From assembly GCA_021787475.1 (NCBI GenBank), contig JAJYLW010000003.1, positions 7,728 through 71,727 of the forward strand: a DNA stretch of 64,000 nucleotides, read 5' to 3'. Below, piece after piece: positions 1-64,000 of this stretch. The notes below the pieces were generated by a model. The model ran no database searches. It was not told the DNA's origin and saw nothing but the letters and a program-made list of their open reading frames with translations. A program made the position numbers and the translations under genes. This stretch comes from Actinomycetes bacterium. GTDB taxonomy: Bacteria; Actinomycetota; Thermoleophilia; BMS3ABIN01. The stretch's first letter is position 1. Every line of letters starts with the position of its first letter.

Positions 1-368
1 TGCCGTCCAGGCTGACTGACACCGAGGCGGCGTTTATGCCGGAGCCGGAGTCAGCGTAAGAGGCGCTGATGGTGGGCGAAGCGGTGGTTACCCAGCCGGC
101 CGGAGTAACGGCGGAGACAGTTGGGGCCTGGGAGTCTACCGAGAAGCTGCCGCTGACCTGGCTCTGGTTGCCGGCGTTATCTGCCACTGAGCCGCTGATG
201 GTGTGATTTCCCTGGCTGAGGCCCGCGGCCGGGCAGCTGACGCTGGTGGCGCTGACCGTGCAGCCCGAAAGCGGGCTGCCGTCCAGGCTGACTGACACCG
301 AGGCGGCGTTTATGCCGGAGCCGGAGTCAGCGTAAGAGGCGCTGATGGTGGGCGAAGCGGTGGTTACC
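1..368 (-). repeat. 276-bp tandem repeat unit coding for an Ig-like domain
   Basis: Bases 1-92 are identical to 277-368, giving a 276-bp period (92 codons) inside the rhodanese-FN3-Ig gene. The identity is at DNA level, not only protein level, which points to recent duplication or gene conversion. The array continues past the window edge. Confidence 0.85.
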
Positions 369-1915
369 GAGCCGGCGGGTTGAACATTGGTAACTGAAGG
401 CGGCGTTGTGTCAAGTGTCTGAAAAGTGCCCTCCGAGCTGCTTGCCGAGTTGGCGTTATCGTCGTAAGAGGTAACTTTGTAATAGTAGGTCGTGTATGGT
501 GACAGACCGGTAATTGTCCTGGCGTTGGCGCCGGAATGATCGGCATGCAAAATGGTGCTGTTGTTGGTAATCGTGTATACGCCCGACGCGGTCCCCATCT
601 GAACCTTGGCAGTAGTGGGCTCGCTGGTAGTCCAGGAAATCGTGGCCGATGTTTCGGTAACACCGCTGACGGAAGGCCCAACCATGATGGTTGGCGCAGT
701 AGTGTCAGTGGTCTCGGCGCCGCTACAGGGAGATGTGCCCAGACAGGGATAAGCGTTGCTTGGGACAACGAACTGCTCCTGCCAGTTGGGCGGCGAGGCA
801 GCATTCCATGTGGGCAGGCCAAAATGGATAGAGCCGGCGTTATAGCCAAGCATCGCGGCGCCCGTGGCGGCAAGCAGCGCCGAGCTCTGCGTGCGGTTAT
901 AAAAGATATTTTGCTTGACAGTGCTCAATTCTGCCAGGTTGCCGTAGGTACCGCCTGTGGGATCGAATAGCGTGTTAAGCGGGTCTTGAAAAGCGTATGG
1001 GAGACCAGCGCCGCTGCCGGGGCCGCTGCCGAGGTAGTAGTCTACTGTGCTCCTTAAGTCGACAGGCTGATAGCTTGCGTCATTAGTCGCACTCCATGCC
1101 GACAGGCCTGGGTTCACATGCATATCAGCGTACTGACCGGCGCACTCGGCCAGGCCGGCGTTGCTGGCCGGGTATGTGTAGCCGTCAGCTGCCGGCGCTC
1201 CGGTGGCGTTGCAGCCGCCCGGCACTGCGCTCGGCAGCGTGCCCAAGGTCGGAGTCAAAGCTGTGGTGGAATAGGGCCGGTTGCCGTTTGAAGAAGGATA
1301 AGACGGGCCCATGGAAGTGACCACGTTGTGATTCCATCCCATCCGGCCCCACTTGAGCACGTACACCTTGGGAGTAACGCTGCCGAAATAACCTGCCTGA
1401 GCCATGGCGCCGTAGGCCATGGCGACTCTGTTGGAGACATGGCCGGTCCAGCAATAGGTGATGATGTCGGTGCTCATGCCTGCGTTCTTGTGGGCCTGGA
1501 CCAAAGCCGCAAGTTGCTGCGCATTCGCGGGCAAAACGGCATTATTGTTGGCGGTAACGGCCATGGAGGTGTCGGGAATCATGCCGTTCCAACCAGAAAG
1601 GGTATCCACCAGCACGGGGGCGCTGGCGACATCAGCCCCTTCCCCCAGGAAGGTATTGTTGCCCAGCGGATCAAGGCGCGCCTTCAGCTGATCGGGGGTG
1701 ATCAGGAACCCGGCCTCGCCATCATCAGTAGATGCATACTGACTGTGGATGTAACTGTCGATTGCGCCCGCAACCGTTACCCAGTCGGCCGACTGTGCTC
1801 CCTCAGCAGGCGATGCCGGCAGGAAAATCGCTGCTAATATAATAATTGCACTTAGGGATAAAGCAACAAACGCCCATGCCAGGCATCGCAACAAACCTGC
1901 TGGTCTTGCGCTCAT
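1..1915 (-). CDS. Exported double-rhodanese protein with FN3 and Ig-like repeats (C-terminus off the window)
   Basis: The frame is open from ATG at 1915 to the window edge, so the C-terminus is missing. Residues about 10-33 form a signal or membrane segment followed by a polar secreted-type sequence. A rhodanese-like domain follows, with active-site motif YCWTGHVSNR (Cys near residue 155) and a downstream WGRMGWN. A second rhodanese-like segment has FYNRTQSSALLAATG, where the catalytic Cys is Asn (about residue 340), so it is probably inactive. An FN3-like domain (about 405-500) and bacterial Ig-like units of 92 residues follow. The Ig units resemble one in the large secreted protein at 39703-43269. 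Sulfurtransferase activity outside the cell is inference; the C-terminal repeats suggest a surface role. Confidence 0.8.
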   Translation of the reverse strand, partial: MSARPAGLLRCLAWAFVALSLSAIIILAAIFLPASPAEGAQSADWVTVAGAIDSYIHSQYASTDDGEAGFLITPDQLKARLDPLGNNTFLGEGADVASAPVLVDTLSGWNGMIPDTSMAVTANNNAVLPANAQQLAALVQAHKNAGMSTDIITYCWTGHVSNRVAMAYGAMAQAGYFGSVTPKVYVLKWGRMGWNHNVVTSMGPSYPSSNGNRPYSTTALTPTLGTLPSAVPGGCNATGAPAADGYTYPASNAGLAECAGQYADMHVNPGLSAWSATNDASYQPVDLRSTVDYYLGSGPGSGAGLPYAFQDPLNTLFDPTGGTYGNLAELSTVKQNIFYNRTQSSALLAATGAAMLGYNAGSIHFGLPTWNAASPPNWQEQFVVPSNAYPCLGTSPCSGAETTDTTAPTIMVGPSVSGVTETSATISWTTSEPTTAKVQMGTASGVYTITNNSTILHADHSGANARTITGLSPYTTYYYKVTSYDDNANSASSSEGTFQTLDTTPPSVTNVQPAGSVTTASPTISASYADSGSGINAASVSVSLDGSPLSGCTVSATSVSCPAAGLSQGNHTISGSVADNAGNQSQVSGSFSVDSQAPTVSAVTPAGWVTTASPTISASYADSGSGINAASVSVSLDG

Positions 1916-2107
1916 GAGATCCCCCCTAACCGCTCAGAAACGAGACGTCAGCTTTTGGCCTGGAACCTTTTTGAAATCAATTTTCAGAGACGGTTGATCA
2001 TCGGCATCAGCAATAAAATCTTTAGCAAATTCAGTACGATGAGATTAAGAGCAAAGCGAAAAAATGCCCTGTCGGGGCCGGTGATAAATCTCAGTCGAGG
2101 CAGTAAA

Positions 2108-2144
2108 GGCGAAAAGGGCGGCCCTCCGGGCCGCCCTTTTCGCC
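2108..2144 (-). terminator. Strong hairpin, likely bidirectional terminator
   Basis: A perfect 17-bp stem (GGCGAAAAGGGCGGCCC and its complement) closes a 3-nt loop. The A/T run within the stem gives a U-tract when read in either direction. It lies downstream of the minus-strand lipoprotein and upstream of the rhodanese gene, so it should separate the two transcripts. Confidence 0.75.
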
Positions 2145-2167
2145 TGATCTCATCGAAGAATCGCACG

Positions 2168-2314
2168 TTACGGTGTCCCCCATACCTCATTAAAGTAGCC
2201 GTTCCAGAGCACCCGCTGGGATGAGACGGAGTTGGCGGGGATGGTGTGGGCAGCGTTGGAGAATGTTTTTACCTCCACCAGACCGCCCATACGGCGGAGA
2301 CAATTTTTACCCAA
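2168..2314 (-). pseudogene. Orphan fragment of the WTWYD/ASQRV secreted repeat domain
   Basis: About 48 codons read MGGLVEV, then SSQRVLWNGYFNEV and a stop. This matches the end of the protein at 39703-43269 (MGGPVEV, ASQRVTWNGYFNEV). No signal peptide or start codon precedes it, and the upstream sequence decays. It looks like the 3' remnant of a lost paralogue. The next gene upstream is an unrelated lipoprotein with its own stop. Confidence 0.7.
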
Positions 2315-2389
2315 ACATCAAAGGAACATAGAGGAATGATATGCCCTGCCAAGATTAAAAATGATGCAGGGAACAGCCGGATTCAGCTT

Positions 2390-3079
2390 TTACGGGTAAA
2401 CCATCCAGCTTTTCCCCAGCGGCCAGGCGTCGTGGGGGACGTGGGCGCCGGCCTGGATCACATTCTGCTTCGTGGAAGCCCGGGCTACGTCGTCGGTGTA
2501 AGCGACCCACTTAAAACTTTTGGGCGAACCAATCGCCGCTTCGTTTAAAGTCAAAGTCAGCGTCGTCCCCGAGTGGGTGAACGCCCCGGGGAACTGCTGG
2601 CCAACCAACTGCGTCTTGGCACTTTCGTTAAAAAGCCCCCAGGACCAGTTGTCCTGATTCGGAAATCTGGCAAAAATGCCCCAGTCAGGCTTGCCGTCGC
2701 CGTTTACGTCAAGCAGGAACCCCCATTCCACCGCGGCGGTGTCCGCCGGCCTCGTGTCCGGGAGGCTGCCGGCGACATCCATGGTAAACTTCAGGTTCTG
2801 CCCCTCTTTTGATATCGATACGCTGTCGATCTCGGCGATGCGGGGAGCCGGCGCCGGCTGGCCGCTGGGGTTAACGGTTGCGCCCAAGTCGGCGATTGCC
2901 TCAACAACCCCCGGGGACGGTCGCGATTCGCCGCTGGGAAGCGACGTTCGGGTGTTGCCGGCGGAGCCGGAGGAACTGCCGCAGCCACTGGCAAGCAGGA
3001 ATAACGGCAGGACGCCAATCAGCGCCATGGCGATTGCGAGCCGGGTCGATGCTTTCTGAGCAGGATCTTGAAAATGCAC
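2390..3079 (-). CDS. Predicted lipoprotein with a DxNxDGxxD-type calcium loop
   Basis: 229 residues. The N-terminus has a hydrophobic segment ending in lipobox LASGC (Cys about residue 33), so it should be lipid-anchored outside the membrane. A Ser/Gly/Pro-rich linker follows, then a beta-rich domain containing DVNGDGKPDW, a calcium-loop-like motif, and a C-terminal WPLGKSWMVYP. No family is recognised with confidence. It is a single gene divergent from the phosphoesterase, with only about 50 bp between them. The ATG at 3079 has no clear ribosome site; an ATG about 17 codons later would still keep the signal peptide. Confidence 0.7.
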   Translation of the reverse strand: MHFQDPAQKASTRLAIAMALIGVLPLFLLASGCGSSSGSAGNTRTSLPSGESRPSPGVVEAIADLGATVNPSGQPAPAPRIAEIDSVSISKEGQNLKFTMDVAGSLPDTRPADTAAVEWGFLLDVNGDGKPDWGIFARFPNQDNWSWGLFNESAKTQLVGQQFPGAFTHSGTTLTLTLNEAAIGSPKSFKWVAYTDDVARASTKQNVIQAGAHVPHDAWPLGKSWMVYP

Positions 3080-3129
3080 GTTTAAAAAGAAATCGTCGTC
3101 ACATAAAATCTAACAAGACAGAGGGGTGA

Positions 3130-4920
3130 TTGCAAAGCCGCTCCAGCGTGGCGCGGCTCTTTCAATTACCCGGCGAGACCAACTGCCGGCAGCGCGGGCC
3201 GTTCGTCCGCTTATTTGATAAACGGATGGTTTGTAAGATGATCCCAAGCAGCCTGAGAAAACCCTTGGTCTGGATCCCCCTTCTTGTAATCGTTTTAGCC
3301 GCGGCCGGCGTTGCTTCCTACCTAATCTTCGTGCGTGGCGGAGGAGGGAGCCCGGCCGGCATAACCGCTGCCAATACAAACACTCGGACCGTGGCCCAGC
3401 CGGCGGCAACAGGAATCCACAAAATCAAGCATGTCGTGATCATCATGCAGGAAAACCGCTCTTTTGACAGTTATTTCGGCACCTTCCCCGGCGCCGACGG
3501 CATCCCGATGAAAGACGGCCAGCCTGCCGCCTGTGTCTCCGATCCCGCCAACGGCGGCTGCGTGCGGCCGTATCATGACACAGGCGACATGAACACGGGC
3601 GGGCCTCATGGGCAGGTCAACGCTACCGCGGATATCGACGACGGTAGGATGGACGGCTTTGTCGGCCAGGCGGAAAAGGCGGAAAGAAACTGCGCCGCAT
3701 TCGACCCTGCTTGCGCCGCGGGCGTTAAAACGGACGTGATGGGCTACCACACCGATGCCGAGATTCCCGACTACTGGAAATACGCAAAGGATTTCGTCCT
3801 CCAGGATCGCATGTTTGAGCCAAATGCTTCCTGGAGCCTGCCGGCCCACCTGTTCATGGTGTCGGCATGGTCGGCCAAATGCAGCCGGGCCGGCGACCCG
3901 CAGTCCTGTGTGAACGCGCTGCAAAGACCCGGAAACCCGCCCGATTTTAGCAAAGTAAGAAACAACATAATCAAGGCATGCAGCCAGGGGAGCGCCAGGG
4001 TATGCCAAAATGCTCTGGACGCCATTGGCATCAGCCCGGATACGGCCAAGCAGTTAAAGTCCCTGATTGCCCGGAATTGCAACCTGAATCAGAACGCCAG
4101 CCAGTTTATGAACCAATGTGAAGCAAAGCTGAAGTCGGCCAACATTCCCGAGCCGCTGAAAAACAAGCTGGTGAACGCCGCGAACAAGGTGGCCCCGCCG
4201 GACTACGCCTGGACAGATCTCACCTATCTGCTGCATGCGCAAAACGTCTCCTGGGCCTATTACGTCTACAACGGCACCGAGCCCGATTGTGAAGATGATT
4301 CGGCGATGACGTGCACCAAGGTGCCGCAAAATTCAAAGACGCCCGGCATCTGGAATCCCCTCCCCTATTTTGACACGGTCAAGCAGGACGGCCAGATGGG
4401 AAATATAAAATCACTGACCGAGTTCTTCAAAGCAGCTAAGAGCGGCGCCCTGCCCGCCGTAAGCTGGATTGACCCGGCCGGCGCCGTCAGCGAGCACCCG
4501 CCGGCGCTGGTGAGCAAAGGGCAGGCTTACGTCACCGGCCTCATCAACGCCATCATGGAGGGCCCCGACTGGGACAGCACCGCTATTTTCCTTTCCTGGG
4601 ATGACTGGGGCGGCTTTTACGACCATGCCGTTCCGCCCTCGATTGATCAAAACGGCTACGGGCTCCGCGTCCCCGGCATTGTCATCAGCCCCTACGCCAA
4701 AAAGGGTTATATCGATCATCAGACATTGAGCCATGACGCCTACCTGAAATTTATTGAAGACGATTTTCTGGGCGGCCAGAGGCTTAACCCGGCAACCGAC
4801 GGACGCCCGGACCCGAGGCCGGACGTGCGCGAGGACAATCCCGCCCTGGGAAACCTGATCAATGATTTCGATTTCAGCCAGACGCCGCGCCGCCCGGTGA
4901 TTTTAAAGCTGCATCCCTGA
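3130..4920 (+). CDS. Membrane-anchored phosphoesterase, phospholipase C / acid phosphatase AcpA family
   Basis: The family hydrolyses phosphate esters such as phospholipids outside the cytoplasm. One N-terminal membrane segment (about residues 45-66) precedes the catalytic domain. Family motifs are visible: HVVIIMQENRSFDSYFG near residue 100, DYWKYAKDFVLQDRMFEPNASWSLP, SWIDPAGAVSEHPP, and IFLSWDDWGGFYDH with downstream YGLRVPGIVISPYAKKGYIDH (given in part). A Cys-containing insert of about 130 residues lies between the second and third motifs. TTG at 3130 has a GAGGGG ribosome site; ATG 3226 or 3238 would give a more usual short N-terminus but lack a clear site. The substrate cannot be told from sequence. 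Confidence 0.88.
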   Translation: MQSRSSVARLFQLPGETNCRQRGPFVRLFDKRMVCKMIPSSLRKPLVWIPLLVIVLAAAGVASYLIFVRGGGGSPAGITAANTNTRTVAQPAATGIHKIKHVVIIMQENRSFDSYFGTFPGADGIPMKDGQPAACVSDPANGGCVRPYHDTGDMNTGGPHGQVNATADIDDGRMDGFVGQAEKAERNCAAFDPACAAGVKTDVMGYHTDAEIPDYWKYAKDFVLQDRMFEPNASWSLPAHLFMVSAWSAKCSRAGDPQSCVNALQRPGNPPDFSKVRNNIIKACSQGSARVCQNALDAIGISPDTAKQLKSLIARNCNLNQNASQFMNQCEAKLKSANIPEPLKNKLVNAANKVAPPDYAWTDLTYLLHAQNVSWAYYVYNGTEPDCEDDSAMTCTKVPQNSKTPGIWNPLPYFDTVKQDGQMGNIKSLTEFFKAAKSGALPAVSWIDPAGAVSEHPPALVSKGQAYVTGLINAIMEGPDWDSTAIFLSWDDWGGFYDHAVPPSIDQNGYGLRVPGIVISPYAKKGYIDHQTLSHDAYLKFIEDDFLGGQRLNPATDGRPDPRPDVREDNPALGNLINDFDFSQTPRRPVILKLHP

Positions 4921-4923
4921 CGC

Positions 4924-4937
4924 GCGTTTCACGTTTC
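4924..4937. repeat. Short heptamer tract
   Basis: Two 7-base units of the form RCGTTTC stand after the phosphoesterase stop, and a related CGCGTTT follows near 4951. This is one of several heptamer-period tracts at gene ends in this window. The rest of 4921-5109 shows no gene. Confidence 0.45.
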
Positions 4938-5109
4938 ACATAATAACGCTCCGCGTTTTACAAAAAAACGGCCGAATTATCAAAAGAAAAGAGGCCGGGA
5001 ATAAAACCAGGTTGCAGGGCAAGGCGGTTTGCCGCCGCAGCCGGCTTGAAATTGGCCGGCCAGTAGCCTATAAAATGTAACCCGGTTTGCAATAATCCAA
5101 TCTCTTTGA

Positions 5110-5997
5110 TTGATTCCATTGAACTACGAGCAGCTTCCAGCCAAAACATTAAGACCTGAAAGGAAATTCCGCCGCCGCAGGGCGTTTTTTCTTATCGGGA
5201 TTGTGATAATTCTGGCGGGAGCGGCGGCGGCTTCGCTAATGATCGTCAGGTCAAGAGACGGGGCCGCCAGGCCCAAAGCCGCTGCTCCTTCTCCCGGCGA
5301 CAGGCAATCCGGCGCTTCCGGACAAGCGCCGGCGCCGGTCCAGATCCCCATCACCCGCGACCTATCCGGAACGGTAATCTGCCTTGACCCGGCCCGGGCC
5401 TCCAACCTCAATGATGAGACGGAAGATGTGGGACCCGGCTCCACCAGGACTGTGGCAATGGGCCCTCCGGGGATCAGCGGCGCCAACCCGGCCATCAAGG
5501 ATTATGAGGTAAACCTTGACATAGCCACTGACCTGCAAAAGCTTCTTCAGGCGCAGGGCGCCGATGTCGTCATGACAAGGACCGGCAATGTCTACTACGG
5601 CGGCGGCCGCGACCGCGCCAACGTCGCCAATCAGGCCGGAGCCGACCTGCTGGTCGCAATCGACGTAGGATCATCGGACGACCACTCCAAACAGGGGGTA
5701 AGCACGGCGGCGCCGGCGCTGGTGTACGGCTGGACCGACGATATCTACCGGAAAAGCAGTACCGCCGCGTTCACGATCCAGTCTTTCCTGGTGAGGGACC
5801 TGGGCGCGCTCAACCAGGGCATAAATCAAAGAAGCGACTATCCTGAATTTAACTGGTCCAATGTCCCCGCCGTGGAGGTGCAGGCGGGCTACCTGACCAA
5901 CCCTGATGAGGACACCAGACTGGGATCGCCTGATTACCAGCAGAAAGTGGCGGCCGCCCTCCTCGATGGCATCGATCTTTACTTCTCCAAAAAATAA
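5110..5997 (+). CDS. Membrane-anchored amidase_3-fold protein lacking zinc ligands (probable pseudoenzyme)
   Basis: 295 residues: a basic N-terminus, one membrane segment (about 24-45), a Pro/Ala-rich linker, then a domain matching N-acetylmuramoyl-L-alanine amidase family 3 from about residue 90. The family needs His in DPGHGG, a Glu, His in SIHAN and a catalytic Glu near VLVExxF. Here these read LDPARAS (His to Arg), YEVNLDIA (Glu kept), VAIDVGSS (His to Asp) and PAVEVQAGYLTNP (Glu to Gln). Cell-wall hydrolysis is therefore unlikely. A peptidoglycan-sensing or regulatory role, as known for mycobacterial CwlM, is inference. TTG at 5110 (or TTG 5119) starts the frame without a clear ribosome site. 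Confidence 0.8.
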   Translation: MIPLNYEQLPAKTLRPERKFRRRRAFFLIGIVIILAGAAAASLMIVRSRDGAARPKAAAPSPGDRQSGASGQAPAPVQIPITRDLSGTVICLDPARASNLNDETEDVGPGSTRTVAMGPPGISGANPAIKDYEVNLDIATDLQKLLQAQGADVVMTRTGNVYYGGGRDRANVANQAGADLLVAIDVGSSDDHSKQGVSTAAPALVYGWTDDIYRKSSTAAFTIQSFLVRDLGALNQGINQRSDYPEFNWSNVPAVEVQAGYLTNPDEDTRLGSPDYQQKVAAALLDGIDLYFSKK

Positions 5998-6698
5998 CCG
6001 GTCCAGACAACGTAATAAAGAATTCCGATCGCGGAAGTGGCAATCACGGTGCCCGCGATCAGCTTGATGCCCAGATGCTTGTGGATGTACTTTTTTTTCT
6101 GATAGAAGCGGACGAGAAAGGTGACCACGATCAGGGCAATCACGGCAAAACCGGCCAGCCTGAAAATATGAAAAAACGCAAGCACAGCGTCAATGTTCTT
6201 GCCAAAATAATAAGTGACCATAGCGACCAGAGTGACGAAAGAGGCGGCGGCGGCAAGATTGAAGGCGACAAACTTTTTGTAAGGCATGTGCGAGATGCCG
6301 GCAATCAGGGCGGCGGTAATCCTGGTGGTGGCGAAGAAGTGGGCGCTGTAAACCGTGCGGCCACCCTTCTCCCGGAACAGGGTCTCCATGTAATCCAGCT
6401 TGCCCTTGTCGATGCGGACATAGCGCCCGTACTTCTCCACCAGCGGCCGGCCGCCGAACCTGCCGATGAAAAAACCGATGTTGTCGCCGGTGGCGTCTCC
6501 CAGGATCGCGATCGGAATGACAAGCCATATTTTCAGCACTCCCTGGCCGGCAAAAAAGGAAAGCACGATCAGGGCCGTCTCTGCCGGGACGGGAATGCCC
6601 GCATTCTCCAGCATCATGCCGAAAAAGGCGACGAGATAGCCGTAGGAGTTAATCCAGGGCGAGATGAGATTAATGTAATGCTGGGATTCCGGGCTCAT
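5979..6698 (-). CDS. DedA/VTT-family integral membrane protein
   Basis: 239 residues with five or six hydrophobic segments. The family motif ENAGIPVPAETAL near residue 31, GDNIGFFIGRFGG near 91 and an FATTRITAALIAGISHMP segment near 140 are typical of DedA proteins. Some members act as lipid flippases or scramblases (undecaprenyl phosphate recycling) or in proton-dependent homeostasis. It converges with the amidase-like gene and overlaps its end by 19 bp. The exact substrate cannot be assigned. Confidence 0.88.
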   Translation of the reverse strand: MSPESQHYINLISPWINSYGYLVAFFGMMLENAGIPVPAETALIVLSFFAGQGVLKIWLVIPIAILGDATGDNIGFFIGRFGGRPLVEKYGRYVRIDKGKLDYMETLFREKGGRTVYSAHFFATTRITAALIAGISHMPYKKFVAFNLAAAASFVTLVAMVTYYFGKNIDAVLAFFHIFRLAGFAVIALIVVTFLVRFYQKKKYIHKHLGIKLIAGTVIATSAIGILYYVVWTGYFLEK

Positions 6699-6739
6699 GA
6701 GAAAAATTTATTTGGGAAGTGTGGTGAAAGAAGAGGGCG

Positions 6740-7618
6740 TCACCCGGTTTTAGAGAAGTCTTCCGGCATATCAACCTCCTCTGTGTAAACCTGGTTCTGG
6801 CCGCGCGCCACCGCCTCATTTAACCGCGCGGCGGCTATCCGGACCAGCCGGTCGGCGCTGACCGCATCCCGGCCAAAAGTTGACAGGCCGATTGAGGCGG
6901 TAACGCTGCGCCCGATACGGGAGTCGGCAAAAGTGGAGCAGCTCAGCCTGATGCTTGACCTGATATTCTCGGCTGCCTTGACGGCGCTGTTAAAATCCTT
7001 TGCCAACAACAGCGAAAACCGCTCGTCCCCATACCGGGAAACGACATCGTTCCCGCCCACCTCCTCCTGGATAAGGCCGGAGACCTTTCGGAGGAGGTAA
7101 TCGCTTTCCTGTTTGCCAAATTCCTTGCGGTAATCGTCGAAATCATCGACGGCGGCAAGCAGAACCGTGAGCTGGGACGCCGCGCTTCTTAAGCTGCCGG
7201 CCCGGATCTGGAGATAGGCATGGAAGAATGCAGATGAATACAAGCCGGTGAGATCGTCAACAGTGGACTGGCGCCGCAACTTGAGCACTTCGCTGTACTC
7301 GCTGGTAAACAGGCTGTAAAACCCAAAAGCGAACAGGATGACAAAGACGGCTTCCGTTGATTCATAAAAAACCTCGAGGTCAATGTCCGCTATCTCCTTC
7401 ACCGCTCCGATCGTCTCGGCGGCGGCAAAGGCGATAGCGGCCAGGCTCAAAAACAGCCACGAACGTTTGCGCGCATCCCGGGATATGGACGGCAGGATCC
7501 GCAGGGCAAAGTAAAAGGCAACCAAAGCGATAACAAGATTAAAAGTCTCGATGAACCCGAGGAACAGGTCCTCCCCGGTGGCGCTGGTTTGAGCGATGAA
7601 ATGCGCAGTCGCTAACAA
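6740..7618 (-). CDS. Membrane GGDEF-domain protein with degenerate active site
   Basis: 292 residues: two or three N-terminal membrane segments (to about residue 110), then a GGDEF domain starting at STVDDLTGLYSSAFF. The signature loop aligned to RYGGDEF is RYGDERF, so the GG(D/E)EF motif becomes GDERF; the substrate-binding aspartate region reads DDFDDYRKEF. Diguanylate cyclase activity is doubtful, and a GTP- or c-di-GMP-sensing role is possible (inference). It follows a GGDEF/HD-GYP gene on the same strand after a 333-bp gap holding a repeat element. The TTG at 7618 is the likely start. Confidence 0.82.
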   Translation of the reverse strand: MLATAHFIAQTSATGEDLFLGFIETFNLVIALVAFYFALRILPSISRDARKRSWLFLSLAAIAFAAAETIGAVKEIADIDLEVFYESTEAVFVILFAFGFYSLFTSEYSEVLKLRRQSTVDDLTGLYSSAFFHAYLQIRAGSLRSAASQLTVLLAAVDDFDDYRKEFGKQESDYLLRKVSGLIQEEVGGNDVVSRYGDERFSLLLAKDFNSAVKAAENIRSSIRLSCSTFADSRIGRSVTASIGLSTFGRDAVSADRLVRIAAARLNEAVARGQNQVYTEEVDMPEDFSKTG

Positions 7619-7779
7619 TGATTGTTCCTGTGAAGTTATCGGGATTGTCCCGGCTGCCGGCGCCAGAGACGTGACGACAGGATTTTCTTTCGGCAGAAAA
7701 AACTGCCGGATATTCAGTAATTCTTCTGAAAAACAAGGTGGAAGTCAATCAACAGTAATGCAGGTATGTTCAAATGGTT

Positions 7780-7862
7780 CACCTAGGGGCCGATCCGGCA
7801 GGTAATTAGTGGCGAGGCCTCTGCAGCCCACGGCAGGATGCACCTGCCGGGATAGGTCTAAC
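7780..7862 (-). repeat. Dispersed structured element, copy C
   Basis: Read on the minus strand this matches parts of 46773-46894: a left block CCCGGCA..TGCATCCTGC and a right block GGCCTCGCC..AATTACCTGCCGG-ATCGGC. A 9-bp stem (7795-7803 with 7842-7850) encloses an inner GTGG/CCAC stem. It lies in the leader of the degenerate GGDEF gene. The rest of the 7619-7951 gap shows no gene. Confidence 0.6.
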
Positions 7863-7951
7863 GATGGCCTTCGCCAAAGAGAGAGGACAGGAAGAAGCAG
7901 CGGGAAAAAGGCCATTCTCAGGGCCGCGCCAGCGCGAGGAATCACCGGCGG

Positions 7952-9691
7952 CTAGATGGCGCGGCGCAGATTTTTTCCTGCCTCTTCCCTGATCGACTGG
8001 ATGAAAATCTCGACCAGGCTGGGATCGAACTGGCCGCCCGATCCTTTCCTGAGCTCGGCGATGGCCTCTTCTTCAGTGAGCGCCGCCTTGCGGTAAGGGC
8101 GGTCGCTCCGCATGGCGCGGTAGGCGTCAATTATACCGACCATGCGCGCCATCAGCGGAATCTGGGCGCCGCTTAAGCCGTCCGGATATCCCTTCCCGTC
8201 CCAGCGCTCATGATGGTAAAGAACTGCCGCGACCAGGTCGCGAATCTGGGCCGCCTCCTGCAGAATTTGCTTGCCCATCTGCGGGTGCCTGCGCAGCAAC
8301 GCCAGCTCTTCCGGCAGCAGTTTCTCCTTCTTTTTCAGCACCTTGCTGGGAACGCCGATTTTGCCGATGTCATGGAGCCTGATCGCCAAGTCCAGAGCCT
8401 CGACCTGGTCCTGCTTGAAATCAAGCTTCCCCGCCATTGCCGCGGCAAAGCGGGACAGCTGCTGTCTTGTTTTTTCCGGGTAATCGTCCCGGGCGTCAAC
8501 GGCGGCCGCCAGCACCTGAATCGTCTTGAAGCCGGCGCCGCCCAGCCGGTTATTGAGTTTGTCCAGATCATCATTATTGAGCTCCGTGGTGGATAGATCC
8601 CTGAAATAGGCAACCCGGTTACGGCCCTGGCGCTTGGCGAACAAAAGCGCGCCGTCGGCCGCCGCAATCAGGCTGCCGGCGTCGGTGGCGCAGGCAGGAG
8701 AGTCGGCGACGCCAAAGCTGGCCGCCGTCTGGTACTCGGGCAGATCAACCTGCTTGTACAAACCCTCGATCTGGCGCCTCAGCCTGTCGGCGGCCTCCAC
8801 CGCTTCGGCGCCGCTCACCTCCGGCATGATGATGGCAAACTCTTCGCCGCCATAGCGGGCGGCATAGTCAATGTCACGGATGCCGGCGCTCAGCAACTGG
8901 CCCACCTGGTGAAGAACGGTGTCTCCTTTTTGATGGCCAAACTGATCGTTGACCAGCTTGAAATTGTCCAGGTCGATCATCACCAGTGAGAGGATGCGGC
9001 CGTAGCGCGAGGCGCGGTCGATTTCCTTTTTCAGGTGGCGCTGAAAGTGGCCATGGTTCCTGAGTCCGGTGAGACCGTCCGTATCCGCCATCTCCTTGGC
9101 AATTTTGTGCAATTGCTCAAGTTCACTGTACTGGCCCTTAAGCTCATGGTGGGCGTTGCTGAGCATGTCTTCCTTCTCTCTCAGCACCCACATCAGATTG
9201 TTGAAATTCTCGCCGATCTCCGCAACCGGATCATGCGCCATTGCCGTTTGATAAATTTCACACTTGGAGCAGCTTCCCAGTTTCTGGGCGAAATGGCCCT
9301 GCACCTCGCCGCGGCAGAAAGTGCCGGCAACCAGCCAGCAGCGGAGATGACGACGGCCGTAAACCGGGCAGTCACTTTTTTCACATTTCTTGACTTCCCA
9401 GCATGTCGGGATGTAATCGTCCTCAAAGCCGACTTCCCAGTGCCTCTCGGTGATGGCCTGATGGGTGAGGTCGGAAAAACGCCGCTTTGCCCTTTCCAGA
9501 ACTTCGGCGTGCCGCCCGAGCAGATAGGCGAGCGTGCCCAGCATGAACGGCGCCAGAAGCAGGTGGACTTTTTCGAGACTGCCGCCAACGGCCGGGTTAA
9601 AGACGTAAACGGCCAGGAAAGCGTAAACTGCTCCCAAAAGAGCGCCGGAACATCCATAAAGCATCGACTTCCGCAGCATGAATGTCCTCAT
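7952..9691 (-). CDS. GGDEF plus HD-GYP bifunctional c-di-GMP enzyme with Cys-rich sensor
   Basis: 579 residues in order: two membrane segments (about 10-60); a Cys-rich module (about 90-150) with CWEVKKCEKSDCPVYG and CSKCEIY, which may bind metal or an Fe-S cluster; a coiled coil; a GGDEF domain with intact GGEEF (DLTGLRN start, RYGGEEFAIIMPE); and an HD-GYP domain with HDIGKIG and HHERWDGKGYPDG. It should make and break c-di-GMP, with the Cys-rich part as input. Both active sites look complete. It is divergent from the ABC operon at 9870. The start at 9691 keeps the first membrane segment. Confidence 0.9.
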   Translation of the reverse strand: MRTFMLRKSMLYGCSGALLGAVYAFLAVYVFNPAVGGSLEKVHLLLAPFMLGTLAYLLGRHAEVLERAKRRFSDLTHQAITERHWEVGFEDDYIPTCWEVKKCEKSDCPVYGRRHLRCWLVAGTFCRGEVQGHFAQKLGSCSKCEIYQTAMAHDPVAEIGENFNNLMWVLREKEDMLSNAHHELKGQYSELEQLHKIAKEMADTDGLTGLRNHGHFQRHLKKEIDRASRYGRILSLVMIDLDNFKLVNDQFGHQKGDTVLHQVGQLLSAGIRDIDYAARYGGEEFAIIMPEVSGAEAVEAADRLRRQIEGLYKQVDLPEYQTAASFGVADSPACATDAGSLIAAADGALLFAKRQGRNRVAYFRDLSTTELNNDDLDKLNNRLGGAGFKTIQVLAAAVDARDDYPEKTRQQLSRFAAAMAGKLDFKQDQVEALDLAIRLHDIGKIGVPSKVLKKKEKLLPEELALLRRHPQMGKQILQEAAQIRDLVAAVLYHHERWDGKGYPDGLSGAQIPLMARMVGIIDAYRAMRSDRPYRKAALTEEEAIAELRKGSGGQFDPSLVEIFIQSIREEAGKNLRRAI

Positions 9692-9720
9692 AACAAACGG
9701 CCTCCCCCTTTGCCGTAAAG

Positions 9721-9758
9721 ATCCTTTTGAGATAGCCTCAAAGAGCCTATCTCAGGAT
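9721..9758. other. Inverted repeat between divergent genes
   Basis: An ATCC(TTT)TGAGATAG arm pairs with CTATCTCAGGAT around a short CTC-AAA-GAG tip, with one mismatch. It sits between the divergent GGDEF/HD-GYP and ABC genes. There is no U-tract in either direction, so an operator or mRNA leader structure is as likely as a terminator. Confidence 0.5.
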
Positions 9759-9822
9759 GGTGCATAAATTAGATCGGCAATGACAAATATGCCTTGATAC
9801 TCTAAAGGAGATTGGGGCAAAA

Positions 9823-9852
9823 ATTACAGTTAATTTACAAATCGCTGCTAAC
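9823..9852 (+). promoter_or_regulatory. Promoter with 11-bp direct repeat (first ABC operon)
   Basis: ATTACA, an 18-nt spacer, then GCTAAC. TTACA at 9824 recurs at 9835, exactly 11 bp later, followed by AAAT. The same layout occurs at 11755-11784 before the MacA-like gene. Direct repeats with an 11-bp period are typical of OmpR/PhoB-family regulator sites, so shared control of both operons is inferred. Confidence 0.6.
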
Positions 9853-9869
9853 CTGTTGCAGGTGAGACT

Positions 9870-10787
9870 TTGGCGAACGGCAACGATATCGTAATTGAAA
9901 CCAGGGCGCTGACGAAGCGCTACCGGGCCGGCATCCTCGCCGTCGACGGCCTCAGCATGAATGTCAAGCGGGGGGAGGTCTACGGCTTCGTCGGACCCAA
10001 CGGCGCCGGCAAAACGACGACGCTCAGGATGCTGCTGGGGCTGGTGCACCCCACCTCCGGGCAATGCAGGGTCCTGGGAGAAAAACCGGGCACCCCGGAA
10101 GCGCTTGGCCGCATCGGCACCATCGTCGAGACCCCTGCTTTTTATCCATACCTCTCCGGCCGCGACAACCTGAAAGTGCTGGCGCGGCTGGCCAGCACCC
10201 CCTATTCCCGCATTGATGCGGCGCTTGACGAGGTCGACCTGCTTGGCCGCGCCGGGGACAAGTTCAAAAGTTATTCCCTGGGCATGAAGCAGCGGCTGGG
10301 CATGGCGGCGGCGCTATTAAAGGACCCGGACCTGCTTATCCTGGATGAGCCCACCAACGGCCTCGACCCGGCGGGAATGGCGGAGATGCGCGGGCTGATC
10401 CGCGAGCTTGGCCGGGGGGAGCGCACGGTGTTCCTTTCCAGCCACCTGATGGGAGAATTGGAGCAGATCTGCGATCGCATCGGCGTGATCAAGAACGGCA
10501 GGATCATCGCCGAGGGGCCGCTGGAAGAGCTCCGGCACGGCTCCCGGCTCAAGGTCAGGGCCGCGCCGCTGGAACGCGCCCGGGAGCTTCTTGACGAAAT
10601 GGAGGTTGTTGGCAAGATCGAGCAGGACACGGACACGCTTTTGGTGGAGGCCGATCCCGCCAGCACCGCGGCGATAAACCGGAAGCTGGTCGAGGCCGGC
10701 GTTGAGGTGAGCGAGCTTTTCGTGGCCAAACTCTCCCTCGAGAATGTTTTCCTGAGTCTGACCGAGGAGGATGAGCCGCGTGGATAG
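9870..10787 (+). CDS. ABC transporter ATP-binding protein (ABC-2 type exporter)
   Basis: 305 residues. Walker A GPNGAGKTT near residue 43, signature YSLGMKQRLGMAAALL, Walker B LLILDEPTNGLDP and switch SSHLMGE are all present. The C-terminal extension (about 220-300) is the usual DUF4162-like tail of exporter ATPases. TTG at 9870 follows AGGTGA by 4-5 nt. It powers the permease that overlaps it. The substrate is unknown; family members export antibiotics, lipids or peptides. Confidence 0.93.
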   Translation: MANGNDIVIETRALTKRYRAGILAVDGLSMNVKRGEVYGFVGPNGAGKTTTLRMLLGLVHPTSGQCRVLGEKPGTPEALGRIGTIVETPAFYPYLSGRDNLKVLARLASTPYSRIDAALDEVDLLGRAGDKFKSYSLGMKQRLGMAAALLKDPDLLILDEPTNGLDPAGMAEMRGLIRELGRGERTVFLSSHLMGELEQICDRIGVIKNGRIIAEGPLEELRHGSRLKVRAAPLERARELLDEMEVVGKIEQDTDTLLVEADPASTAAINRKLVEAGVEVSELFVAKLSLENVFLSLTEEDEPRG

Positions 10788-11631
10788 CCTGATTGCAGAA
10801 CTGACGCTCCTGCGCAAGCGGGTCGCCACCTGGATCCTGCTTGGCTTCTGGCTGGTGCTGACGATCCTGTTTGCCTATGTGCTGCCTTACTATGCCTACA
10901 AGGGCGACATCAGGTTCCGGGAGCGGGGCGGCGCGGCACTGCTGGCAATAATGCTGCCGCACAATCTTGTCGCCAGCCTTCTGAGCGGTTTCCCGTTTTT
11001 TGGCGGCACGATCATCCTCATCCTGGGCGTCCTGACAATGGGAAGCGAGTATACCTGGGGGACGTTGACATCCGCATTCACCCAGCGCGCCAGCCGCCTG
11101 AAGGTCTTCTTCTCCAAGATGCTGGCGCTGGCAATTGCGATTGTGCCGTTCGTGCTGCTCGTGTTTCTGCTCGGGTTTATTGCCAGCCTTTTAATAGCCC
11201 TGGCAGAAAATCAACCGATTGACCTGCCCTCTGCTTGGCAGGTTTTGCAGGCGCTGGCGATTGCCTGGTTCATTATGGCGGTCTGGGGCAGCTTCGGCGT
11301 CCTGATAGCGGTGCTCTCCCGGGGAACCTCGCTGGCAATTGGGCTCGGCCTGATATATGGCCTGGTGCTGGAGGGAATTATCTCCGCCTTCACCAATGAG
11401 ATTACCCTGCTTGACTATATGTCAAAGGCGTTCCTGCGCACAAACGGTTATTCGCTGGTTGCATCCCTGGCGACGACTGTCACCGGGGGCGGCGGAGGAC
11501 CGGGCGGCCTGCAGTCATCACAAATCGTCTCCGGCACCCAGGCGGTCCTGGTGCTGGCACTGGAGATCGTTGTCTTTATCATCGTGGCCGCGGCGCTGGT
11601 AAGACGGCGCGACGTGGCCGGGTCAAGCTGA
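10780..11631 (+). CDS. ABC-2 type transporter permease
   Basis: About 283 residues with six hydrophobic segments in the pattern of ABC-2 permeases. A long first extracellular loop carries FRERGGAALLAIML. GTG at 10780 stands 7 nt after GAGGAGG and overlaps the ATPase stop by 8 bp. The in-frame ATG at 10771 lies directly against the ribosome site, so GTG is the better start. It forms an exporter with the preceding ATPase. Confidence 0.88.
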   Translation: MDSLIAELTLLRKRVATWILLGFWLVLTILFAYVLPYYAYKGDIRFRERGGAALLAIMLPHNLVASLLSGFPFFGGTIILILGVLTMGSEYTWGTLTSAFTQRASRLKVFFSKMLALAIAIVPFVLLVFLLGFIASLLIALAENQPIDLPSAWQVLQALAIAWFIMAVWGSFGVLIAVLSRGTSLAIGLGLIYGLVLEGIISAFTNEITLLDYMSKAFLRTNGYSLVASLATTVTGGGGGPGGLQSSQIVSGTQAVLVLALEIVVFIIVAAALVRRRDVAGSS

Positions 11632-11648
11632 AACAGCGTTTTAAGCTT

Positions 11649-11697
11649 CGCGTTTCAGTTTCCGGGTTTCGGGTTGCGCGTTTCGGTTTCGGGTTTC
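11649..11697. repeat. Heptamer tandem tract, seven units
   Basis: Seven consecutive 7-base units follow the pattern CGSGTTT with one or two changes each (for example CGCGTTT, CAGTTTC, CGGGTTG). It sits between the two ABC operons directly after the permease. It is the longest of the heptamer-period tracts in this window and cannot code, because the phase is out of register with neighbouring genes. Confidence 0.7.
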
Positions 11698-11754
11698 ATC
11701 GAGGATCCAATGTCCAAAATCCGGTTTTAATTCTTTCACTTGATTAACAAAAAG

Positions 11755-11784
11755 CTTACAAATTGTTTACAAATAGGTGCTAAT
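11755..11784 (+). promoter_or_regulatory. Promoter with 11-bp direct repeat (MacA/MacB-like operon)
   Basis: CTTACA, 18 nt, then GCTAAT. TTACA at 11756 recurs at 11767, 11 bp later, followed by AAAT. Spacing and repeat match 9823-9852. The predicted transcription start near 11791 gives a 40-nt leader to ATG 11831, which argues against the TTG at 11798 as start. Confidence 0.6.
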
Positions 11785-11830
11785 TTGGCTGAGATGATTG
11801 ACTTTTTACAGTTTCTTAGCCGGTGCCGAT

Positions 11831-13456
11831 ATGCTCTCTAAGCTCCTCCGCAAGAAGGCCTTCCTCATTTTCATTGCAGCGATTGTACTGCTGGGCGGCT
11901 ACTACGCCTACGCCAAAGCGCGCGGCAGCAGCGATCAGGTTCAGTATGTGACGGCTCCGGTGCAAAGAGGAATGATCGCGGCTTCAGTCTCCGGCAGCGG
12001 TAACATGACAGTTGGAAACAGCGCCAATGTCAACGCCCAGGTGTCGGGCACGGTGGCAAGTGTCAACGTAAAGCCCGGCGACAATGTCAAGAAGGGCCAG
12101 GTGCTGTTCACGATCAAGAATGATTCCCTGGACACTAACGTCAGCAAATCCTCCGCCTCGCTGGCGCAGGCGCAGAGCTCGCTTGACTCAGCCAGCGCCA
12201 GCGAGGCGCAGGCGCAGTCCGACTACGACAACGCCGACGGCCAGACCGGCGCTCCCGCCAGCGCCAATATCCAGGCGCTGCAGGCGGCGGTTAACTCGGC
12301 GCAGGTCTCGCTCAGCGTCGCCCAGGCGCAGTTTAGCACTGACGAGGCTGCGGGATGCAAGACAACTTCCAGCAGCGGATCTTCCAGCGGCTCAGGTGGC
12401 AGCGGGGGGGCAGGCGGCTCGTCGTCATCGACACAGAATCCGTGCCCCAAGGACCAGGAGGCGATTGCAGCCGCCCAGGCGCAGCTTGACCAGGCAAATG
12501 CAAACCTGACCAAGGCGGAACAGGCCAACCAGGCTGCCGGCGAAGCTATGTCGGCCGATTCAGCCAAGGTTGACGCGGCCCAGTCGGCGGTGGGCGCCGC
12601 CCAGCAAAACGTGGCCGCCGCCCAACAGGATTATCAGGACCAGCAGAACACGGCCGACGAGCGCACCGTAACCGCCCCCATCGATGGCACCGTCACTGCC
12701 GTCAACGTCAAGGTTGGCGATCCAGCCGGCTCGGGCGGAAGCGGCTCGTCCAGCGACGCCGGCTCGTCCGGCGGGAGCGGTGGCTCCGGTGGAGCAGGCG
12801 GCAGCGGCGGGTCTGATTCCGGAAGCAGCGGAACAGGTTCGTCCGGAGGCTCCGGGTCTTCCGGCAGCGGCTCTTCTTCTTCGCCGGCGGTGTCGATTGA
12901 GGACCTGGGCTCGCTTACGTCGACGGTCACGGTCAGCGAGGTTGACATACCGAAGGTTTCCCTGGGCCAGAAAGCAACGCTAACCTTCGACGCCATCGAC
13001 GGCCTCAGCCTCACCGGCAAGGTGACTGCGATTGACGTCGGCGGCACGGTCAGCTCTGGCGTGGTCAGCTACAACGTCACGGTTTCTTTGGATAGCGGCG
13101 ACGCCAGGATAAAGCCGGGGATGAGCGTCACTGCCGATATTGTCACCGCGATCAGGCAGGACGTCCTGATTGTCCCCAATTCGGCAATTAAGTCAACGGC
13201 GGGCAGCCAGTATGTCCAGGTGATGGTAAACGGCGCGCCGAAAGAGCAGCCGGTGACGGTCGGCCTCGCCAATGACACCGATTCGGAGATAACCAGTGGC
13301 CTTAAGGAAGGCGACACCGTGGTGGCGCAGACAATTAACCCCAACGCTCCCAGGAGCCAGCCCTCGGGAGGCGGCTTCCCAGGCGGCGGGCGGTCCGGCG
13401 GCGGCCTGGGCGGCCTCGGTGGCAGCGGCGGCGGGATGATACAGCGCGCCGGCTAG
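11831..13456 (+). CDS. MacA/HlyD-type periplasmic-adaptor-like protein with Gly/Ser linkers
   Basis: About 541 residues: N-terminal membrane anchor (about 7-26), a lipoyl-like half motif (SGTVASVNVKPGDNVKKGQ), an Ala/Gln-rich coiled-coil hairpin, the second half lipoyl motif (TVTAPIDGTVTAVNVKVGD), beta-barrel domains and a Gly-rich tail. Low-complexity Ser/Gly inserts occur at about 12370-12435 inside the coiled coil and 12727-12885 after the lipoyl domain. ATG 11831 is chosen because it fits the promoter; TTG 11798 would extend it by 11 residues. It starts an operon with a MacB-type ATPase and permease, so it should link the exporter to extracytoplasmic substrates. Confidence 0.87.
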   Translation: MLSKLLRKKAFLIFIAAIVLLGGYYAYAKARGSSDQVQYVTAPVQRGMIAASVSGSGNMTVGNSANVNAQVSGTVASVNVKPGDNVKKGQVLFTIKNDSLDTNVSKSSASLAQAQSSLDSASASEAQAQSDYDNADGQTGAPASANIQALQAAVNSAQVSLSVAQAQFSTDEAAGCKTTSSSGSSSGSGGSGGAGGSSSSTQNPCPKDQEAIAAAQAQLDQANANLTKAEQANQAAGEAMSADSAKVDAAQSAVGAAQQNVAAAQQDYQDQQNTADERTVTAPIDGTVTAVNVKVGDPAGSGGSGSSSDAGSSGGSGGSGGAGGSGGSDSGSSGTGSSGGSGSSGSGSSSSPAVSIEDLGSLTSTVTVSEVDIPKVSLGQKATLTFDAIDGLSLTGKVTAIDVGGTVSSGVVSYNVTVSLDSGDARIKPGMSVTADIVTAIRQDVLIVPNSAIKSTAGSQYVQVMVNGAPKEQPVTVGLANDTDSEITSGLKEGDTVVAQTINPNAPRSQPSGGGFPGGGRSGGGLGGLGGSGGGMIQRAG

Positions 13457-13480
13457 TGGCGCTCGGCCAGCCGGGTTGCC

Positions 13481-14233
13481 ATGATTGAGTGCACTGAAAT
13501 CACAAAGAAATACATTAGCGGCGATACGGAGACAGTAGCGCTTGCAGGCGTCTCATTCCGCATTGATGCCGGTGAATTTGTTGCCATCATCGGCCCTTCC
13601 GGCTCGGGAAAATCAACGCTGATGCACATTATCGGGGCGCTGGACACGCCCACCAGCGGCCGGTTCCTGCTGGAAGGCCAGGACGTCTCCCATTTCGACG
13701 ACGATCAGCTGGCCGAGCTGCGCAACCGCAAGATCGGCTTTGTCTTCCAGGCCTTCAACCTCCTGCCGCGGGCCAACGTCATCCGCAATGTCTGCCTGCC
13801 GCTGCTTTACGGCAAGGTTCCGCCCGGCAGGCGGGAAGAGCTGGCCCGTGAGGCGCTGATCAAAACCGGGCTGGATGAGGATAGCTTCTTCAAGCGCTCC
13901 AACCAGCTTTCGGGCGGCCAGCAACAGCGTGTCGCCATCGCCCGGGCGCTGGTGACCGACCCGTCGCTGATCCTGGCCGACGAGCCGACGGGCAACCTGG
14001 ACAGCAAGACCGAGAAAATCGTCATGCAGACCTTTCAGCAACTTCACAATGAAGGACGCACAATCGTGCTGATCACGCATGAGGCCGAGATAGCGGAGTA
14101 TGCGCAGCGAGTTATTACTATCCGGGATGGCCTGATTGTGGAGGACCGCCTCAACGGCCACGCCGCCCGGACTGGCGAGCTCAGCAAAGGCGGAATTGTC
14201 CCTGCCGCAGGCGAAGCGGAGGTGAGCGCATGA
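13481..14233 (+). CDS. MacB/LolD-type ABC ATPase
   Basis: 250 residues. Walker [10 protein letters not shown] near residue 39, Q-loop [14 protein letters not shown], signature [15 protein letters not shown], Walker [14 protein letters not shown] and H-loop ITHE are intact. The C-terminal 20 residues extend past the usual end. It starts 24 nt after the adaptor gene and ends in an ATGA overlap with the permease. It is the motor of a mechanotransmission-type (type VII ABC) complex. Confidence 0.94.
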
Positions 14234-15456
14234 GCTTCCGCGATCTGCTCGAACAGACGTTCTGGTTCTTCTCCAGCAACAAGGTGCGCTCCGGGCTGAC
14301 CATGCTCGGCATTATCGTCGGAATCGGCTCGGTAATCGCCATGATCTCGGTGGGTCAGGGCGCGCAGCAGTCCGTCCAGGACCGCATTCAGGCAATCGGC
14401 TCAAACCTGATCATCGTCATGCCCGGCGCCACGCGCGGAGGCGGCGGCTTCTTTTTCAGCAGCGGACGCGGTAGCGCCCAGACTCTCACCTCGGCGGACG
14501 CCAACGCCATCTCCAGCCAGGTGTCCGGCGCCGCCAATGTGGCTCCGGAGCTTGACACCCGTAAGCAGGTGAGCGCCAAGGGAGAGAACACCAACACCCA
14601 GATTATTGGCACGATTCCCGCCTACACCGATGTGCATAACGTGTCCATCGACACCGGCAGCTTCATAACCGACGGCGAGAATACAAGCTCGGGTAAGGTT
14701 GCGGTGCTGGGGCCCAGCGCCCGCGACGACCTTTTTGGCTCCGGCGCCGCCGCCGTTGGCCAGAGTATCCGAATCGGCACCGTCCAGTTCAAGGTGATCG
14801 GCGTCACCCAGGCCAAGGGCGGCTCCGGATTCAACAACCCTGACGACGCCATCTACATCCCCCTCTCATCGATGCAGCATTTCATTATGGGAGGATCGTA
14901 TGTCAGCTCCATAGGCGTGTCGGCCTCAAGCCAGGATAATATGGATTCGGTGCAGCAGCAAATCAACGACCTTCTCCTTCAGCGCCATAAAATCAGCAAT
15001 CCGGCTCTGGCTGACTTCAACATCATAAACCAGAACGACATCGTCAACACCGCCACCAGCGTCACGAAGACACTGACTGAGCTGCTGGCGTCCATCGCCG
15101 GCATATCACTGCTGGTCGGTGGTATCGGCATCATGAACATGATGCTGACCACGGTCACGGAGCGCACCCGTGAGATCGGCCTGCGCAAATCCGTCGGCGC
15201 CAAGAAGAGCGACATCAGCCTCCAGTTCCTGTCGGAGTCGGTGATGCTCACATTCATGGGCGGGGCCATCGGCATCGTAGTTGGCGAGTTCGTGTCCGCG
15301 ATCATCGCCAATGTGATCGGCCAGCCAACGGCATTCTCGCTCATTTCCGTTGTCTCGGTGTTCGCGGTGTCGGCGCTGATCGGGATTGTTTTTGGTTACT
15401 ATCCAGCCCGCCGGGCGGCAAATTTAAGCCCGATCGTAGCTTTAAGGTACGAATAA
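14230..15456 (+). CDS. MacB-type ABC permease (FtsX fold)
   Basis: 408 residues: one membrane helix (about 20-42), a long extracytoplasmic MacB_PCD domain rich in Gly and Ser, then three helices at the C-terminus with the FtsX motif IGIMNMMLTTVTERTREIGL and KSVGAKK. This is the standard four-helix type VII layout. It overlaps the ATPase stop by ATGA, so translation is coupled. Substrates in this family include peptides, siderophores and drugs; none can be picked here. Confidence 0.93.
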   Translation: MSFRDLLEQTFWFFSSNKVRSGLTMLGIIVGIGSVIAMISVGQGAQQSVQDRIQAIGSNLIIVMPGATRGGGGFFFSSGRGSAQTLTSADANAISSQVSGAANVAPELDTRKQVSAKGENTNTQIIGTIPAYTDVHNVSIDTGSFITDGENTSSGKVAVLGPSARDDLFGSGAAAVGQSIRIGTVQFKVIGVTQAKGGSGFNNPDDAIYIPLSSMQHFIMGGSYVSSIGVSASSQDNMDSVQQQINDLLLQRHKISNPALADFNIINQNDIVNTATSVTKTLTELLASIAGISLLVGGIGIMNMMLTTVTERTREIGLRKSVGAKKSDISLQFLSESVMLTFMGGAIGIVVGEFVSAIIANVIGQPTAFSLISVVSVFAVSALIGIVFGYYPARRAANLSPIVALRYE

Positions 15457-15472
15457 AATAAAAGGAGGAAAC

Positions 15473-15967
15473 ATGGCAACAAAAAGCATCGGCAGCAACG
15501 TCCTGGTGATTGTCATCGCCATTGCCCTGGTCTTTGCCGGGGGGATGTTCTTTGCCGGGATGAAGTACGGCGAGAGCAAAAACTCCAGTTCCAGCAACAG
15601 CCCGTTAGCCCTGGCCGGACGCGGCGGGAACTTTATTCGGCGCGGCAGCGGCACGACCGCGGGCGGCGGCGGCTTCGCCACCGGCAGCATCATCTCTAAG
15701 GACAGCCAGAGCATTACCGTCAAGATGCCGGACGGCAGCTCCAAGACTGCCTATTTTTCCGGCTCAACCCAGGTTGGCAAGTTTGACAGCGGCTCCACTT
15801 CCGATCTTGCCACCGGGCAGCGGGTGATGGTAAGTGGCACGGCCAATCCCGACGGCAGCATCGCGGCCAAGAATATCGAGATCCAGCCAGCCGGCTCGCC
15901 GGCGCTCTTTGGCGGCGGCCGCGGCGCGGGCGGTGGTCAAGGCGGCGGCCAGCAGAACGGCGGCTAG
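15473..15967 (+). CDS. DUF5666-like membrane-anchored protein
   Basis: 164 residues: N-terminal membrane segment (about 8-28), a Ser/Asn/Gly-rich linker, then a small beta domain ATGSIISKDSQSITVKMPDG to GQRVMVSGTANPDGSIAAKNI, which is the DUF5666 pattern, and a Gly/Gln tail. AAAGGAGGAA lies 3-4 nt before the ATG, the best ribosome site of the operon. It ends the MacA/MacB-like operon, so it probably aids that exporter outside the membrane (inference). Confidence 0.8.
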   Translation: MATKSIGSNVLVIVIAIALVFAGGMFFAGMKYGESKNSSSSNSPLALAGRGGNFIRRGSGTTAGGGGFATGSIISKDSQSITVKMPDGSSKTAYFSGSTQVGKFDSGSTSDLATGQRVMVSGTANPDGSIAAKNIEIQPAGSPALFGGGRGAGGGQGGGQQNGG

Positions 15968-15986
15968 ACATGGAGGCATTCCAAGC

Positions 15987-16601
15987 CTAGAATCCGAGCG
16001 CCTCGTTTACCAGAATCATCGTTATCTTGCGCAAGGGAGATATCTCCCGCTCAAAGACAAGCATCTTGCCGATCGTGCTGCCGCGGGCGCCGGTGCTCTT
16101 CATGCGCCGGTCTTCCAGCGGCAGCACGTATTCGCGCACCCGCTTCGTGGCCGCATCCAGGCCGGGGACGATCTTCTGTACACCCGCGACCCAGATTACG
16201 TTTTTGGCTGTGAAAGCATAAGCCGGAAGCTGGCTGCCCGATGCGGAAGCGGTGACCGTCTCACCGGTTTGCGTAATCGCGTGGACGCTGCCGAGGAAAT
16301 AATCAGCCAGCACCGCTTGCCGCCTGAGCTCGAACTGCCTGGCCGGATCGGTTTCGTCCAGCAGCGGCGCTTCCAGGTTGATCCAGGGATGCGCACCCGA
16401 TATCAGCAGGTCGGTAAAGCCGATCTGATCCAGGGTGACCGAAGCGCCTGTCATTACGGTAGCGCCATCCGGAATCATGCTCCTCGCCTTCGCCAGCGCC
16501 TCATTGCGGTCTGGCGTAATTTCAGCATGGACACCCCGACCTTCCAGCGCCGTGATAGTTTTGTTGATAACCTGAAGCGGTGGAATGACGTCAAATTGCA
16601 T
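15987..16601 (-). CDS. LUD-domain protein (LutC/YkgG-like, DUF162)
   Basis: About 204 residues from ATG 16601, which follows an AGGGG by 10 nt; the open frame extends to 16685 with a poor N-terminus. Conserved LUD features include PDGATVMTGASVTLDQIGF, RRQAVLADYFLGSVHAITQTGE, SASGSQLPAYAFTAKNVIWV and KIVPGLDAATKRVREYVLP. Family members act in lactate oxidation with the LutA/LutB iron-sulfur proteins, but neither partner is nearby, so the role here is open. It is preceded on the same strand by a DUF302 gene. Confidence 0.85.
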   Translation of the reverse strand: MQFDVIPPLQVINKTITALEGRGVHAEITPDRNEALAKARSMIPDGATVMTGASVTLDQIGFTDLLISGAHPWINLEAPLLDETDPARQFELRRQAVLADYFLGSVHAITQTGETVTASASGSQLPAYAFTAKNVIWVAGVQKIVPGLDAATKRVREYVLPLEDRRMKSTGARGSTIGKMLVFEREISPLRKITMILVNEALGF

Positions 16602-16696
16602 ATTAAAAAGCCCCTGACATGCGGCGGCAAGATGTTTTCCGCGGGGAGCGGTTTTTCCCGAAGCAAAAGCGGAGCCGGGAAACACCGCTTCCTTTT

Positions 16697-17116
16697 TCAG
16701 GAACCGCCCAAGGTTGCAGCGACGGCTTGCAGTCGCCGGCGCGCCTCGGCGCCAATTTCTCTTAGCACCGGGTCCTGGTCAAAGCCGCTGCTTTTCATAA
16801 ACGTGTCCGGGTCGCCAATCCGGATAATGGAGCCACCGGCAGGATCGGCCTCGACGGTGACGTTGCAGGGCAACATCAGTCCCACTTCCGCCTTTTGGCT
16901 CAGGGCTTGATGGGCCAGCGGCGGATTACAGACGCCAAGAATGGCGTACTCGCGAAACTCCTTGCCCAGCTTCTCCTTGAGGGTGGCGTGCACGTCAATT
17001 CTTGTCAGGACGCCAAATCCTTCCGTTTTTAGGGCGTCTGTAAGCGCGTCAATGGCCTCGGCAAACGGCCTGTCAAGGTGAACATTAAAACTGAGCGCCT
17101 GAGTGGTTTCGGTCAT
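16697..17116 (-). CDS. DUF302-domain protein
   Basis: 139 residues. The DUF302 pattern is clear: PFAEAIDALTDALKTEGFGVLTRIDVHATLKEKLG, here cited only by its ends, then AILGVCNPPLAHQALS and GLMLPCNVTVE. ATG 17116 follows GAAGGAGGAAG by 4 nt. The biochemical role of the family is unknown; it may bind a thiol or metal through the conserved Cys residues. It may be co-transcribed with the LUD gene. Confidence 0.88.
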   Translation of the reverse strand: MTETTQALSFNVHLDRPFAEAIDALTDALKTEGFGVLTRIDVHATLKEKLGKEFREYAILGVCNPPLAHQALSQKAEVGLMLPCNVTVEADPAGGSIIRIGDPDTFMKSSGFDQDPVLREIGAEARRRLQAVAATLGGS

Positions 17117-17180
17117 AATCTTCCTCCTTCTGTGTATTTTACGTAATTTTTCAGACGCGGGCTGATGAAAATGGATTCGA

Positions 17181-17810
17181 TCATCTTTCCCGCTTTTTTA
17201 AAATTGAGAACAATGCCTTTGGCTCCGGACCGTCGGATGCGCTTTGAAACACGGTGTGCCTGATTGACTCTACCTCAAACTCGAGGCTGAACAGCCTTTT
17301 TATCTCCGCGGGCGCGATCCGCTGGGGGCCATCGCGGCGCCCTTCGCGGTTGCTGAAACATTTGAGCAGCAGGATGCCGCCAGGCTTCAGCAGCCCGGCG
17401 ACAATTGCAACATATTTCTGTCTTTGCTCAAAGGCAAAAACGTGATAGCAGCCGCGGTCAATGACAAAGTCAAAGATCTGTTCCAGCCGGTTATCCATGA
17501 TGTCATTCTGCCGGAAGACAATTGTGAGGCCCCTTTCCGTTGCCAGCCGCGCGGCTTTCCTGATTGCGGAACGGGAAATGTCAGTGGCCGTGACGCTCAG
17601 TCCCCGCTCCGCCAGGGCCGCCGCCTGGGTCCCCGGACCGGTGCACAGGTCCAGCGCCTCGCCACTGCGTACCCCCCGGCTGTCCAACTCCGCATCGAAA
17701 TCGGGGTCAAGGCCGGGATAATACCACGGCAGCGACTCAACCTCGCCGCCGCGGTAAAAAGACTCCCAGGTTGAAGGCTCCCGGACCGGATTTTCGTTTT
17801 TCTTGCTCAT
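17181..17810 (-). CDS. Class I SAM-dependent methyltransferase (thiopurine-methyltransferase-like)
   Basis: 209 residues. The SAM-binding motif I reads ALDLCTGPGTQAAALAERG near residue 52; the acidic end of strand 2 is TATDIS and motif IV is FDFVIDRGCYHVF. The opening WESFYRGGEVESLPWYY is typical of the TPMT/TehB-like group. The substrate is unknown; such enzymes methylate small thiols, selenium or tellurium compounds, or other small molecules. The gap 17811-18039 upstream holds no gene. Confidence 0.85.
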   Translation of the reverse strand: MSKKNENPVREPSTWESFYRGGEVESLPWYYPGLDPDFDAELDSRGVRSGEALDLCTGPGTQAAALAERGLSVTATDISRSAIRKAARLATERGLTIVFRQNDIMDNRLEQIFDFVIDRGCYHVFAFEQRQKYVAIVAGLLKPGGILLLKCFSNREGRRDGPQRIAPAEIKRLFSLEFEVESIRHTVFQSASDGPEPKALFSILKKRER

Positions 17811-18039
17811 GCTCCGCTCCCCAGACGTTAAAAAGAGCTCTCGTTAGTAGATCATACAATTCCCTCAGGAGTCATTTGAGCCACCCCTTCGGCTTCGCCT
17901 CAGAGCCTGCCCTGAAGGAAGCAAAAGGGATGTCTGTGTTCCTGAACGATTTGCTTGATTGCTTCTCGTTAAACCAAAACGTTAAACATGGAAACGAGCA
18001 TCCGGTTTATCCAACGCGCCGCCGGGGGAATAAAAAGGC

Positions 18040-18516
18040 ATGGAAAAAATCGTAAAAACGGATGAAGAGTGGCGGCGGCAGTTGAGCCGGGAGGAGTATC
18101 GCATCACCAGAAAGGGTGGCACCGAGCAGGCTTTTTCCGGCAAGTATGACGACTTTTTCGAGCCCGGAATTTTCCACTGCGTCTGCTGCGGCCTGGAGCT
18201 GTTTAGCTCCGAGACCAAGTTCCACTCCGGCACCGGCTGGCCCAGCTTCTGGGCCCCCGTTGACGAAACGCATATCGCCGCCCGGCGCGACACCAGCCTG
18301 TCCGAGGCGCGCACCGAAGTCAAATGCGCCCGCTGCGACGCCCATCTCGGCCATGTTTTTAGCGACGGCCCGGAGCCGACCGGCCTCCGTTACTGCATCA
18401 ACTCGGCGGCGCTCAAGTTTGAACGGGTCGACCAGTTGGCGCCGGCGCCGGGCTCGGGCGGCTCGGCCTGGACGGCCGTCAGGTGGCCCTCGGGCGACCC
18501 CGGCTGCCGGACATAG
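18040..18516 (+). CDS. msrB: Peptide-methionine (R)-S-oxide reductase MsrB
   Basis: 158 residues. The zinc-binding CVCC and CARC pairs, [34 protein letters not shown] with the catalytic Cys (RYCIN) are all present. It reduces methionine-R-sulfoxide in proteins. The last 30 residues after FERVDQ are Gly/Pro-rich and extra to the family. It stands alone between minus-strand genes and converges with yajQ. Confidence 0.94.
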
Positions 18517-18541
18517 CCGGCAGGAGGCCGGCGGGGCCCCT

Positions 18542-19033
18542 TCAGCTTTTCATATTGATGAACTGCAGCGGGATGCCCATGTCCTTTGCCTTAAGCATAC
18601 TGATAACAGCCTGCAGGTCATCAATCTTCTTGCCGCTGATACGCACCTGGTCTTCCATGATTTTCGCCTGAACCTTGAGCTTGAGCCCCTTGATCAGCTT
18701 GACTATCTGCCTGGCGCTGTCTGAGTCAATGCCGTCAATAATGCGGATGTCGCGCTTGATCATGTCCCCGGCGGCGCGCTCAACCTCACCAAAATCCATC
18801 GCCTTGGGATCGATGCGGCGCCGGGAAAAACTGGTAGAGAGCTCGGCGTCAATTGCCTTCATCTTCATCGAGTCCTCGGTGACTACATGGATCTTCTTCT
18901 CTTTCCTGTTCAGGGAAAGCTCCGTCCGCGACTTGCGAAAATCATAGCGCGTCGCAATCATCTTTTTTGTCATATTGACAGCATTGTCAACTTCCTGCAA
19001 GTCAACTTTATTAACGATATCAAACGACGACAT
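18542..19033 (-). CDS. yajQ: YajQ-family nucleotide-binding protein (DUF520)
   Basis: 163 residues covering the whole family: SSFDIVNKVDLQEVDNAVN start, ATRYDFRKSRTELSLN, RRIDPKAMDFG and the closing ISMLKAKDMGIPLQFINMKS. Some YajQ proteins bind c-di-GMP and act as regulators. ATG 19033 is 7 nt after AAGGAG; the preceding TTG at 19036 is less likely. With two c-di-GMP proteins at 6.7-9.7 kb a link is possible but not shown. Confidence 0.94.
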   Translation of the reverse strand: MSSFDIVNKVDLQEVDNAVNMTKKMIATRYDFRKSRTELSLNRKEKKIHVVTEDSMKMKAIDAELSTSFSRRRIDPKAMDFGEVERAAGDMIKRDIRIIDGIDSDSARQIVKLIKGLKLKVQAKIMEDQVRISGKKIDDLQAVISMLKAKDMGIPLQFINMKS

Positions 19034-19066
19034 CAAAATTCTCCTTGTATTGCCGGCGATTTCTCT

Positions 19067-19666
19067 TCAGGCCGATTCGCGCTGCTTCAGCGCCTGCTCC
19101 AGCTCAAATGTGACGGGGTCCATCGGCCTGCCCCTGGCTTTAAGGTGTTCCCGGTTTATCTCGATGGCGACAAGCATGGCCCGGTCCACATCCTCGAAGG
19201 CCAGCTTCCTGAGCTCGCCGGCGCGGGGGATCGTCCGGGCCGGCTCAATTATGTCGGCCAGGAACAGCAGCTTGTCAGAGAGGTTCATTTGCGGGTGGCC
19301 GGCGGTATGGTAAAGAACAGCGCTGAGCACGTCCGGGTCGTCAATTTCAAGCTCGCTGCGGACCATCTCCACCGCCAGTCTTCCGTGGAGCAGAATGGGA
19401 TAACTGCGGTCAATCGGGCGGACAGGCAGGCCCCACCCGCCGGCGGCCGCCAGCATCTCGCTGTCGCTCATCCCCCGGGCCGAGTCATGCACCAGCGCCG
19501 CCAGCTCAAGCGGCTCCGCTGCCGCGCCGTGGGCAGTGGCCAGCTTCGGGGCCGTCTCCATCACGCGCAGGCTGTGGTCAAAACGCCCCCGGTTAACCTT
19601 GAGCGCCAGCCAGGCCTGGAGTTTATCCTGCAACGGCTTGTCCATGATATTCCAGTTCAGTCTCAT
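19067..19666 (-). CDS. yqeK: YqeK-type HD-domain Ap4A hydrolase
   Basis: 199 residues. HD-domain residues appear as RGRFDHSLRVMETA, AALVHDSAR, LLHGRLAV, YHTAGHPQM and FLADIIEPAR, the YqeK order. The family hydrolyses diadenosine tetraphosphate symmetrically. It is the last gene of the trp-HTH group and overlaps the frame-broken lipoprotein before it by 44 bp. In many bacteria yqeK sits by nadD; that link is absent here. ATG 19645 is an alternative start. Confidence 0.9.
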   Translation of the reverse strand: MRLNWNIMDKPLQDKLQAWLALKVNRGRFDHSLRVMETAPKLATAHGAAAEPLELAALVHDSARGMSDSEMLAAAGGWGLPVRPIDRSYPILLHGRLAVEMVRSELEIDDPDVLSAVLYHTAGHPQMNLSDKLLFLADIIEPARTIPRAGELRKLAFEDVDRAMLVAIEINREHLKARGRPMDPVTFELEQALKQRESA

Positions 19667-19903
19667 TTACGAACAGCTCTTCCCCGTAATAATCGAGCTG
19701 GATGTTGCCGGCGTCGTCACGCTCGAGCTGGCGGAGAATAATATCTCCCGGCGGCGGGGTGAGGCGGGAGCCGGTCTGGGCCTGATCTGACGGACCCTCG
19801 TCAATGATGAGCAGCTGCAACTGCGGCCGCGAGCCGGTAGAGGTGGCGCCGGCCGCCGGCGCGGCGCCGCCGCAGCCGGCAACGCCAGCAACAGCCGCTT
19901 CAC
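19623..19903 (-). pseudogene. Small lipoprotein gene split by a frameshift
   Basis: GTG 19903 overlaps the HTH stop (GTGA) and opens a signal peptide VKRLLLALPAAAA. After about 10 codons the lipobox VAGVAGCGGAAP and the mature region (LQLLIIDEGPSDQAQ, DDAGNIQLDYYGEELF, ends HGQAVAG) are in the other frame, which has no start codon. Joining the two with a one-base change gives a normal lipoprotein of about 90 residues. The shift lies in a GC-rich run, so sequencing error and real mutation are both possible. Confidence 0.65.
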
Positions 19904-20265
19904 TTTGGTTGCGAGGAAGACTTTAAAAGTGACTTAAAGTCGCGCGGCAGCGGCTTGTCGGCGACAATAAATTCGTAAAGCTGGTCCGCCAGCCGGGGGG
20001 AGCGAAAAAGGACCTGCTGGAGCCCCCGCTGGCGGTACTCAAAAAAATACTCCGGCTTCACCCGGAGCGCCCGGGCGATCACCTTGATGACCGCGTCCGC
20101 CGGCACCGGCCGCGAGCCGCAGGCCAGATGATTCAGATAACCGGCCGACAGCTTCGTCCGGGTGGCCAGCCGCCTGTAGCTGATATTGCGCAGCCGCGTC
20201 AGCTCCCGGAGGGCGTCCGGAAAGGGCAGCGCCGAGTTGGCAACCTTGGGAGAAACAGATTTCAT
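19900..20265 (-). CDS. Small XRE-like helix-turn-helix regulator
   Basis: 121 residues. An HTH of the lambda-repressor kind spans about residues 18-75: RLRNISYRRLATRTKLSAGYLNHLACG, cited here by its ends, and RALRVKPEYFFEYRQ. It overlaps trpA by ATGA and is coupled to the following lipoprotein by GTGA. It may regulate this operon or an unrelated target; the location gives no proof. Confidence 0.82.
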   Translation of the reverse strand: MKSVSPKVANSALPFPDALRELTRLRNISYRRLATRTKLSAGYLNHLACGSRPVPADAVIKVIARALRVKPEYFFEYRQRGLQQVLFRSPRLADQLYEFIVADKPLPRDFKSLLKSSSQPK

Positions 20266-21047
20266 TTTATTAGCACCTCGTTTACCTGGGAAAGAAATGT
20301 CTTTACCGCCCGGGCAGCAATGTCGATCTCGCCGGCGTCGCGGACGATGCTGATCAGCTTGCTGCCAATGATGACGCCGTCGGCGTAGCGGGCCACCGCC
20401 GCGGCCTGCTCCGGAGTTGAGACGCCGAACCCTACCGCCAGCGGCACGTCCGTTCCGGCCCTGACCCGTTCCAGAAACTCGGGCAACCGGTCGCTCAGCG
20501 ACGTCCTGGCGCCGGTCACTCCCGCAACCGAAACACAGTAAATAAATCCAGATGCCTGCGCGGCAATCATTTCAATGCGCTCGCCGGTGCTTGTCGGCGC
20601 CACCAGCAGGATCGCATCGACGCCGCAGGCGCGGCAGGCTTCAATAAATTCTGACGCCTCGTCAACGGGGAGATCGGGGACGATCAGGCCGTTGACCCCG
20701 GCGCCGGCGGCGGCGGCTGCAAACCGGTCCTGGCCGTAAGCAAAGATGCAGTTGTAATAAACAAGCAGCACCACCGGCAGCCGGCTGCTGTACCGCGACG
20801 CCAGTTCAAGGACATCGTCCGGCGTCACCCCTTCGTCCAGCGCCTGCTGCGCCGATGCCTGCACCACCGGGCCGTCGGCAAGCGGGTCGGAAAAAGGAAC
20901 GCCCAGCTCGATCATGTCGGCCCCGCCCTCGATAAAAGCATCCAGTACGTGCCCGCACCCGTGCAGGCTGGGATAGCCACCGGTGATGTACGGCATCAAC
21001 AGAGCTTTTTTTTGCCGGTTGTCAAAAAGTTCCTGAAGGACGCTCAC
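20262..21047 (-). CDS. trpA: Tryptophan synthase alpha subunit
   Basis: 261 residues. The catalytic Glu and Asp are in [19 protein letters not shown] (near residues 46 and 57). Later motifs [24 protein letters not shown] and [11 protein letters not shown] are intact. It cleaves indole-3-glycerol phosphate to indole and passes indole to TrpB. It overlaps trpB by 4 bp. Confidence 0.97.
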
Positions 21048-22222
21048 AGCAGCTCCAGCGCCCGGGCGGCCTGGTAGACATCCTTGTCGCCGCGGCCGCT
21101 TAAGTTGACAATTATCAAATCTTCGCCGGTGAAGCGGTCAATGTGCTTGACCAGGTAGGCAATTGCGTGGGCGCTTTCCAACGCCGGGATGATGCCTTCT
21201 GTCTCCGAGAGCATCGTGAAAGCGCTGAGCGCCTCGGCGTCGGTGACCGAATCGTAGCGCACCCGCCCCTGATCATGTAGAAAAGAATGCTCCGGGCCCA
21301 CGCCCGGGTAGTCAAGCCCGGCCGAGATCGAGTGCGCCTCGAGAATCTGGCCGTAGGCATCCTGAAGCACGTAGGAAAGCGAGCCGTGCAGCACGCCGCG
21401 CTGCCCCCGCTCGATCGAAGCGCCATGCTTGCCCGTGTCCAGGCCCTCCCCCCCGGCCTCCACTCCTGTCAGGCGGATGTCCTCATTATCCAAAAACGGA
21501 GCGAACAGGCCCATGGCGTTGCTGCCCCCGCCGACGCAGGCGATCAGTTCCGTCGGCAGCCGTCCTTCGGCCTCCTGAATCTGCGCATGTGCCTCACGCC
21601 CGATGACGCTCTGCAGCTCGCGCACGATTGCCGGGTAGGGAGCGGGACCGGCGACCGAGCCGATGACGTAATATGTGTTTTCGACATTTGTGACCCAGTC
21701 GCGGATGGCGTCGTTCATCGCGTCCTTGAGGGTGCGGCTGCCGGAACTAACCGGAATGACCTCTGCGCCCAGCAGCTTCATCCGCACGACGTTTAGCTCC
21801 TGCCGGCCGATGTCCTTCTCGCCCATGTAGATGGCGCAGGGAATGCCGAACAGGGCCGCCGCCGCCGCAGTGGCGACGCCGTGCTGGCCGGCGCCGGTCT
21901 CGGCAATAACACGCGTTTTGCCCATCTGCTTGGCGAGCAAAAGCTGGCCGATGGTATTGTTTATCTTGTGGGCGCCGGTATGGCAGAGGTCTTCGCGCTT
22001 CAGGTAGATGCGGGGGCCGCCCAAGCTGGCGCTGAGCCGCTCGGTAAAGTAAAGCGGCGTCGGCCGGCCGACAAAGTTTTTCAGCAGGTCGTCAAGCCTG
22101 GACCGAAAGGCGGAATCGTCCCGGAGACTTTCATACGCGGCCGTCAGCTCGTCCAGCGCGGGAATGACCGTTTCCGGAACGTAGCGGCCGCCGTAGGGGC
22201 CGAAGCGGGCCGGTATGCTCAT
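21044..22222 (-). CDS. trpB: Tryptophan synthase beta subunit
   Basis: 392 residues, normal length. PLP lysine is in [14 protein letters not shown] (near residue 86); GGGSNAMG binds the phosphate; the opening [20 protein letters not shown] is of the TrpB1 type that pairs with TrpA. It overlaps trpF and trpA by 4 bp each, so the three are translationally coupled. trpE, trpD and trpC are not in the window. Confidence 0.97.
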
Positions 22223-22872
22223 CGCCTCATTTCTTTCAAGATGTCAAAAAGCCTTTCCATCTCGCCGGGATCCTTTATCCCCGGCGCCGATTCAATGCCG
22301 CTGGAAACGTCAACCGCGTAAGGGCCGACGGCGTCAAGCGCCTCCAGGACGTTGCCGGCGTTTAAGCCTCCCGAGAGGATCAGCCTGCCTGAGCGCGTCT
22401 CCTCGGGCAACAACGCCGCCAGGCTCCAGTCAAAGGTTTTGCCGGTGCCGCCGCGGCTCTCCTGGCTATAAGTATCCAGCAGAATCAGGCCGGTGTCAAA
22501 CAAGGCAACGCTCTGTGCAAGCCGTTGCGGGTCTTTGGCCCGGATCGCCTTGATGACAATGGCTCCGGTCAGATCCGCAATCTGGCGGCACTGGCCAGGC
22601 GTCTCTTCTCCGTGCAGCTGCACCGCCGTCATGCCGGAAGCGCGCACGGCGGCGGCAACCGCTTCCGGGGGCTCATTGACAAATACTCCTACTTTTTCTA
22701 TTCCTTCCGGCGCCGCCGCCAGTATTTTCCCCGCCTGCTCAAGCGTCACATATCTCGGGCTCTCGCGGGCAAGGATTACGCCGAGTGCCCAGGCGCCGGC
22801 CCGGCCGGCGGCGGCCGCGTCCTCGGGCCGGGTCAGGCCGCATATCTTAACATTGGGAAAATTGTCAACCAT
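22219..22872 (-). CDS. trpF: Phosphoribosylanthranilate isomerase
   Basis: 217 residues. Catalytic Cys is in [11 protein letters not shown] (residue 11) and catalytic Asp in LILLDTYS; the closing [14 protein letters not shown] and DVSSGIE are typical. It isomerises PRA in tryptophan synthesis. It is the first gene of the trpFBA group. No ribosome site precedes the ATG, and the -10 box lies only 7 nt upstream, so the mRNA is probably leaderless. Confidence 0.95.
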
Positions 22873-22879
22873 CTATAAA

Positions 22880-22909
22880 ATTCTATTAACTTTTTTACTG
22901 ATCTTCCAA
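22880..22909 (-). promoter_or_regulatory. Promoter of trpFBA (probably leaderless)
   Basis: Read on the minus strand: TTGGAA, 18 nt, TAGAAT, then 7 nt to the trpF ATG. There is no room for an attenuator or leader peptide. The rest of 22910-23107 shows no gene. Confidence 0.65.
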
Positions 22910-23107
22910 TTCGCCCAGAAATGAACTCGGGGCAACCCCTCGCATCATTATTTTTTTCTGATTATCCTGAGTGAAGAGGATGATCAGTAACTTTTTTCGC
23001 AGGCCAGTGATAAAAAAAGCCCGGCTGGGCCAGTCGCATATTCCTGCAATGGGAGGGAAACCATTTAGAAGCCACGGAACCGGGAGTTCAGTATTGTGTC
23101 CCTCTGG

Positions 23108-24478
23108 TTATTCGTGGATGTGGACAGGCGTGCCCAGCGGCGCCCAGTCATAAACGTGCTTAGCGACGTCCGGAGGCATCCCCACGCAGCCATGGCTGCC
23201 ACCTGACCCCCTGACACCAAAAGTGGTGTTCCAATAGTTGCCATGCAGCGTGTAGTCCCCGTCGAAGACCATCACCCAGGGCACGTGCGGGGCAAAATAG
23301 CCGGGGCCTCGCATATCAACGGAGGGCAACTTGGCATAGATGGTGAAGTCACCCAGCGGGGTCGGGGTGTTGTCGGCGCCGCTGGCGCACAAGTATGAGT
23401 CAATGGGGTTGCCATTTTCCAGCAGCGTCACTCTCTCAGTCGTGACGTTGACGTCGATCGACTTCGACGGCGCCGTGGTGAATGTTGCCTGCTTATCGCC
23501 GTCGACAAAGCCGCCGCTGATGCCGTGAAACGCCCCGGCCCCGCCCTTTAGCAGGATGGTCACATCCTGGAGATGATCCCAGCTCTTTGCGGGGACAAAC
23601 TCAAGCTGGTTTGGCTGCGTCCAGCGGAAGCTGCCGGCCACCTTCGGCTCCACCGTGACCAGCTGCTCGGCCATCTGGGGATTGGAAACCGGATCGCTGA
23701 ACACGATCGTCGGATGCGCATCGGTGCTGGCGTTGGTGGCGCTGTCGGCAGGAGAGAACGTCACTCCCAGAGCCGCTGGCGTGACCAGGGTCGTTTTCAC
23801 CGGCTGGCTCATCTGAACGCCGTTTTTCGAGGTGGCGGCGGTTATCGTAAACGCGTAGTTCTTGCCCTGCTCGAATGTGGCCAGCGAGATCGTCGCCGTG
23901 CGTCCGTCATCGCTAAGCTTCGACGTACTCTGAACCCCGACAAGTTGATACTTGAAGCTGCTGATTGGGACATTCCATTTAAACCGCAGATTTTGGCCGT
24001 CCTTGACAACCAACCCGTCCTTGCTTATTACAGGCATGGGCGTGATCAGCGTCGTAAATGTCGAAGTCTCCTGGACCTGCCTGTCGGAAATCCCGCCAAG
24101 CCCAATTTTCTTAACGGTGCCACTGACCGTTACCGTATACTCCGCATTGGCCACCAGCGGGTTTGAACCATCAGCCGCGACAAATTTCCCGTTTTGCAAA
24201 TGACCCTTGATGATGCGGCCGTTGTCGCGGGAGCCGTCCGGGGCAATTTTTTTCTCCATCACGCTGACCGAGGATATCGAAGCGCCCCAGTGGCTGGCAG
24301 AGATTGTGAGCGGCTGCTGCTGCGGGTTTATCTCGCTGGCGCCGTTGGCGGGGCTGATGGCGATGCTGGGCGGGAAAACAACGAGGACAAGCACAACTGC
24401 AATTATCGCCAGGGCAACCAGGAAACCTGCCACCAGGGCGGCAAACCTCCGCGGCGCCATCGACAAAAAGCGTGGCAC
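23108..24478 (-). CDS. L,D-transpeptidase with Ig-like domains (LdtMt2-like)
   Basis: 456 residues: N-terminal membrane segment (about 13-37), Big_5/Ig-like domains rich in beta strands (about 40-330), then a YkuD catalytic domain. The catalytic motif is HGNYWNTT then SHGCVGMPPDVAKHVYDWAPLG, given by its ends, with active Cys near residue 433. It forms 3-3 cross-links in peptidoglycan outside the membrane, as in actinobacteria. GTG 24478 or ATG 24460 both fit. The gap 24479-24740 upstream holds no gene. Confidence 0.93.
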   Translation of the reverse strand: MPRFLSMAPRRFAALVAGFLVALAIIAVVLVLVVFPPSIAISPANGASEINPQQQPLTISASHWGASISSVSVMEKKIAPDGSRDNGRIIKGHLQNGKFVAADGSNPLVANAEYTVTVSGTVKKIGLGGISDRQVQETSTFTTLITPMPVISKDGLVVKDGQNLRFKWNVPISSFKYQLVGVQSTSKLSDDGRTATISLATFEQGKNYAFTITAATSKNGVQMSQPVKTTLVTPAALGVTFSPADSATNASTDAHPTIVFSDPVSNPQMAEQLVTVEPKVAGSFRWTQPNQLEFVPAKSWDHLQDVTILLKGGAGAFHGISGGFVDGDKQATFTTAPSKSIDVNVTTERVTLLENGNPIDSYLCASGADNTPTPLGDFTIYAKLPSVDMRGPGYFAPHVPWVMVFDGDYTLHGNYWNTTFGVRGSGGSHGCVGMPPDVAKHVYDWAPLGTPVHIHE

Positions 24479-24740
24479 TTTTGGAAACTCTGCCTGTTTT
24501 GCAGCTTCTCGGCTCAGCTTTACCGCCCTGCCTGGATGCTTGTTGAAATAACTCTCCGGAGCCTTTCCCGGATTAACGGTTTAATATTTACCCTGCCCGC
24601 GCCCAGTCTAACCTCGCCCCCGCCATGACGGTAGTAGCCTGCCGCTGCATAAACTAAAAAAGTATAACAAATCGGGGCAGTTTTTTTCCAGATAATTTAT
24701 AATTACAGGATGTCTGTCGGGTTCCTGCTTTTTTAGTTCC

Positions 24741-25238
24741 ATGGTTTTAAAAAATGAAAAACACCTCTCTGTCAATCCACAGACCGAAACGAAAATTCTG
24801 GTTAGCGGCTGCCTGGCCGGGTATCGATGCAGCCACGACGGCGGGGGGCGCCTTAGTAAAAAGGTCCGGCGGCTGGTTGACGAAGGCACAGCCATTCCCG
24901 TCTGCCCCGAACAGATGGCGGGCCTGACGGCGCCGCGGGAAACGGCCGAGATCGACGGCGCCGGTGGCGGCGCCGCCGTCTTGGGCGGAGAAGCACGCGC
25001 CCGGTCCCGCTCGGGGGAAGATCTGTCAGATATCTTCATCAAGGGGGCCAGGAGGACGCTTCAGCTTGCCCGCAAGCACAGCTGCCGTGCAGCAGTGCTT
25101 AAGGCCAGAAGCCCTTCCTGCGGCCGGGGGCAGATTTACGATGGCAGCTTCAGCGGCCGCCTGAGGGCCGGCAGCGGCGTCACCGCGGCTCTGCTGATGC
25201 GCGCCGGAATCGAGGTTTTGACTGATGAAGAAATATAA
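24741..25238 (+). CDS. DUF523 family protein (YbbK-like)
   Basis: 165 residues. Family blocks: LVSGCLAGYRCSHDGG, PVCPEQMAGLTAPRETAEI and LKARSPSCGRGQIYDGSFSG, followed by TAALLMRAGIEVLTDEE. The conserved Cys residues suggest metal or iron-sulfur chemistry, but the reaction is unknown. An extra 15-20 residues lie before the first block. It overlaps the following PP-loop gene by 14 bp, so the two are a unit. Confidence 0.88.
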   Translation: MVLKNEKHLSVNPQTETKILVSGCLAGYRCSHDGGGRLSKKVRRLVDEGTAIPVCPEQMAGLTAPRETAEIDGAGGGAAVLGGEARARSRSGEDLSDIFIKGARRTLQLARKHSCRAAVLKARSPSCGRGQIYDGSFSGRLRAGSGVTAALLMRAGIEVLTDEEI

Positions 25239-26238
25239 GGCGATCGCATTGCTTTCCGGCGGGCTGGACAGCCGCCTGGCGGTGAAGATGATGCTCGACC
25301 AGGGCATCGAGGTGGAGGCAGTTAATTTTATCACCATTTTTTGTACCTGCACCGCCAAGAGCAGCTGCAAATCCGAAGCGCGCAAGGCGGCCGCCGATTT
25401 TGGCATCCCTCTGAAAGTGCTCAACGCCACCGATGAGATCCTGGCGGCGGTGCGCCGGCCGCAGCATGGCTTCGGCCGCGGTCTCAACCCCTGCCTGGAC
25501 TGCCGCATAAGCATGTTCCGCCGCGCCGGGCGGCGCATGCGGGAGGCAGGCGCTGATTTTATTGTCACCGGCGAGGTCTGGGGCGAGCGGCCAATGTCGC
25601 AGCGCCCCGACGCCATCAGCACCATCGAACGTGAATCAGGCCTCGAAGGCCTGGTCGTGCGGCCGCTGTCAGCCCACCTGCTCGGGCCCAGCCTGCCGGA
25701 GCGCAAGGGCTGGATCGACCGCGGCCGGCTGATGGCAATTTCAGGCCGCTCACGCAAACCGCAGATGCAACTGGCGGCGGAGCTGGGTGTGAATGATTAT
25801 CCCTGCCCGGCGGGTGGGTGCCTGCTTTGCGACCGCAACTTTGCCGCCCGCCTGCGGCTGCTGCTGGCGAAGAATCCGGAGCCGAGGATTGCCGAGATCC
25901 AGGCGCTCAAACTGGGGCGGCTGTTCATCTCCTCCGGCGGCGATAAAATCATCATTCCGCGCAACGAGGACGAGACAAAACGGCTGGAGGCCCTGGCGCA
26001 GCCAAGCGATATCATCATGAGCGCCGACGGCTTCATGGGCCCGACCACAATCATCAAGGACGGCAATGACGGCAGCATTGCGGAGGCGGCGGCGCTGACG
26101 GCGAGGTACGGCCAAGGCCGCGAGGAAGTATCGGTGACCGTCAGCTGGCGCATTGCCGGAACCGAGGAAGCCTCAGGTTCATTGACGGCTTCGCCGGCCG
26201 ACGGCAGGCGGCTGGCCGGCATGCTTGAGCGGCTATAA
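25225..26238 (+). CDS. PP-loop ATP pyrophosphatase with C-terminal NFACT-R-like domain
   Basis: 337 residues. The N-terminal PP-loop is ALLSGGLDSRLAVKMML; FCTCTAKSSCKSEA, NPCLDCRISMF and YPCPAGGCLLCD carry paired Cys as in tRNA thiolation (ThiI/MnmA/TtcA-like) enzymes. The C-terminus (about 220-300, IIIPRNEDETKRLEALAQPSDI) resembles the NFACT-R fold. A role in tRNA sulfur modification is likely by family, but the target is unknown. It overlaps the DUF523 gene, a pairing that suggests a shared pathway. Confidence 0.8.
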   Translation: MKKYKAIALLSGGLDSRLAVKMMLDQGIEVEAVNFITIFCTCTAKSSCKSEARKAAADFGIPLKVLNATDEILAAVRRPQHGFGRGLNPCLDCRISMFRRAGRRMREAGADFIVTGEVWGERPMSQRPDAISTIERESGLEGLVVRPLSAHLLGPSLPERKGWIDRGRLMAISGRSRKPQMQLAAELGVNDYPCPAGGCLLCDRNFAARLRLLLAKNPEPRIAEIQALKLGRLFISSGGDKIIIPRNEDETKRLEALAQPSDIIMSADGFMGPTTIIKDGNDGSIAEAAALTARYGQGREEVSVTVSWRIAGTEEASGSLTASPADGRRLAGMLERL

Positions 26239-26239
26239 G

Positions 26240-26300
26240 CCTGTCTTTGCCCATCGCCTTTTCACTCGGCCTCGCGACAAATTACCGGATGGGCTTTTGA
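26240..26300 (+). repeat. Dispersed structured element, copy B
   Basis: TCTTTGCCCATCGCCTTTTC then CTCGGCCTCGC and AATTACC match the right half of 46773-46894. Here GCCCATC and GATGGGC form an outer stem around a GCC/GGC hairpin. It lies 2 nt after the PP-loop gene and before the candidate selenoprotein promoter. Confidence 0.65.
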
Positions 26301-26351
26301 CCGGTGGCTGATGCTTGAATCTTTTCCCTGCGGGAAAAATCTAACCAATTA

Positions 26352-26381
26352 TTGGCATTGGTCCGAAATAATAAGCATAAT
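26352..26381 (+). promoter_or_regulatory. Promoter of the candidate selenoprotein gene
   Basis: TTGGCA, 18 nt, CATAAT in an AT-rich stretch unlike its surroundings. It lies about 40 nt before the AGGAGG ribosome site, and shows that 26420-26746 is a transcribed gene and not the tail of the PP-loop operon. Confidence 0.6.
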
Positions 26382-26419
26382 AATAAGGGTTAAGGCAACA
26401 TGCAACGAGGAGGAAGTTG

Positions 26420-26746
26420 GTGCAATCTTTGATCCCTGTTTTTGGCTCGCGCTATCTCGATTCCTGCTCCGGCGGCTGAGGGCCGAGCTGGTCTCTGGAA
26501 GAGGTCACCGAAACTATCAACCGGCAACTGGCTCACGACCTTGAGGAAGGCGCCCGGCTGCGTTATATCGATTTCGATTCCCAGGACCTTGCCGAGTACC
26601 CGGAAGTGCGGCGGCAGGTGGAGCAGGGCTCTCTTGAGCCAGGAGCCATCATGATCGAAGGCAAGCTCGTTAACATCTGGGAGATTTCCTACACGAAGCT
26701 GCTGGCGGAGTTCGAGCGGCTGGGGGCGAAAACCAGTAGCGTTTAA
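26420..26746 (+). CDS. Candidate thioredoxin-fold selenoprotein with in-frame TGA (codon 20)
   Basis: GTG 26420 stands 6 nt after a perfect AGGAGG (26408-26413). The frame runs 108 codons to TAA at 26744 with a single TGA at 26477-26479. Codons 1-19 read VQSLIPVFGSRYLDSCSGG; after TGA, GPSWSLEEVTETINRQLAHD and on to AIMIEGKLVNIWEISYTKLL. TGA sits where thioredoxin-like proteins have the first Cys of CGP, so translation gives CSGG-Sec-GPS. The fold order (strand, redox loop, helix, RYIDFD strand, GAIMIEGKLV strands) fits a small thioredoxin-like protein. The part after TGA has no good start of its own. A hairpin at 26490-26506 fits a bacterial SECIS. A nonsense-mutated pseudogene is the alternative. 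Confidence 0.7.
26490..26506 (+). promoter_or_regulatory. SECIS-like hairpin after the in-frame TGA
   Basis: GGTCTC pairs with GAGGTC (two G-U pairs allowed) around loop TGGAA. The loop begins 16 nt after the TGA and contains GG, as expected for a bacterial selenocysteine insertion element, where an apical-loop G lies roughly 16-37 nt downstream. Folding was done by eye only. Confidence 0.5.
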
Positions 26747-26749
26747 ACA

Positions 26750-26838
26750 GGGGACATGACCCAATTCCCGAAGGAAATTGGGATCGTGTCCCCGAGTTTC
26801 AACAATTTCTGAAGGAAATTGGGGCCGTGTCCCCGAGT
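26750..26838. repeat. REP-like GGGGACATGACCC inverted repeat, copy 1
   Basis: GGGGACATGACCCAATT pairs imperfectly with AAATTGGGATCGTGTCCCC, then a second half-copy (AATTTC..GAAATTGGGGCCGTGTCCCC) follows after GAGTTTC. A very similar tandem is at 32159-32238. It lies between converging genes and may act as a terminator. Confidence 0.75.
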
Positions 26839-26840
26839 TT

Positions 26841-27692
26841 CTATTTAATTCGCTTCAGCAGCACCGGCACCTCCGCCTGCATTAAGATTCCTTTCACCGT
26901 AGCCGCCCGCTTGCCCTCCATCCGCCCGTGCCAGACAAGGGCGATCAGGTCTTCGTGGTTCTCCCTGGCGAAGGCAAGCGTTTCCTTGACCGTGTCTCCC
27001 GTCTGGTACACAAGCCTCACTCTGGCCTCCGGCTGGCGGGTAGCGAAACGGCGCATGAACTCGTCGGCCCATCCGGACCAGTCGTAATGAGGCCGGTCAA
27101 GGTACCGCGGGGCGGTGAAAGCACCGACTTCCACCGGCTGGCGGGCGCCGGCCGCTACGTGAAGGACGTCGATATCCGCTCCCATCAGCCGGGCTAGATT
27201 AAAAACCTGATCAACTTCCCTGGCCGTAACCGGCGAGCCGTCGTGCGGGATGAGCATCCGCGCCGGCTGCCAGTCGTGGCCGGGCATGCCCTGCCTGAGC
27301 GGTCGCAGAATCATCAACGGTATATCACACTGCTGGATGACGGCCATGGCGACGCTGCCGGCGACGAGGCCGGCATTGTGCGTCCGGCCGTGGCTGGACA
27401 TGACAATCATGCTGACGTCGAGGCGGGTGCCAAGCTCCAGGATAACATTGGCGACCTCGCCGGCAGACTGATGGAAGACAATCTCTTTCGCGTGCGCCGG
27501 TCCCAAATTGAGAAATTCCGCCAGCCGCTCTTCCGGAAGCGCCTCGTCGGTGACGTGCACGACGTGCAATGATACCTGAAGCAGCCGCGCCATCGCTTCG
27601 GCGGCGCCAAAGGCGCAGGCAGCGGTGCGGGACCCGTCCAGAGGGATGATGATCGCCCGTTCGATACCACTACTTTCAGGATAATCTGTCAA
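26841..27692 (-). CDS. Tandem universal stress protein (two UspA domains)
   Basis: 283 residues with two Usp units. The first (about 10-130) has IIIPLDGSRTAACA and VMSSHGRTHNAGLVAGSVA with the ATP-binding pattern GxxxGS(V)A; the second (about 143-281) has MLIPHDGSPVTA and ALVWHGRMEGKRAATVKG, less complete. It starts by an ATGA-type 4-bp overlap with the end of the HAD-GH65 gene, so both are on one transcript. The role is stress tolerance by family; details are unknown. Confidence 0.92.
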   Translation of the reverse strand: MTDYPESSGIERAIIIPLDGSRTAACAFGAAEAMARLLQVSLHVVHVTDEALPEERLAEFLNLGPAHAKEIVFHQSAGEVANVILELGTRLDVSMIVMSSHGRTHNAGLVAGSVAMAVIQQCDIPLMILRPLRQGMPGHDWQPARMLIPHDGSPVTAREVDQVFNLARLMGADIDVLHVAAGARQPVEVGAFTAPRYLDRPHYDWSGWADEFMRRFATRQPEARVRLVYQTGDTVKETLAFARENHEDLIALVWHGRMEGKRAATVKGILMQAEVPVLLKRIK

Positions 27693-30600
27693 CGCCGCTT
27701 CCTTTCGGCCTTGCCCGCTTTCCCCTTGTCATGCGTCCCGACTGAAGCCGCCGCCCGATTCCGGCCGGCGGGACTGAAATCGCTCCAATCCTCGCCGCTC
27801 CAAGTGGAAACGTAACTGCCAGCATTAAGCGGCTTCAGTTCCTTGCCAAATATTCCAAGTTTAACCTCCCCTTCTCCGGTGATTTCCACACCGGTTTTAT
27901 CCTCGCGCCTGACATCAAATTTAAGGCGCATGCCCCGCCAGAGCAGGTTAAACCCGAGCCTGCCCCACTCCGCCGGCAGCCGCGGGGAAATGTAAATTCC
28001 TTCGGCGGAAATCCTCACCCCGGCCAACCCCATCACCACCTGCTGCCAGAGGCCTCCCAGGGCGGCAACATGAATGCCGCCGGTGGCGTTGCCGTGGGTG
28101 AGGTCAATTTCCGCGCCCAGGCGGAAATATTTCCAAGCAATCTCCATCAAGCCCAGGCGCGCCGCCACCAAACCATGAATGGCGGGAGAGAGCGAACTGC
28201 CGTGGCAGGTGCGCGGCTCATAATAGGCAAAGCTGTTTTTAATGACGGCCGGATCGAGCTCTTCCTCCAGCAGGTAGAGGGCCATGACAACATCGGCCTG
28301 TTTGACAAGCAGGGAGGCGACGATGCGCTCATGGCCCAGCAGCACATCTACCGGCGCCGAGCGCGGCTCGAGTCTTTCCAGGTCAATGTCTTCCAGGTTG
28401 AAGTAGCCGTCGAACTGCTCGATGACGCCGCCGGTTTTTTCTTCCGTCGTTGGGGGTGCGTAGGGGCGGGCGCCGGCATCCGTCGGCGCCCGCCCCGTCT
28501 TTTCCCGGCCGCCCGCAAAAGCGCCCGTCACAGCCGCCGCGCTGGCTGCCGGCGCCCCACCCCCCGCTGCGCCGCCCAGGGCGCTCCCCAGATACATGCC
28601 TGCCGCCACCTTCAGCCAGCGCGGCGGCTCGCCATCATCAAAACCGATCTTCCCGGCAAGCAGCAGCCATTCCTGCGGCCGCTCCGTCTTCATCCATTCC
28701 ACTGCTTCGGCGGCGCGCCTTAAGTTCCAGCGCGCCATCGCGTTTGTGTAAAAGTTGTCGTCCACGCCTTCGTCGTGGTATTCATCAGGGCCCTCAACGC
28801 CAAGAATATGGAAAGACCCGTCCCCGGCGGTGACGCGGCTGGCCCAGAAGCGGGCAGTCTCGATTATAAGCTCGGCGCCGGCGCCGGCCATGAAACTGTC
28901 GTCGCCGCTGGCGTTCCAGTAAGACCAGGCGCCCCAGGCGACGGCGGCGCTGATGTGATGCTCAAGCTTGCCGGAAAGAACCGGCGCCACCTCGCCCCTG
29001 GCGTCAAGCACGGCGGCCGGCGTCATGTCGGCGCCGGTGGCGGTCGCCTCCCAGGAAAAAAGCGCCCCGGCGTACCCTTTCCGGATCGCATTCTCTCGGG
29101 CGGCCGCCAGCGTATGGAACCGGTACATGATCATATTGCGGGCGGTGGGCGGATGGGTAAAGATGAAAAACGGCAAGATGAACATCTCAGCGTCCCAGAA
29201 AATATGGCCCTTGTAGATGGAGCCGGTCAGCGCCCGGGCGCTGATGGAGATCCGCTCGTCGTGAGGGTTGCCGGCGCTGATTAAGTGATAACAGACAAAA
29301 TTGAGCCACTGCTGACTTCCCGGATCGTCAACGCTGATGGCGGCCACCGCCAGCCTCTCCCGCCAGGCCTGCGCCTGGTCAAGCAGCAGGCGGCTGAAAC
29401 CGCGCCTGGCAAGCAGGCCCGCATGCGGCCCGGCTTCAGCGGCGGGATCGGCGCTCTCCCGGGAAGTGTAGACGCTGACGTATTTCTCGATCCTTACCGT
29501 CTGGCCGGCAGCGGCGCGCCAGCTCCATCGGTCAAATACGCCCGAGTCGTCGGACTGGCTGGCATGGGCGGGCTCGATCAGCCCCGCGCCCGGGGCGCTC
29601 AGTTGATGCTGCGCCATGGAGATGCCCGTATAAACCGTCTGCGCCCGGATGAAAGCGCCGCCATCGCCGGCGTCTTTTTCAACAATCTCCAGCGCGGGCA
29701 CGCAGTTGCCACAAATCTTCAGCCCCGTCCTGACCCGGATGTCGGCGCGGTAATTTTCCGGCCACAACGTGATCTGCTGGACCAGGCCATGTGGATCAGC
29801 CAGCGGCGCAAAGCTGGTGAACCTGATCAGGGTCACCCGGTTGTGGCGCCCCCGGTGGCGCCACTCGCGGTAAAGAACGCCCTTCCTCATATCAAGGATG
29901 CGCCGCTGCTCAAGGAGGCTCTTCCGGGAGACGTACAGGTGCTCGCCGCCGACGGTGATGCGGGTGAAGAACCAGTCCGGCGCCACCGTCAGCTCCTCAA
30001 TTGATTCTTCGCTTGTTTTGTCGTATAAACCGGCAAGCAGCGTCGCCGCCGCCGAAGAACGGACCTGCTCCGCCAGCGAGCCGCGGCTGCCGAGGTAGCC
30101 GTTGCCGACGGCGAGCAGGGACTCGACCTCGCGCTCACGCAGATGATCAAAGCCGGTCTCGACCAGGACCGAGGCCGGGTCATCCGCCGGCAGCATTTCC
30201 CGTTTCAGGCCAATCTGCACCCGGATCAGCTCCAGGAAACAGGCCGGGCCGCCACCAAGATGGTTGACCGCGGCGGGAACGCCGTTTGGCTCCGGGCCCA
30301 CCGAGACATATATCGTCGCCGGCGGCGGCGCTTCCAGGGCTGCTTCTGCTGGTTCGGGGCCGACCGTCCCCGGCGCCCGAGCTGGACCCGCCAGCTCCGG
30401 CAGCACCATCCTGAAATCGCTACCCTCAAACCCGGCGATGGGCCCAAACTCGTCGCCAAGAACAAACATGTCGGCAAAAGCAATGTTTTTCTTGCGGCAA
30501 AGCTCGCCGCTGATCCAGCGCATTGAGTCCGACTTGTCCGTCAGGCCGACCTCGATATGCTTGACGTCGCTGGTGATCCTGGCGCCGGCCAGGCCGAAGC

Positions 30601-31177
30601 GCCTGGCGTAATAAGCGGTCAGCTCGAAGGCGCTGTGAATGCCCCCGGCAAAGCCGCCGCCGCGCAGGCGCTCCTCCGTCTTTTTGATCAGCTCGCCGAT
30701 CTGTGACTTGGGCGGATCGGGCCACTCGGGAATGAGGTCGATCTTGCGGCGGTTGAGACGGTCGAAGACAACCTCCACCGAGACGCGCGAGCGGCTCTCG
30801 ATGTCCTGCCTGACGGCAGTGGCGATCCGGTCCAGCAGCTCGTTTTCATGCGGCGTCGCCTCCTTGCGGTAAAGAAGGACCGGCGCTCCGCTTTCGCCAA
30901 ATCCGTAGACCTCCGAGCCGCGGTTGGTGCAAACGTGCAGGTGGCGTTTGTGGGGTCCATTTATAAGAGAGCAGACCTGACGGTCGATGTTGCCGAAATT
31001 GGTGCCGGTGACAATGACGATTAAAATCTCGAGCTTAAGCAGTTCTTCCAGCGCCGCCGCCACCTCGGTTGCGTCGGCATTCCGGTCCGGCACCGCCGTG
31101 CCATCCCAGTCAAAAGCAATTATCCGGAATGGGCGCTGCTGCGCGGCCTGCGGAAAAGCATCCAGGCAACCGGGCAT
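27689..31177 (-). CDS. HAD phosphatase-like / GH65 glycoside phosphorylase fusion
   Basis: 1162 residues. An N-terminal HAD domain (about 15-275) has AFDWDGTAVPD and VTGTN, with late acidic GDEFGP. The rest is GH65: GNGYLGSRGS near 355, HIFWDAEMFILPF, catalytic acid in GVEGPDEYHDEGVDDNFYTN and the phosphate-binding CHGSSLSPAIHG. GH65 enzymes phosphorolyse trehalose, maltose or kojibiose; with the HAD part, trehalose turnover is likely, as in mycobacterial OtsB1-type fusions. An Ala/Gly/Pro-rich insert of about 55 residues (near 28440-28600) separates the catalytic half from GVIEQFDGYF. It is followed by a universal stress gene. Confidence 0.9.
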   Translation of the reverse strand: MPGCLDAFPQAAQQRPFRIIAFDWDGTAVPDRNADATEVAAALEELLKLEILIVIVTGTNFGNIDRQVCSLINGPHKRHLHVCTNRGSEVYGFGESGAPVLLYRKEATPHENELLDRIATAVRQDIESRSRVSVEVVFDRLNRRKIDLIPEWPDPPKSQIGELIKKTEERLRGGGFAGGIHSAFELTAYYARRFGLAGARITSDVKHIEVGLTDKSDSMRWISGELCRKKNIAFADMFVLGDEFGPIAGFEGSDFRMVLPELAGPARAPGTVGPEPAEAALEAPPPATIYVSVGPEPNGVPAAVNHLGGGPACFLELIRVQIGLKREMLPADDPASVLVETGFDHLREREVESLLAVGNGYLGSRGSLAEQVRSSAAATLLAGLYDKTSEESIEELTVAPDWFFTRITVGGEHLYVSRKSLLEQRRILDMRKGVLYREWRHRGRHNRVTLIRFTSFAPLADPHGLVQQITLWPENYRADIRVRTGLKICGNCVPALEIVEKDAGDGGAFIRAQTVYTGISMAQHQLSAPGAGLIEPAHASQSDDSGVFDRWSWRAAAGQTVRIEKYVSVYTSRESADPAAEAGPHAGLLARRGFSRLLLDQAQAWRERLAVAAISVDDPGSQQWLNFVCYHLISAGNPHDERISISARALTGSIYKGHIFWDAEMFILPFFIFTHPPTARNMIMYRFHTLAAARENAIRKGYAGALFSWEATATGADMTPAAVLDARGEVAPVLSGKLEHHISAAVAWGAWSYWNASGDDSFMAGAGAELIIETARFWASRVTAGDGSFHILGVEGPDEYHDEGVDDNFYTNAMARWNLRRAAEAVEWMKTERPQEWLLLAGKIGFDDGEPPRWLKVAAGMYLGSALGGAAGGGAPAASAAAVTGAFAGGREKTGRAPTDAGARPYAPPTTEEKTGGVIEQFDGYFNLEDIDLERLEPRSAPVDVLLGHERIVASLLVKQADVVMALYLLEEELDPAVIKNSFAYYEPRTCHGSSLSPAIHGLVAARLGLMEIAWKYFRLGAEIDLTHGNATGGIHVAALGGLWQQVVMGLAGVRISAEGIYISPRLPAEWGRLGFNLLWRGMRLKFDVRREDKTGVEITGEGEVKLGIFGKELKPLNAGSYVSTWSGEDWSDFSPAGRNRAAASVGTHDKGKAGKAERKRR

Positions 31178-31267
31178 TGTCTCCCCTCGTGCGAGTTTAC
31201 AACGGCTTTTTTTGCAACCTGCTCCTACAACTTATCCAAAGCCGGCCGTGGTGAAACGCCTTGCAGA

Positions 31268-31440
31268 CAGTTGATAGCAGGCTTTCTAGACTGCCTTTGG
31301 GAGGTTGCACAGGCCTGGAGGCCTGTGCCCCACCAACTCTGTCGATGGCTGGCTTGGCAGATGGCGGGCTTTTAGCCTGCCTTTGGGAGGGTTAATCTAC
31401 GCACCCGCCCTCATCCGCACAGGCTAAAAGCCTGTGCCTT
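31268..31440. repeat. AGGCTTTTAGCCTGCC repeat family, copy 1 (expanded)
   Basis: Contains GATGGCGGGCTTTTAGCCTGCC, TTTGGGAGGGTTAATCTACGCAC and CACAGGCC-type palindromes. The same core recurs at 36604-36680 (inverted), 50348-50430 and 56925-57030. The 31178-31466 gap otherwise holds no gene. Confidence 0.75.
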
Positions 31441-31466
31441 CCGTTGTCGCTTGTGCCTACCGTTGG

Positions 31467-32108
31467 TTAAAACCCGTATGATGCCGGCAGGAAGAAATGG
31501 TAGAGCCCGGTAAAGGCGCTGATGAGGTTGAACTGGATCATGACAAAAAACAGCAGCATGATGAAAAGCATGCCGTAGCGGTCCAGTCTGATCCAGCGGA
31601 TGTATGCTTCGCGGTTTAAAAATCCGCCCAGGATGCGGGAGCCGTCCAGCGGCGGCACCGGAATCAGGTTGAACACCATCAGGATCAGGTTAAGCTGAAA
31701 GACCAGGAAGAGGACGCCCAGGAAAGTGCTGTCCACGGGGACCGGGAAAAGCCACTTCATTGCCAGCGCCGTCGCCGAGGCCAGCATGAAATTGGCCACC
31801 GGGCCGGCGGCGCCCACCCACATCATCCCCCGTTGCGGATTCTTGAAGTAGGAAGGGTTGATCGGCACAGGCTTTGCCCAGCCAAACAGCATGTTGCCGC
31901 CGGAGACAAAAAAGGTGAGGAAAAGCATTATCGTGCCCAGCGGATCCAGGTGGCGCAACGGATTAAGCGACAGGCGCCCCCGTTTTAGCGCCGTCTCGTC
32001 GCCGAGGCGGAAGGCAATGTAGCCGTGGGAAATTTCATGAAAAACCATCGACACCAGCAGCGCCGGCAGGGTTATCAGGAATTGCAGCAGAAGTTGACTG
32101 TCTATCAT
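31467..32108 (-). CDS. Site-2 protease family membrane metalloprotease (M50)
   Basis: 213 residues with five or six membrane segments. Zinc motif HEISH (residues 24-28) in MVFHEISHGYIAF and the second site NLIPVPPLDGSRIL (about 155) are intact. It is of the short, PDZ-less type that cleaves membrane-buried substrates. Its neighbour upstream is the CBS-DHH nucleotidyltransferase on the same strand; no substrate is evident. Confidence 0.93.
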   Translation of the reverse strand: MIDSQLLLQFLITLPALLVSMVFHEISHGYIAFRLGDETALKRGRLSLNPLRHLDPLGTIMLFLTFFVSGGNMLFGWAKPVPINPSYFKNPQRGMMWVGAAGPVANFMLASATALAMKWLFPVPVDSTFLGVLFLVFQLNLILMVFNLIPVPPLDGSRILGGFLNREAYIRWIRLDRYGMLFIMLLFFVMIQFNLISAFTGLYHFFLPASYGF

Positions 32109-32158
32109 TTATATAACCAGTTTATCAAACTCGCAAGGGTGCGGGGGCGCAGCGCGCA

Positions 32159-32238
32159 AGGGACATGACCCAATTTCCGAAGAAAATTGGGATTGTGTCC
32201 CCGAGTTCCTCCGAAGGAAATTGGGATCGTGTCCCGAG
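32159..32238. repeat. REP-like GGGGACATGACCC inverted repeat, copy 2
   Basis: GGACATGACCCAATTTCC with AAAATTGGGATTGTGTCCCC, followed by a half-copy CCGAAGGAAATTGGGATCGTGTCCCGAG, given by its ends. Near-identical to 26750-26838. It lies between the M50 protease and the CBS-DHH gene. Confidence 0.75.
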
Positions 32239-32245
32239 TTTCTCA

Positions 32246-34906
32246 TCATTTTTCGTTTTTGGCGGCGCCCGCCAGCCGCCTGGCCGCGGCCATCTGCTCC
32301 TGCCGGCCCCCCACTTCACCCTCAATCCTGAGCCGCCGCACCTCGGCCAGGATCTCCCCCAGCCGAGGGGACTGCTTCATCCCGGCGGCCAGCAGGTCCC
32401 GCCCGCTGATGCTGATATCAATAAACCTCAGCTCAGTCAAGTAAAGCTCAAGCAGGCCGGCGGCTTGCTCATCCCTGGTCTCGGCCCAGGCAAGCAGGAT
32501 TGCCTCCGGCGGCACCCGCGCCATGATCTCGTAAACGGCCGCCCGCGTCAGCCCGCTGCCGCAAAGCCGGCTTAAAATCTGGCGGGCCATCACGACGCTG
32601 CCGGTGATCCGCTCGCCGTCGGCGCGCTTCAGCTTCAGCCGCTCCGTCCAGATTTCAAGCTGACTGGCATCCATCTTCCTGGCCAAAGCCGCCAGCCGCA
32701 GGCGCCAAGGCCTGATCTCGTCAAGCAGACGGAAGCGGCGCGCAGCCGCGTCCGCGCGCCGGACCAGCTCCGCCGTGACGGCATCAACCTGAAGCGCCGG
32801 ATGGATTGACCGGGCCAAACCCAGTTCGCCAATCCTGAGAATAGTATGCTCCACTTCCGGCTCCGAGAACAACCAGATCAGCTCATCCCGGAGGCGCGCC
32901 GAAGACAAGTCGCCAATCAGGTTCATCTCCACGCAGCCGCGGGCGAGGCCGATGGTATGCCGGTTCATCCTGAACCCGAGCCGGTTCTCGTAGCGGATGG
33001 CCCGGAAAATGCGGGTCGGGTCCTCGATGAAGCTGAGGTTGTGCAGCACCCGGATCACCCGCTCCTCGATATCTTTGAGGCCGCCAAAGAAATCAAGCAG
33101 GCGACCGAAATCTTCCGGGCCGAGTGAGACCGCCATGGCGTTGATGGTAAAATCGCGGCGGGAAAGGTCGCGCTTGATAGAGGCGTGCTCCACCGTTGGC
33201 AGCGCCGCCGGATAATCGTAAAACTCGGTCCGGGCCGTGGCCACGTCCACCCGCAGTTGCGGCTGCGTCTTCTCCAGGATGACAACGGCGGTGTTGAACT
33301 TGCGATGGGCGCGCACCCTTCCCCCCAGCTCCGCCGCCAACTGCCGGGCAAACTCGATTCCATCGCCTTCCACCGCAATGTCAATATCGTTGTTGGGCTC
33401 GTCGAGGATGAGGTCGCGGACAAAACCGCCCACGAGGTAGGCGCCGCGGAAATCGGCGCTCAGCCGCCCGGCCGCATCCAGGAGCGGCTTCAGCTCCGGG
33501 CGCGCCGCCAGGCGGCCCTGGAAGCTGACGCCGGTGCGCGCCGCCGCAGCGGCCGCCTCCTCGATCTGGACGCCGTGCAGCGTGCGCAGGATGTCGGTGC
33601 GCGTTACAATGCCGGTAACATCGGCGAAGGCGACCGGCCCGGCAGCGGCAACTCCGGCCCGCACCACCGGGATGCGCCCGACGCCGCCAGTGGCCATCAG
33701 GCCGCGCAGCTCGTGCAGGGGCGCGTCCTCGTCCACTGTTTTGATTTCCCGGCTCATCACGCCCTTGACCGGCGCGTGCCCAAGCTTGTGCGCGACCGCT
33801 TTGTCAAGGTCTTTGCGGGAGACGACTCCGGCGAGAAGACCGCCTTCCCTGACGCTGACGCCGCTATGGCCATGGCGCTGGCAGAAGGCAAGCGCTTCGG
33901 CAATCGGCGTCTGGACGTCAATGAAATGGACGGGATGTGACATGATGTCGCGGGCGCGCAGCGGCTCCTCGACCACGCTGGGCAGCGCCGCCAGGAGCTC
34001 CTTGCGCGCCTCTTCGAGACTCTTTCCCTTGATGATGGCCGAGGCCGCCTGGCTGTGCCCGCCGCCGCCCACGGCCGCCAGCGCCCGGGCCACGTCCAGA
34101 AGGCGGCTCTTGCTGCGGCCGACGACAAAAATGCGCTCTTCCATCTCCACCGCCACGATCAGTGCTTGGCAGTCGGCAATGTCCATGATTTTGTGGGCGA
34201 CGACGCTGAGGCCCTCCACGTAGACAGGGCTGCGCGCAGCAGCAAGGAAAACGTCAACATCATCCACCGCCGCCGGCTCCAGCCGGTCGATCAGCTGGAG
34301 TAGCAACTGTCGTTGCTCCTCACTGAGCGGGTTATGCAGGTACTTGCCAATAAGGCTCTGACTCGCCCCCAGCCGCATTGAGAGCGCCAGCGCCTCGGCG
34401 TCGCGGGCGGTCGTGGTCGGATATGTCAGCGAGCCGGTGTCTTCGTGAATGCCCAAGGCAAAGATGGTCGCCTCCAGCGGCGATACCTCTATTTTGCGGT
34501 CATGGATGATCTTTAACATGGTGGTCACAAGGGAGCCGTCCTCGGAAAGAACAAAGTTGTCCTCCGTCACAAACGCCGGCCGCTCCGACGGCGCCCCCAG
34601 GCGGTGATGGTCAAAAACAATTGTCTCGATTGCCTCGCGGCCGCAGACCGGCTCAAACTCGCCCAGGCGGTTGCAGTGGATGGTGTCAACCATGATCAGT
34701 CGCCGGAGGCGCTCCAGGTCAACCAGGGAAGCGTCAACGGTGTCAATCTCGTCCGCATGAAGGTTGTAAAACTCGCGCACGTTGCGGTTGAGCGAACCGC
34801 CAAAAGCGATGCGAGCCTCGGGATAAAGCCGGGAAGCGGCGGCGGCGGCGGCAAAGCCGTCAAAGTCGGTGTTGACATGAGGGACTATGATTTCGGGAAA
34901 ATTCAC
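32246..34906 (-). CDS. DHH-CBS-poly(A)polymerase fusion (A-adding tRNA nucleotidyltransferase type)
   Basis: 886 residues in order: DHH/DHHA1 phosphoesterase domains (about 1-310, motifs NTDFDGFAAAA, VDTIHCNR, FDHHRLGA), two CBS domains (about 315-440), and a class II nucleotidyltransferase (about 470-800) with GGFVRDLILDEPNNDIDIAVEGD. This order is known for tRNA CCA-end A-adding enzymes and related proteins in several phyla. The C-terminal about 80 residues are helical. GTG 34906 is the start; a TATAAT on the minus strand is 39 nt upstream. Confidence 0.92.
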   Translation of the reverse strand: MNFPEIIVPHVNTDFDGFAAAAAASRLYPEARIAFGGSLNRNVREFYNLHADEIDTVDASLVDLERLRRLIMVDTIHCNRLGEFEPVCGREAIETIVFDHHRLGAPSERPAFVTEDNFVLSEDGSLVTTMLKIIHDRKIEVSPLEATIFALGIHEDTGSLTYPTTTARDAEALALSMRLGASQSLIGKYLHNPLSEEQRQLLLQLIDRLEPAAVDDVDVFLAAARSPVYVEGLSVVAHKIMDIADCQALIVAVEMEERIFVVGRSKSRLLDVARALAAVGGGGHSQAASAIIKGKSLEEARKELLAALPSVVEEPLRARDIMSHPVHFIDVQTPIAEALAFCQRHGHSGVSVREGGLLAGVVSRKDLDKAVAHKLGHAPVKGVMSREIKTVDEDAPLHELRGLMATGGVGRIPVVRAGVAAAGPVAFADVTGIVTRTDILRTLHGVQIEEAAAAAARTGVSFQGRLAARPELKPLLDAAGRLSADFRGAYLVGGFVRDLILDEPNNDIDIAVEGDGIEFARQLAAELGGRVRAHRKFNTAVVILEKTQPQLRVDVATARTEFYDYPAALPTVEHASIKRDLSRRDFTINAMAVSLGPEDFGRLLDFFGGLKDIEERVIRVLHNLSFIEDPTRIFRAIRYENRLGFRMNRHTIGLARGCVEMNLIGDLSSARLRDELIWLFSEPEVEHTILRIGELGLARSIHPALQVDAVTAELVRRADAAARRFRLLDEIRPWRLRLAALARKMDASQLEIWTERLKLKRADGERITGSVVMARQILSRLCGSGLTRAAVYEIMARVPPEAILLAWAETRDEQAAGLLELYLTELRFIDISISGRDLLAAGMKQSPRLGEILAEVRRLRIEGEVGGRQEQMAAARRLAGAAKNEK

Positions 34907-34944
34907 GAGAAAGTTCCGAGCACCGAGTTAAAAATCACAGACAA

Positions 34945-34950
34945 ATTATA
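34945..34950 (-). promoter_or_regulatory. Likely -10 box of the DHH-CBS gene
   Basis: Perfect TATAAT on the minus strand, 39 nt before GTG 34906. The -35 region is poor. A short heptamer tract (34913-34933) sits between the box and the gene. 34951-35046 holds nothing else clear. Confidence 0.4.
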
Positions 34951-35046
34951 CCTGGAGCCGCAGTAATTAAGCTGAACTCTCCACAAATAAACCAGAGCTT
35001 CAAATCTATCAGTCGGGACCGGGAGCTCGGGAATTCATTAATTTGT

Positions 35047-36093
35047 CTAGGCGAAAAAGGTCTTGGCCAACTGCCAGAATTCATCGCGCACCAGCTTGCG
35101 CTCGCCAACCGCGAGCTCGAGCGGCACCGATACGATCTCGTCACCATGAAGGGCGGCCATCTGGCCCCACTTCCCCGACTCGACCAGCGCCGCCGCGTTG
35201 ACGCCGTAGCGGGTGGCGAGGATGCGGTCGTGGGCCGTTGGCGTGCCGCCGCGCTGGATGTGGCCCAACACCGTCGCCCGCGTCTCAAAGCCGGTGCGCC
35301 GCTCGATCTCCTTTGCCAGCAAGTTGGCGACGCCGCCCAGCTTGACGTTACCGAAGGCGTCCACCTCATCGGACTGCATCACCATTTTCTCCTCGCCCTC
35401 CCGGGTAACCAGCTTTGCCCCCTCGCTGACGGCAACGATGTTATAGTTCCGGCCGCCTTCGCGCTGGCGCCTGAGGATGTCGCAGACCTCGGCCACCGAG
35501 ATGTCAAACTCAGGCAGCATGACGACGTCGGCGCCGCCGGCGATGCCGGCCATCACCGTGATCCAGCCGGTGTGCCGGCCCATGATCTCAACGACAATCG
35601 TACGGTCGTGTGATTCGGCGGTGGTGTGGAGGCGGTCGATGCACTCGGTGGCGATCTGGACGGCTGTGTCGAAGCCAAAAGTGTAATCGGTGCCGGAGAG
35701 GTCATTGTCGATCGTCTTGGGTACGCCGACCATGTTGAGCGCATGCTCCTCATAGAGCCTGTTGGCCACGCCCAGGGTGTCATCGCCGCCGATCGCAATC
35801 GTCGCCCAGATGTCATTCCGGCGCAGGTTGTCAACGAGCATCTCGACGCCGCCTTCCCGCTTCATCGGGTTGGTGCGCGATGTGCGCAGGATGGTGCCGC
35901 CCTGCGCCAGTATTCCCGCGGTCGACTCAATGTCAAGCGGCATGTACTCGTTCTCCAGCAGGCCGCGCCAGCCGTGCTTGACGCCCACCATCTCGTAGCC
36001 GGCCCGGACCAGCTTAAGGGTGGCGGCGCGAATAACCGCGTTCAGACCGGGGCAGTCGCCTCCGCCCGTGAGGATTGCAACCTTTTTGGCCAT
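35047..36093 (-). CDS. pfkA: 6-phosphofructokinase, probably pyrophosphate-dependent
   Basis: 348 residues. TGGGDCPGLNAVIR, GVPKTIDNDLSGTD, MGRHTGW and LGHIQRGGTPTAHDR are intact. In ATP enzymes the nucleotide site reads GGDGS and PGTID; here it is GGDDTLG with Asp and VPKTIDND with Lys, the pair seen in PPi-using enzymes. The group-III-like sequence resembles actinobacterial PPi-PFKs. A PPi-linked, reversible glycolytic step is therefore likely. It is a single-gene unit with a 595-bp gap upstream. Confidence 0.9.
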   Translation of the reverse strand: MAKKVAILTGGGDCPGLNAVIRAATLKLVRAGYEMVGVKHGWRGLLENEYMPLDIESTAGILAQGGTILRTSRTNPMKREGGVEMLVDNLRRNDIWATIAIGGDDTLGVANRLYEEHALNMVGVPKTIDNDLSGTDYTFGFDTAVQIATECIDRLHTTAESHDRTIVVEIMGRHTGWITVMAGIAGGADVVMLPEFDISVAEVCDILRRQREGGRNYNIVAVSEGAKLVTREGEEKMVMQSDEVDAFGNVKLGGVANLLAKEIERRTGFETRATVLGHIQRGGTPTAHDRILATRYGVNAAALVESGKWGQMAALHGDEIVSVPLELAVGERKLVRDEFWQLAKTFFA

Positions 36094-36202
36094 CTGAAAA
36101 CCTCCGTTTTTCGCTGTTGACGAACGCGTGGCCCGTTGCCCGGACCCGTATTTCTCACGGCAAATAATATCCTCTGGAGGCCGGATAAGAAACCAGCCGC
36201 AG

Positions 36203-36221
36203 CCTGATACTTCGTATCAGG
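36203..36221. other. Stem-loop CCTGATAC-TTC-GTATCAGG
   Basis: A perfect 8-bp stem with a 3-nt loop, about 110 nt before the pfkA start on its leader side. No U-tract follows, so a regulatory leader hairpin is as likely as a terminator. Confidence 0.5.
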
Positions 36222-36545
36222 ATGGCCGGCGCGACCGGCAGATTTAGAAGCAAACCTTATTGATTGATTAAGCAATACTGGAAGGGCTGACATATAAAGT
36301 GTTGTCTAAATACAACTGGAATAGTAAGATTATTATTGCCTATCCCGGTTGGGAACCTTTAAGACAGCCTGATTTACGGCCGAGATAAGTAACAGGTGCG
36401 AGGGGACCACGCCGGTCGCTTCAGCGCCGCTTGATTTGCCCGTGCGGGTAAGAGAGACCAGCGCAGGTCGACAGCCATGTGCCGTAAAATGTCTTTCGCT
36501 GTGCCTCCCGCCCTCCACAGGTGGACGTACGGGTAAATTGTTTTT

Positions 36546-36584
36546 CGGGGACGTGATGCGGGCCGGGCCCGCATCACGTCCCCG
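36546..36584. repeat. 39-bp palindrome GGGGACGTGATGCGGGCC
   Basis: CGGGGACGTGATGCGGGCC and its exact complement form a nearly loopless hairpin. The outer GGGGACRTGA resembles the REP-like elements at 26750 and 32159. In the 36094-36688 gap this, the hairpin at 36203 and the repeat at 36604 are the only structures seen; no gene is visible. Confidence 0.6.
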
Positions 36585-36603
36585 CTTCAATTCATCTACA
36601 AAG

Positions 36604-36680
36604 GTCAGTAGGCACAGGCCTCCAGGCCTGTGCGTAGATTAACCCTCCCAAAGACAGGCTGGAAAGCCTGCCATCTACCA
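36604..36680. repeat. AGGCTTTTAGCCTGCC repeat family, copy 2 (inverted)
   Basis: On the minus strand: GGTAGATGGCAGGCTTTCC, AGCCTGTCTTTGGGAGGG, TTAATCTACGCACAGGCC. It shares the order of blocks with copy 1. It ends next to the rpmF stop and may serve as its 3' hairpin. Confidence 0.75.
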
Positions 36681-36688
36681 ATATTTAA

Positions 36689-36868
36689 TTATTCCTCAAA
36701 CTTGATAATCTCGCGCCCCTTGTAGGTGCCGCAGGTGGGGCAAACCCGGTGGGGCAGCTTGAAGCTGTGGCATTGGGGGCAGGTGTTGACGCCCGGCGCC
36801 TCCAGGGCGTCGTGGGAGCGCCGCCGGTCGCGGCGGGCCTGTGAGGTTTTTCGTTTGGGGACGGCCAT
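36689..36868 (-). CDS. rpmF: Ribosomal protein bL32
   Basis: 59 residues, [18 protein letters not shown] start and [20 protein letters not shown], a four-Cys zinc-binding form (C+), then [10 protein letters not shown] component of the large ribosomal subunit. It follows the YceD gene, the usual pairing, with a short heptamer tract in the 64-bp gap. The Cys-containing form points to zinc-replete expression. Confidence 0.95.
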
Positions 36869-36875
36869 TAAAAAA

Positions 36876-36903
36876 GTTTCCTGTTTCCTGCTTCCTGTTT
36901 GCG
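36876..36903. repeat. Heptamer tract, four units
   Basis: GTTTCCT twice, then GCTTCCT and GTTTGCG, in exact 7-base register between yceD and rpmF. It contains no start or stop use by either gene. Confidence 0.6.
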
Positions 36904-36931
36904 GATTTTTTTCAAAGAAAAGGGTAGCACA

Positions 36932-37471
36932 TTAATCCGCCGCCTTCCACTTCCTCAGCTTGCCCCAGCGCATATCCAAAGGCGGTTTGCAGCCGCACTC
37001 CTCAAAGTTGAGGTTGGCGCCGCACTGCGGGCAGAGCCCCTTGCAAGCCTGGCGACATAATATCTGCGGCGGCAGCAACTCGGCAATGGCGCTCCGGGCC
37101 CACTCCGACAGATTCAGGCTGCCGTCCTCCATAAACCAGAGGGACGCCTCTTCTTCCTCGCCGATCTCCTCCACTGGCGGCAGCTTCGTCTCAAAATAAT
37201 CCTCGGCTTTAACGTCAAGGTCAAGGTCGGCCGGCTCCAGGCAGCGCCAGCAGGCGCCTTCGAGGCGGCAGCTGAACTCAAGCTTAACCGCGAAGCCGCC
37301 GCCGGCAAAAGTGGCTGTCAGCCGCGCCGGCACCACATCGGACACGAAAACGTAGTCGCGTCCGGCCAGCCTCAGCGGCGGCAGGTAAAGCGCCAGCTCG
37401 AACGTGCGGGCGGCGCCCAGTTCTTGAGGTTGCGAAACAAGATCAAATATGGTGGGGTTGCGGGCGGGCAT
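36932..37471 (-). CDS. yceD: YceD family protein (DUF177)
   Basis: 179 residues. Conserved CRLEGACWRCLEP, EDYFE, EIGEEEE and a closing CRQACKGLCPQCGANLN with FEECGC. Member genes nearly always precede rpmF and affect 23S rRNA or ribosome assembly. Here it stands between the SepIVA-like gene and rpmF, as in actinobacteria. ATG 37471 lacks a strong ribosome site. Confidence 0.92.
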   Translation of the reverse strand: MPARNPTIFDLVSQPQELGAARTFELALYLPPLRLAGRDYVFVSDVVPARLTATFAGGGFAVKLEFSCRLEGACWRCLEPADLDLDVKAEDYFETKLPPVEEIGEEEEASLWFMEDGSLNLSEWARSAIAELLPPQILCRQACKGLCPQCGANLNFEECGCKPPLDMRWGKLRKWKAAD

Positions 37472-37481
37472 AATGAAAATT

Positions 37482-37502
37482 ACGAGTTTCGAGTTCCGAG
37501 TT
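37482..37502. repeat. Heptamer tract, three units
   Basis: ACGAGTT, TCGAGTT and CCGAGTT in register just upstream of yceD. Otherwise 37503-37685 shows no gene. Confidence 0.55.
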
Positions 37503-37685
37503 TAAAATTCGGGCGGAGCTAACGCCAGTGTATTTCCCTTCCCCGGAAAGTATTGCTGCAAACAATATTGTTTGTCAGATATTTGTTGAGGGATTTGCGA
37601 CAATCGGAAACAATTAACGGCAACCGGAAACTGCCGCAGGGCGCAGTATGGATGGCGGAGAATAGCAGAAGACCGGAAAGGCCGG

Positions 37686-38165
37686 TTATTCCGCTTCCTG
37701 GGGCTGTTCTTCTTCCTCGCCCGTCTTTCCCTGGAGCCGCTCGCGGCCGCGCCTGACAGCCGCCAGGAACTTCTCCAGGTTCACTTCCAGCGTCTCGAGG
37801 ACCTCGTCGGCATAATCCTCGGCGCCCAGGCGGATCTCGCGCTCGCGGGCGCGGGCGTCCTCCATGATCTGGGCGGCATTGCGCTCCGCCATCTTGACGA
37901 CTTCCTGCTCCGAGGTAAGCCGCTCCGCCTGCTCGTTTGCGTCCTTGACGATGCGGTCGCTTTCGGTCTTGGCCTCGGCCAGCATCTCCTGGCGCTCCTT
38001 GACGATCCAGCGCGCCTGCTTGATCTCCTCCGGGATCGTGGTCCGCATCTGGTCCAGAATGTCATAAATCTCTTCGCGCTCGATCATGACCTTGTCGGTC
38101 ATCGGCATCGGCCGGGCGTTATTGACCAGTTCGTCAAGCTTGTCTATTAAAACCAGTACGTCCAC
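37686..38165 (-). CDS. SepIVA-like coiled-coil cell-division protein
   Basis: 159 residues. The start LIDKLDELVNNARPMPMT and EIYDILDQMRTTIPEEIKQA resemble mycobacterial SepIVA (DivIVA-like). The middle (about 50-135) is a charged coiled coil with A-x-x-I and E-x-R repeats; the tail is acidic. SepIVA lies beside the YceD gene in Mycobacterium, as here, which supports the call. It is expected to act at the septum or in polar growth; direct homology is inferred from pattern only. Confidence 0.75.
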   Translation of the reverse strand: MDVLVLIDKLDELVNNARPMPMTDKVMIEREEIYDILDQMRTTIPEEIKQARWIVKERQEMLAEAKTESDRIVKDANEQAERLTSEQEVVKMAERNAAQIMEDARAREREIRLGAEDYADEVLETLEVNLEKFLAAVRRGRERLQGKTGEEEEQPQEAE

Positions 38166-38186
38166 TTTGCCTCCAGGGTTCCAGGT

Positions 38187-38672
38187 TTACTGGAAAAGCT
38201 CGGCAAGCCGCCCGGCCACCACCGGTGGAACCAGGTCGTCAACCTTGCCGCCGAATTTTGCTATTTCCTTTACGCCGCTGGAGCTTAAAAAGCTAAACTC
38301 CGGCGACGCCATCAAGTAAACTGTTTCTATGTCCGGCGCCAGTTTCCTGTTCAGCTGCGCCATCTGGAACTCGTACTCGAAATCGGAGATGGCCCTGAGG
38401 CCCTTCACCAGCGCCAGCGCCTTCCACTTGCGGGCAAAGTCAACCAGGAGCGTGTCGAAAACATCGACCCGGGCGGCCTCTCCCAGTGACTGCCGCAAAA
38501 ACTCCGCCCGCTCGGCGGCGCCAAACATCGTCTGCTTGCGCGGCTCGGCGACGACGCCGACCACCACCTCCGCAAACAGCCCGCCGGCGCGGCGGATGAT
38601 GTCAAGGTGCCCTTCCGTCACCGGGTCGTATGTACCCGGGCAGACGGCGATAATATCGGCAAAATCGGCCAT
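38187..38672 (-). CDS. coaD: Phosphopantetheine adenylyltransferase
   Basis: 161 residues. The nucleotidyl-transfer motif CPGTYDPVTEGHLDIIRRA with TxGH-type residues, LVKGLRAISDFEYEFQMAQLNRKLAP and the closing SSSGVKEIAKFGG are complete. It makes dephospho-CoA from pantetheine phosphate, in the cytoplasm. It lies in line with rsmD and the SepIVA-like gene. Confidence 0.96.
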   Translation of the reverse strand: MADFADIIAVCPGTYDPVTEGHLDIIRRAGGLFAEVVVGVVAEPRKQTMFGAAERAEFLRQSLGEAARVDVFDTLLVDFARKWKALALVKGLRAISDFEYEFQMAQLNRKLAPDIETVYLMASPEFSFLSSSGVKEIAKFGGKVDDLVPPVVAGRLAELFQ

Positions 38673-38707
38673 GGGGGCAGTATAACACCTTGCCGCCAGG
38701 CAAATGC

Positions 38708-39244
38708 CTAGCCGTCCCCGTAGACACGCACCCTGGTGTCGCCGTAGCGTTTGTCAGCAAGCAACGCCAGGGGCAGCGTAACATCGCCGCGGGCGTCAAA
38801 CTCCACCACAATCCTGCCGCGCGGGGCCGTCACCGCCGGCAGCCGCTTTTCCAGATCCGCCGCGATGACGCGGTGCATTTTATAGGGAGGATCAACAAAA
38901 ATCAAATCAAACTGTTGCTGCTTTTTGGCTGCATCCTTAAGAAAAACGAGCCAGTCGCGGCGACTGAGGCTGACATTGTCATATTTCAGTTTTGAGATAT
39001 TATCTGCAATCGTTCTGACGGCGCCGGCGCGGCTGTCAACCATCACCGCCGCGGCGGCGCCGCGGCTGAGCGCCTCCAGGGCCAGGGCGCCGCTGCCGGA
39101 GAAAAGGTCAAGAACGGTCAAGCCTTCCACGCTCCCCAGCATGCTGAAGACCGCCTCCCGCACCCGGTCGGCCGTCGGCCTTGTCCGCGTCCCCCGCGGG
39201 GCGGCAATGATGGCTCCCTTCCTGGAACCGGCAATTATGCGCAT
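38708..39244 (-). CDS. rsmD: 16S rRNA (guanine966-N2)-methyltransferase
   Basis: 178 residues. RIIAGSRKGAIIAAPRG, RPTADRVREAVFSML, LDLFSGSGALALEALSRGA and the catalytic VDPPY are all present. It methylates G966 of 16S rRNA. The rsmD-coaD pair is common in bacteria; here recG is displaced from it by about 5 kb of secreted-protein DNA. Confidence 0.95.
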   Translation of the reverse strand: MRIIAGSRKGAIIAAPRGTRTRPTADRVREAVFSMLGSVEGLTVLDLFSGSGALALEALSRGAAAAVMVDSRAGAVRTIADNISKLKYDNVSLSRRDWLVFLKDAAKKQQQFDLIFVDPPYKMHRVIAADLEKRLPAVTAPRGRIVVEFDARGDVTLPLALLADKRYGDTRVRVYGDG

Positions 39245-39334
39245 GGGATTTTAATGGAACGCGCCTTCGGCCTGCCAAGGGTAGCCAGAATTTCCTATAT
39301 CCTGCGCCCGGCAGTACGCCTGACATCGCCAGCT

Positions 39335-39529
39335 TCAGGCCATCTGAGAATCGGCGGACTCAACGCTCGCACCGGCACGCCAATGCTTAACATCGCTTTC
39401 CGGACCAGCCTCTCCCCGGGCAAAGGAGCCAAATAACGCCAGCCTTTTAACGCCAAATTTGTCCAGGTCTGCTTTGTGTTCTATTGTTCTATAAGTATGT
39501 TCAGAATGTCCATAATTGCTCATCCTCAA
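39335..39529 (-). pseudogene. Truncated MNT-type nucleotidyltransferase
   Basis: About 64 codons with KFGVKRLALFGSFARGEAGPESDV, of which GSFARGE..SD is the nucleotidyltransferase motif. After SDV the DID motif and the remaining domain are lost and sequence becomes KHWRAGAS. No HEPN partner is adjacent. It looks like a decayed toxin-antitoxin or nucleotidyltransferase gene. The other parts of 39245-39702 show no gene. Confidence 0.65.
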
Positions 39530-39702
39530 ATATTTGACAACGCCTGGAATACGCCAACCTAGACGGCATCAATAAAACCTTGCGAATCACTTCGAAATGA
39601 CGCGGCTTGATTGCGCGCCTGAACGGCTGATCGCGTTCTTGCGTGATTTGAAGTTTATGGAAAGCCCAACTCCACCCCATCTATCTGTGCTCTATCTGTG
39701 CT

Positions 39703-42700
39703 TTATTTAAGCACCGTCCCCAGCACCTCATTAAAGTACCCGTTCCAGGTAACGCGCTGGGAGGCCATCACGTTTTCGGAGGCGCTTACCTCCACGGGGC
39801 CTCCCATCTTGCCGGAGAAGGTGGGAGTTATCCGCTGGCCGGGGCTTAGAGTGCCGTGCGCAACCTGGGCCCCGCCAATACTGATCTGGTAGGATACCGG
39901 GCCGCTTCCCGGGTTCGTCACCAGGATCCAGTTGGTGGCCCCGGCCGAGGCGTTATCGTACCAGGTCCAGTTGTAGTCAGAGGCAAGGTCCGCCTTGGGG
40001 TAACCGGGGACTTCCTCAAAGGAAGGTCCGGCTACCACCCTTTGGGAGGTAATCACGTTTCCTGAGGCTATAACCTCCACGGGGCCGGCCATCTTGCCGG
40101 GGAAGGTGGGGGTTATCCTTTGGCCGGGGTTTAGAGAGCCTTGTGCAACCTGGGCCCCGGCAATCTTTATCTGGTAGGTTACCGCGCTGCTGCCCGGATT
40201 TGCCACAAGCACCCAGTCGGTATAACCAGGAGAGGCGTTGTCGTACCAGGTCCAGAGGTAGTCGTTTGACAGTGAGGAAGCTGGTATGCCAGGCACCTCA
40301 TTAAACGCTGCTCCATAGTTGGACAGGACCCGTTGGGAGGCTATAACGTCGCCTCCGGTGGAGGTAACTTCAACCGGGCCGCCTATCACCCCGGGGAAGG
40401 TGCGGTTAACGTTCTGACCTGGTTTGATTGTTCCGCTCCAGACTTGCTGGCCAGCGATCTTGATGGCCACCGTTACCGTTCCCTGAGTGTTGCCACTATG
40501 ATCTGTCCCCGGGTTTGCCACCAGGATCCAGTTGGTGTATCCGGGACTGTTATTGTCGTACCAGGTCCAGTAGAAGTCGTTGGAGAGTTTGCTCTGTTCC
40601 GTTCCCAGGACTTCTTCCAGTGAGTTGCCACCCGCGGGCCAGAGAATACGCTGCGAGACTATGCCCTTCCCACCTGTTGCGGTTGCCTTTACCGGGCCGC
40701 CGATAGTCTTTGCGTAGCGGGGCTCGATGCTCTTGCTGCGGCCGACGACGCCGTTGTTGTAAGAGCTCAGCGGCTCGGAGGCGCCACCAATCCAGAGGCT
40801 GTAAGTTAAGTTCCCCGCAGCCGAACTCGGGTTGGCCAGAAGCACCCAGTCATCGCCGCCGACGTTGTCGTACCAGGTCCAGAAGTATCTGGTCTGCTGG
40901 CCCGCCGGTGGTGGTGGCGGCGGAGAGCCGCCAACCGTGAAGCTGCCGTTGGTTTCAGCTTTATTGCCAAGGTAATCAAAGACGTCTACGGTGAACGTAT
41001 GTGATCCCGAGCCAAGCCCCGAGGTCTGGCAGCTTACCGCGCTTACGCCAACCGAGCAGTTGCCGGTGATGTTCTTGCCGTCAAGGGTAACAGTCACTTT
41101 TGAGAGATCGATGCCAACGCCGGTGCCGTCGCCGTAATCGGCGCCGATCGTTACCGAAGCGCCGTTGACATTGCCGGTGAGATTGGTAACCGCGGGCGTC
41201 TGCGTAATAACGGAGGCAAGCGTCGCGTTAACCCCCGCGGTATCCTGACCCAGGGTTACGACAACGGGATTGGCGTGGTCCAGGTCCGCTTGGCCGTTGT
41301 AATACCGGGAAGCGTAGACCGCCCCCGTCAGTCCCGGCCAGCCGAAACCCACCTTGTAATTCCCCGAAGCAAGCCCGGCGACAGAGTAATTACCATTGGC
41401 ATCAGTTGTCGCCGCTCCTCCAACCTGGTTTTGATCACTGCTTGTGCTGGCAGATGTATAGGCTGTGACTTCCACGCCCGCCAGTGGCAGTCCGTTCACA
41501 TTTATCACTTTGCCGCTAATCGTGCCGCCGGTCTGAAGTTGAGCATTAATACCAGGAGTGGTGCCGCCGGCCGTAACTGTCAGCAGGTCGGCAGAACTCG
41601 TATCGTTCTTGCCGTTGTAAAATTGCGGTGCGTAAATGTAGCCGCAGTCCCAACAGCCGTAATTGAAGCCAACCTTGTACTGGCCATAACCGGCAGGAAT
41701 ATTAGGTATAACGTAATGGCCATACTGATCGGCTGTCGCCCAGCCAACCGGCCCCCAGGTGCTGGAATTGTCAATGGTTCTATAGATAACAACTCCCGCT
41801 CCTGGCAGCGGCTGTCCAGCCTGATTCGTTACAGCGCCGGTGATGGCGCCCATTGTCGCTCCCAAAGCAAGCGATGCGCTTATGCCCTCCGTGGTACTGC
41901 CGGCGTTAATTGATACCGCGTCGGCCGAGTTAATATCTGTCTGGTTGTTAAAGAACTGGGGTCGATATATGTTGGCCGGATCGCTGAAACCGACCCTGTA
42001 GCTGCCGGGGTTCAAATTGCCGATCGAATAATTGCCGTACGCGTCGGTAGCCGCGCTGGTGGTCATGCGCCATGAGCCGCCGGCTTGATCCGGGTAGGCG
42101 TCTCCTTGAATCGAATTGGCGTCTTCTTGAACCGAATTGGCATCCTGCTGGTAAATCTCAACCTGTATGCCCGCCAGCGGCTTGTCGTACTGGTCAGTTA
42201 CGGCGCCGGTGACTGAGCCGGTTGCCGATAACTGGGTATTTATCCCGGATGTGTTGTTACCGCCGGTGACCGAGACCAGGTCGGCGGAACCTTCATCCAG
42301 TTTGCCGTTGTAATACTGGGTCTGGTAACCATCATCCGAGAACACTACCTTGAAGCTTCCGTTTTTGCCGCAATGCACCTGGTAATTGCCGTTCTGGTCC
42401 GTTAGTGCAAAATCATTGTCCCATCCATTGTCCAGAACATGTACCAAGGCGTTTTGCAAGTGATGGCCCGCCTGATCGGTGACTGTGCCGCTAATAATTC
42501 CGGCGGGAGCCATCTGCGCGTTGATCCCGGTAGTAGGGCTTCCCTGCGTAACCGGCACCAGGTCGCCGGCGTTGACATCGGTCTTGTTGTGATAGAACTG
42601 ACCCAGATACAGATCGGCGCCGGGCGTACCTGTACTAAATTCAACCTTGTAATAGCCGGAGGGAAGTGAACCAATTGAATAGTTTCCGTTGCTGTCGGTC

Positions 42701-43269
42701 AAAGTGGCTGGTTCCGGTAATACACTCCAGCTTGAGCCGTAATATTTATAAACTGACACTTCTAGGCCATTAAGAGGGTGATCGGACTGGTCGGTAACAG
42801 TGCCTGTGATGGAGCCTCCCGTCTGCATGGCGGCGTTAATGCCGGAAGTCGTATTGCCGGCGGTGACAGAAACGGCATCAGCCGAGCTGGAGTCAGGTTT
42901 GTTGTTGTAAAACTGGGTGACGTAATTGCAAGAAGAGTCAGCCCACCAACCGCACTGAAAGGAAACGTTGTAACTTGCAGGGTCCAATGAATCAATTGTG
43001 TAGTTTCCGTATTCGTCTGTTGTGGCAGAGCCCCAACTGCTTCCATTATTGGAAGGATACGCAGAAACATAGATACCCGCGAGCGGTTTTCCGGAACTGT
43101 CCGTGACAGTGCCGGAAATGGTGCCCTGTGTGCCTGGAGGGGCTGTCCCACCCCCGCTGCCGCTGGCAAGCGCGCTGGCTGAGAAACCGGCAAGAATCAG
43201 CAGGGCGCCGGCGAAGCTGACAATGAAGAGTACCGTCATCTTTTTGTTTGTCCTAATTAAATTCTTCAA
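39703..43269 (-). CDS. Large secreted protein with CarboxypepD_reg-like, Ig-like and WTWYD repeats
   Basis: About 1188 residues from TTG 43269, which has AGGAAGGGAG in front; the open frame starts 10 codons earlier. A signal peptide ends near LAGFSASALAS. Six carboxypeptidase-regulatory-like repeats of about 100 residues follow, each starting like GTISGTVTDQ and ending like TSGINA. An Ig-like unit (about 780-850) and a Pro hinge come next, then four WTWYDN-PG-WILVANPG / GGPVEV / ASQRV / FNEVPG units. It has no enzyme motif. Likely a surface adhesin or stalk (inference). It separates recG and rsmD. Confidence 0.85.
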   Translation of the reverse strand: MKNLIRTNKKMTVLFIVSFAGALLILAGFSASALASGSGGGTAPPGTQGTISGTVTDSSGKPLAGIYVSAYPSNNGSSWGSATTDEYGNYTIDSLDPASYNVSFQCGWWADSSCNYVTQFYNNKPDSSSADAVSVTAGNTTSGINAAMQTGGSITGTVTDQSDHPLNGLEVSVYKYYGSSWSVLPEPATLTDSNGNYSIGSLPSGYYKVEFSTGTPGADLYLGQFYHNKTDVNAGDLVPVTQGSPTTGINAQMAPAGIISGTVTDQAGHHLQNALVHVLDNGWDNDFALTDQNGNYQVHCGKNGSFKVVFSDDGYQTQYYNGKLDEGSADLVSVTGGNNTSGINTQLSATGSVTGAVTDQYDKPLAGIQVEIYQQDANSVQEDANSIQGDAYPDQAGGSWRMTTSAATDAYGNYSIGNLNPGSYRVGFSDPANIYRPQFFNNQTDINSADAVSINAGSTTEGISASLALGATMGAITGAVTNQAGQPLPGAGVVIYRTIDNSSTWGPVGWATADQYGHYVIPNIPAGYGQYKVGFNYGCWDCGYIYAPQFYNGKNDTSSADLLTVTAGGTTPGINAQLQTGGTISGKVINVNGLPLAGVEVTAYTSASTSSDQNQVGGAATTDANGNYSVAGLASGNYKVGFGWPGLTGAVYASRYYNGQADLDHANPVVVTLGQDTAGVNATLASVITQTPAVTNLTGNVNGASVTIGADYGDGTGVGIDLSKVTVTLDGKNITGNCSVGVSAVSCQTSGLGSGSHTFTVDVFDYLGNKAETNGSFTVGGSPPPPPPAGQQTRYFWTWYDNVGGDDWVLLANPSSAAGNLTYSLWIGGASEPLSSYNNGVVGRSKSIEPRYAKTIGGPVKATATGGKGIVSQRILWPAGGNSLEEVLGTEQSKLSNDFYWTWYDNNSPGYTNWILVANPGTDHSGNTQGTVTVAIKIAGQQVWSGTIKPGQNVNRTFPGVIGGPVEVTSTGGDVIASQRVLSNYGAAFNEVPGIPASSLSNDYLWTWYDNASPGYTDWVLVANPGSSAVTYQIKIAGAQVAQGSLNPGQRITPTFPGKMAGPVEVIASGNVITSQRVVAGPSFEEVPGYPKADLASDYNWTWYDNASAGATNWILVTNPGSGPVSYQISIGGAQVAHGTLSPGQRITPTFSGKMGGPVEVSASENVMASQRVTWNGYFNEVLGTVLK

Positions 43270-43347
43270 GTCTCCCTTCCTCTCATTTTTACAGAACAAA
43301 CGGATTATGAAGTGGCGTTCAAAAATACGTAGATAGAAAAGATGTTA

Positions 43348-43376
43348 AAAATACTTCAAATGGCCATTCGAGTCAA
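43348..43376 (-). promoter_or_regulatory. Promoter of the secreted repeat protein
   Basis: TTGACT, 17 nt, TATTTT on the minus strand in an AT-rich stretch 79 nt before TTG 43269. A separate inverted repeat TACTTG..CAAGTA is at 43461-43480 and may be an operator. Confidence 0.6.
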
Positions 43377-43532
43377 TAACAATGCCCAATATCTAACTTA
43401 ATAAATCAAGTATTATTGGTGAATAACCTTGTTGTCATTACCAAGCTGTTCCACAAATAATACTTGACTTTAAGCAAGTAATCAATATTTTTACACAGAT
43501 ACTGTATTGCGCTATTTTTAGAAACCCTTTGA

Positions 43533-44165
43533 CGCCATGTCAATGAAAGATTATTTGTGTGGGTGTACTTCGACTACCAATGGGGAGGCGTTGGCGGCAC
43601 CAGCATTGACGCCCCTTTCGCCTCCGCCCTGGCGGCAGAAATCGGACAAGGCACCGGTCAGCGTTACTGGCCCGATACGCACGACAACATCCTGGTCAAG
43701 TGCGCCGAAACCCGGCCACCTTTGTCATGAAGGGCGGTAAGAAGCGCTTCCTGTTTAACTACGACCAGATCGACCCTGACGACGGCGACTTCTTCTACGT
43801 GGCCGATGTGCGCACCATCGGTGACGCTGAGTTTAACGCCATCCCGGCAGGCATGCCCATGGTCTACGACGGCCTGCTGCTTAAGGGCGCCGCCAGTCCG
43901 GCCGCGTACGTCATCGAAAGAAACAAGAAGCGCCGGATCCCCGACCCCGGCACCTTTACCAAGGACGGTTACCAGTGGGGCGCCATCGCCCAACTGCCTC
44001 AGGCTTGGATGGATATGATCCCCACCGGGCACCAGAAGCCCGATGTCTCCTGGTCCGACGCATGCCTTTGTCATGCTCAAGGGGCCGGTCCGGCTTTTTA
44101 TGTCATGCACGGGGGCTTTAGGCGGTGGATTTGCAGTTTTGACATTAGGAAACTGAGGAATCCTT

Positions 44166-44188
<23 letters not shown>
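43533..44188 (+). pseudogene. Frame-broken remnant of a secreted KRRIPDP-repeat protein
   Basis: One frame reads FVWVYFDYQWGGVGGTSIDA and on to GQRYWPDTHDNILVK, then breaks near 43705. The next frame takes up PATFVMKGGKKRFLF, YVIERNKKRRIPDPGTF, IPTGHQKPDVSWSD and ends at a TGA inside recG's 3' end. The GGKKR-IPDP pattern is a repeat in secreted actinobacterial proteins. There is no start codon for the first part and at least one frameshift. It overlaps recG by 23 bp and abuts the large secreted protein's promoter region. Confidence 0.65.
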
Positions 44189-46328
<2,140 letters not shown>

Positions 46329-46361
46329 GGCCTCTCCTTCTTGCATTTAGGGAGTTGCTAT

Positions 46362-46390
46362 AGCATAATTACGCCTTGTGGCAATTGCAA
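46362..46390 (-). promoter_or_regulatory. Promoter of recG
   Basis: TTGCAA, 17 nt, TATGCT on the minus strand, 34 nt before ATG 46328. Confidence 0.5.
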
Positions 46391-46485
46391 GAATGTTCAA
46401 GTAACTTGTTAAACAATTGACAGTATTGCCGCGCGGGACATTTTCTTCCGCTTACGTCCGCGGGAAATGATCATTCGATGAGCGT

Positions 46486-46512
46486 TTGACTTTCTCCTGA
46501 ATACAATATTAT
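46486..46512 (+). promoter_or_regulatory. Promoter of rpmB
   Basis: TTGACT with TATTAT 15 nt later (16 nt if read as TTTGAC), then a GC-rich 60-nt leader with a CGAGC/GCTCG hairpin and an AGG ribosome site before ATG 46582. Confidence 0.5.
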
Positions 46513-46581
46513 TGACCCGCGAGCCGAACCGCTCGGAAAATATCCCGCGCGGCTTAATAAACATTTCACGAGGATTTGGTG

Positions 46582-46773
46582 ATGTCCAGGATCTGCTCAG
46601 TTTGCGGCAAGAAGCCCGGCTACGGCAACAACCGCAGCCATTCCAACCGCGCCACCAGGCGGCGGTTTAATCCCAACCTGCAGAAAATCAGGATTGTCAG
46701 GGACGGCTCCCCCACCCGCGCCTATGTCTGCGCCAAGTGCATCAGCGCCGGCAAGGTGCAGAAGCCTGTTTAG
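46582..46773 (+). CDS. rpmB: Ribosomal protein bL28
   Basis: 63 residues. [20 protein letters not shown] and [12 protein letters not shown] give the four-Cys (C+) form. A large-subunit protein. It is transcribed away from recG and is followed directly by a structured repeat element. The longer open frame begins at TTG 46576; ATG 46582 fits the GAGG ribosome site. Confidence 0.95.
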
Positions 46774-46894
46774 AGCCTGTCCCGGCAACTGCATCCTGCT
46801 GCGGCCGGCGGCCAAAGCCATAAAAGCAGATGCTCTTTGCCCATAGCCTTTCGCTCGGCCTTGCCCGGAATTACCTGCCGGGATCGGCTCTTTG
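46773..46894 (+). repeat. Dispersed structured element, copy A (longest)
   Basis: Left block AGCCTGTCCCGGCAACTGCA; right block TTTGCCCATAGCCTTTCG then CTCGGCCTTGC and AATTACCTGCCGGGATCGGC. The right part matches copy B (26240) and both ends match copy C (7780). Internal self-complementarity gives more than one possible stem. It starts at the rpmB stop. Confidence 0.65.
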
Positions 46895-46920
46895 GGAATC
46901 AGATTTGCAGAGGCAGCATT

Positions 46921-46953
46921 GGGGCGCGGCGTGCTCCCGGCACGCCGCGCCCC
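46921..46953. terminator. Strong hairpin between converging rpmB and emfourin genes
   Basis: A 14-bp perfect GGGGCGCGGCGTGC stem with a 5-nt loop. No U-tract follows in either direction, but its place between convergent genes suggests transcript-end formation. Confidence 0.55.
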
Positions 46954-46964
46954 GTGTCCTTGTC

Positions 46965-47264
46965 CTACGTTTGCATCGCCGCTTCTGTCAACCAGTCAAT
47001 CAGCGGCGCCAGCGCTTCCGGCACCGCTTCTTCGTCTGCCTCAACAGTGTGCGTATGGCCATCTTCAGCGACGGTCAGCCGGTATGTGAACCGGTCCGGC
47101 CGGCGTACTTTTGCCAATATTTGTGCAGGCAGGTCAAAAAAAGCCGAATCGCCGACCAGTTGCCGCAGGCGGCCGGCGTCTTCTTCTGTCAGTGATTCCA
47201 GCACAATCTCCGCCGCCAGCCGCAGGCCCGCAAAGCCGCCGCTGCGCTCGAAGGCTATCTTCAT
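46965..47264 (-). CDS. Emfourin-type inhibitor of the adjacent M4 peptidase
   Basis: About 99 residues, KIAFERSGGFAGLRLAAEIV start, EDAGRLRQLV, FFDLPAQI and DRFTYRLTVAEDGHTHTV, the emfourin pattern. Emfourin (protealysin inhibitor) binds and blocks M4 metalloproteases. ATG 47264 shares its A with the M4 stop (TGATG), so it is co-translated; GTG 47267 would be one residue longer. The pair is probably a protease and its in-cell safety lock. Confidence 0.85.
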   Translation of the reverse strand: MKIAFERSGGFAGLRLAAEIVLESLTEEDAGRLRQLVGDSAFFDLPAQILAKVRRPDRFTYRLTVAEDGHTHTVEADEEAVPEALAPLIDWLTEAAMQT

Positions 47265-48334
47265 CACTTGATCACGCCCACCTGCTTCCAGGCATTCTTC
47301 ACCGCCTGCTCAACCTTCCCGCCGCTGCCGTAAAGCTCACCGGCCACGGCGGCGGTGATCCGGGCGGCGCCGGCAAACGATGCGCGGCGCTTCAGCCGGT
47401 CGCAGAGGGCAACGTACCAGATCCGGCCCGCCTTTTTCCAGGCGTTGCCGCCGATGGCTGCCGCGGCCAGGTAGAAGGCGCGGTTGGGGATGCCGGAATT
47501 GATGTGAACGCCGCCATTGTCGTCAGTCCCCTGATAATAGTCATTCATGTGCGCCGGCTGGGGGTCGCGGCCGACGAGGGGGTCGTCGTAGGCGGTGCCG
47601 GGCGCCTTCATCGACCTCAGTCCCGCCGCCCTGATCCGCCGGGTGAAGAGCCCGGCGCCAATGATCCAGTCGGCGCGGGCGGCGCTCTCTTTTTTCACCC
47701 ACTGCTTCAGCAGCGATCCGAACACATCGGAAAAGGATTCGTTCAGCGCGCCCGGCTGGCCCTGATACTCGAGGCCAGCCTCGTGCTGGGTAACGCCGTG
47801 CGTCAGCTCATGGCCAACGACATCGATGCATTTTGTAAACCGGTTGAATATCCGCCCGTCGCCGTCGCCGTACACCATCTGGCTGCCGTTCCAGAAAGCA
47901 TTGTCATAGCGAACGCCGAAATGGACGCTGGAATCGAGGCGCATGCCGCGCCCGTCGATGGAGTTGCGGCCGTAGGTTTTTGACATGAAATCATACATGC
48001 GGCCACTGGAAATGTAGGCTTCGTTGACGGCGCGGTCATGGGTGGCGCGACTGCCCTCCTCGCGCGCCAAAATCCCGGGGAGTTGCTCGGAGCCGCCGGC
48101 GTCGTAGACGGCGCGGCGCTTCCGGCCCGGCGGCGCCGCCACTGCCAGCGCCCCTGACTCGGCCAGCACCTGCCGCCGTCCCCTGAGCATCTCCGAGACT
48201 GATAACTGTTGCAGCATCAGCTCCCGCTCGGCGGCGGTTCCGTTCCTGATGATCTCCTTCTGGATGTGCGGCGGGACGATGAAGCTCAACTGCCGCATGG
48301 AACCGCATGACGATCTTAAACTGCCCCCGCCCAA
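47264..48334 (-). CDS. M4 family metallopeptidase (protealysin-like)
   Basis: Up to 356 residues. Zinc motif HELTHGVTQHEAGLEYQGQ and ALNESFSDVFG with the third ligand Glu; the catalytic His region is GVHINSGIPNRAFYLAA. A short N-terminal propeptide of the protealysin type (SFIVPPHIQKEI) and no signal peptide suggest cytoplasmic storage or non-classical export. TTG 48334 follows AAGGGGGG; ATG 48298 would begin at the propeptide (MRQLSF). The emfourin gene is coupled behind it. Confidence 0.9.
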   Translation of the reverse strand: MGGGSLRSSCGSMRQLSFIVPPHIQKEIIRNGTAAERELMLQQLSVSEMLRGRRQVLAESGALAVAAPPGRKRRAVYDAGGSEQLPGILAREEGSRATHDRAVNEAYISSGRMYDFMSKTYGRNSIDGRGMRLDSSVHFGVRYDNAFWNGSQMVYGDGDGRIFNRFTKCIDVVGHELTHGVTQHEAGLEYQGQPGALNESFSDVFGSLLKQWVKKESAARADWIIGAGLFTRRIRAAGLRSMKAPGTAYDDPLVGRDPQPAHMNDYYQGTDDNGGVHINSGIPNRAFYLAAAAIGGNAWKKAGRIWYVALCDRLKRRASFAGAARITAAVAGELYGSGGKVEQAVKNAWKQVGVIK

Positions 48335-48418
48335 CCCGCCCCCCTTTCAGCTCTGCATGTAAAAACGGATATCGGAGCCTGGCCGCCGGGGTTTGGAATC
48401 CAAATCCAATATCCGCTT

Positions 48419-48892
48419 TTACAGCTTCTTCATCAGCTGCGCCATCTCCAGGGCGCCGGCGGCCGCCTGCCAACCTTTGTTGCCGCCCTTGGTGCCGGCG
48501 CGCTCGACCGCCTGCTCGATGCTGTCGGTGGTGAGCACGCCCATCGCCACCGGCACCTTGCTGTCCAGCGACACCTTCGCGATTCCCTTTGACACTTCGT
48601 TAGCTACGTAGTCAAAATGGGGCGTGCCGCCGCGAATGACCGCCCCCAGGCAGATGACGGCGTCGTACTTGCCGCTTTCCGCCATCTTCGCCGCCGCCAG
48701 TGGAATCTCGAACGCGCCCGGCACCCAGGCGATCTCAATCGCTCCCTTGGCGGCGCCGTGGCGGACAAGGCAGTCGAGGGCGCCGTCCAGCAGGCGCGCC
48801 GAAATAAATTCGTTGAAGCGGGCGACGACGAGGCCGAACTTGAGTCCTTTTGCGTCAAGCATGCCCTCATAGCTCTTGAAATCGCTTGCCAT
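48419..48892 (-). CDS. ribH: 6,7-dimethyl-8-ribityllumazine synthase
   Basis: 157 residues. [59 protein letters not shown] with the catalytic His, and [23 protein letters not shown], each given in parts. It joins the RibA and RibB products. Last gene of the ribD-ribE-ribBA-ribH operon. Confidence 0.97.
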
Positions 48893-48958
48893 GAATCATT
48901 CCTTTCGTTTTTAAAACCGGCGGGCTTGCCGCCGGGCTCGTAAGCGAAGCGCGCACGA

Positions 48959-50305
48959 TTAGCCTTCCTCTTCTTTCTCCGTCCCGAAGCGGAGATCCTG
49001 ATGGTGCAGGATGTGTCCCATCTTAGCCTTCTTGGTGGACAGGTAGGCGATATTCTCGCACTGGGGCGGCATTTCGATGGGAACTCTTTCCACAACCTTG
49101 AGCCCATATCCTTCCAGCCCCTTGATCTTCTTGGGGTTGTTTGTCATCTGACGGATGGTGGTCAACCCCAGGTCGGCCAAAATCTGAGCGCCGATGCCAT
49201 AATCACGCAGATCGGCCGGAAATCCAAGCTCCTCGTTGGCTTCGACCGTGTCGCGGCCGCGTTCCTGCAGCTCGTAAGCCTTCAGCTTGTTGAGGATGCC
49301 GATGCCGCGGCCCTCCTGGGAGAGGTAAAGAAGTACGCCCCGGCCCTCCTCCTCGATCATGCGCATGGCATGGTAAAGCTGCTCGCCGCAGTCGCAGCGC
49401 ATCGAGCCGAAGACGTCACCGGTGAGGCACTCGGAGTGGACCCGCACGAGCACGTTCTCGGCGCCGTCCACATCGCCCTTGACCAGGGCGACGTGCTGCT
49501 CGCCGTCAAGGATGCTCTCGTAACCGATTGCTCTGAAATCGCCAAACCTGGTTGGCAGCCGCGCTTCGGCCACACGCCGCACCAGCTTTTCGTTCCGGCG
49601 CCTGTACTTGATCAGGCCGGCAACGGTGACCATTTTCAGACCGTGTTTGCGGCAATAGGGCATCAGGTCGGGGACGCGCGCCATGGTGCCGTCCTCGTTC
49701 ATGATCTCGCAGATGACGCCGGCCGGCTCCAGCCCTGCCAGCCTGGCCAGATCCACCGAGGCTTCCGTCTGGCCGGTGCGCTCCAGCACCCCGCCCGGCT
49801 TGGCCCGCAGCGGGAAAACATGGCCCGGCTGCACCAGGTCCGCCGGCCTGGCGTCAGGCTTGATGGCTGTCTGGATCGTGTGGGCGCGGTCGGCGGCCGA
49901 GATGCCGGTTGTGACCCCGTGACGCGCCTCGATCGAGACGGTGAAGGCGGTGCTGAAAGTGGCCTCGTTCTTCAACACCATCTGGGGCAGGTCCAGCTCG
50001 GTGCATTTCTCCGGCGTCATCGCCAGGCAGATGAGGCCGCGGCCATGGGTGGCCATGAAGTTGATCGCCTCGGGCGTGGCGAACTGGGCTGCCATCGTCA
50101 GGTCGCCCTCGTTCTCGCGGTCCTCGTCGTCGCAGACGATTATCATCCGGCCGGCGCGGATGTCGTCAATAGCCTCCTCAATCGAGCTGAACGGCGAGTC
50201 CTGTTTCGTTCCTCTGCTCTGCTTTTCCCTTCTGTCCAGTGTCTCTCTCCTGTCTCGATTTTCTCTTCGATCCTGCTTGCCTTGCTGTTTGCTTTTTGCT
50301 GCCAT
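48959..50305 (-). CDS. ribBA: Bifunctional DHBP synthase / GTP cyclohydrolase II
   Basis: 448 residues. DHBP synthase part (about 40-240) has [19 protein letters not shown] and the acidic Mg site. GTP cyclohydrolase II part (about 245-430) has [20 protein letters not shown], the Cys zinc site, and [13 protein letters not shown]. It supplies both precursors of riboflavin. The first about 35 residues are a Lys/Arg/Gln-rich tail with DRRE repeats not seen in the family; an internal start is possible. Confidence 0.95.
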
Positions 50306-50347
50306 GCCTTGTTGTCACGCTCCAAACAGATTAGAAGTTCGTAAATT

Positions 50348-50430
50348 GAGTCTCCCAACGGCAGGCTCGAAAGCCTGCCGTCCACCAAAGCCTGCCATCT
50401 ACCTGCCGGCGGAAAGTCTGCCATCTGGCG
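50348..50430. repeat. AGGCTTTTAGCCTGCC repeat family, copy 3
   Basis: On the minus strand: GATGGCAGGCTTT, GGCAGGCTTTCGAGCCTGCC, TTGGGAGACTCAATTTACGAAC. It lies between ribE and ribBA inside the operon, so it is transcribed. Confidence 0.7.
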
Positions 50431-50431
50431 G

Positions 50432-51085
50432 CTACAAAAAACCTCCCTCCGCCAGCTTCTCGATCGTGAGGCCGCCCTCCCCCTGGCCGCCGGGCAGCCC
50501 GCTCCCAAGCATCTTGTAGACATACTTGCCGATGACGTCGGCTTCCAGATTGACTTCGTAGCCGGCGCCGCTTTTTCCCAGCGTTGTCATCTCGACGGTA
50601 TGTGGTATCAATGAGACGCTAAAATTCTCGCCGGCCAGCCGGGCGACGGTGAGGCTGATGCCATCGACGCCCACCGAGCCTTGGGGCAGGATGTAGCGGC
50701 GCACTTCTTCCGGCGCCGAGATGGTATAAACGACCGCCGTCCCTTCCGGGCGGACGGAAACCACCTTGCCGGCGGCGTCCACATGTCCGAGCATCAGGTG
50801 GCCGCCCAGGCGCCCGCCCAGGCTCATCGCCCGCTCCAGGTTAACGGCGGCGCCCCGCTTTAAGTTCCCGAGGTTGCTCTTCCTGAGCGTCTCCGGCATC
50901 ACGTCGGCGGAAAAAACGCCGTTGCCGAAGGCGCGCGCCGTCAGGCAGACGCCGTTGACCGCGATGGAATCTCCCAGCCGCGTGCCCTCCAGCACTTTTT
51001 CGGCCGCGATGGTGATGACGCCGCTGCCGTCCCCCATCTCCAGGCTAACAAGCTTTCCCAACTCTTCAACGATTCCAGTAAACAA
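50432..51085 (-). CDS. ribE: Riboflavin synthase alpha chain
   Basis: 217 residues. [10 protein letters not shown] start, the two lumazine-binding repeats ([13 protein letters not shown] and [12 protein letters not shown]), and [13 protein letters not shown] / [11 protein letters not shown]. It forms riboflavin from lumazine. The C-terminus after YVYKML is Gly-rich and longer than usual. Second gene of the operon. Confidence 0.96.
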
Positions 51086-51089
51086 AGAA

Positions 51090-51124
51090 AGTTCCTAGTT
51101 CCAGGTTCCAGGTTTCAAAGTTTC
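51090..51124. repeat. Heptamer tract, five units
   Basis: AGTTCCT, AGTTCCA, GGTTCCA, GGTTTCA and AAGTTTC in register between ribD and ribE, with weaker units to about 51145. Confidence 0.6.
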
Positions 51125-51168
51125 ACGTTCGGGGTTTTTTGGGTTTGGTTTTTCCAGCATCTGCTTTA

Positions 51169-52293
51169 TCACCACTCCTCTTCCGCAGTATAAGCGATGA
51201 TCAAAACGTCCTCCCCAATTCTTTGGTGCGACAGGCGAAACAATGGCATCGCCTCGCCCGCCAGGTTGAAGCCGCCGCCCTCGACAGGCGTTTTCGCCGA
51301 CTCGCCGCCAATCAGTTTTGGAGCAACAAACATCATCACCTTGTCAATAGCGCCCGTCTCGACAAACGACGCCGCCAGCGTGGAGCCGCCTTCCAGCAGC
51401 AGGCTTAAAACGGGCGGGTCCATGGAGCCCACCCGCGTCAGGGCATCGCCGATGTCAATGCGGCCGTGGGCGGAGGCGGCAATCATCACTTCAACGCCGG
51501 CCTGCCGGAGGGCTTCCACCTTTGCCGGCGGCGCCGCTTCCGAAGCAATAACCATTGTCCTCGCTTTCCCGGCAGTCTTTACCAGGTTGCTTTTAAGCGG
51601 CAAACCGGCGCCAGAGTCAAAAACGACCCGAAGCGGCTGCGGGTAATCGCCTCCCAGACGGCAGGTGAGCATCGGATCATCGATAAGAGCAGTGCCGCCG
51701 CCCACGGCGACAGCATCCACCTCGGCCCGCATGGCATGCACGAGCGCCCGGCTCTCTTCCCCGGAAATCCAGCGGGAATCGCCAGATTTGGTCGCAATCT
51801 TGCCGTCCAGGCTCATGGCGCTTTTAAAGGTGACGAACGGAAGGCCGGTGATGGCGTGCTTGCGGAAGCCCTCGTTCTGGGCGCGGGCGCGGGCGGCAAC
51901 GGCGCCGTCGAGAAGCGCGACCTCGATGCCGGCCTCGCGCAGGGCGGCAGCGCCCCCGCCGTTGACTTTGGCGGATGGGTCGAGCGCCGCCATGACGACG
52001 CGGGAAACGCCGGCCTTAATCAGGGCCTCGGTGCAGGGGCCGGTTCTGCCCTGATGACAGCACGGCTCAAGAGTTACGTATACAGTGGCGCCGGTGATAT
52101 CCTTCCTTGCAGACTTAATCGCCGCCACTTCCGCATGGTCGGCGCCGGCCCGCTTGTGATAGCCTTCGCCGATGACCTCGTCACTCTGGACGATAACGGC
52201 GCCCACCATCGGATTGGGACTGGTCCGGCCCCGCCCCAGCTCGGCCAGGTTCAGCGCCCGTTGCATGAAACTGATGTCAATGCCGGAAATCAA
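51169..52293 (-). CDS. ribD: Diaminohydroxyphosphoribosylaminopyrimidine deaminase / reductase
   Basis: 374 residues. Deaminase part (about 1-150) has zinc motif HAEVAAIKSA and PCCHQGRTGPC; the reductase part (about 150-370) has FVTFKSAMSLDGKIATKSGDS, given by its ends, and LLLEGGSTLAASF. It does the second and third steps of riboflavin synthesis. It is the first gene after the FMN riboswitch. Confidence 0.96.
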   Translation of the reverse strand: MISGIDISFMQRALNLAELGRGRTSPNPMVGAVIVQSDEVIGEGYHKRAGADHAEVAAIKSARKDITGATVYVTLEPCCHQGRTGPCTEALIKAGVSRVVMAALDPSAKVNGGGAAALREAGIEVALLDGAVAARARAQNEGFRKHAITGLPFVTFKSAMSLDGKIATKSGDSRWISGEESRALVHAMRAEVDAVAVGGGTALIDDPMLTCRLGGDYPQPLRVVFDSGAGLPLKSNLVKTAGKARTMVIASEAAPPAKVEALRQAGVEVMIAASAHGRIDIGDALTRVGSMDPPVLSLLLEGGSTLAASFVETGAIDKVMMFVAPKLIGGESAKTPVEGGGFNLAGEAMPLFRLSHQRIGEDVLIIAYTAEEEW

Positions 52294-52433
52294 AAAGCGG
52301 ATGGTGGATTGTGGATGATGGATAAAAAAACATTTTCTGTCTCAAAGTTGGGATTCTCCCATACGTTATTATTGAGCTGTTGGCCGATGATCCACTTCCT
52401 CGACCGAAATCGCTGAGTTATTAAGCCTTGAAC

Positions 52434-52466
52434 TAAAAAAACCCCGGGCATATTTATCCCAGGGCA
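52434..52466 (-). terminator. Intrinsic terminator of the FMN riboswitch
   Basis: On the minus strand, CCCTGGG and CCCGGGG (one G-U pair) enclose a 9-nt loop and are followed by TTTTTTT. It stands between the aptamer and ribD, so FMN binding should stop transcription before ribD. Confidence 0.85.
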
Positions 52467-52487
52467 ATCCAAGCTTGGACAAGCTCT

Positions 52488-52602
<115 letters not shown>

Positions 52603-52756
52603 ATTGCTGCAGAAAACAGCGCTATTAAATTGATCTACGTGAAAATGATAACAAATCGAAAAAAACGATTCCAGTCAGAAAAGCTCATCACGTTTGGCGT
52701 TTAACGTTTCCGGCAGATTTCTTGGCATATGAAATGTGGATTTGCCGGCCAGCCGC

Positions 52757-53452
52757 CTAGTCCGCGAGTTCTTTTCTGTTCTCCATCGCCCCGATCATAA
52801 CACTGGCAGCGGCCCCCGGGGCGGCGCTGCCGAAAACGGCTGAGCCGGCCACGAACAAATTGGCGCCGGTGTCAAGCGCCGCCTCGATCGTCTCCGGTCC
52901 GATGCCGCCGTCGACCTCGAGGCCGACGGTGTCGGGCAGCAGCATCCGCGCCCGCCTGATCTTGGGCAGCACCGAGGCGATGAACTCCTGGCCGCTGAAG
53001 CCCGGGTTGACGGTCATCATCAGCGCGAAGTCAATGTCGCCGGTCACCTCCTGGATCGTCGCCAGCGGCGTGGCCGGGTTTAGAGTGACGCCGGCCTTGC
53101 AGCCGGCCGCTCTGATCCGGGCCAGCACCGCGTTCAGATGGGTGCAGGCCTCGGCGTGGACGTTGATCCAGTCGGCCCCCGCCGCTGCGAACGCCTCGAC
53201 GTAGCGCCCGGGGTTCTCGATCATCAGATGCACGTCAAGGACGCCGCCGCTTTCATGCACCCGGTCCCGGATCCACTTGACGACGACCGGCCCGATGGTG
53301 ATGTTGGGGACGAAATGCCCGTCCATGACGTCAACGTGGATGACGCGGACGCCGGCTTCCATCACCAGGCGCACCTGATCCTCGAGCCGGCCGAAATCCG
53401 CCGACAGGATTGACGGCGCCAACTGGTATGTGGTTAAGAGATCGTCATTCAC
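52757..53452 (-). CDS. rpe: Ribulose-phosphate 3-epimerase
   Basis: About 231 residues from GTG 53452, preceded by GAGGGCG. LAPSILSADFGRL, VHVDVMDGHFVPN-type block HVDVMDGHFVPNITIGP, LMIENPGRYV, NVHAEA and NPGFSGQ, then DGGIGPETI, all intact. It interconverts ribulose-5- and xylulose-5-phosphate. The frame is open to 53506, but the extra codons run into a perfect palindrome and do not resemble the family. Confidence 0.95.
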   Translation of the reverse strand: MNDDLLTTYQLAPSILSADFGRLEDQVRLVMEAGVRVIHVDVMDGHFVPNITIGPVVVKWIRDRVHESGGVLDVHLMIENPGRYVEAFAAAGADWINVHAEACTHLNAVLARIRAAGCKAGVTLNPATPLATIQEVTGDIDFALMMTVNPGFSGQEFIASVLPKIRRARMLLPDTVGLEVDGGIGPETIEAALDTGANLFVAGSAVFGSAAPGAAASVMIGAMENRKELAD

Positions 53453-53490
53453 GCGTCGCCCTCGCAACAGGCAATTTGCGATTTTAAAAC

Positions 53491-53520
53491 CGCAGGGGCA
53501 CGGCATGCCGTGCCCCTGCG
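53491..53520. repeat. Perfect 30-bp palindrome
   Basis: CGCAGGGGCACGGCA and its exact complement without a loop. It lies between HU and rpe and resembles the mobile GC-rich palindromes common in many phyla. It may end the HU transcript. Confidence 0.7.
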
Positions 53521-53554
53521 AATATAATCCAAACCCGACCGGCCAGGCTTTGAC

Positions 53555-53827
53555 CTACTTAACCGCCTGTTTCAGTTGGCTGCCGGCGCTGAATTTGGGA
53601 ACCTTGCTGGCCGGAATCTTTATCTTCTGCTTCGTCTGCGGGTTGATGCCCTCGCGCGCAGATCGCTTCTGGACGCTGAACTTACCGAAGCCGGTGAACT
53701 GCACTTCCTCGCCCTTCTTCAGCGACGCCGTCACGGTATCGATGAAGGCGTCGACGGCCGCGGCCGCCTGCGTCTTGTTAAGGTTTGCCTTGTCGGCAAC
53801 TGCACCTACAAACTCAGACTTTCCCAC
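53555..53827 (-). CDS. hup: DNA-binding protein HU
   Basis: 90 residues. GKSEFVGAVADKANLNKTQA, GEEVQFTGFGKFSVQKR and REGINPQTKQKIKIPASKVP are the HU family blocks. It bends and compacts DNA. GTG 53827 is 7 nt after AGGAGG. The short form lacks the basic actinobacterial HupB tail. Confidence 0.95.
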   Translation of the reverse strand: MGKSEFVGAVADKANLNKTQAAAAVDAFIDTVTASLKKGEEVQFTGFGKFSVQKRSAREGINPQTKQKIKIPASKVPKFSAGSQLKQAVK

Positions 53828-53875
53828 TTCCTTGCCTCCTGTATTAAGGGTTTAAGAAGCTGGCGGTTATCGACA

Positions 53876-53905
53876 ATATCAGATGAAAATGCGCTTTACA
53901 AGCAA
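53876..53905 (-). promoter_or_regulatory. Promoter of the HU gene
   Basis: TTGCTT, 18 nt, TGATAT on the minus strand, 48 nt before GTG 53827. Confidence 0.45.
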
Positions 53906-53919
53906 TTTTGGCTGTTTTT

Positions 53920-55263
53920 TCACCTTCCGCTGACGGTCATCGGCTCGATCAAAACCGAAGGAGCGTGAATGCTGCCGCCAAACGGCACCCAGCGGTTGTC
54001 ATTTCCTATTTTCTTGATATTACCAAGCATATCAAGAAGATTGCCGGCGATCGTCACTTCCCGCACCGGCTCTGACAAACCTCCATTCCGTATCAACCTG
54101 CCGCTGGCGCCGACGGAAAAATCGCCGGAGATCAGGTTGACACCAGAATGCATCCCTGTCACATCGATGACATAGAAACCAAGCTCAATCCCTTCAAGTA
54201 AAGCGGCAGCGGGCGTGGCGCCGCCTGTCAACCGCAGGTTAGTGGCCCCGACATGGGGCTGTGAACGGTAGGAGCCCCTCACGCCATTACCCGTGGAGGC
54301 AACTCCGTCCTTCCTGCCAGTGTAGGTGTCATACAAAAATCCCTGCAAAACGCCGTCTTTAATCAATTCGGTCCGCCGTGAGGGAACGCCCTCGCCGTCA
54401 AAGGGGGCGCTCGCCAGCCCGTCGGGATGAACGGCGTCATCGAGCAGATTCACCAGGCTTGAAGCCACCCGCTCTCCCCGGCGGCCCGCGAACAGGGAGC
54501 GCCGCTTCTGCACCGCTTCCGCCGTCAACACCGAGCCGGCTACGCCGATGACGCTGGCGGCGACGAACGGATCCATCACTACCGGGCAGCTCATGCTGGC
54601 GCACTGGCCGGCGCCCAGCAGCGACAGCGCCCGCCCGGCTGCCTCGGCGGCGGCGGCGGCCGCATCAAGTTGCCCCGGCTCCCTGCCTGTGACAAAAGAG
54701 ATGCCGGTCTGCATCTGACCCTCATCCTCGGCAATCGCCTGCAGAAAGGCAAAGCAGGAAGTCTCGGCGTAGCTCCTGGAAAACCCCAGGGAATTGGCGA
54801 TGGCGACCGTGCTCTCGCTTTCGCTGTAGGTGGCCGCCTCGACCTGCCGGACGCGGCGGTCGTGTTCGAGCGCCGCCTTTTCCAGCGTCATCGCCAGCGA
54901 GATCTTGTCCGTCACCCGCACTTCTTGCAGTCGGGGGGAGTAAAGATCGAGCTGCGGGAATTCCGCCGCCGGCGCGGGCAGGCCCGCAAATTCATCCCGC
55001 GCCGTGACCGACATGCCCTCGGCTGCCGCCCGGGCGGCAGCTTTAATCCCATCCGGCGAAAGATCAGACGTATAGGCGTAGCCGGCCGAGCCGTGGTCGA
55101 TGACGCGGATGCCGGCGCCGCTGCCGGTGGCGCTGACCATCTCTTCCACTTCCTGCTGATAGACCTTTGCCCGCATCGACCTGTCGAGCTGGACAAACGC
55201 CTCCGCCTGCTCGACGCCGGCGGCCATCGCCGCATCCAGGACTTGTCTGGCTATATCAAGCAT
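53920..55263 (-). CDS. pmbA: PmbA/TldE metalloprotease-like protein
   Basis: About 447 residues from ATG 55263 (GGGGGG ribosome site; open frame begins 4 codons earlier). PmbA-type opening LDIARQVLDAAMAAGVEQAE, FDGEGVPSRRTELIKDGVLQ and YRSQPHVGATNLRL; no HExxxH. It pairs with TldD to form a peptidase that matures modified peptides and clears unfolded ones. tldD lies 161 bp upstream on the same strand. Confidence 0.93.
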   Translation of the reverse strand: MLDIARQVLDAAMAAGVEQAEAFVQLDRSMRAKVYQQEVEEMVSATGSGAGIRVIDHGSAGYAYTSDLSPDGIKAAARAAAEGMSVTARDEFAGLPAPAAEFPQLDLYSPRLQEVRVTDKISLAMTLEKAALEHDRRVRQVEAATYSESESTVAIANSLGFSRSYAETSCFAFLQAIAEDEGQMQTGISFVTGREPGQLDAAAAAAEAAGRALSLLGAGQCASMSCPVVMDPFVAASVIGVAGSVLTAEAVQKRRSLFAGRRGERVASSLVNLLDDAVHPDGLASAPFDGEGVPSRRTELIKDGVLQGFLYDTYTGRKDGVASTGNGVRGSYRSQPHVGATNLRLTGGATPAAALLEGIELGFYVIDVTGMHSGVNLISGDFSVGASGRLIRNGGLSEPVREVTIAGNLLDMLGNIKKIGNDNRWVPFGGSIHAPSVLIEPMTVSGR

Positions 55264-55274
55264 GAAACCCCCCA

Positions 55275-55302
55275 AGTTCCGGGTTGCGGGTTCCGGTTTC
55301 CC
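55275..55302. repeat. Heptamer tract, four units
   Basis: AGTTCCG, GGTTGCG, GGTTCCG and GTTTCCC in register upstream of pmbA. Confidence 0.55.
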
Positions 55303-55379
55303 ACGGCCTTGTCTTTCTGAAGAAACCCGTCAGGGAAAAATTTCAGCGCCTGGCTCTGGCAAGCACTGTCACGCAAAGT

Positions 55380-55407
55380 AACTCTGAACTCTGAACTTTG
55401 AACATTG
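55380..55407. repeat. Heptamer tract, four units
   Basis: AACTCTG twice, then AACTTTG and AACATTG in register just after the tldD stop. Two heptamer tracts thus lie in one 160-bp gap. Confidence 0.65.
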
Positions 55408-55423
55408 AGCTTAATCAGCTTAA

Positions 55424-56806
55424 TCAAACTTCCGTCCCGCCCACGGTCATGTTGAGAATCCTAAGCGTTCCCTGGCCGCTGCCGACCGGCACGCCCTGGC
55501 CGTCCTTGCCGCAGACGCCGATGTTCATCTCGAAGTCGCCGGCTACCAAATCAACATTGTTCATCGCCACCAGGCCGTTGCCGATCAGGGTGGCGCCGCG
55601 CAGGGGATAGCTCACCTTGCCGCTCTCGATCAGGTAGCCTTCAGAGACCCCGAAAACAAAATCGCCCGTCGCCGGCTCCACCTGGCCCCCGGAGAGGGTC
55701 TTGGCAAAAAAACCGTGCTCCGTGGACGCGATAATCTCCTCCGGCGTGGAGTCTCCGGCTAGGATGAAGGTGTTTGTCATCCTCGGGATCGGCGGATGCC
55801 GGAATGACTGGCGGCGGCCGTTGCCGGTTGGCGGGACGCCGGCGTTGCGAGCCCGCAGCCTGTCAAACATAAATCCCTTCAACACCCCGTTTTCAATCAG
55901 GATATTGCGCTGCGCCGGCACGCCCTCGTCATCAAAGCTGCCCGAGCCCCATTCATTGACGATGCTGCCATCGTCAATCAGCGTCACCAGCGGCGAAGCG
56001 ACCTGCTCGCCCACCCTGCCGGCGAAGACGCTGGCTCCCTTTTCCACCGCGTCCGCCTCCAGCCCGTGGCCGCAGGCTTCGTGGAAAAGGACGCCGCCAA
56101 AGCCGCGGTGCAGAACCACCGCCATCTTGCCGCTGGGAGCCGGGCGCGAGTCAAGCATGGTGATTGCTTTTGCCGCAGCCGAGCCGCCCAGCTGCGGCGG
56201 CAGGCCGGCAGCAAACAGCTCCATTCCCTTCAGGCCGCCGGCGCTGTCATAGCCGGTCTGGTAGGCGCCGTTGCGGGAAGCCACCACACGCGCGGTCAGG
56301 CGCACGCGGGTGCGCTCCTCCCGGACCAGGCAGCCGTCGGAGTTTGCGATCACGATCTGGCTGGTCTCGTCGCTGAAGCCAATGGATGCCTGGACCACCT
56401 CCGGACCGCGGTCCCGGGCGGCCCGGTCGGCCGCCTTCAGCAGCTCCGCTTTTTCGCCGGCGACCACAGAATCGGGCGGCGTCTTGACCTTGTGCACAAC
56501 GGCAGGCTCCGCCCCAGCCAGCGGCTGGACGCCGCCGCCGCCGCCGCCGGCCGCCTCGCCGGCCAGCCTCGCCGCCCCGATCAGGGAGCGCTCGTCCGTC
56601 TTCTCAGTGAAAACAAAAGAAATGCTTCTGCCTCGGATCACCCGGATAGAGGCGCCGGCGTCCAGACCGTGCGAGATCTTCTCCAGCTTCCCGTCCTCAA
56701 GGTTAAGCGACATCGAGGCGCGGCGCTCAAAGTAGAGTTCGGCAAACTCGCCGCCGCGCTCCAGGGCGGCCGTCAGAGCCTCCTCGGCCAGATGCTCATC
56801 AATCAC
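55424..56806 (-). CDS. tldD: TldD zinc metallopeptidase
   Basis: 460 residues. The zinc motif HEACGHGLEAD (HExxxH) near residue 240 and FDDEGVPAQRNILIENGVL with GNGRRQSFRHPPIPRMTN, cited in part, mark TldD. The catalytic half of the TldD/PmbA complex. Both genes are on the minus strand and probably one transcript. Confidence 0.95.
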   Translation of the reverse strand: MIDEHLAEEALTAALERGGEFAELYFERRASMSLNLEDGKLEKISHGLDAGASIRVIRGRSISFVFTEKTDERSLIGAARLAGEAAGGGGGGVQPLAGAEPAVVHKVKTPPDSVVAGEKAELLKAADRAARDRGPEVVQASIGFSDETSQIVIANSDGCLVREERTRVRLTARVVASRNGAYQTGYDSAGGLKGMELFAAGLPPQLGGSAAAKAITMLDSRPAPSGKMAVVLHRGFGGVLFHEACGHGLEADAVEKGASVFAGRVGEQVASPLVTLIDDGSIVNEWGSGSFDDEGVPAQRNILIENGVLKGFMFDRLRARNAGVPPTGNGRRQSFRHPPIPRMTNTFILAGDSTPEEIIASTEHGFFAKTLSGGQVEPATGDFVFGVSEGYLIESGKVSYPLRGATLIGNGLVAMNNVDLVAGDFEMNIGVCGKDGQGVPVGSGQGTLRILNMTVGGTEV

Positions 56807-56924
56807 AGCAATAGTCCTCCGTCATTGGCGCTCTGCCTGATCTTTCATATTACCGCTCGGGGCATCATCTTAAAACATCCGGAGTCAGATGCTTAAACAG
56901 AAGATGGCCGCTGCATTGCGCAGG

Positions 56925-57030
56925 CCTAGAGGTTGCACAGGCCTGTAGGCTTGTGCCTATCAACTCTGTAGATGGAAGGCTTGGTAGATGGCAGGCTTTT
57001 AGCCTGCCTTTGGGAAACCTTATTTACGCA
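56925..57030. repeat. AGGCTTTTAGCCTGCC repeat family, copy 4
   Basis: GGTTGCACAGGCCTGTAGGC, then GGTAGATGGCAGGCTTTTAG, CCTGCCTTTGGGA and TTATTTACGCAC. It matches copy 1 over nearly its whole length. It lies just before the tldD promoter side, after the gene at 57032-57241. Confidence 0.75.
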
Positions 57031-57031
57031 C

Positions 57032-57241
57032 TTAAAGTGCCTGCTTCAAAAGCTCATCCGCCATGCCCGTCAGCTTCATCGACAGGCTGGAGCTCTTGTT
57101 ATTTACCGCCAGCATGGAGCCGTCATCGAAATAAAGCTCGACCTTGGGCTGGCGGCGCACTTTCTTAAGCAAATACGTGATTCCCAGCGCCGAAGCCGCT
57201 GACAGCAAAAAACCCGTGAAAAAGAATCTGCCTTTTGCCAT
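57032..57241 (-). CDS. Small single-span membrane protein of unknown role
   Basis: 69 residues: RFFFTGFLLSAASALGITYL is a membrane segment (about 5-24), followed by a basic then mixed cytoplasmic part VELYFDDGSMLAVNNKSS. No family is recognised. It starts 6 nt after the roadblock-like gene, so the two are likely co-transcribed and may work together at the membrane. Confidence 0.7.
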   Translation of the reverse strand: MAKGRFFFTGFLLSAASALGITYLLKKVRRQPKVELYFDDGSMLAVNNKSSSLSMKLTGMADELLKQAL

Positions 57242-57247
57242 GCCGTC

Positions 57248-57625
57248 CTACTTGGAATATTCGCCTTCGGCTTCGCCCTCAATAGCCGTCTTCAAGGCAG
57301 TGCTCATATCATAAAGGACCAGCCCCACCGTGGGGTCGGCGCCGGTTGTGGCCACCAGCCAGGTGTCCTTTTCGCCGGTGACGACAAAAACGCACCCTGA
57401 CGAGACTTCCACGAACAGCTGGCTGAGCGCCGTCCTGCCCATCTTCTTGGACTCGCTGCGAGCGGCGCTTAGCATCTCCCGGGCCGTCCTGACCATGGCC
57501 TCCTCCGAGCCCTTGACGGCAAATGTGGTAGCCAAGACCTCTTTCTCGCCACGAACCAGCACCGCCTGGCGGACGCTGGCGGACATCTCGAGCAACTCGT
57601 TCAGGGCTTCCTCAGGTGTGGGCAA
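57248..57625 (-). CDS. Roadblock/LC7-like regulatory domain protein
   Basis: About 125 residues from TTG 57625, which follows GGAGG by 4 nt; the frame is open to 57652. The alternating strand-helix pattern with VRQAVLVRGEKEVLATT, SQLFVEVSSGCVFVV and WLVATTGADPTVGLVLYDM resembles the roadblock/LC7 fold. Such proteins modulate small GTPases or act in complexes; no GTPase gene is beside it. The fold call is by pattern and moderate. Confidence 0.65.
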   Translation of the reverse strand: MPTPEEALNELLEMSASVRQAVLVRGEKEVLATTFAVKGSEEAMVRTAREMLSAARSESKKMGRTALSQLFVEVSSGCVFVVTGEKDTWLVATTGADPTVGLVLYDMSTALKTAIEGEAEGEYSK

Positions 57626-57720
57626 CTTCCCTCCGGTAAATAAACTTTGCAAGACCGGAAGCTATCACAACCGCCTCCCGGTTTCCAGTGTGGGCGCTCT
57701 TGATAAACCCGCGGGCAGAT

Positions 57721-60700
57721 TCAGGCATCAGGAGTCCGGTTTACCAGTTGCACACCACCGGAACCCAGCAGTTGCTCCATCCCGGCGATGAGCTCGGCAC
57801 CAGGATCAACCATAAATTCGCTCCCCAGCCTCAGCTTTCTTACCCCGTCATCCGCGGCCAAGGCAAGAATCACCGGCACTGCACCCGGATGACGGCGGCA
57901 TAGCTTTTTCATGCCGCCGATCAGGCCGGGCCCGACCATCCTGGCATCGACGCTCAGGGTCAGCTGCATCCGGCCGGCCGGGTTTGGCCGGATTGCAGCG
58001 CCGCTGCTCCCGGCGGCTGGCAAAAGCTCAACGTCGCTTGCTATGATTTTAACTTCATTTGCATCTTTATAGTCAACGGTTCCTTTGACCAGCACTATCT
58101 GATCCTTGACCAGCAGTTGCCGGCGCTTGGCAAACAGCTCGCTGAAAACGACGGCCTCGACACTCCCCTCCAGGTCTTCAATGGTGACAAACGCCATCGG
58201 GTCGCCTTTTCTGGTGGTCAGTCTTTTCACCTGGGCCACCAGGCCGGCGACGGCGACACGGGCGCGGTCCCTGGCATCCCGGAGCGCCGCAATTGAAATA
58301 GCGCCTGCGGCTGCTATCTGTGGCTCCATATCTTTCAGCGGATGGCTGGAGACGTACAGGCCCAGGGTCTCCCTCTCAAGCCGCCGCAGTGTGTCGGCGT
58401 CAAACTCCTCTGCCGGAACGGGGGGGTCGGCGCCGCCGGCGGCGGCGTCACCGGCGTCCGCCAGCTCAAAGATCGATCCCTGCCCGATAGCGCTGTCCTG
58501 CTGGCTTTTTGAACCCACCGCCAGCGCCTGGCTCATCATTGCCAGCATGCCCTTGCGACTGAAGCCGGTCGAATCAAAGGCGCCGCATTTAATCAGGCTT
58601 TCCAGCGCCTTCTTGTTCAGGGGACCGGAATCAACGCGGCGGCAAAAATCAAAAACGGAGGCAAACGGGGCGCCTCTTTCCCTGGCTGAGATGACCGATG
58701 CGATCACCGCCGCGCCAACGTTCTTGACGGCGGTAAGGCCAAAGCGGATGCCCCCCTCGACGACCGTGAAATCGCTCAGGCTCTCGTTGACGTCCGGCGG
58801 CAGCACCTCGATTCCCATGTTGGCGCAGGTGTTGACGTAAAACGGCACCTTGTCCTTGGTGGTCATGACGCTGGAGATGGTGGCCGCCATGTATTCGCGC
58901 GGGAAATGGGCTTTCAGGTATGCGGTCTGGTATGCAATCAGAGCGTAGCCGACGGCATGTGACTTGTTAAATGAATAGTCGCCGGCTGCCTCCATCATCT
59001 CCCACAGCTTCTGGGCCGCGCGCGCGCCCACCTGGTTGCGGCGGCACCCGTCCAGGAATTTGCCCTTCAGGCTCGCTAGCAGGTCGCGCTTCTTCTTGCC
59101 AATTGCCTTGCGCAGGTCGTCGGCCTCGGCCGGACTGAAACCGGCCAGCGCCTTGGCGATCTCCATCAGTTGCTCCTGGTAGACGGCGACGCCATAGGTG
59201 GGCTCCAGGATCGGCTCCAGGCGGGGATCATCGTAAGTGATGGCGACCGGGTTCTTCTTGTTGCTGGCAAATCGGGGTATGTGCTGCATCGGCCCGGGAC
59301 GGTAAAGGGCGACGATCGCCACCAGGTCCTCGAACCGGGTTGGTCCCACCTGGCGGAGGGTGTCTTTCATCCCTGAACTTTCAAACTGGAAGAGCGCATC
59401 GCTCTGACCCCGCCGGAGCATCTCGTAAGTCTCGTGGTCGTCGAGTGGAATCTTGTCGGGGTCAATCTCGACGCTGCTTTTTTCCTTGATAAGCCGCACC
59501 GCCTCTTTGATAACATCGAGGTTGCGCAGCCCGAGAAAATCAACTTTTAGCAGCCCCAGGGCTTCGACATCTTCCATCGCGAACTGGGTGACAACCTCGG
59601 CGCCGCCCTTCTGCTGCAGCGGCAGGTATTCCGTCAGTGGCCTATCGGAGATAACCACCCCGGCGGCGTGGATGCCGTCCTGGCGCACCAGCCCTTCCAG
59701 GAATCGGGCCAGATCGACAATCTGCCTCGTCTGGGGGTCGTCATCGTAGGCGACGCGAAGATCCTGCCCCGGCCCGAGGCAGGCGGCGAAGGTAATGCCC
59801 GGCCCTTCCGGGATCAGTTTGGCGATTTTATCAACATCCCCGTAGGGGACGCCAAGGACCCGGCCCGCGTCCCGGATGCCGTTGCGGGCGGCAAACGTGC
59901 CAAAGGTTATAATCTGGGCGACGTTCTGGCGGCCGTAGCGCTCCGCCACATAGGCGATCACCCTGTCGCGCCCTTCCGGCGAGAAGTCGATGTCGATATC
60001 GGGCATGGTGCGCCGGCCGGGGTTCAGGAAGCGCTCGAACAACAGGTCGTATTTAAGCGGATTGACTTTAGTGATGCCAAGGCAGTAGGCTACCAGGCTG
60101 CCGGCGCCAGAGCCGCGGCCCGGGCCGACGGCGATGCCGTTGTCGTTGGCGAACTTGACAAAGTCGCGGACGATCAGAAAGTAGGAAGCAAACCCCATCT
60201 CGGCGATGGTGACCAGCTCCATTTCCAGCCGCGGCCGCGCAGCCTCCGCCTCCTCGCCATCGAAGCGGCGGGCAAATCCTTCCTCGCTCAACCGCCTCAG
60301 GTGCTGATCCTGGCTGCCGCCGTCCTCGAGCTTGTAAACGGGCAGGCAAAGCTGGCCCAGTTCAATCTCCACCTGGCAGCGGCCGGCGATCTCGACCGTG
60401 CTTGTCAGGGCCGCCGGCGTGCCGGGAAGCACTGCCGCCATCTCTTCGTAACTTTTCAGGTAAAATTCTTCTCCCTGGAATTTAAGCCGGCTGGCATCCA
60501 GCAGGGTGCTTCCCGTCTGGATGCAAAGGAGCGCGTCGTGGCTGGCGGCGTGGTCTCTCCTTAAATAATGAACGTCATTGGTGGCCACCAGGGGAAGGCC
60601 GCTTTCGGCGGCAATCTCGATCAGCAGCGGGTTGACCTTTTCCTGTTCGGCCAGCCCGTGGAACTGGATTTCTATGTAGACGTTTTTCTCGCCGAAAATC

Positions 60701-61191
60701 TGCTTGAGGCTGTCTATTTCGGCCAGGGCCGCCTGCCGGTCGCTGCTGTAGAGAAACTGGCAGAGGCGGCTGTTAAGGCAGCCGCTCAGGCAGATGATAC
60801 CTTCCGCGTGTTCGCTCAGAACCCCGGAGTCGACCCGCGGCTTGTAATAATAACCTTCGAGGAAACCGAGCGATGAGATCCTGATCAGATTGCGGTAGCC
60901 GGCGTTGTTCCTGGCGAGCAAGGTGAGGTGGTGGCGCTTCTCCTTGGCGTTGTTCTTGTTTAAACGGTCGTCGACGACGTAGGCTTCCAGGCCGATAATT
61001 GGCTTAATGCCCCTTTTCTTGGCCTCGCGGTAAAATTCGACGGCGCCGTAGAGGACGCCGTGGTCGGTGACGGCGACCGCATCCATGCCCAGCTCGGCGC
61101 AGCGGTCAAGCAGCGCCGTTACGCCGCAGGCGCCGTCCAGCTCCGAATACTCGCTGTGTACGTGGAGGTGGACAAAGCCGGGCCCGCTCAA
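57721..61191 (-). CDS. dnaE: DNA polymerase III alpha subunit
   Basis: 1156 residues: PHP domain (about 1-200; HLHVHSEYSELDGACG, VTDHGVLYGA), palm with catalytic Asp residues in PDIDIDFSPEGRD (about 395) and LLKVDFLGLRNLD (about 550), finger/tau-binding region, and an OB domain near 1000 (RARVAVAGLVAQVK). The replicative polymerase of the DnaE1 type. No frame problems. It is divergent from the DUF2079 gene. Confidence 0.97.
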   Translation of the reverse strand: MSGPGFVHLHVHSEYSELDGACGVTALLDRCAELGMDAVAVTDHGVLYGAVEFYREAKKRGIKPIIGLEAYVVDDRLNKNNAKEKRHHLTLLARNNAGYRNLIRISSLGFLEGYYYKPRVDSGVLSEHAEGIICLSGCLNSRLCQFLYSSDRQAALAEIDSLKQIFGEKNVYIEIQFHGLAEQEKVNPLLIEIAAESGLPLVATNDVHYLRRDHAASHDALLCIQTGSTLLDASRLKFQGEEFYLKSYEEMAAVLPGTPAALTSTVEIAGRCQVEIELGQLCLPVYKLEDGGSQDQHLRRLSEEGFARRFDGEEAEAARPRLEMELVTIAEMGFASYFLIVRDFVKFANDNGIAVGPGRGSGAGSLVAYCLGITKVNPLKYDLLFERFLNPGRRTMPDIDIDFSPEGRDRVIAYVAERYGRQNVAQIITFGTFAARNGIRDAGRVLGVPYGDVDKIAKLIPEGPGITFAACLGPGQDLRVAYDDDPQTRQIVDLARFLEGLVRQDGIHAAGVVISDRPLTEYLPLQQKGGAEVVTQFAMEDVEALGLLKVDFLGLRNLDVIKEAVRLIKEKSSVEIDPDKIPLDDHETYEMLRRGQSDALFQFESSGMKDTLRQVGPTRFEDLVAIVALYRPGPMQHIPRFASNKKNPVAITYDDPRLEPILEPTYGVAVYQEQLMEIAKALAGFSPAEADDLRKAIGKKKRDLLASLKGKFLDGCRRNQVGARAAQKLWEMMEAAGDYSFNKSHAVGYALIAYQTAYLKAHFPREYMAATISSVMTTKDKVPFYVNTCANMGIEVLPPDVNESLSDFTVVEGGIRFGLTAVKNVGAAVIASVISARERGAPFASVFDFCRRVDSGPLNKKALESLIKCGAFDSTGFSRKGMLAMMSQALAVGSKSQQDSAIGQGSIFELADAGDAAAGGADPPVPAEEFDADTLRRLERETLGLYVSSHPLKDMEPQIAAAGAISIAALRDARDRARVAVAGLVAQVKRLTTRKGDPMAFVTIEDLEGSVEAVVFSELFAKRRQLLVKDQIVLVKGTVDYKDANEVKIIASDVELLPAAGSSGAAIRPNPAGRMQLTLSVDARMVGPGLIGGMKKLCRRHPGAVPVILALAADDGVRKLRLGSEFMVDPGAELIAGMEQLLGSGGVQLVNRTPDA

Positions 61192-61412
61192 TATTTCTCC
61201 CCTGCCCTGGTCACAGCAAGATTTTATTCCCCCGGCCGCGCTGCTTCAACCTTTCGCCGGCGCCCGCCTCTTGCCGCTATGCCGCCCGCGCCGCCACGGG
61301 CCTGTAAATTGACATTATTATATTTATGTGATTGAATCAAAAACGCGCAGGGGCTGCCAGGTAGGCCCTGTCTTTTCTGGTCGGGGACAATGATTCAACT
61401 GTATAAATTCTC

Positions 61413-62906
61413 TTGCTGAAAAAAGAAAATGTCATCCTCTTTTACATCCTTGCCGTTTTTGGCATCGTCTTCGGCCTGGTCTCGCTTGTAAACCATTACG
61501 AATTCAGAACCTACGCGCTGGACCTGGGCATGTTCAACCAGGCTGTTTACAGCTTCGCCCACCTGAAACTCAACTATTTTACGCTAGCCATTGACGGCTC
61601 CAGCGTAAATTACTTTGCCGATCACTTTTCCCTCATCACTGTTTTATACGCGCCGTTCTATTATCTCCTCGGGACGTATACGCTGCTCATCATTCAAATT
61701 CTGGCCATCCTTTTCGGCGGCGTCGGTCTTTACCTGCTTGCCCGACACGAGATCGGCTCAAAATACCTGCCGCTCCTTGTCATCTTTCAGTTCTTCGGCA
61801 TCTGGGGCATCTGGTCGGCGCTGGCTTTCGACTTTCATAATAATGTGGTGGCGGCGATGCTTGTCCCCTGGCTGGCATTTTGTTATGTCGCGGGCCGGAA
61901 GAAGCTGTTTATCCTTTTCTTCCTGCTGATCCTGATCTCAAAGGAGAACATGGCCCTGTGGCTTGTTTTCATTATTCTGGGCTTGATGTTGCGCCGCGGG
62001 CTTTCACACTGGCGCAGTTTTGTGCGATTTGAAATCCCTCTGCTAGCCGCTGCGGCCTTGTATTTCGCGGTCGTCATCGGCGCGATCATGCCAGCGCTCG
62101 CAAACGGGAACGCCGTCTCCTCCATCCTCGTGCACAGATATGCAGAATTCGGAAACTCGCGAGCGGCAATCGCCGAAAATATTATTCTAAAACCGCAAAA
62201 GACTTTTTCGCTGCTTTTCCGGCCTCTTCATCCAGACAACGAGCACGGTGATGACAAGTACGGCCTGCATGCTATGGTGCTGGCCTCCGGCGGCCTGACG
62301 CTGCTGGTGGCACCGTCCTTCCTGGTAATGCTGATCCCGATTTACTTGCAGAAGATGCTAACCGTCGATCCTACGCTCTGGGGAATTGCCGGCCAGTACT
62401 CAATCGAGTTTGTCCCTGTCATCGGCCTGGCCCTGGTGGCCCTGCTGGCAAAGCTGAAGCGCAAAAAAATAGCCGCCCGGTGGCAATACGCGGCGGCTCT
62501 TATCATCATCCTGATGACCTATGGCTCTCTCTCTTATACGATCGCCAACGGCAAACTGACAATGTGGAAAAACGATGACAATATCAATCTATTTACGTCA
62601 AACCATTGGCAGCCATCTGTTATTATTCCTGTCGTCAATAGCTATCTCGATAGCGTCCCGCCTGACGCCGCCATCTCGGTCACCTCGTCTCTGGCGCCGC
62701 ATCTTGCCTTCCGGGACAAACTTTATCTGTATCCAGTCATCAAGGACGCCCGGTACCTGGTCCTGATGCAAGACAGGCTGGACAATTTCATCGATCCGAA
62801 GCTGCTGCCGGATGGACGAAACTTTAATCTCATCGCGCATGCTGTCTTTCTGGGCCCGGACAAAACACACGTTTATCAGTTCGCGATCTTCAAACGAAGT
62901 TACTAA
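61413..62906 (+). CDS. DUF2079 multispan membrane protein
   Basis: 497 residues with about ten membrane segments. Typical family points are YALDLGMFNQAVYSFAH near residue 35 and FADHFSLITVLYAPFYYL, with SKENMALWLV in the middle. The fold resembles GT-C glycosyltransferases with a DLG motif, so lipid-linked sugar transfer is possible but unproven. TTG 61413 stands 5 nt after a TATAAA box, so the mRNA may be leaderless. A Lys-rich start LKKENVI fits the inner side. Confidence 0.85.
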   Translation: MLKKENVILFYILAVFGIVFGLVSLVNHYEFRTYALDLGMFNQAVYSFAHLKLNYFTLAIDGSSVNYFADHFSLITVLYAPFYYLLGTYTLLIIQILAILFGGVGLYLLARHEIGSKYLPLLVIFQFFGIWGIWSALAFDFHNNVVAAMLVPWLAFCYVAGRKKLFILFFLLILISKENMALWLVFIILGLMLRRGLSHWRSFVRFEIPLLAAAALYFAVVIGAIMPALANGNAVSSILVHRYAEFGNSRAAIAENIILKPQKTFSLLFRPLHPDNEHGDDKYGLHAMVLASGGLTLLVAPSFLVMLIPIYLQKMLTVDPTLWGIAGQYSIEFVPVIGLALVALLAKLKRKKIAARWQYAAALIIILMTYGSLSYTIANGKLTMWKNDDNINLFTSNHWQPSVIIPVVNSYLDSVPPDAAISVTSSLAPHLAFRDKLYLYPVIKDARYLVLMQDRLDNFIDPKLLPDGRNFNLIAHAVFLGPDKTHVYQFAIFKRSY

Positions 62907-63552
62907 GATCGCTGCCGGGCAGGTTCGTCGCCGGCAGCAACCGTGTTCTCCAGCCTGCCGACGCCCTCGATCTTGACAGCCACCCGGTCGCCGGCCTTGA
63001 GCGGCCCCACGCCCGGCGGCGTGCCCGTGAGGATGACGTCGCCGGGCTCCAGCGTCATTACCCCGGAAATGAATGCCACCAGTTCCGGCGGCGAAAAAAT
63101 CATGTCGGAGACGGGAGCATTCTGGCGCAGTTCGCCGTTCAGGAAGAGCTGAACCCGGGTTTCCGGCGCCGGCGTCTTCGTCTCCACCCATGGCCCCAGG
63201 GGACAAAAAGTATCAAAACTCTTTATCTGGTCCACTGGCCGTCGCGCCGCTGCAGGTCGCGGGCGGTGACGTCGTTGGCGCAGGTGTAGCCGAGGACGCA
63301 GTCCGCGGCCTCGGCAGCGATGACGTTGCGGGTGCGTCGGCCGATCACCAGCGCCAGCTCCGCCTCATAATCGACCCGCTCCGCCTCCGGCGGCAGCACG
63401 ATGGCCTCTCCGGGACCGATCACCGCCGACGGCGGCTTGAGAAACAGGACTGGCTCGGAGGGCACAGGCATGCCCAGCTCGGCGGCGTGGGAGCAGTAAT
63501 TGAGGCCAACGGCGATGATCTTGCCGGGCAAGCGCAGTTTAAGCTGTGCCAT
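62903..63552 (-). pseudogene. Fumarylacetoacetate hydrolase-family gene with a frameshift
   Basis: ATG 63552 is 8 nt after GGAGG. The first frame reads [58 protein letters not shown] and then stops after WTR near 63223. The next frame resumes at [36 protein letters not shown] and GVGRLENTV. The join falls inside the conserved RDGQWTRAKSFDTFCP block, so one base is missing. The metal site residues (EAE, D) are intact on both sides, which favours an assembly error or a very recent mutation. Confidence 0.85.
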
Positions 63553-63572
63553 CTCTTCGCCTCCGGGCCGGC

Positions 63573-64000
63573 TCAGGCTGAGCGCCGGCGGTGCTTGATC
63601 AGGCCGTATTCCAGGCTGTCGGTGAGCGCTTCCCAGCTGGCCTCGATTATATTCTCCGACACGCCGATGGTGCCCCAGGTGCAAGCGCCGTCGCTGGAAT
63701 CAAGCAGCACCCGCGTCACGGCGCCGGTGCCCTGGTGCTCATTCAGGATGCGCACCTTGTAGTTGACCAACTGGATGCGGGCCAGCTCGTCAGCCAGCCT
63801 CGCATAACGCTTTGGCAGCAGCTTTCTGAGTGCCACATCCAGGGCGTTTACCGGGCCGTTGCCCTCGGCAAAAGCGATGGCGTGGCCGCCGTTCTCCCCC
63901 CTGAGCACGATCTTGGCCTCACTGATGACAGCGCGCTTGCGCTTCTGGACGATGACGCGGAAGTTGTCCAGCTCGATGACGTCGTGGTGTAACCCCAGCT
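63573..64000 (-). CDS. cimA: Citramalate synthase-like protein, C-terminal part
   Basis: The frame is open to the window edge; only the LeuA-type allosteric domain is seen: [60 protein letters not shown] and [20 protein letters not shown]. The GVS-NIIEASW block is typical of (R)-citramalate synthase, which makes the isoleucine precursor from pyruvate and acetyl-CoA; isopropylmalate synthase is less likely. The FAH-family gene follows after 20 bp. Confidence 0.85.

Follow-up and report, generated by a model that had tools for sequence, protein, structure and literature searches.

A putative thioredoxin-fold selenoprotein family related to YuzD and ArsD, widespread in Actinomycetota and apparently uncatalogued

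The locus and its reading frame

Here, we describe a gene at positions 26420-26746 of the forward strand of a 64,000-nucleotide stretch of DNA (the whole of which we call the window) that is predicted to encode a selenocysteine (Sec)-containing, YuzD/ArsD-like protein of the thioredoxin fold. The gene runs for 108 codons from a GTG start to a TAA stop, and its sole in-frame TGA is codon 20 (26477-26479, forward strand). The only cysteine of the product, Cys16 (26465-26467, forward strand), lies four residues N-terminal to the TGA-encoded position, so that the protein reads VQSLIPVFGSRYLDSCSGG-U-GPSWSLEEVTETINRQLAHDLEEGARLRYIDFDSQDLAEYPEVRRQVEQGSLEPGAIMIEGKLVNIWEISYTKLLAEFERLGAKTSSV. An AGGAGG ribosome-binding site (26408-26413, forward strand) precedes the GTG by 6 nt. 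Frame, TGA and ribosome-binding site are present as claimed in a preliminary description of this DNA, which had also given the gene its own promoter and had denied the part distal to the TGA a start of its own. For the promoter, a consensus scan returned a sigma-70-like match, TTGGCA-18-CATAAT (26352-26381, forward strand, 10/12 positions), but chance alone predicts 0.4 such sites in the region scanned, against the one found. As to the distal part, internal ATG, GTG and TTG codons do occur there, although none resembles the start of the 26420-26746 product.

Two genes precede the Sec gene on the same strand. The first belongs to the 2-thiouracil desulfurase family (DUF523; 24741-25238, PF04463 with E = 1.2e-39) and is a Cys form without TGA; the second, directly upstream of the Sec gene, encodes a ThiI/MnmA-like PP-loop ATPase with an NFACT-R_2 domain (25225-26238; PF02568, PF03054 and PF18297). 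On the other side, between the Sec gene and a convergent universal-stress gene, positions 26750-26842 hold two near-copies of a stretch AATT..GAAGGAAATTGGG..GTGTCCCCGAGTTTC, one of which scores terminator-like.

A putative bacterial SECIS (bSECIS) helix follows the TGA at 26489-26507 of the forward strand, its 7 bp being capped by a pair U26496-A26500 that closes the GGA apical loop. It is made up of UGGUCUC (26489-26495), the loop UGGAA (26496-26500) and GAGGUCA (26501-26507); the hairpin begins 9 nt and its loop 16 nt after the TGA. Its folding energy is -4.7 kcal/mol (z = 0.74), no better than chance, and in a longer stretch around it the minimum-energy structure is another fold. Across the window, moreover, 107 frames are joined by a TGA in the same way, counting those with no fewer than 18 codons ahead of it and 80 behind it, and a loose SECIS-like pattern matches 18 times. 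Because of these numbers and the weak hairpin, the window alone is insufficient: taken by themselves, its TGA-split frame and hairpin are no better than chance, and the proof is comparative.

Conservation of the TGA, the hairpin and the Sec machinery

About 98 Actinomycetota genomes contain homologues with a TGA at the position of codon 20, some of them only about 20% identical. The gene is present in 26 of 99 related genomes, that of the window included; every copy has a single TGA at this position, and the other copies are 32-88% identical. Two further groups with the gene emerged when 396 genomes of the phylum were searched with a profile. In a second class, 62 of 149 genomes carry it, all with the TGA (30 of these loci were read individually), and a third class has the main family, again with the TGA, in 10 of 36 genomes; a peptide-pattern scan of genome contigs returned only two close relatives. 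The TGA thus stands at this codon independently in relatives, which disposes of the sequencing error or frame change that the preliminary description had named as a possible refutation. It had also staked its reading on Cys or Sec homologues aligning at codon 20, and both kinds are found.

Of the 49 members in the alignment, 48 have Sec and one has Cys in the Sec column. The sole plain Cys homologue found (loci L103/L125 of genome G321, with the motif CNIC-GSF) places its Cys in this column, as does the YuzD structure discussed below (PDB 1xg8); such Cys homologues exist, but are rare and distant. In most members there is just one further Cys, located 4 or 5 residues N-terminal to Sec, and a pre-Sec Cys is present in 46/49. 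L027 and L028 are without any Cys and L029 is without Cys before Sec; in these three, W or S/T/R replaces the pre-Sec Cys while Sec is kept. Spacing also differs, with CxxxU in the window versus CxxxxU in many relatives. Since the spacing varies and three members lack the pre-Sec Cys, the alignment identifies Sec, and not the Cys-Sec pair, as the invariant of the family.

Estimates of dN/dS for the part downstream of the TGA, where they could be made, all fall at 0.05-0.30, and dS mostly exceeds 0.7. By this measure the part after the TGA evolves as protein, which argues that the downstream half is translated and under selection.

Is the hairpin a bacterial SECIS, as had been proposed? Its NGGNN loop geometry is kept in the family, and among 19 distinct hairpins the fraction of paired cells is 97.4%. 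Covariation in these 19 hairpins is 0.513, as against 0.221 for shuffled sequences (reached in 0/500 shuffles) and 0.04-0.18 for slid controls; the shuffle control leaves the relatedness among the sequences in place. The N-N pair closing the loop varies between U-A, C-G, A-U, G-C, G-U and U-G, and loop changes accompany amino-acid changes (SLEE, SPEE, SPAE, SQAE, SRAE). One locus, L088, has a variant loop, CUGAG. The hairpins of four relatives fold at -10.1 to -13.1 kcal/mol. The NGGNN loop with these closing pairs fits the published bSECIS model (PMC13188914); the energy cut-off of that model, -7.5 kcal/mol, is one that the window hairpin, at -4.7, fails, but this value is a search threshold and no definition of selenoproteins. 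The stem, the G in the first two apical-loop positions and a loop lying 16-37 nt from the UGA do satisfy the bSECIS criteria. We conclude that the family hairpin, as judged by comparison, is rightly matched to a bacterial SECIS on the strength of its covariation and geometry, while the window's own folding energy lends no support.

These comparisons also bear on the reading of the locus as a dead gene or chance frame, in which the TGA would be a true stop and the downstream frame a decayed remnant. The 107 TGA-joined frames of the window do show how abundant such frames are by chance, but a remnant would not be expected to keep its TGA in about 98 genomes, a dN/dS well below 1, a covarying hairpin and homology to YuzD. 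We consider this reading extremely improbable and have rejected it as already refuted by conservation.

The genome of the window encodes the complete Sec machinery, the presence of which had been left to be checked. The genes selA and selB and the tRNA-Sec (69.4 bits) are clustered on one contig (C35), and selD lies on another (G000:C16:35112-36044) and contains one in-frame TGA itself, so that SelD is probably a selenoprotein too. Across the related genomes, the gene is present in 26 of 66 with SelA and in none of 33 without (p = 3e-6). In the second class it is likewise tied to SelA (p = 3e-6), with 11 exceptions: no SelA match was found in 11 of the 62 gene-bearing genomes, only 3 of which gave a strong tRNA-Sec match. 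Weak tRNA-Sec matches of 45-51 bits were excluded from these counts, because the genome of the window has a background match of 49 bits. The exceptions comprise G484, G486, G498, G549 and seven others, and several of them are incomplete. Assembly gaps are the likely cause, though this is unproven, and G484, rated 98% complete, remains unexplained.

An in-frame TGA would also be seen if TGA were reassigned genome-wide (a Trp or Gly code) or were read through without Sec. Several neighbouring genes nevertheless terminate at TGA, the homologous residue is Cys and neither Trp nor Gly, and the Sec machinery is present; we have rejected this explanation on these grounds and regard it as the least credible of those considered.

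It is the comparison with relatives that decides for a selenoprotein. Since SelA, SelB, SelD and tRNA-Sec are encoded and the SECIS covaries, Sec is most likely inserted at the UGA of codon 20, after which the ribosome would continue to the TAA. In the absence of selenium labelling or peptide data, we hold it to be highly probable, from sequence evidence, that the gene at 26420-26746 is a decoded thioredoxin-fold selenoprotein. Ordinary gene calling misses the gene because the TGA is read as a stop.

Fold, gene neighbours and possible function

The window protein alone gave nothing useful in Pfam and NCBIfam scans, with no match to PF07315; a vWF_A match at E = 0.11 was rejected as chance. A PDB profile search with a narrow alignment (A1) likewise found no match. 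The profile of a wider alignment (A4), when searched against the PDB, recovers the Staphylococcus aureus YuzD structure 1xg8 with E = 1.4e-7, and the second Cys of the YuzD motif CASC aligns under Sec. At an E-value limit of 0.1, 29 of the 49 members match DUF1462, the YuzD family, the best of them with 6.1e-9. ArsD is matched weakly, by 15/49 members for the Pfam model (best 1e-3) and by 3 for that of NCBIfam. An AlphaFold2 model of the protein reaches a pLDDT of 88.8, with the active-site loop less certain. In Foldseek, 1xg8 has the best query-normalised TM score among the listed matches (0.59) and the ArsD structure 3kgk scores 0.57 by target length; E-values are weak, the best being 0.026. 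DUF1462 and ArsD had earlier been assigned to the thioredoxin-like clan (PMC3091736). The thioredoxin-like fold put forward in the preliminary description is therefore supported by family profile and predicted model together. As the family does not keep the CxxC of 1xg8, we file it as a relative of YuzD/DUF1462 rather than a member, a Sec variant of the YuzD/ArsD superfamily.

Other YuzD-like genes with an in-frame TGA were encountered along the way. A second YuzD-like family, found in the class of genome G283 (L126, L127, L129, L130, L131, L132 and L135), has a conserved TGA after PSG or RSG in the motif VVYTTVPSG-TGA-SSSGPAGSCG, with one TGA in 9 of the 10 places found. Several of its loci have a short nearby hairpin with an NGGNN loop, such as CAGC-AGGUA-GCUG, and it is probably another uncatalogued selenoprotein family. 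Separately, a DUF1462/ArsD-like gene in genome G321 (L099 1430-1780; L124, G321:C6) contains an in-frame TGA in the context GAGAGG-TGA-GPVCEPADCGPA, with a hairpin CCCGC-GGACU-GCGGG about 20 nt after it. The operon of this gene comprises an ArsR-like gene, two ArsA ATPases and an ACR3-type permease.

The neighbours of the Sec gene differ between clades. In a second clade, 10 of 11 loci have a thioredoxin gene (WAPWCGPC) immediately before the Sec gene, the Cys-less L027 and L029 among them, and in 8 loci an FmdB-type zinc ribbon follows downstream. A two-cluster ferredoxin takes the directly upstream place in 23 of 30 loci of a third clade and is found upstream in 6 of 7 loci of a fourth. Neither thioredoxin nor ferredoxin adjoins the Sec gene in the clade of the window. 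The thioredoxin and ferredoxin neighbours suggest a redox relay. At L110 and L111, genes for an FmdB-type zinc ribbon, a CcmH-like protein and a [NiFe]-hydrogenase-like small subunit (the latter two names assigned by eye) follow the thioredoxin-Sec pair, hinting at a link to hydrogen metabolism.

How might such a protein work? The product would be a 12-kDa thioredoxin-fold protein with Sec in a flexible loop before helix 1, at the YuzD Cys position. We infer that Sec acts as a redox nucleophile attacking an oxidised substrate, no substrate being known, and that the single upstream Cys (CxxxU or CxxxxU), in members that have it, then resolves the bond so formed; alternatively, a partner thiol would do so directly. 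Cys16 of the window protein is likely a resolving or co-ligand residue, and the persistence of a thioredoxin gene next to Cys-less members is consistent with a partner that resolves the bond directly. Electrons would probably come from the thioredoxin of the same operon in one clade and from the two-cluster ferredoxin in others; for the window's own clade, this donor step is borrowed from its relatives. The electron-relay role, taken alone, is inferred from the fold and the operon partners, and we favour it only slightly over its not holding. The label of a CxxxU redox protein in the preliminary description is accordingly borne out only in part: it fits the motif of the window protein, but in the family the spacing is three or four residues, three members have no such Cys and the redox role is only inferred. 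A more specific proposal is that of a hitherto uncatalogued, almost exclusively Sec-using family, nearly devoid of Cys forms and distributed over several classes of Actinomycetota, whose single Sec, in some members without any Cys in the protein, takes its electrons straight from the adjacently encoded thioredoxin or ferredoxin and forms a Sec electron carrier with a dedicated donor; this we put forward tentatively, as somewhat more likely to fail than to hold.

The main rival likens the selenoprotein to ArsD, as a chaperone or sensor of metal(loid)s in which Sec and the upstream Cys would serve as soft ligands without any electron relay. The motif Cys-x4-Sec-Gly-Pro-Ser of one clade has the spacing of Cys13 and Cys18 in the ArsD motif, ArsD profiles are weakly matched as given above, and the TGA-bearing relative in G321 lies inside an ars operon. 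That context was found only for this separate relative, L099, and no ars genes were seen beside the Sec gene in the window or in the main clades examined; the neighbours in other clades are thioredoxin and ferredoxin. ArsD moreover requires Cys12, Cys13 and Cys18 (PMC4562236), whereas Cys12 is without a counterpart in nearly all members, and three members keep Sec yet have no paired Cys. An ArsD-like role is therefore unlikely in our judgement, without being negligible.

The window itself points to a further possibility, namely a role in thiolated-base metabolism (tRNA-sulfur or selenium handling), in which the Sec protein would cooperate with the DUF523 and ThiI/MnmA-like proteins encoded upstream of it. 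In its favour is the order DUF523, PP-loop ATPase, Sec gene, and in all four relatives examined from the same family (L106-L109) the PP-loop gene again immediately precedes the Sec gene. Outside the window's own family, however, this order was not encountered, other clades having thioredoxin or ferredoxin instead, and 181 nt with a promoter-like site separate the PP-loop gene from the Sec gene. We rate such a role as clearly less likely than the ArsD-like one.

Relation to known selenoproteins and to YuzD and ArsD

A 2026 review counts 119 prokaryotic selenoprotein families and subfamilies (PMC13188914). DUF1462, YuzD and ArsD are absent from this catalogue, the family was not reported by deep-Sep (PMC12013277), the NCBIfam selenoprotein models had no match among the 49 members scanned, and literature searches returned no description of it; these did not cover a general protein database, so that an annotated copy is possible. 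The family thus apparently is a widespread and uncatalogued bacterial selenoprotein family, which would extend the 119 already catalogued (PMC13188914). In every genome the gene would be lost to standard gene calling, leaving the metabolism of these mostly uncultured bacteria to be interpreted without it. With its near-exclusive use of Sec, three members lacking the Cys and thioredoxin or ferredoxin encoded next to it, the family makes the benefit of selenium to a redox protein directly testable.

DUF523 is known in a Sec form elsewhere (deep-Sep, PMC12013277), but the neighbouring DUF523 gene has Cys and no TGA and is not the selenoprotein here. Known thioredoxin-like selenoproteins (PF13192 in the forms Sec.1, CxU, and Sec.2, UxC; SaoT; UXX-star; the HUIPC type; the VPGUxxT type) also carry Sec in an active-site motif, but their motifs differ from those of the present family. 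With ArsD (PF06953, NF033727; PDB 3kgk, 3mwh) the family shares the thioredoxin-like fold, Cys-x4-[Cys/Sec]-Gly-Pro-Ser in one clade and weak profile matches; it differs in that Sec is accompanied by one Cys only, with neither a vicinal Cys pair nor an ars operon in the window, and in that its sequence link to ArsD is much weaker than that to YuzD. YuzD/DUF1462 (PF07315; S. aureus SA0798, PDB 1xg8) is homologous at the level of the family profile, has a Cys where the family has Sec, is of similar length and resembles the predicted thioredoxin-like model. The family also offers a functional lead for YuzD/DUF1462, whose function is still given as unknown in Pfam. In YuzD, a CxxC (CASC) occupies the loop before helix 1, whereas the Sec family has CxxxU, CxxxxU or U alone.
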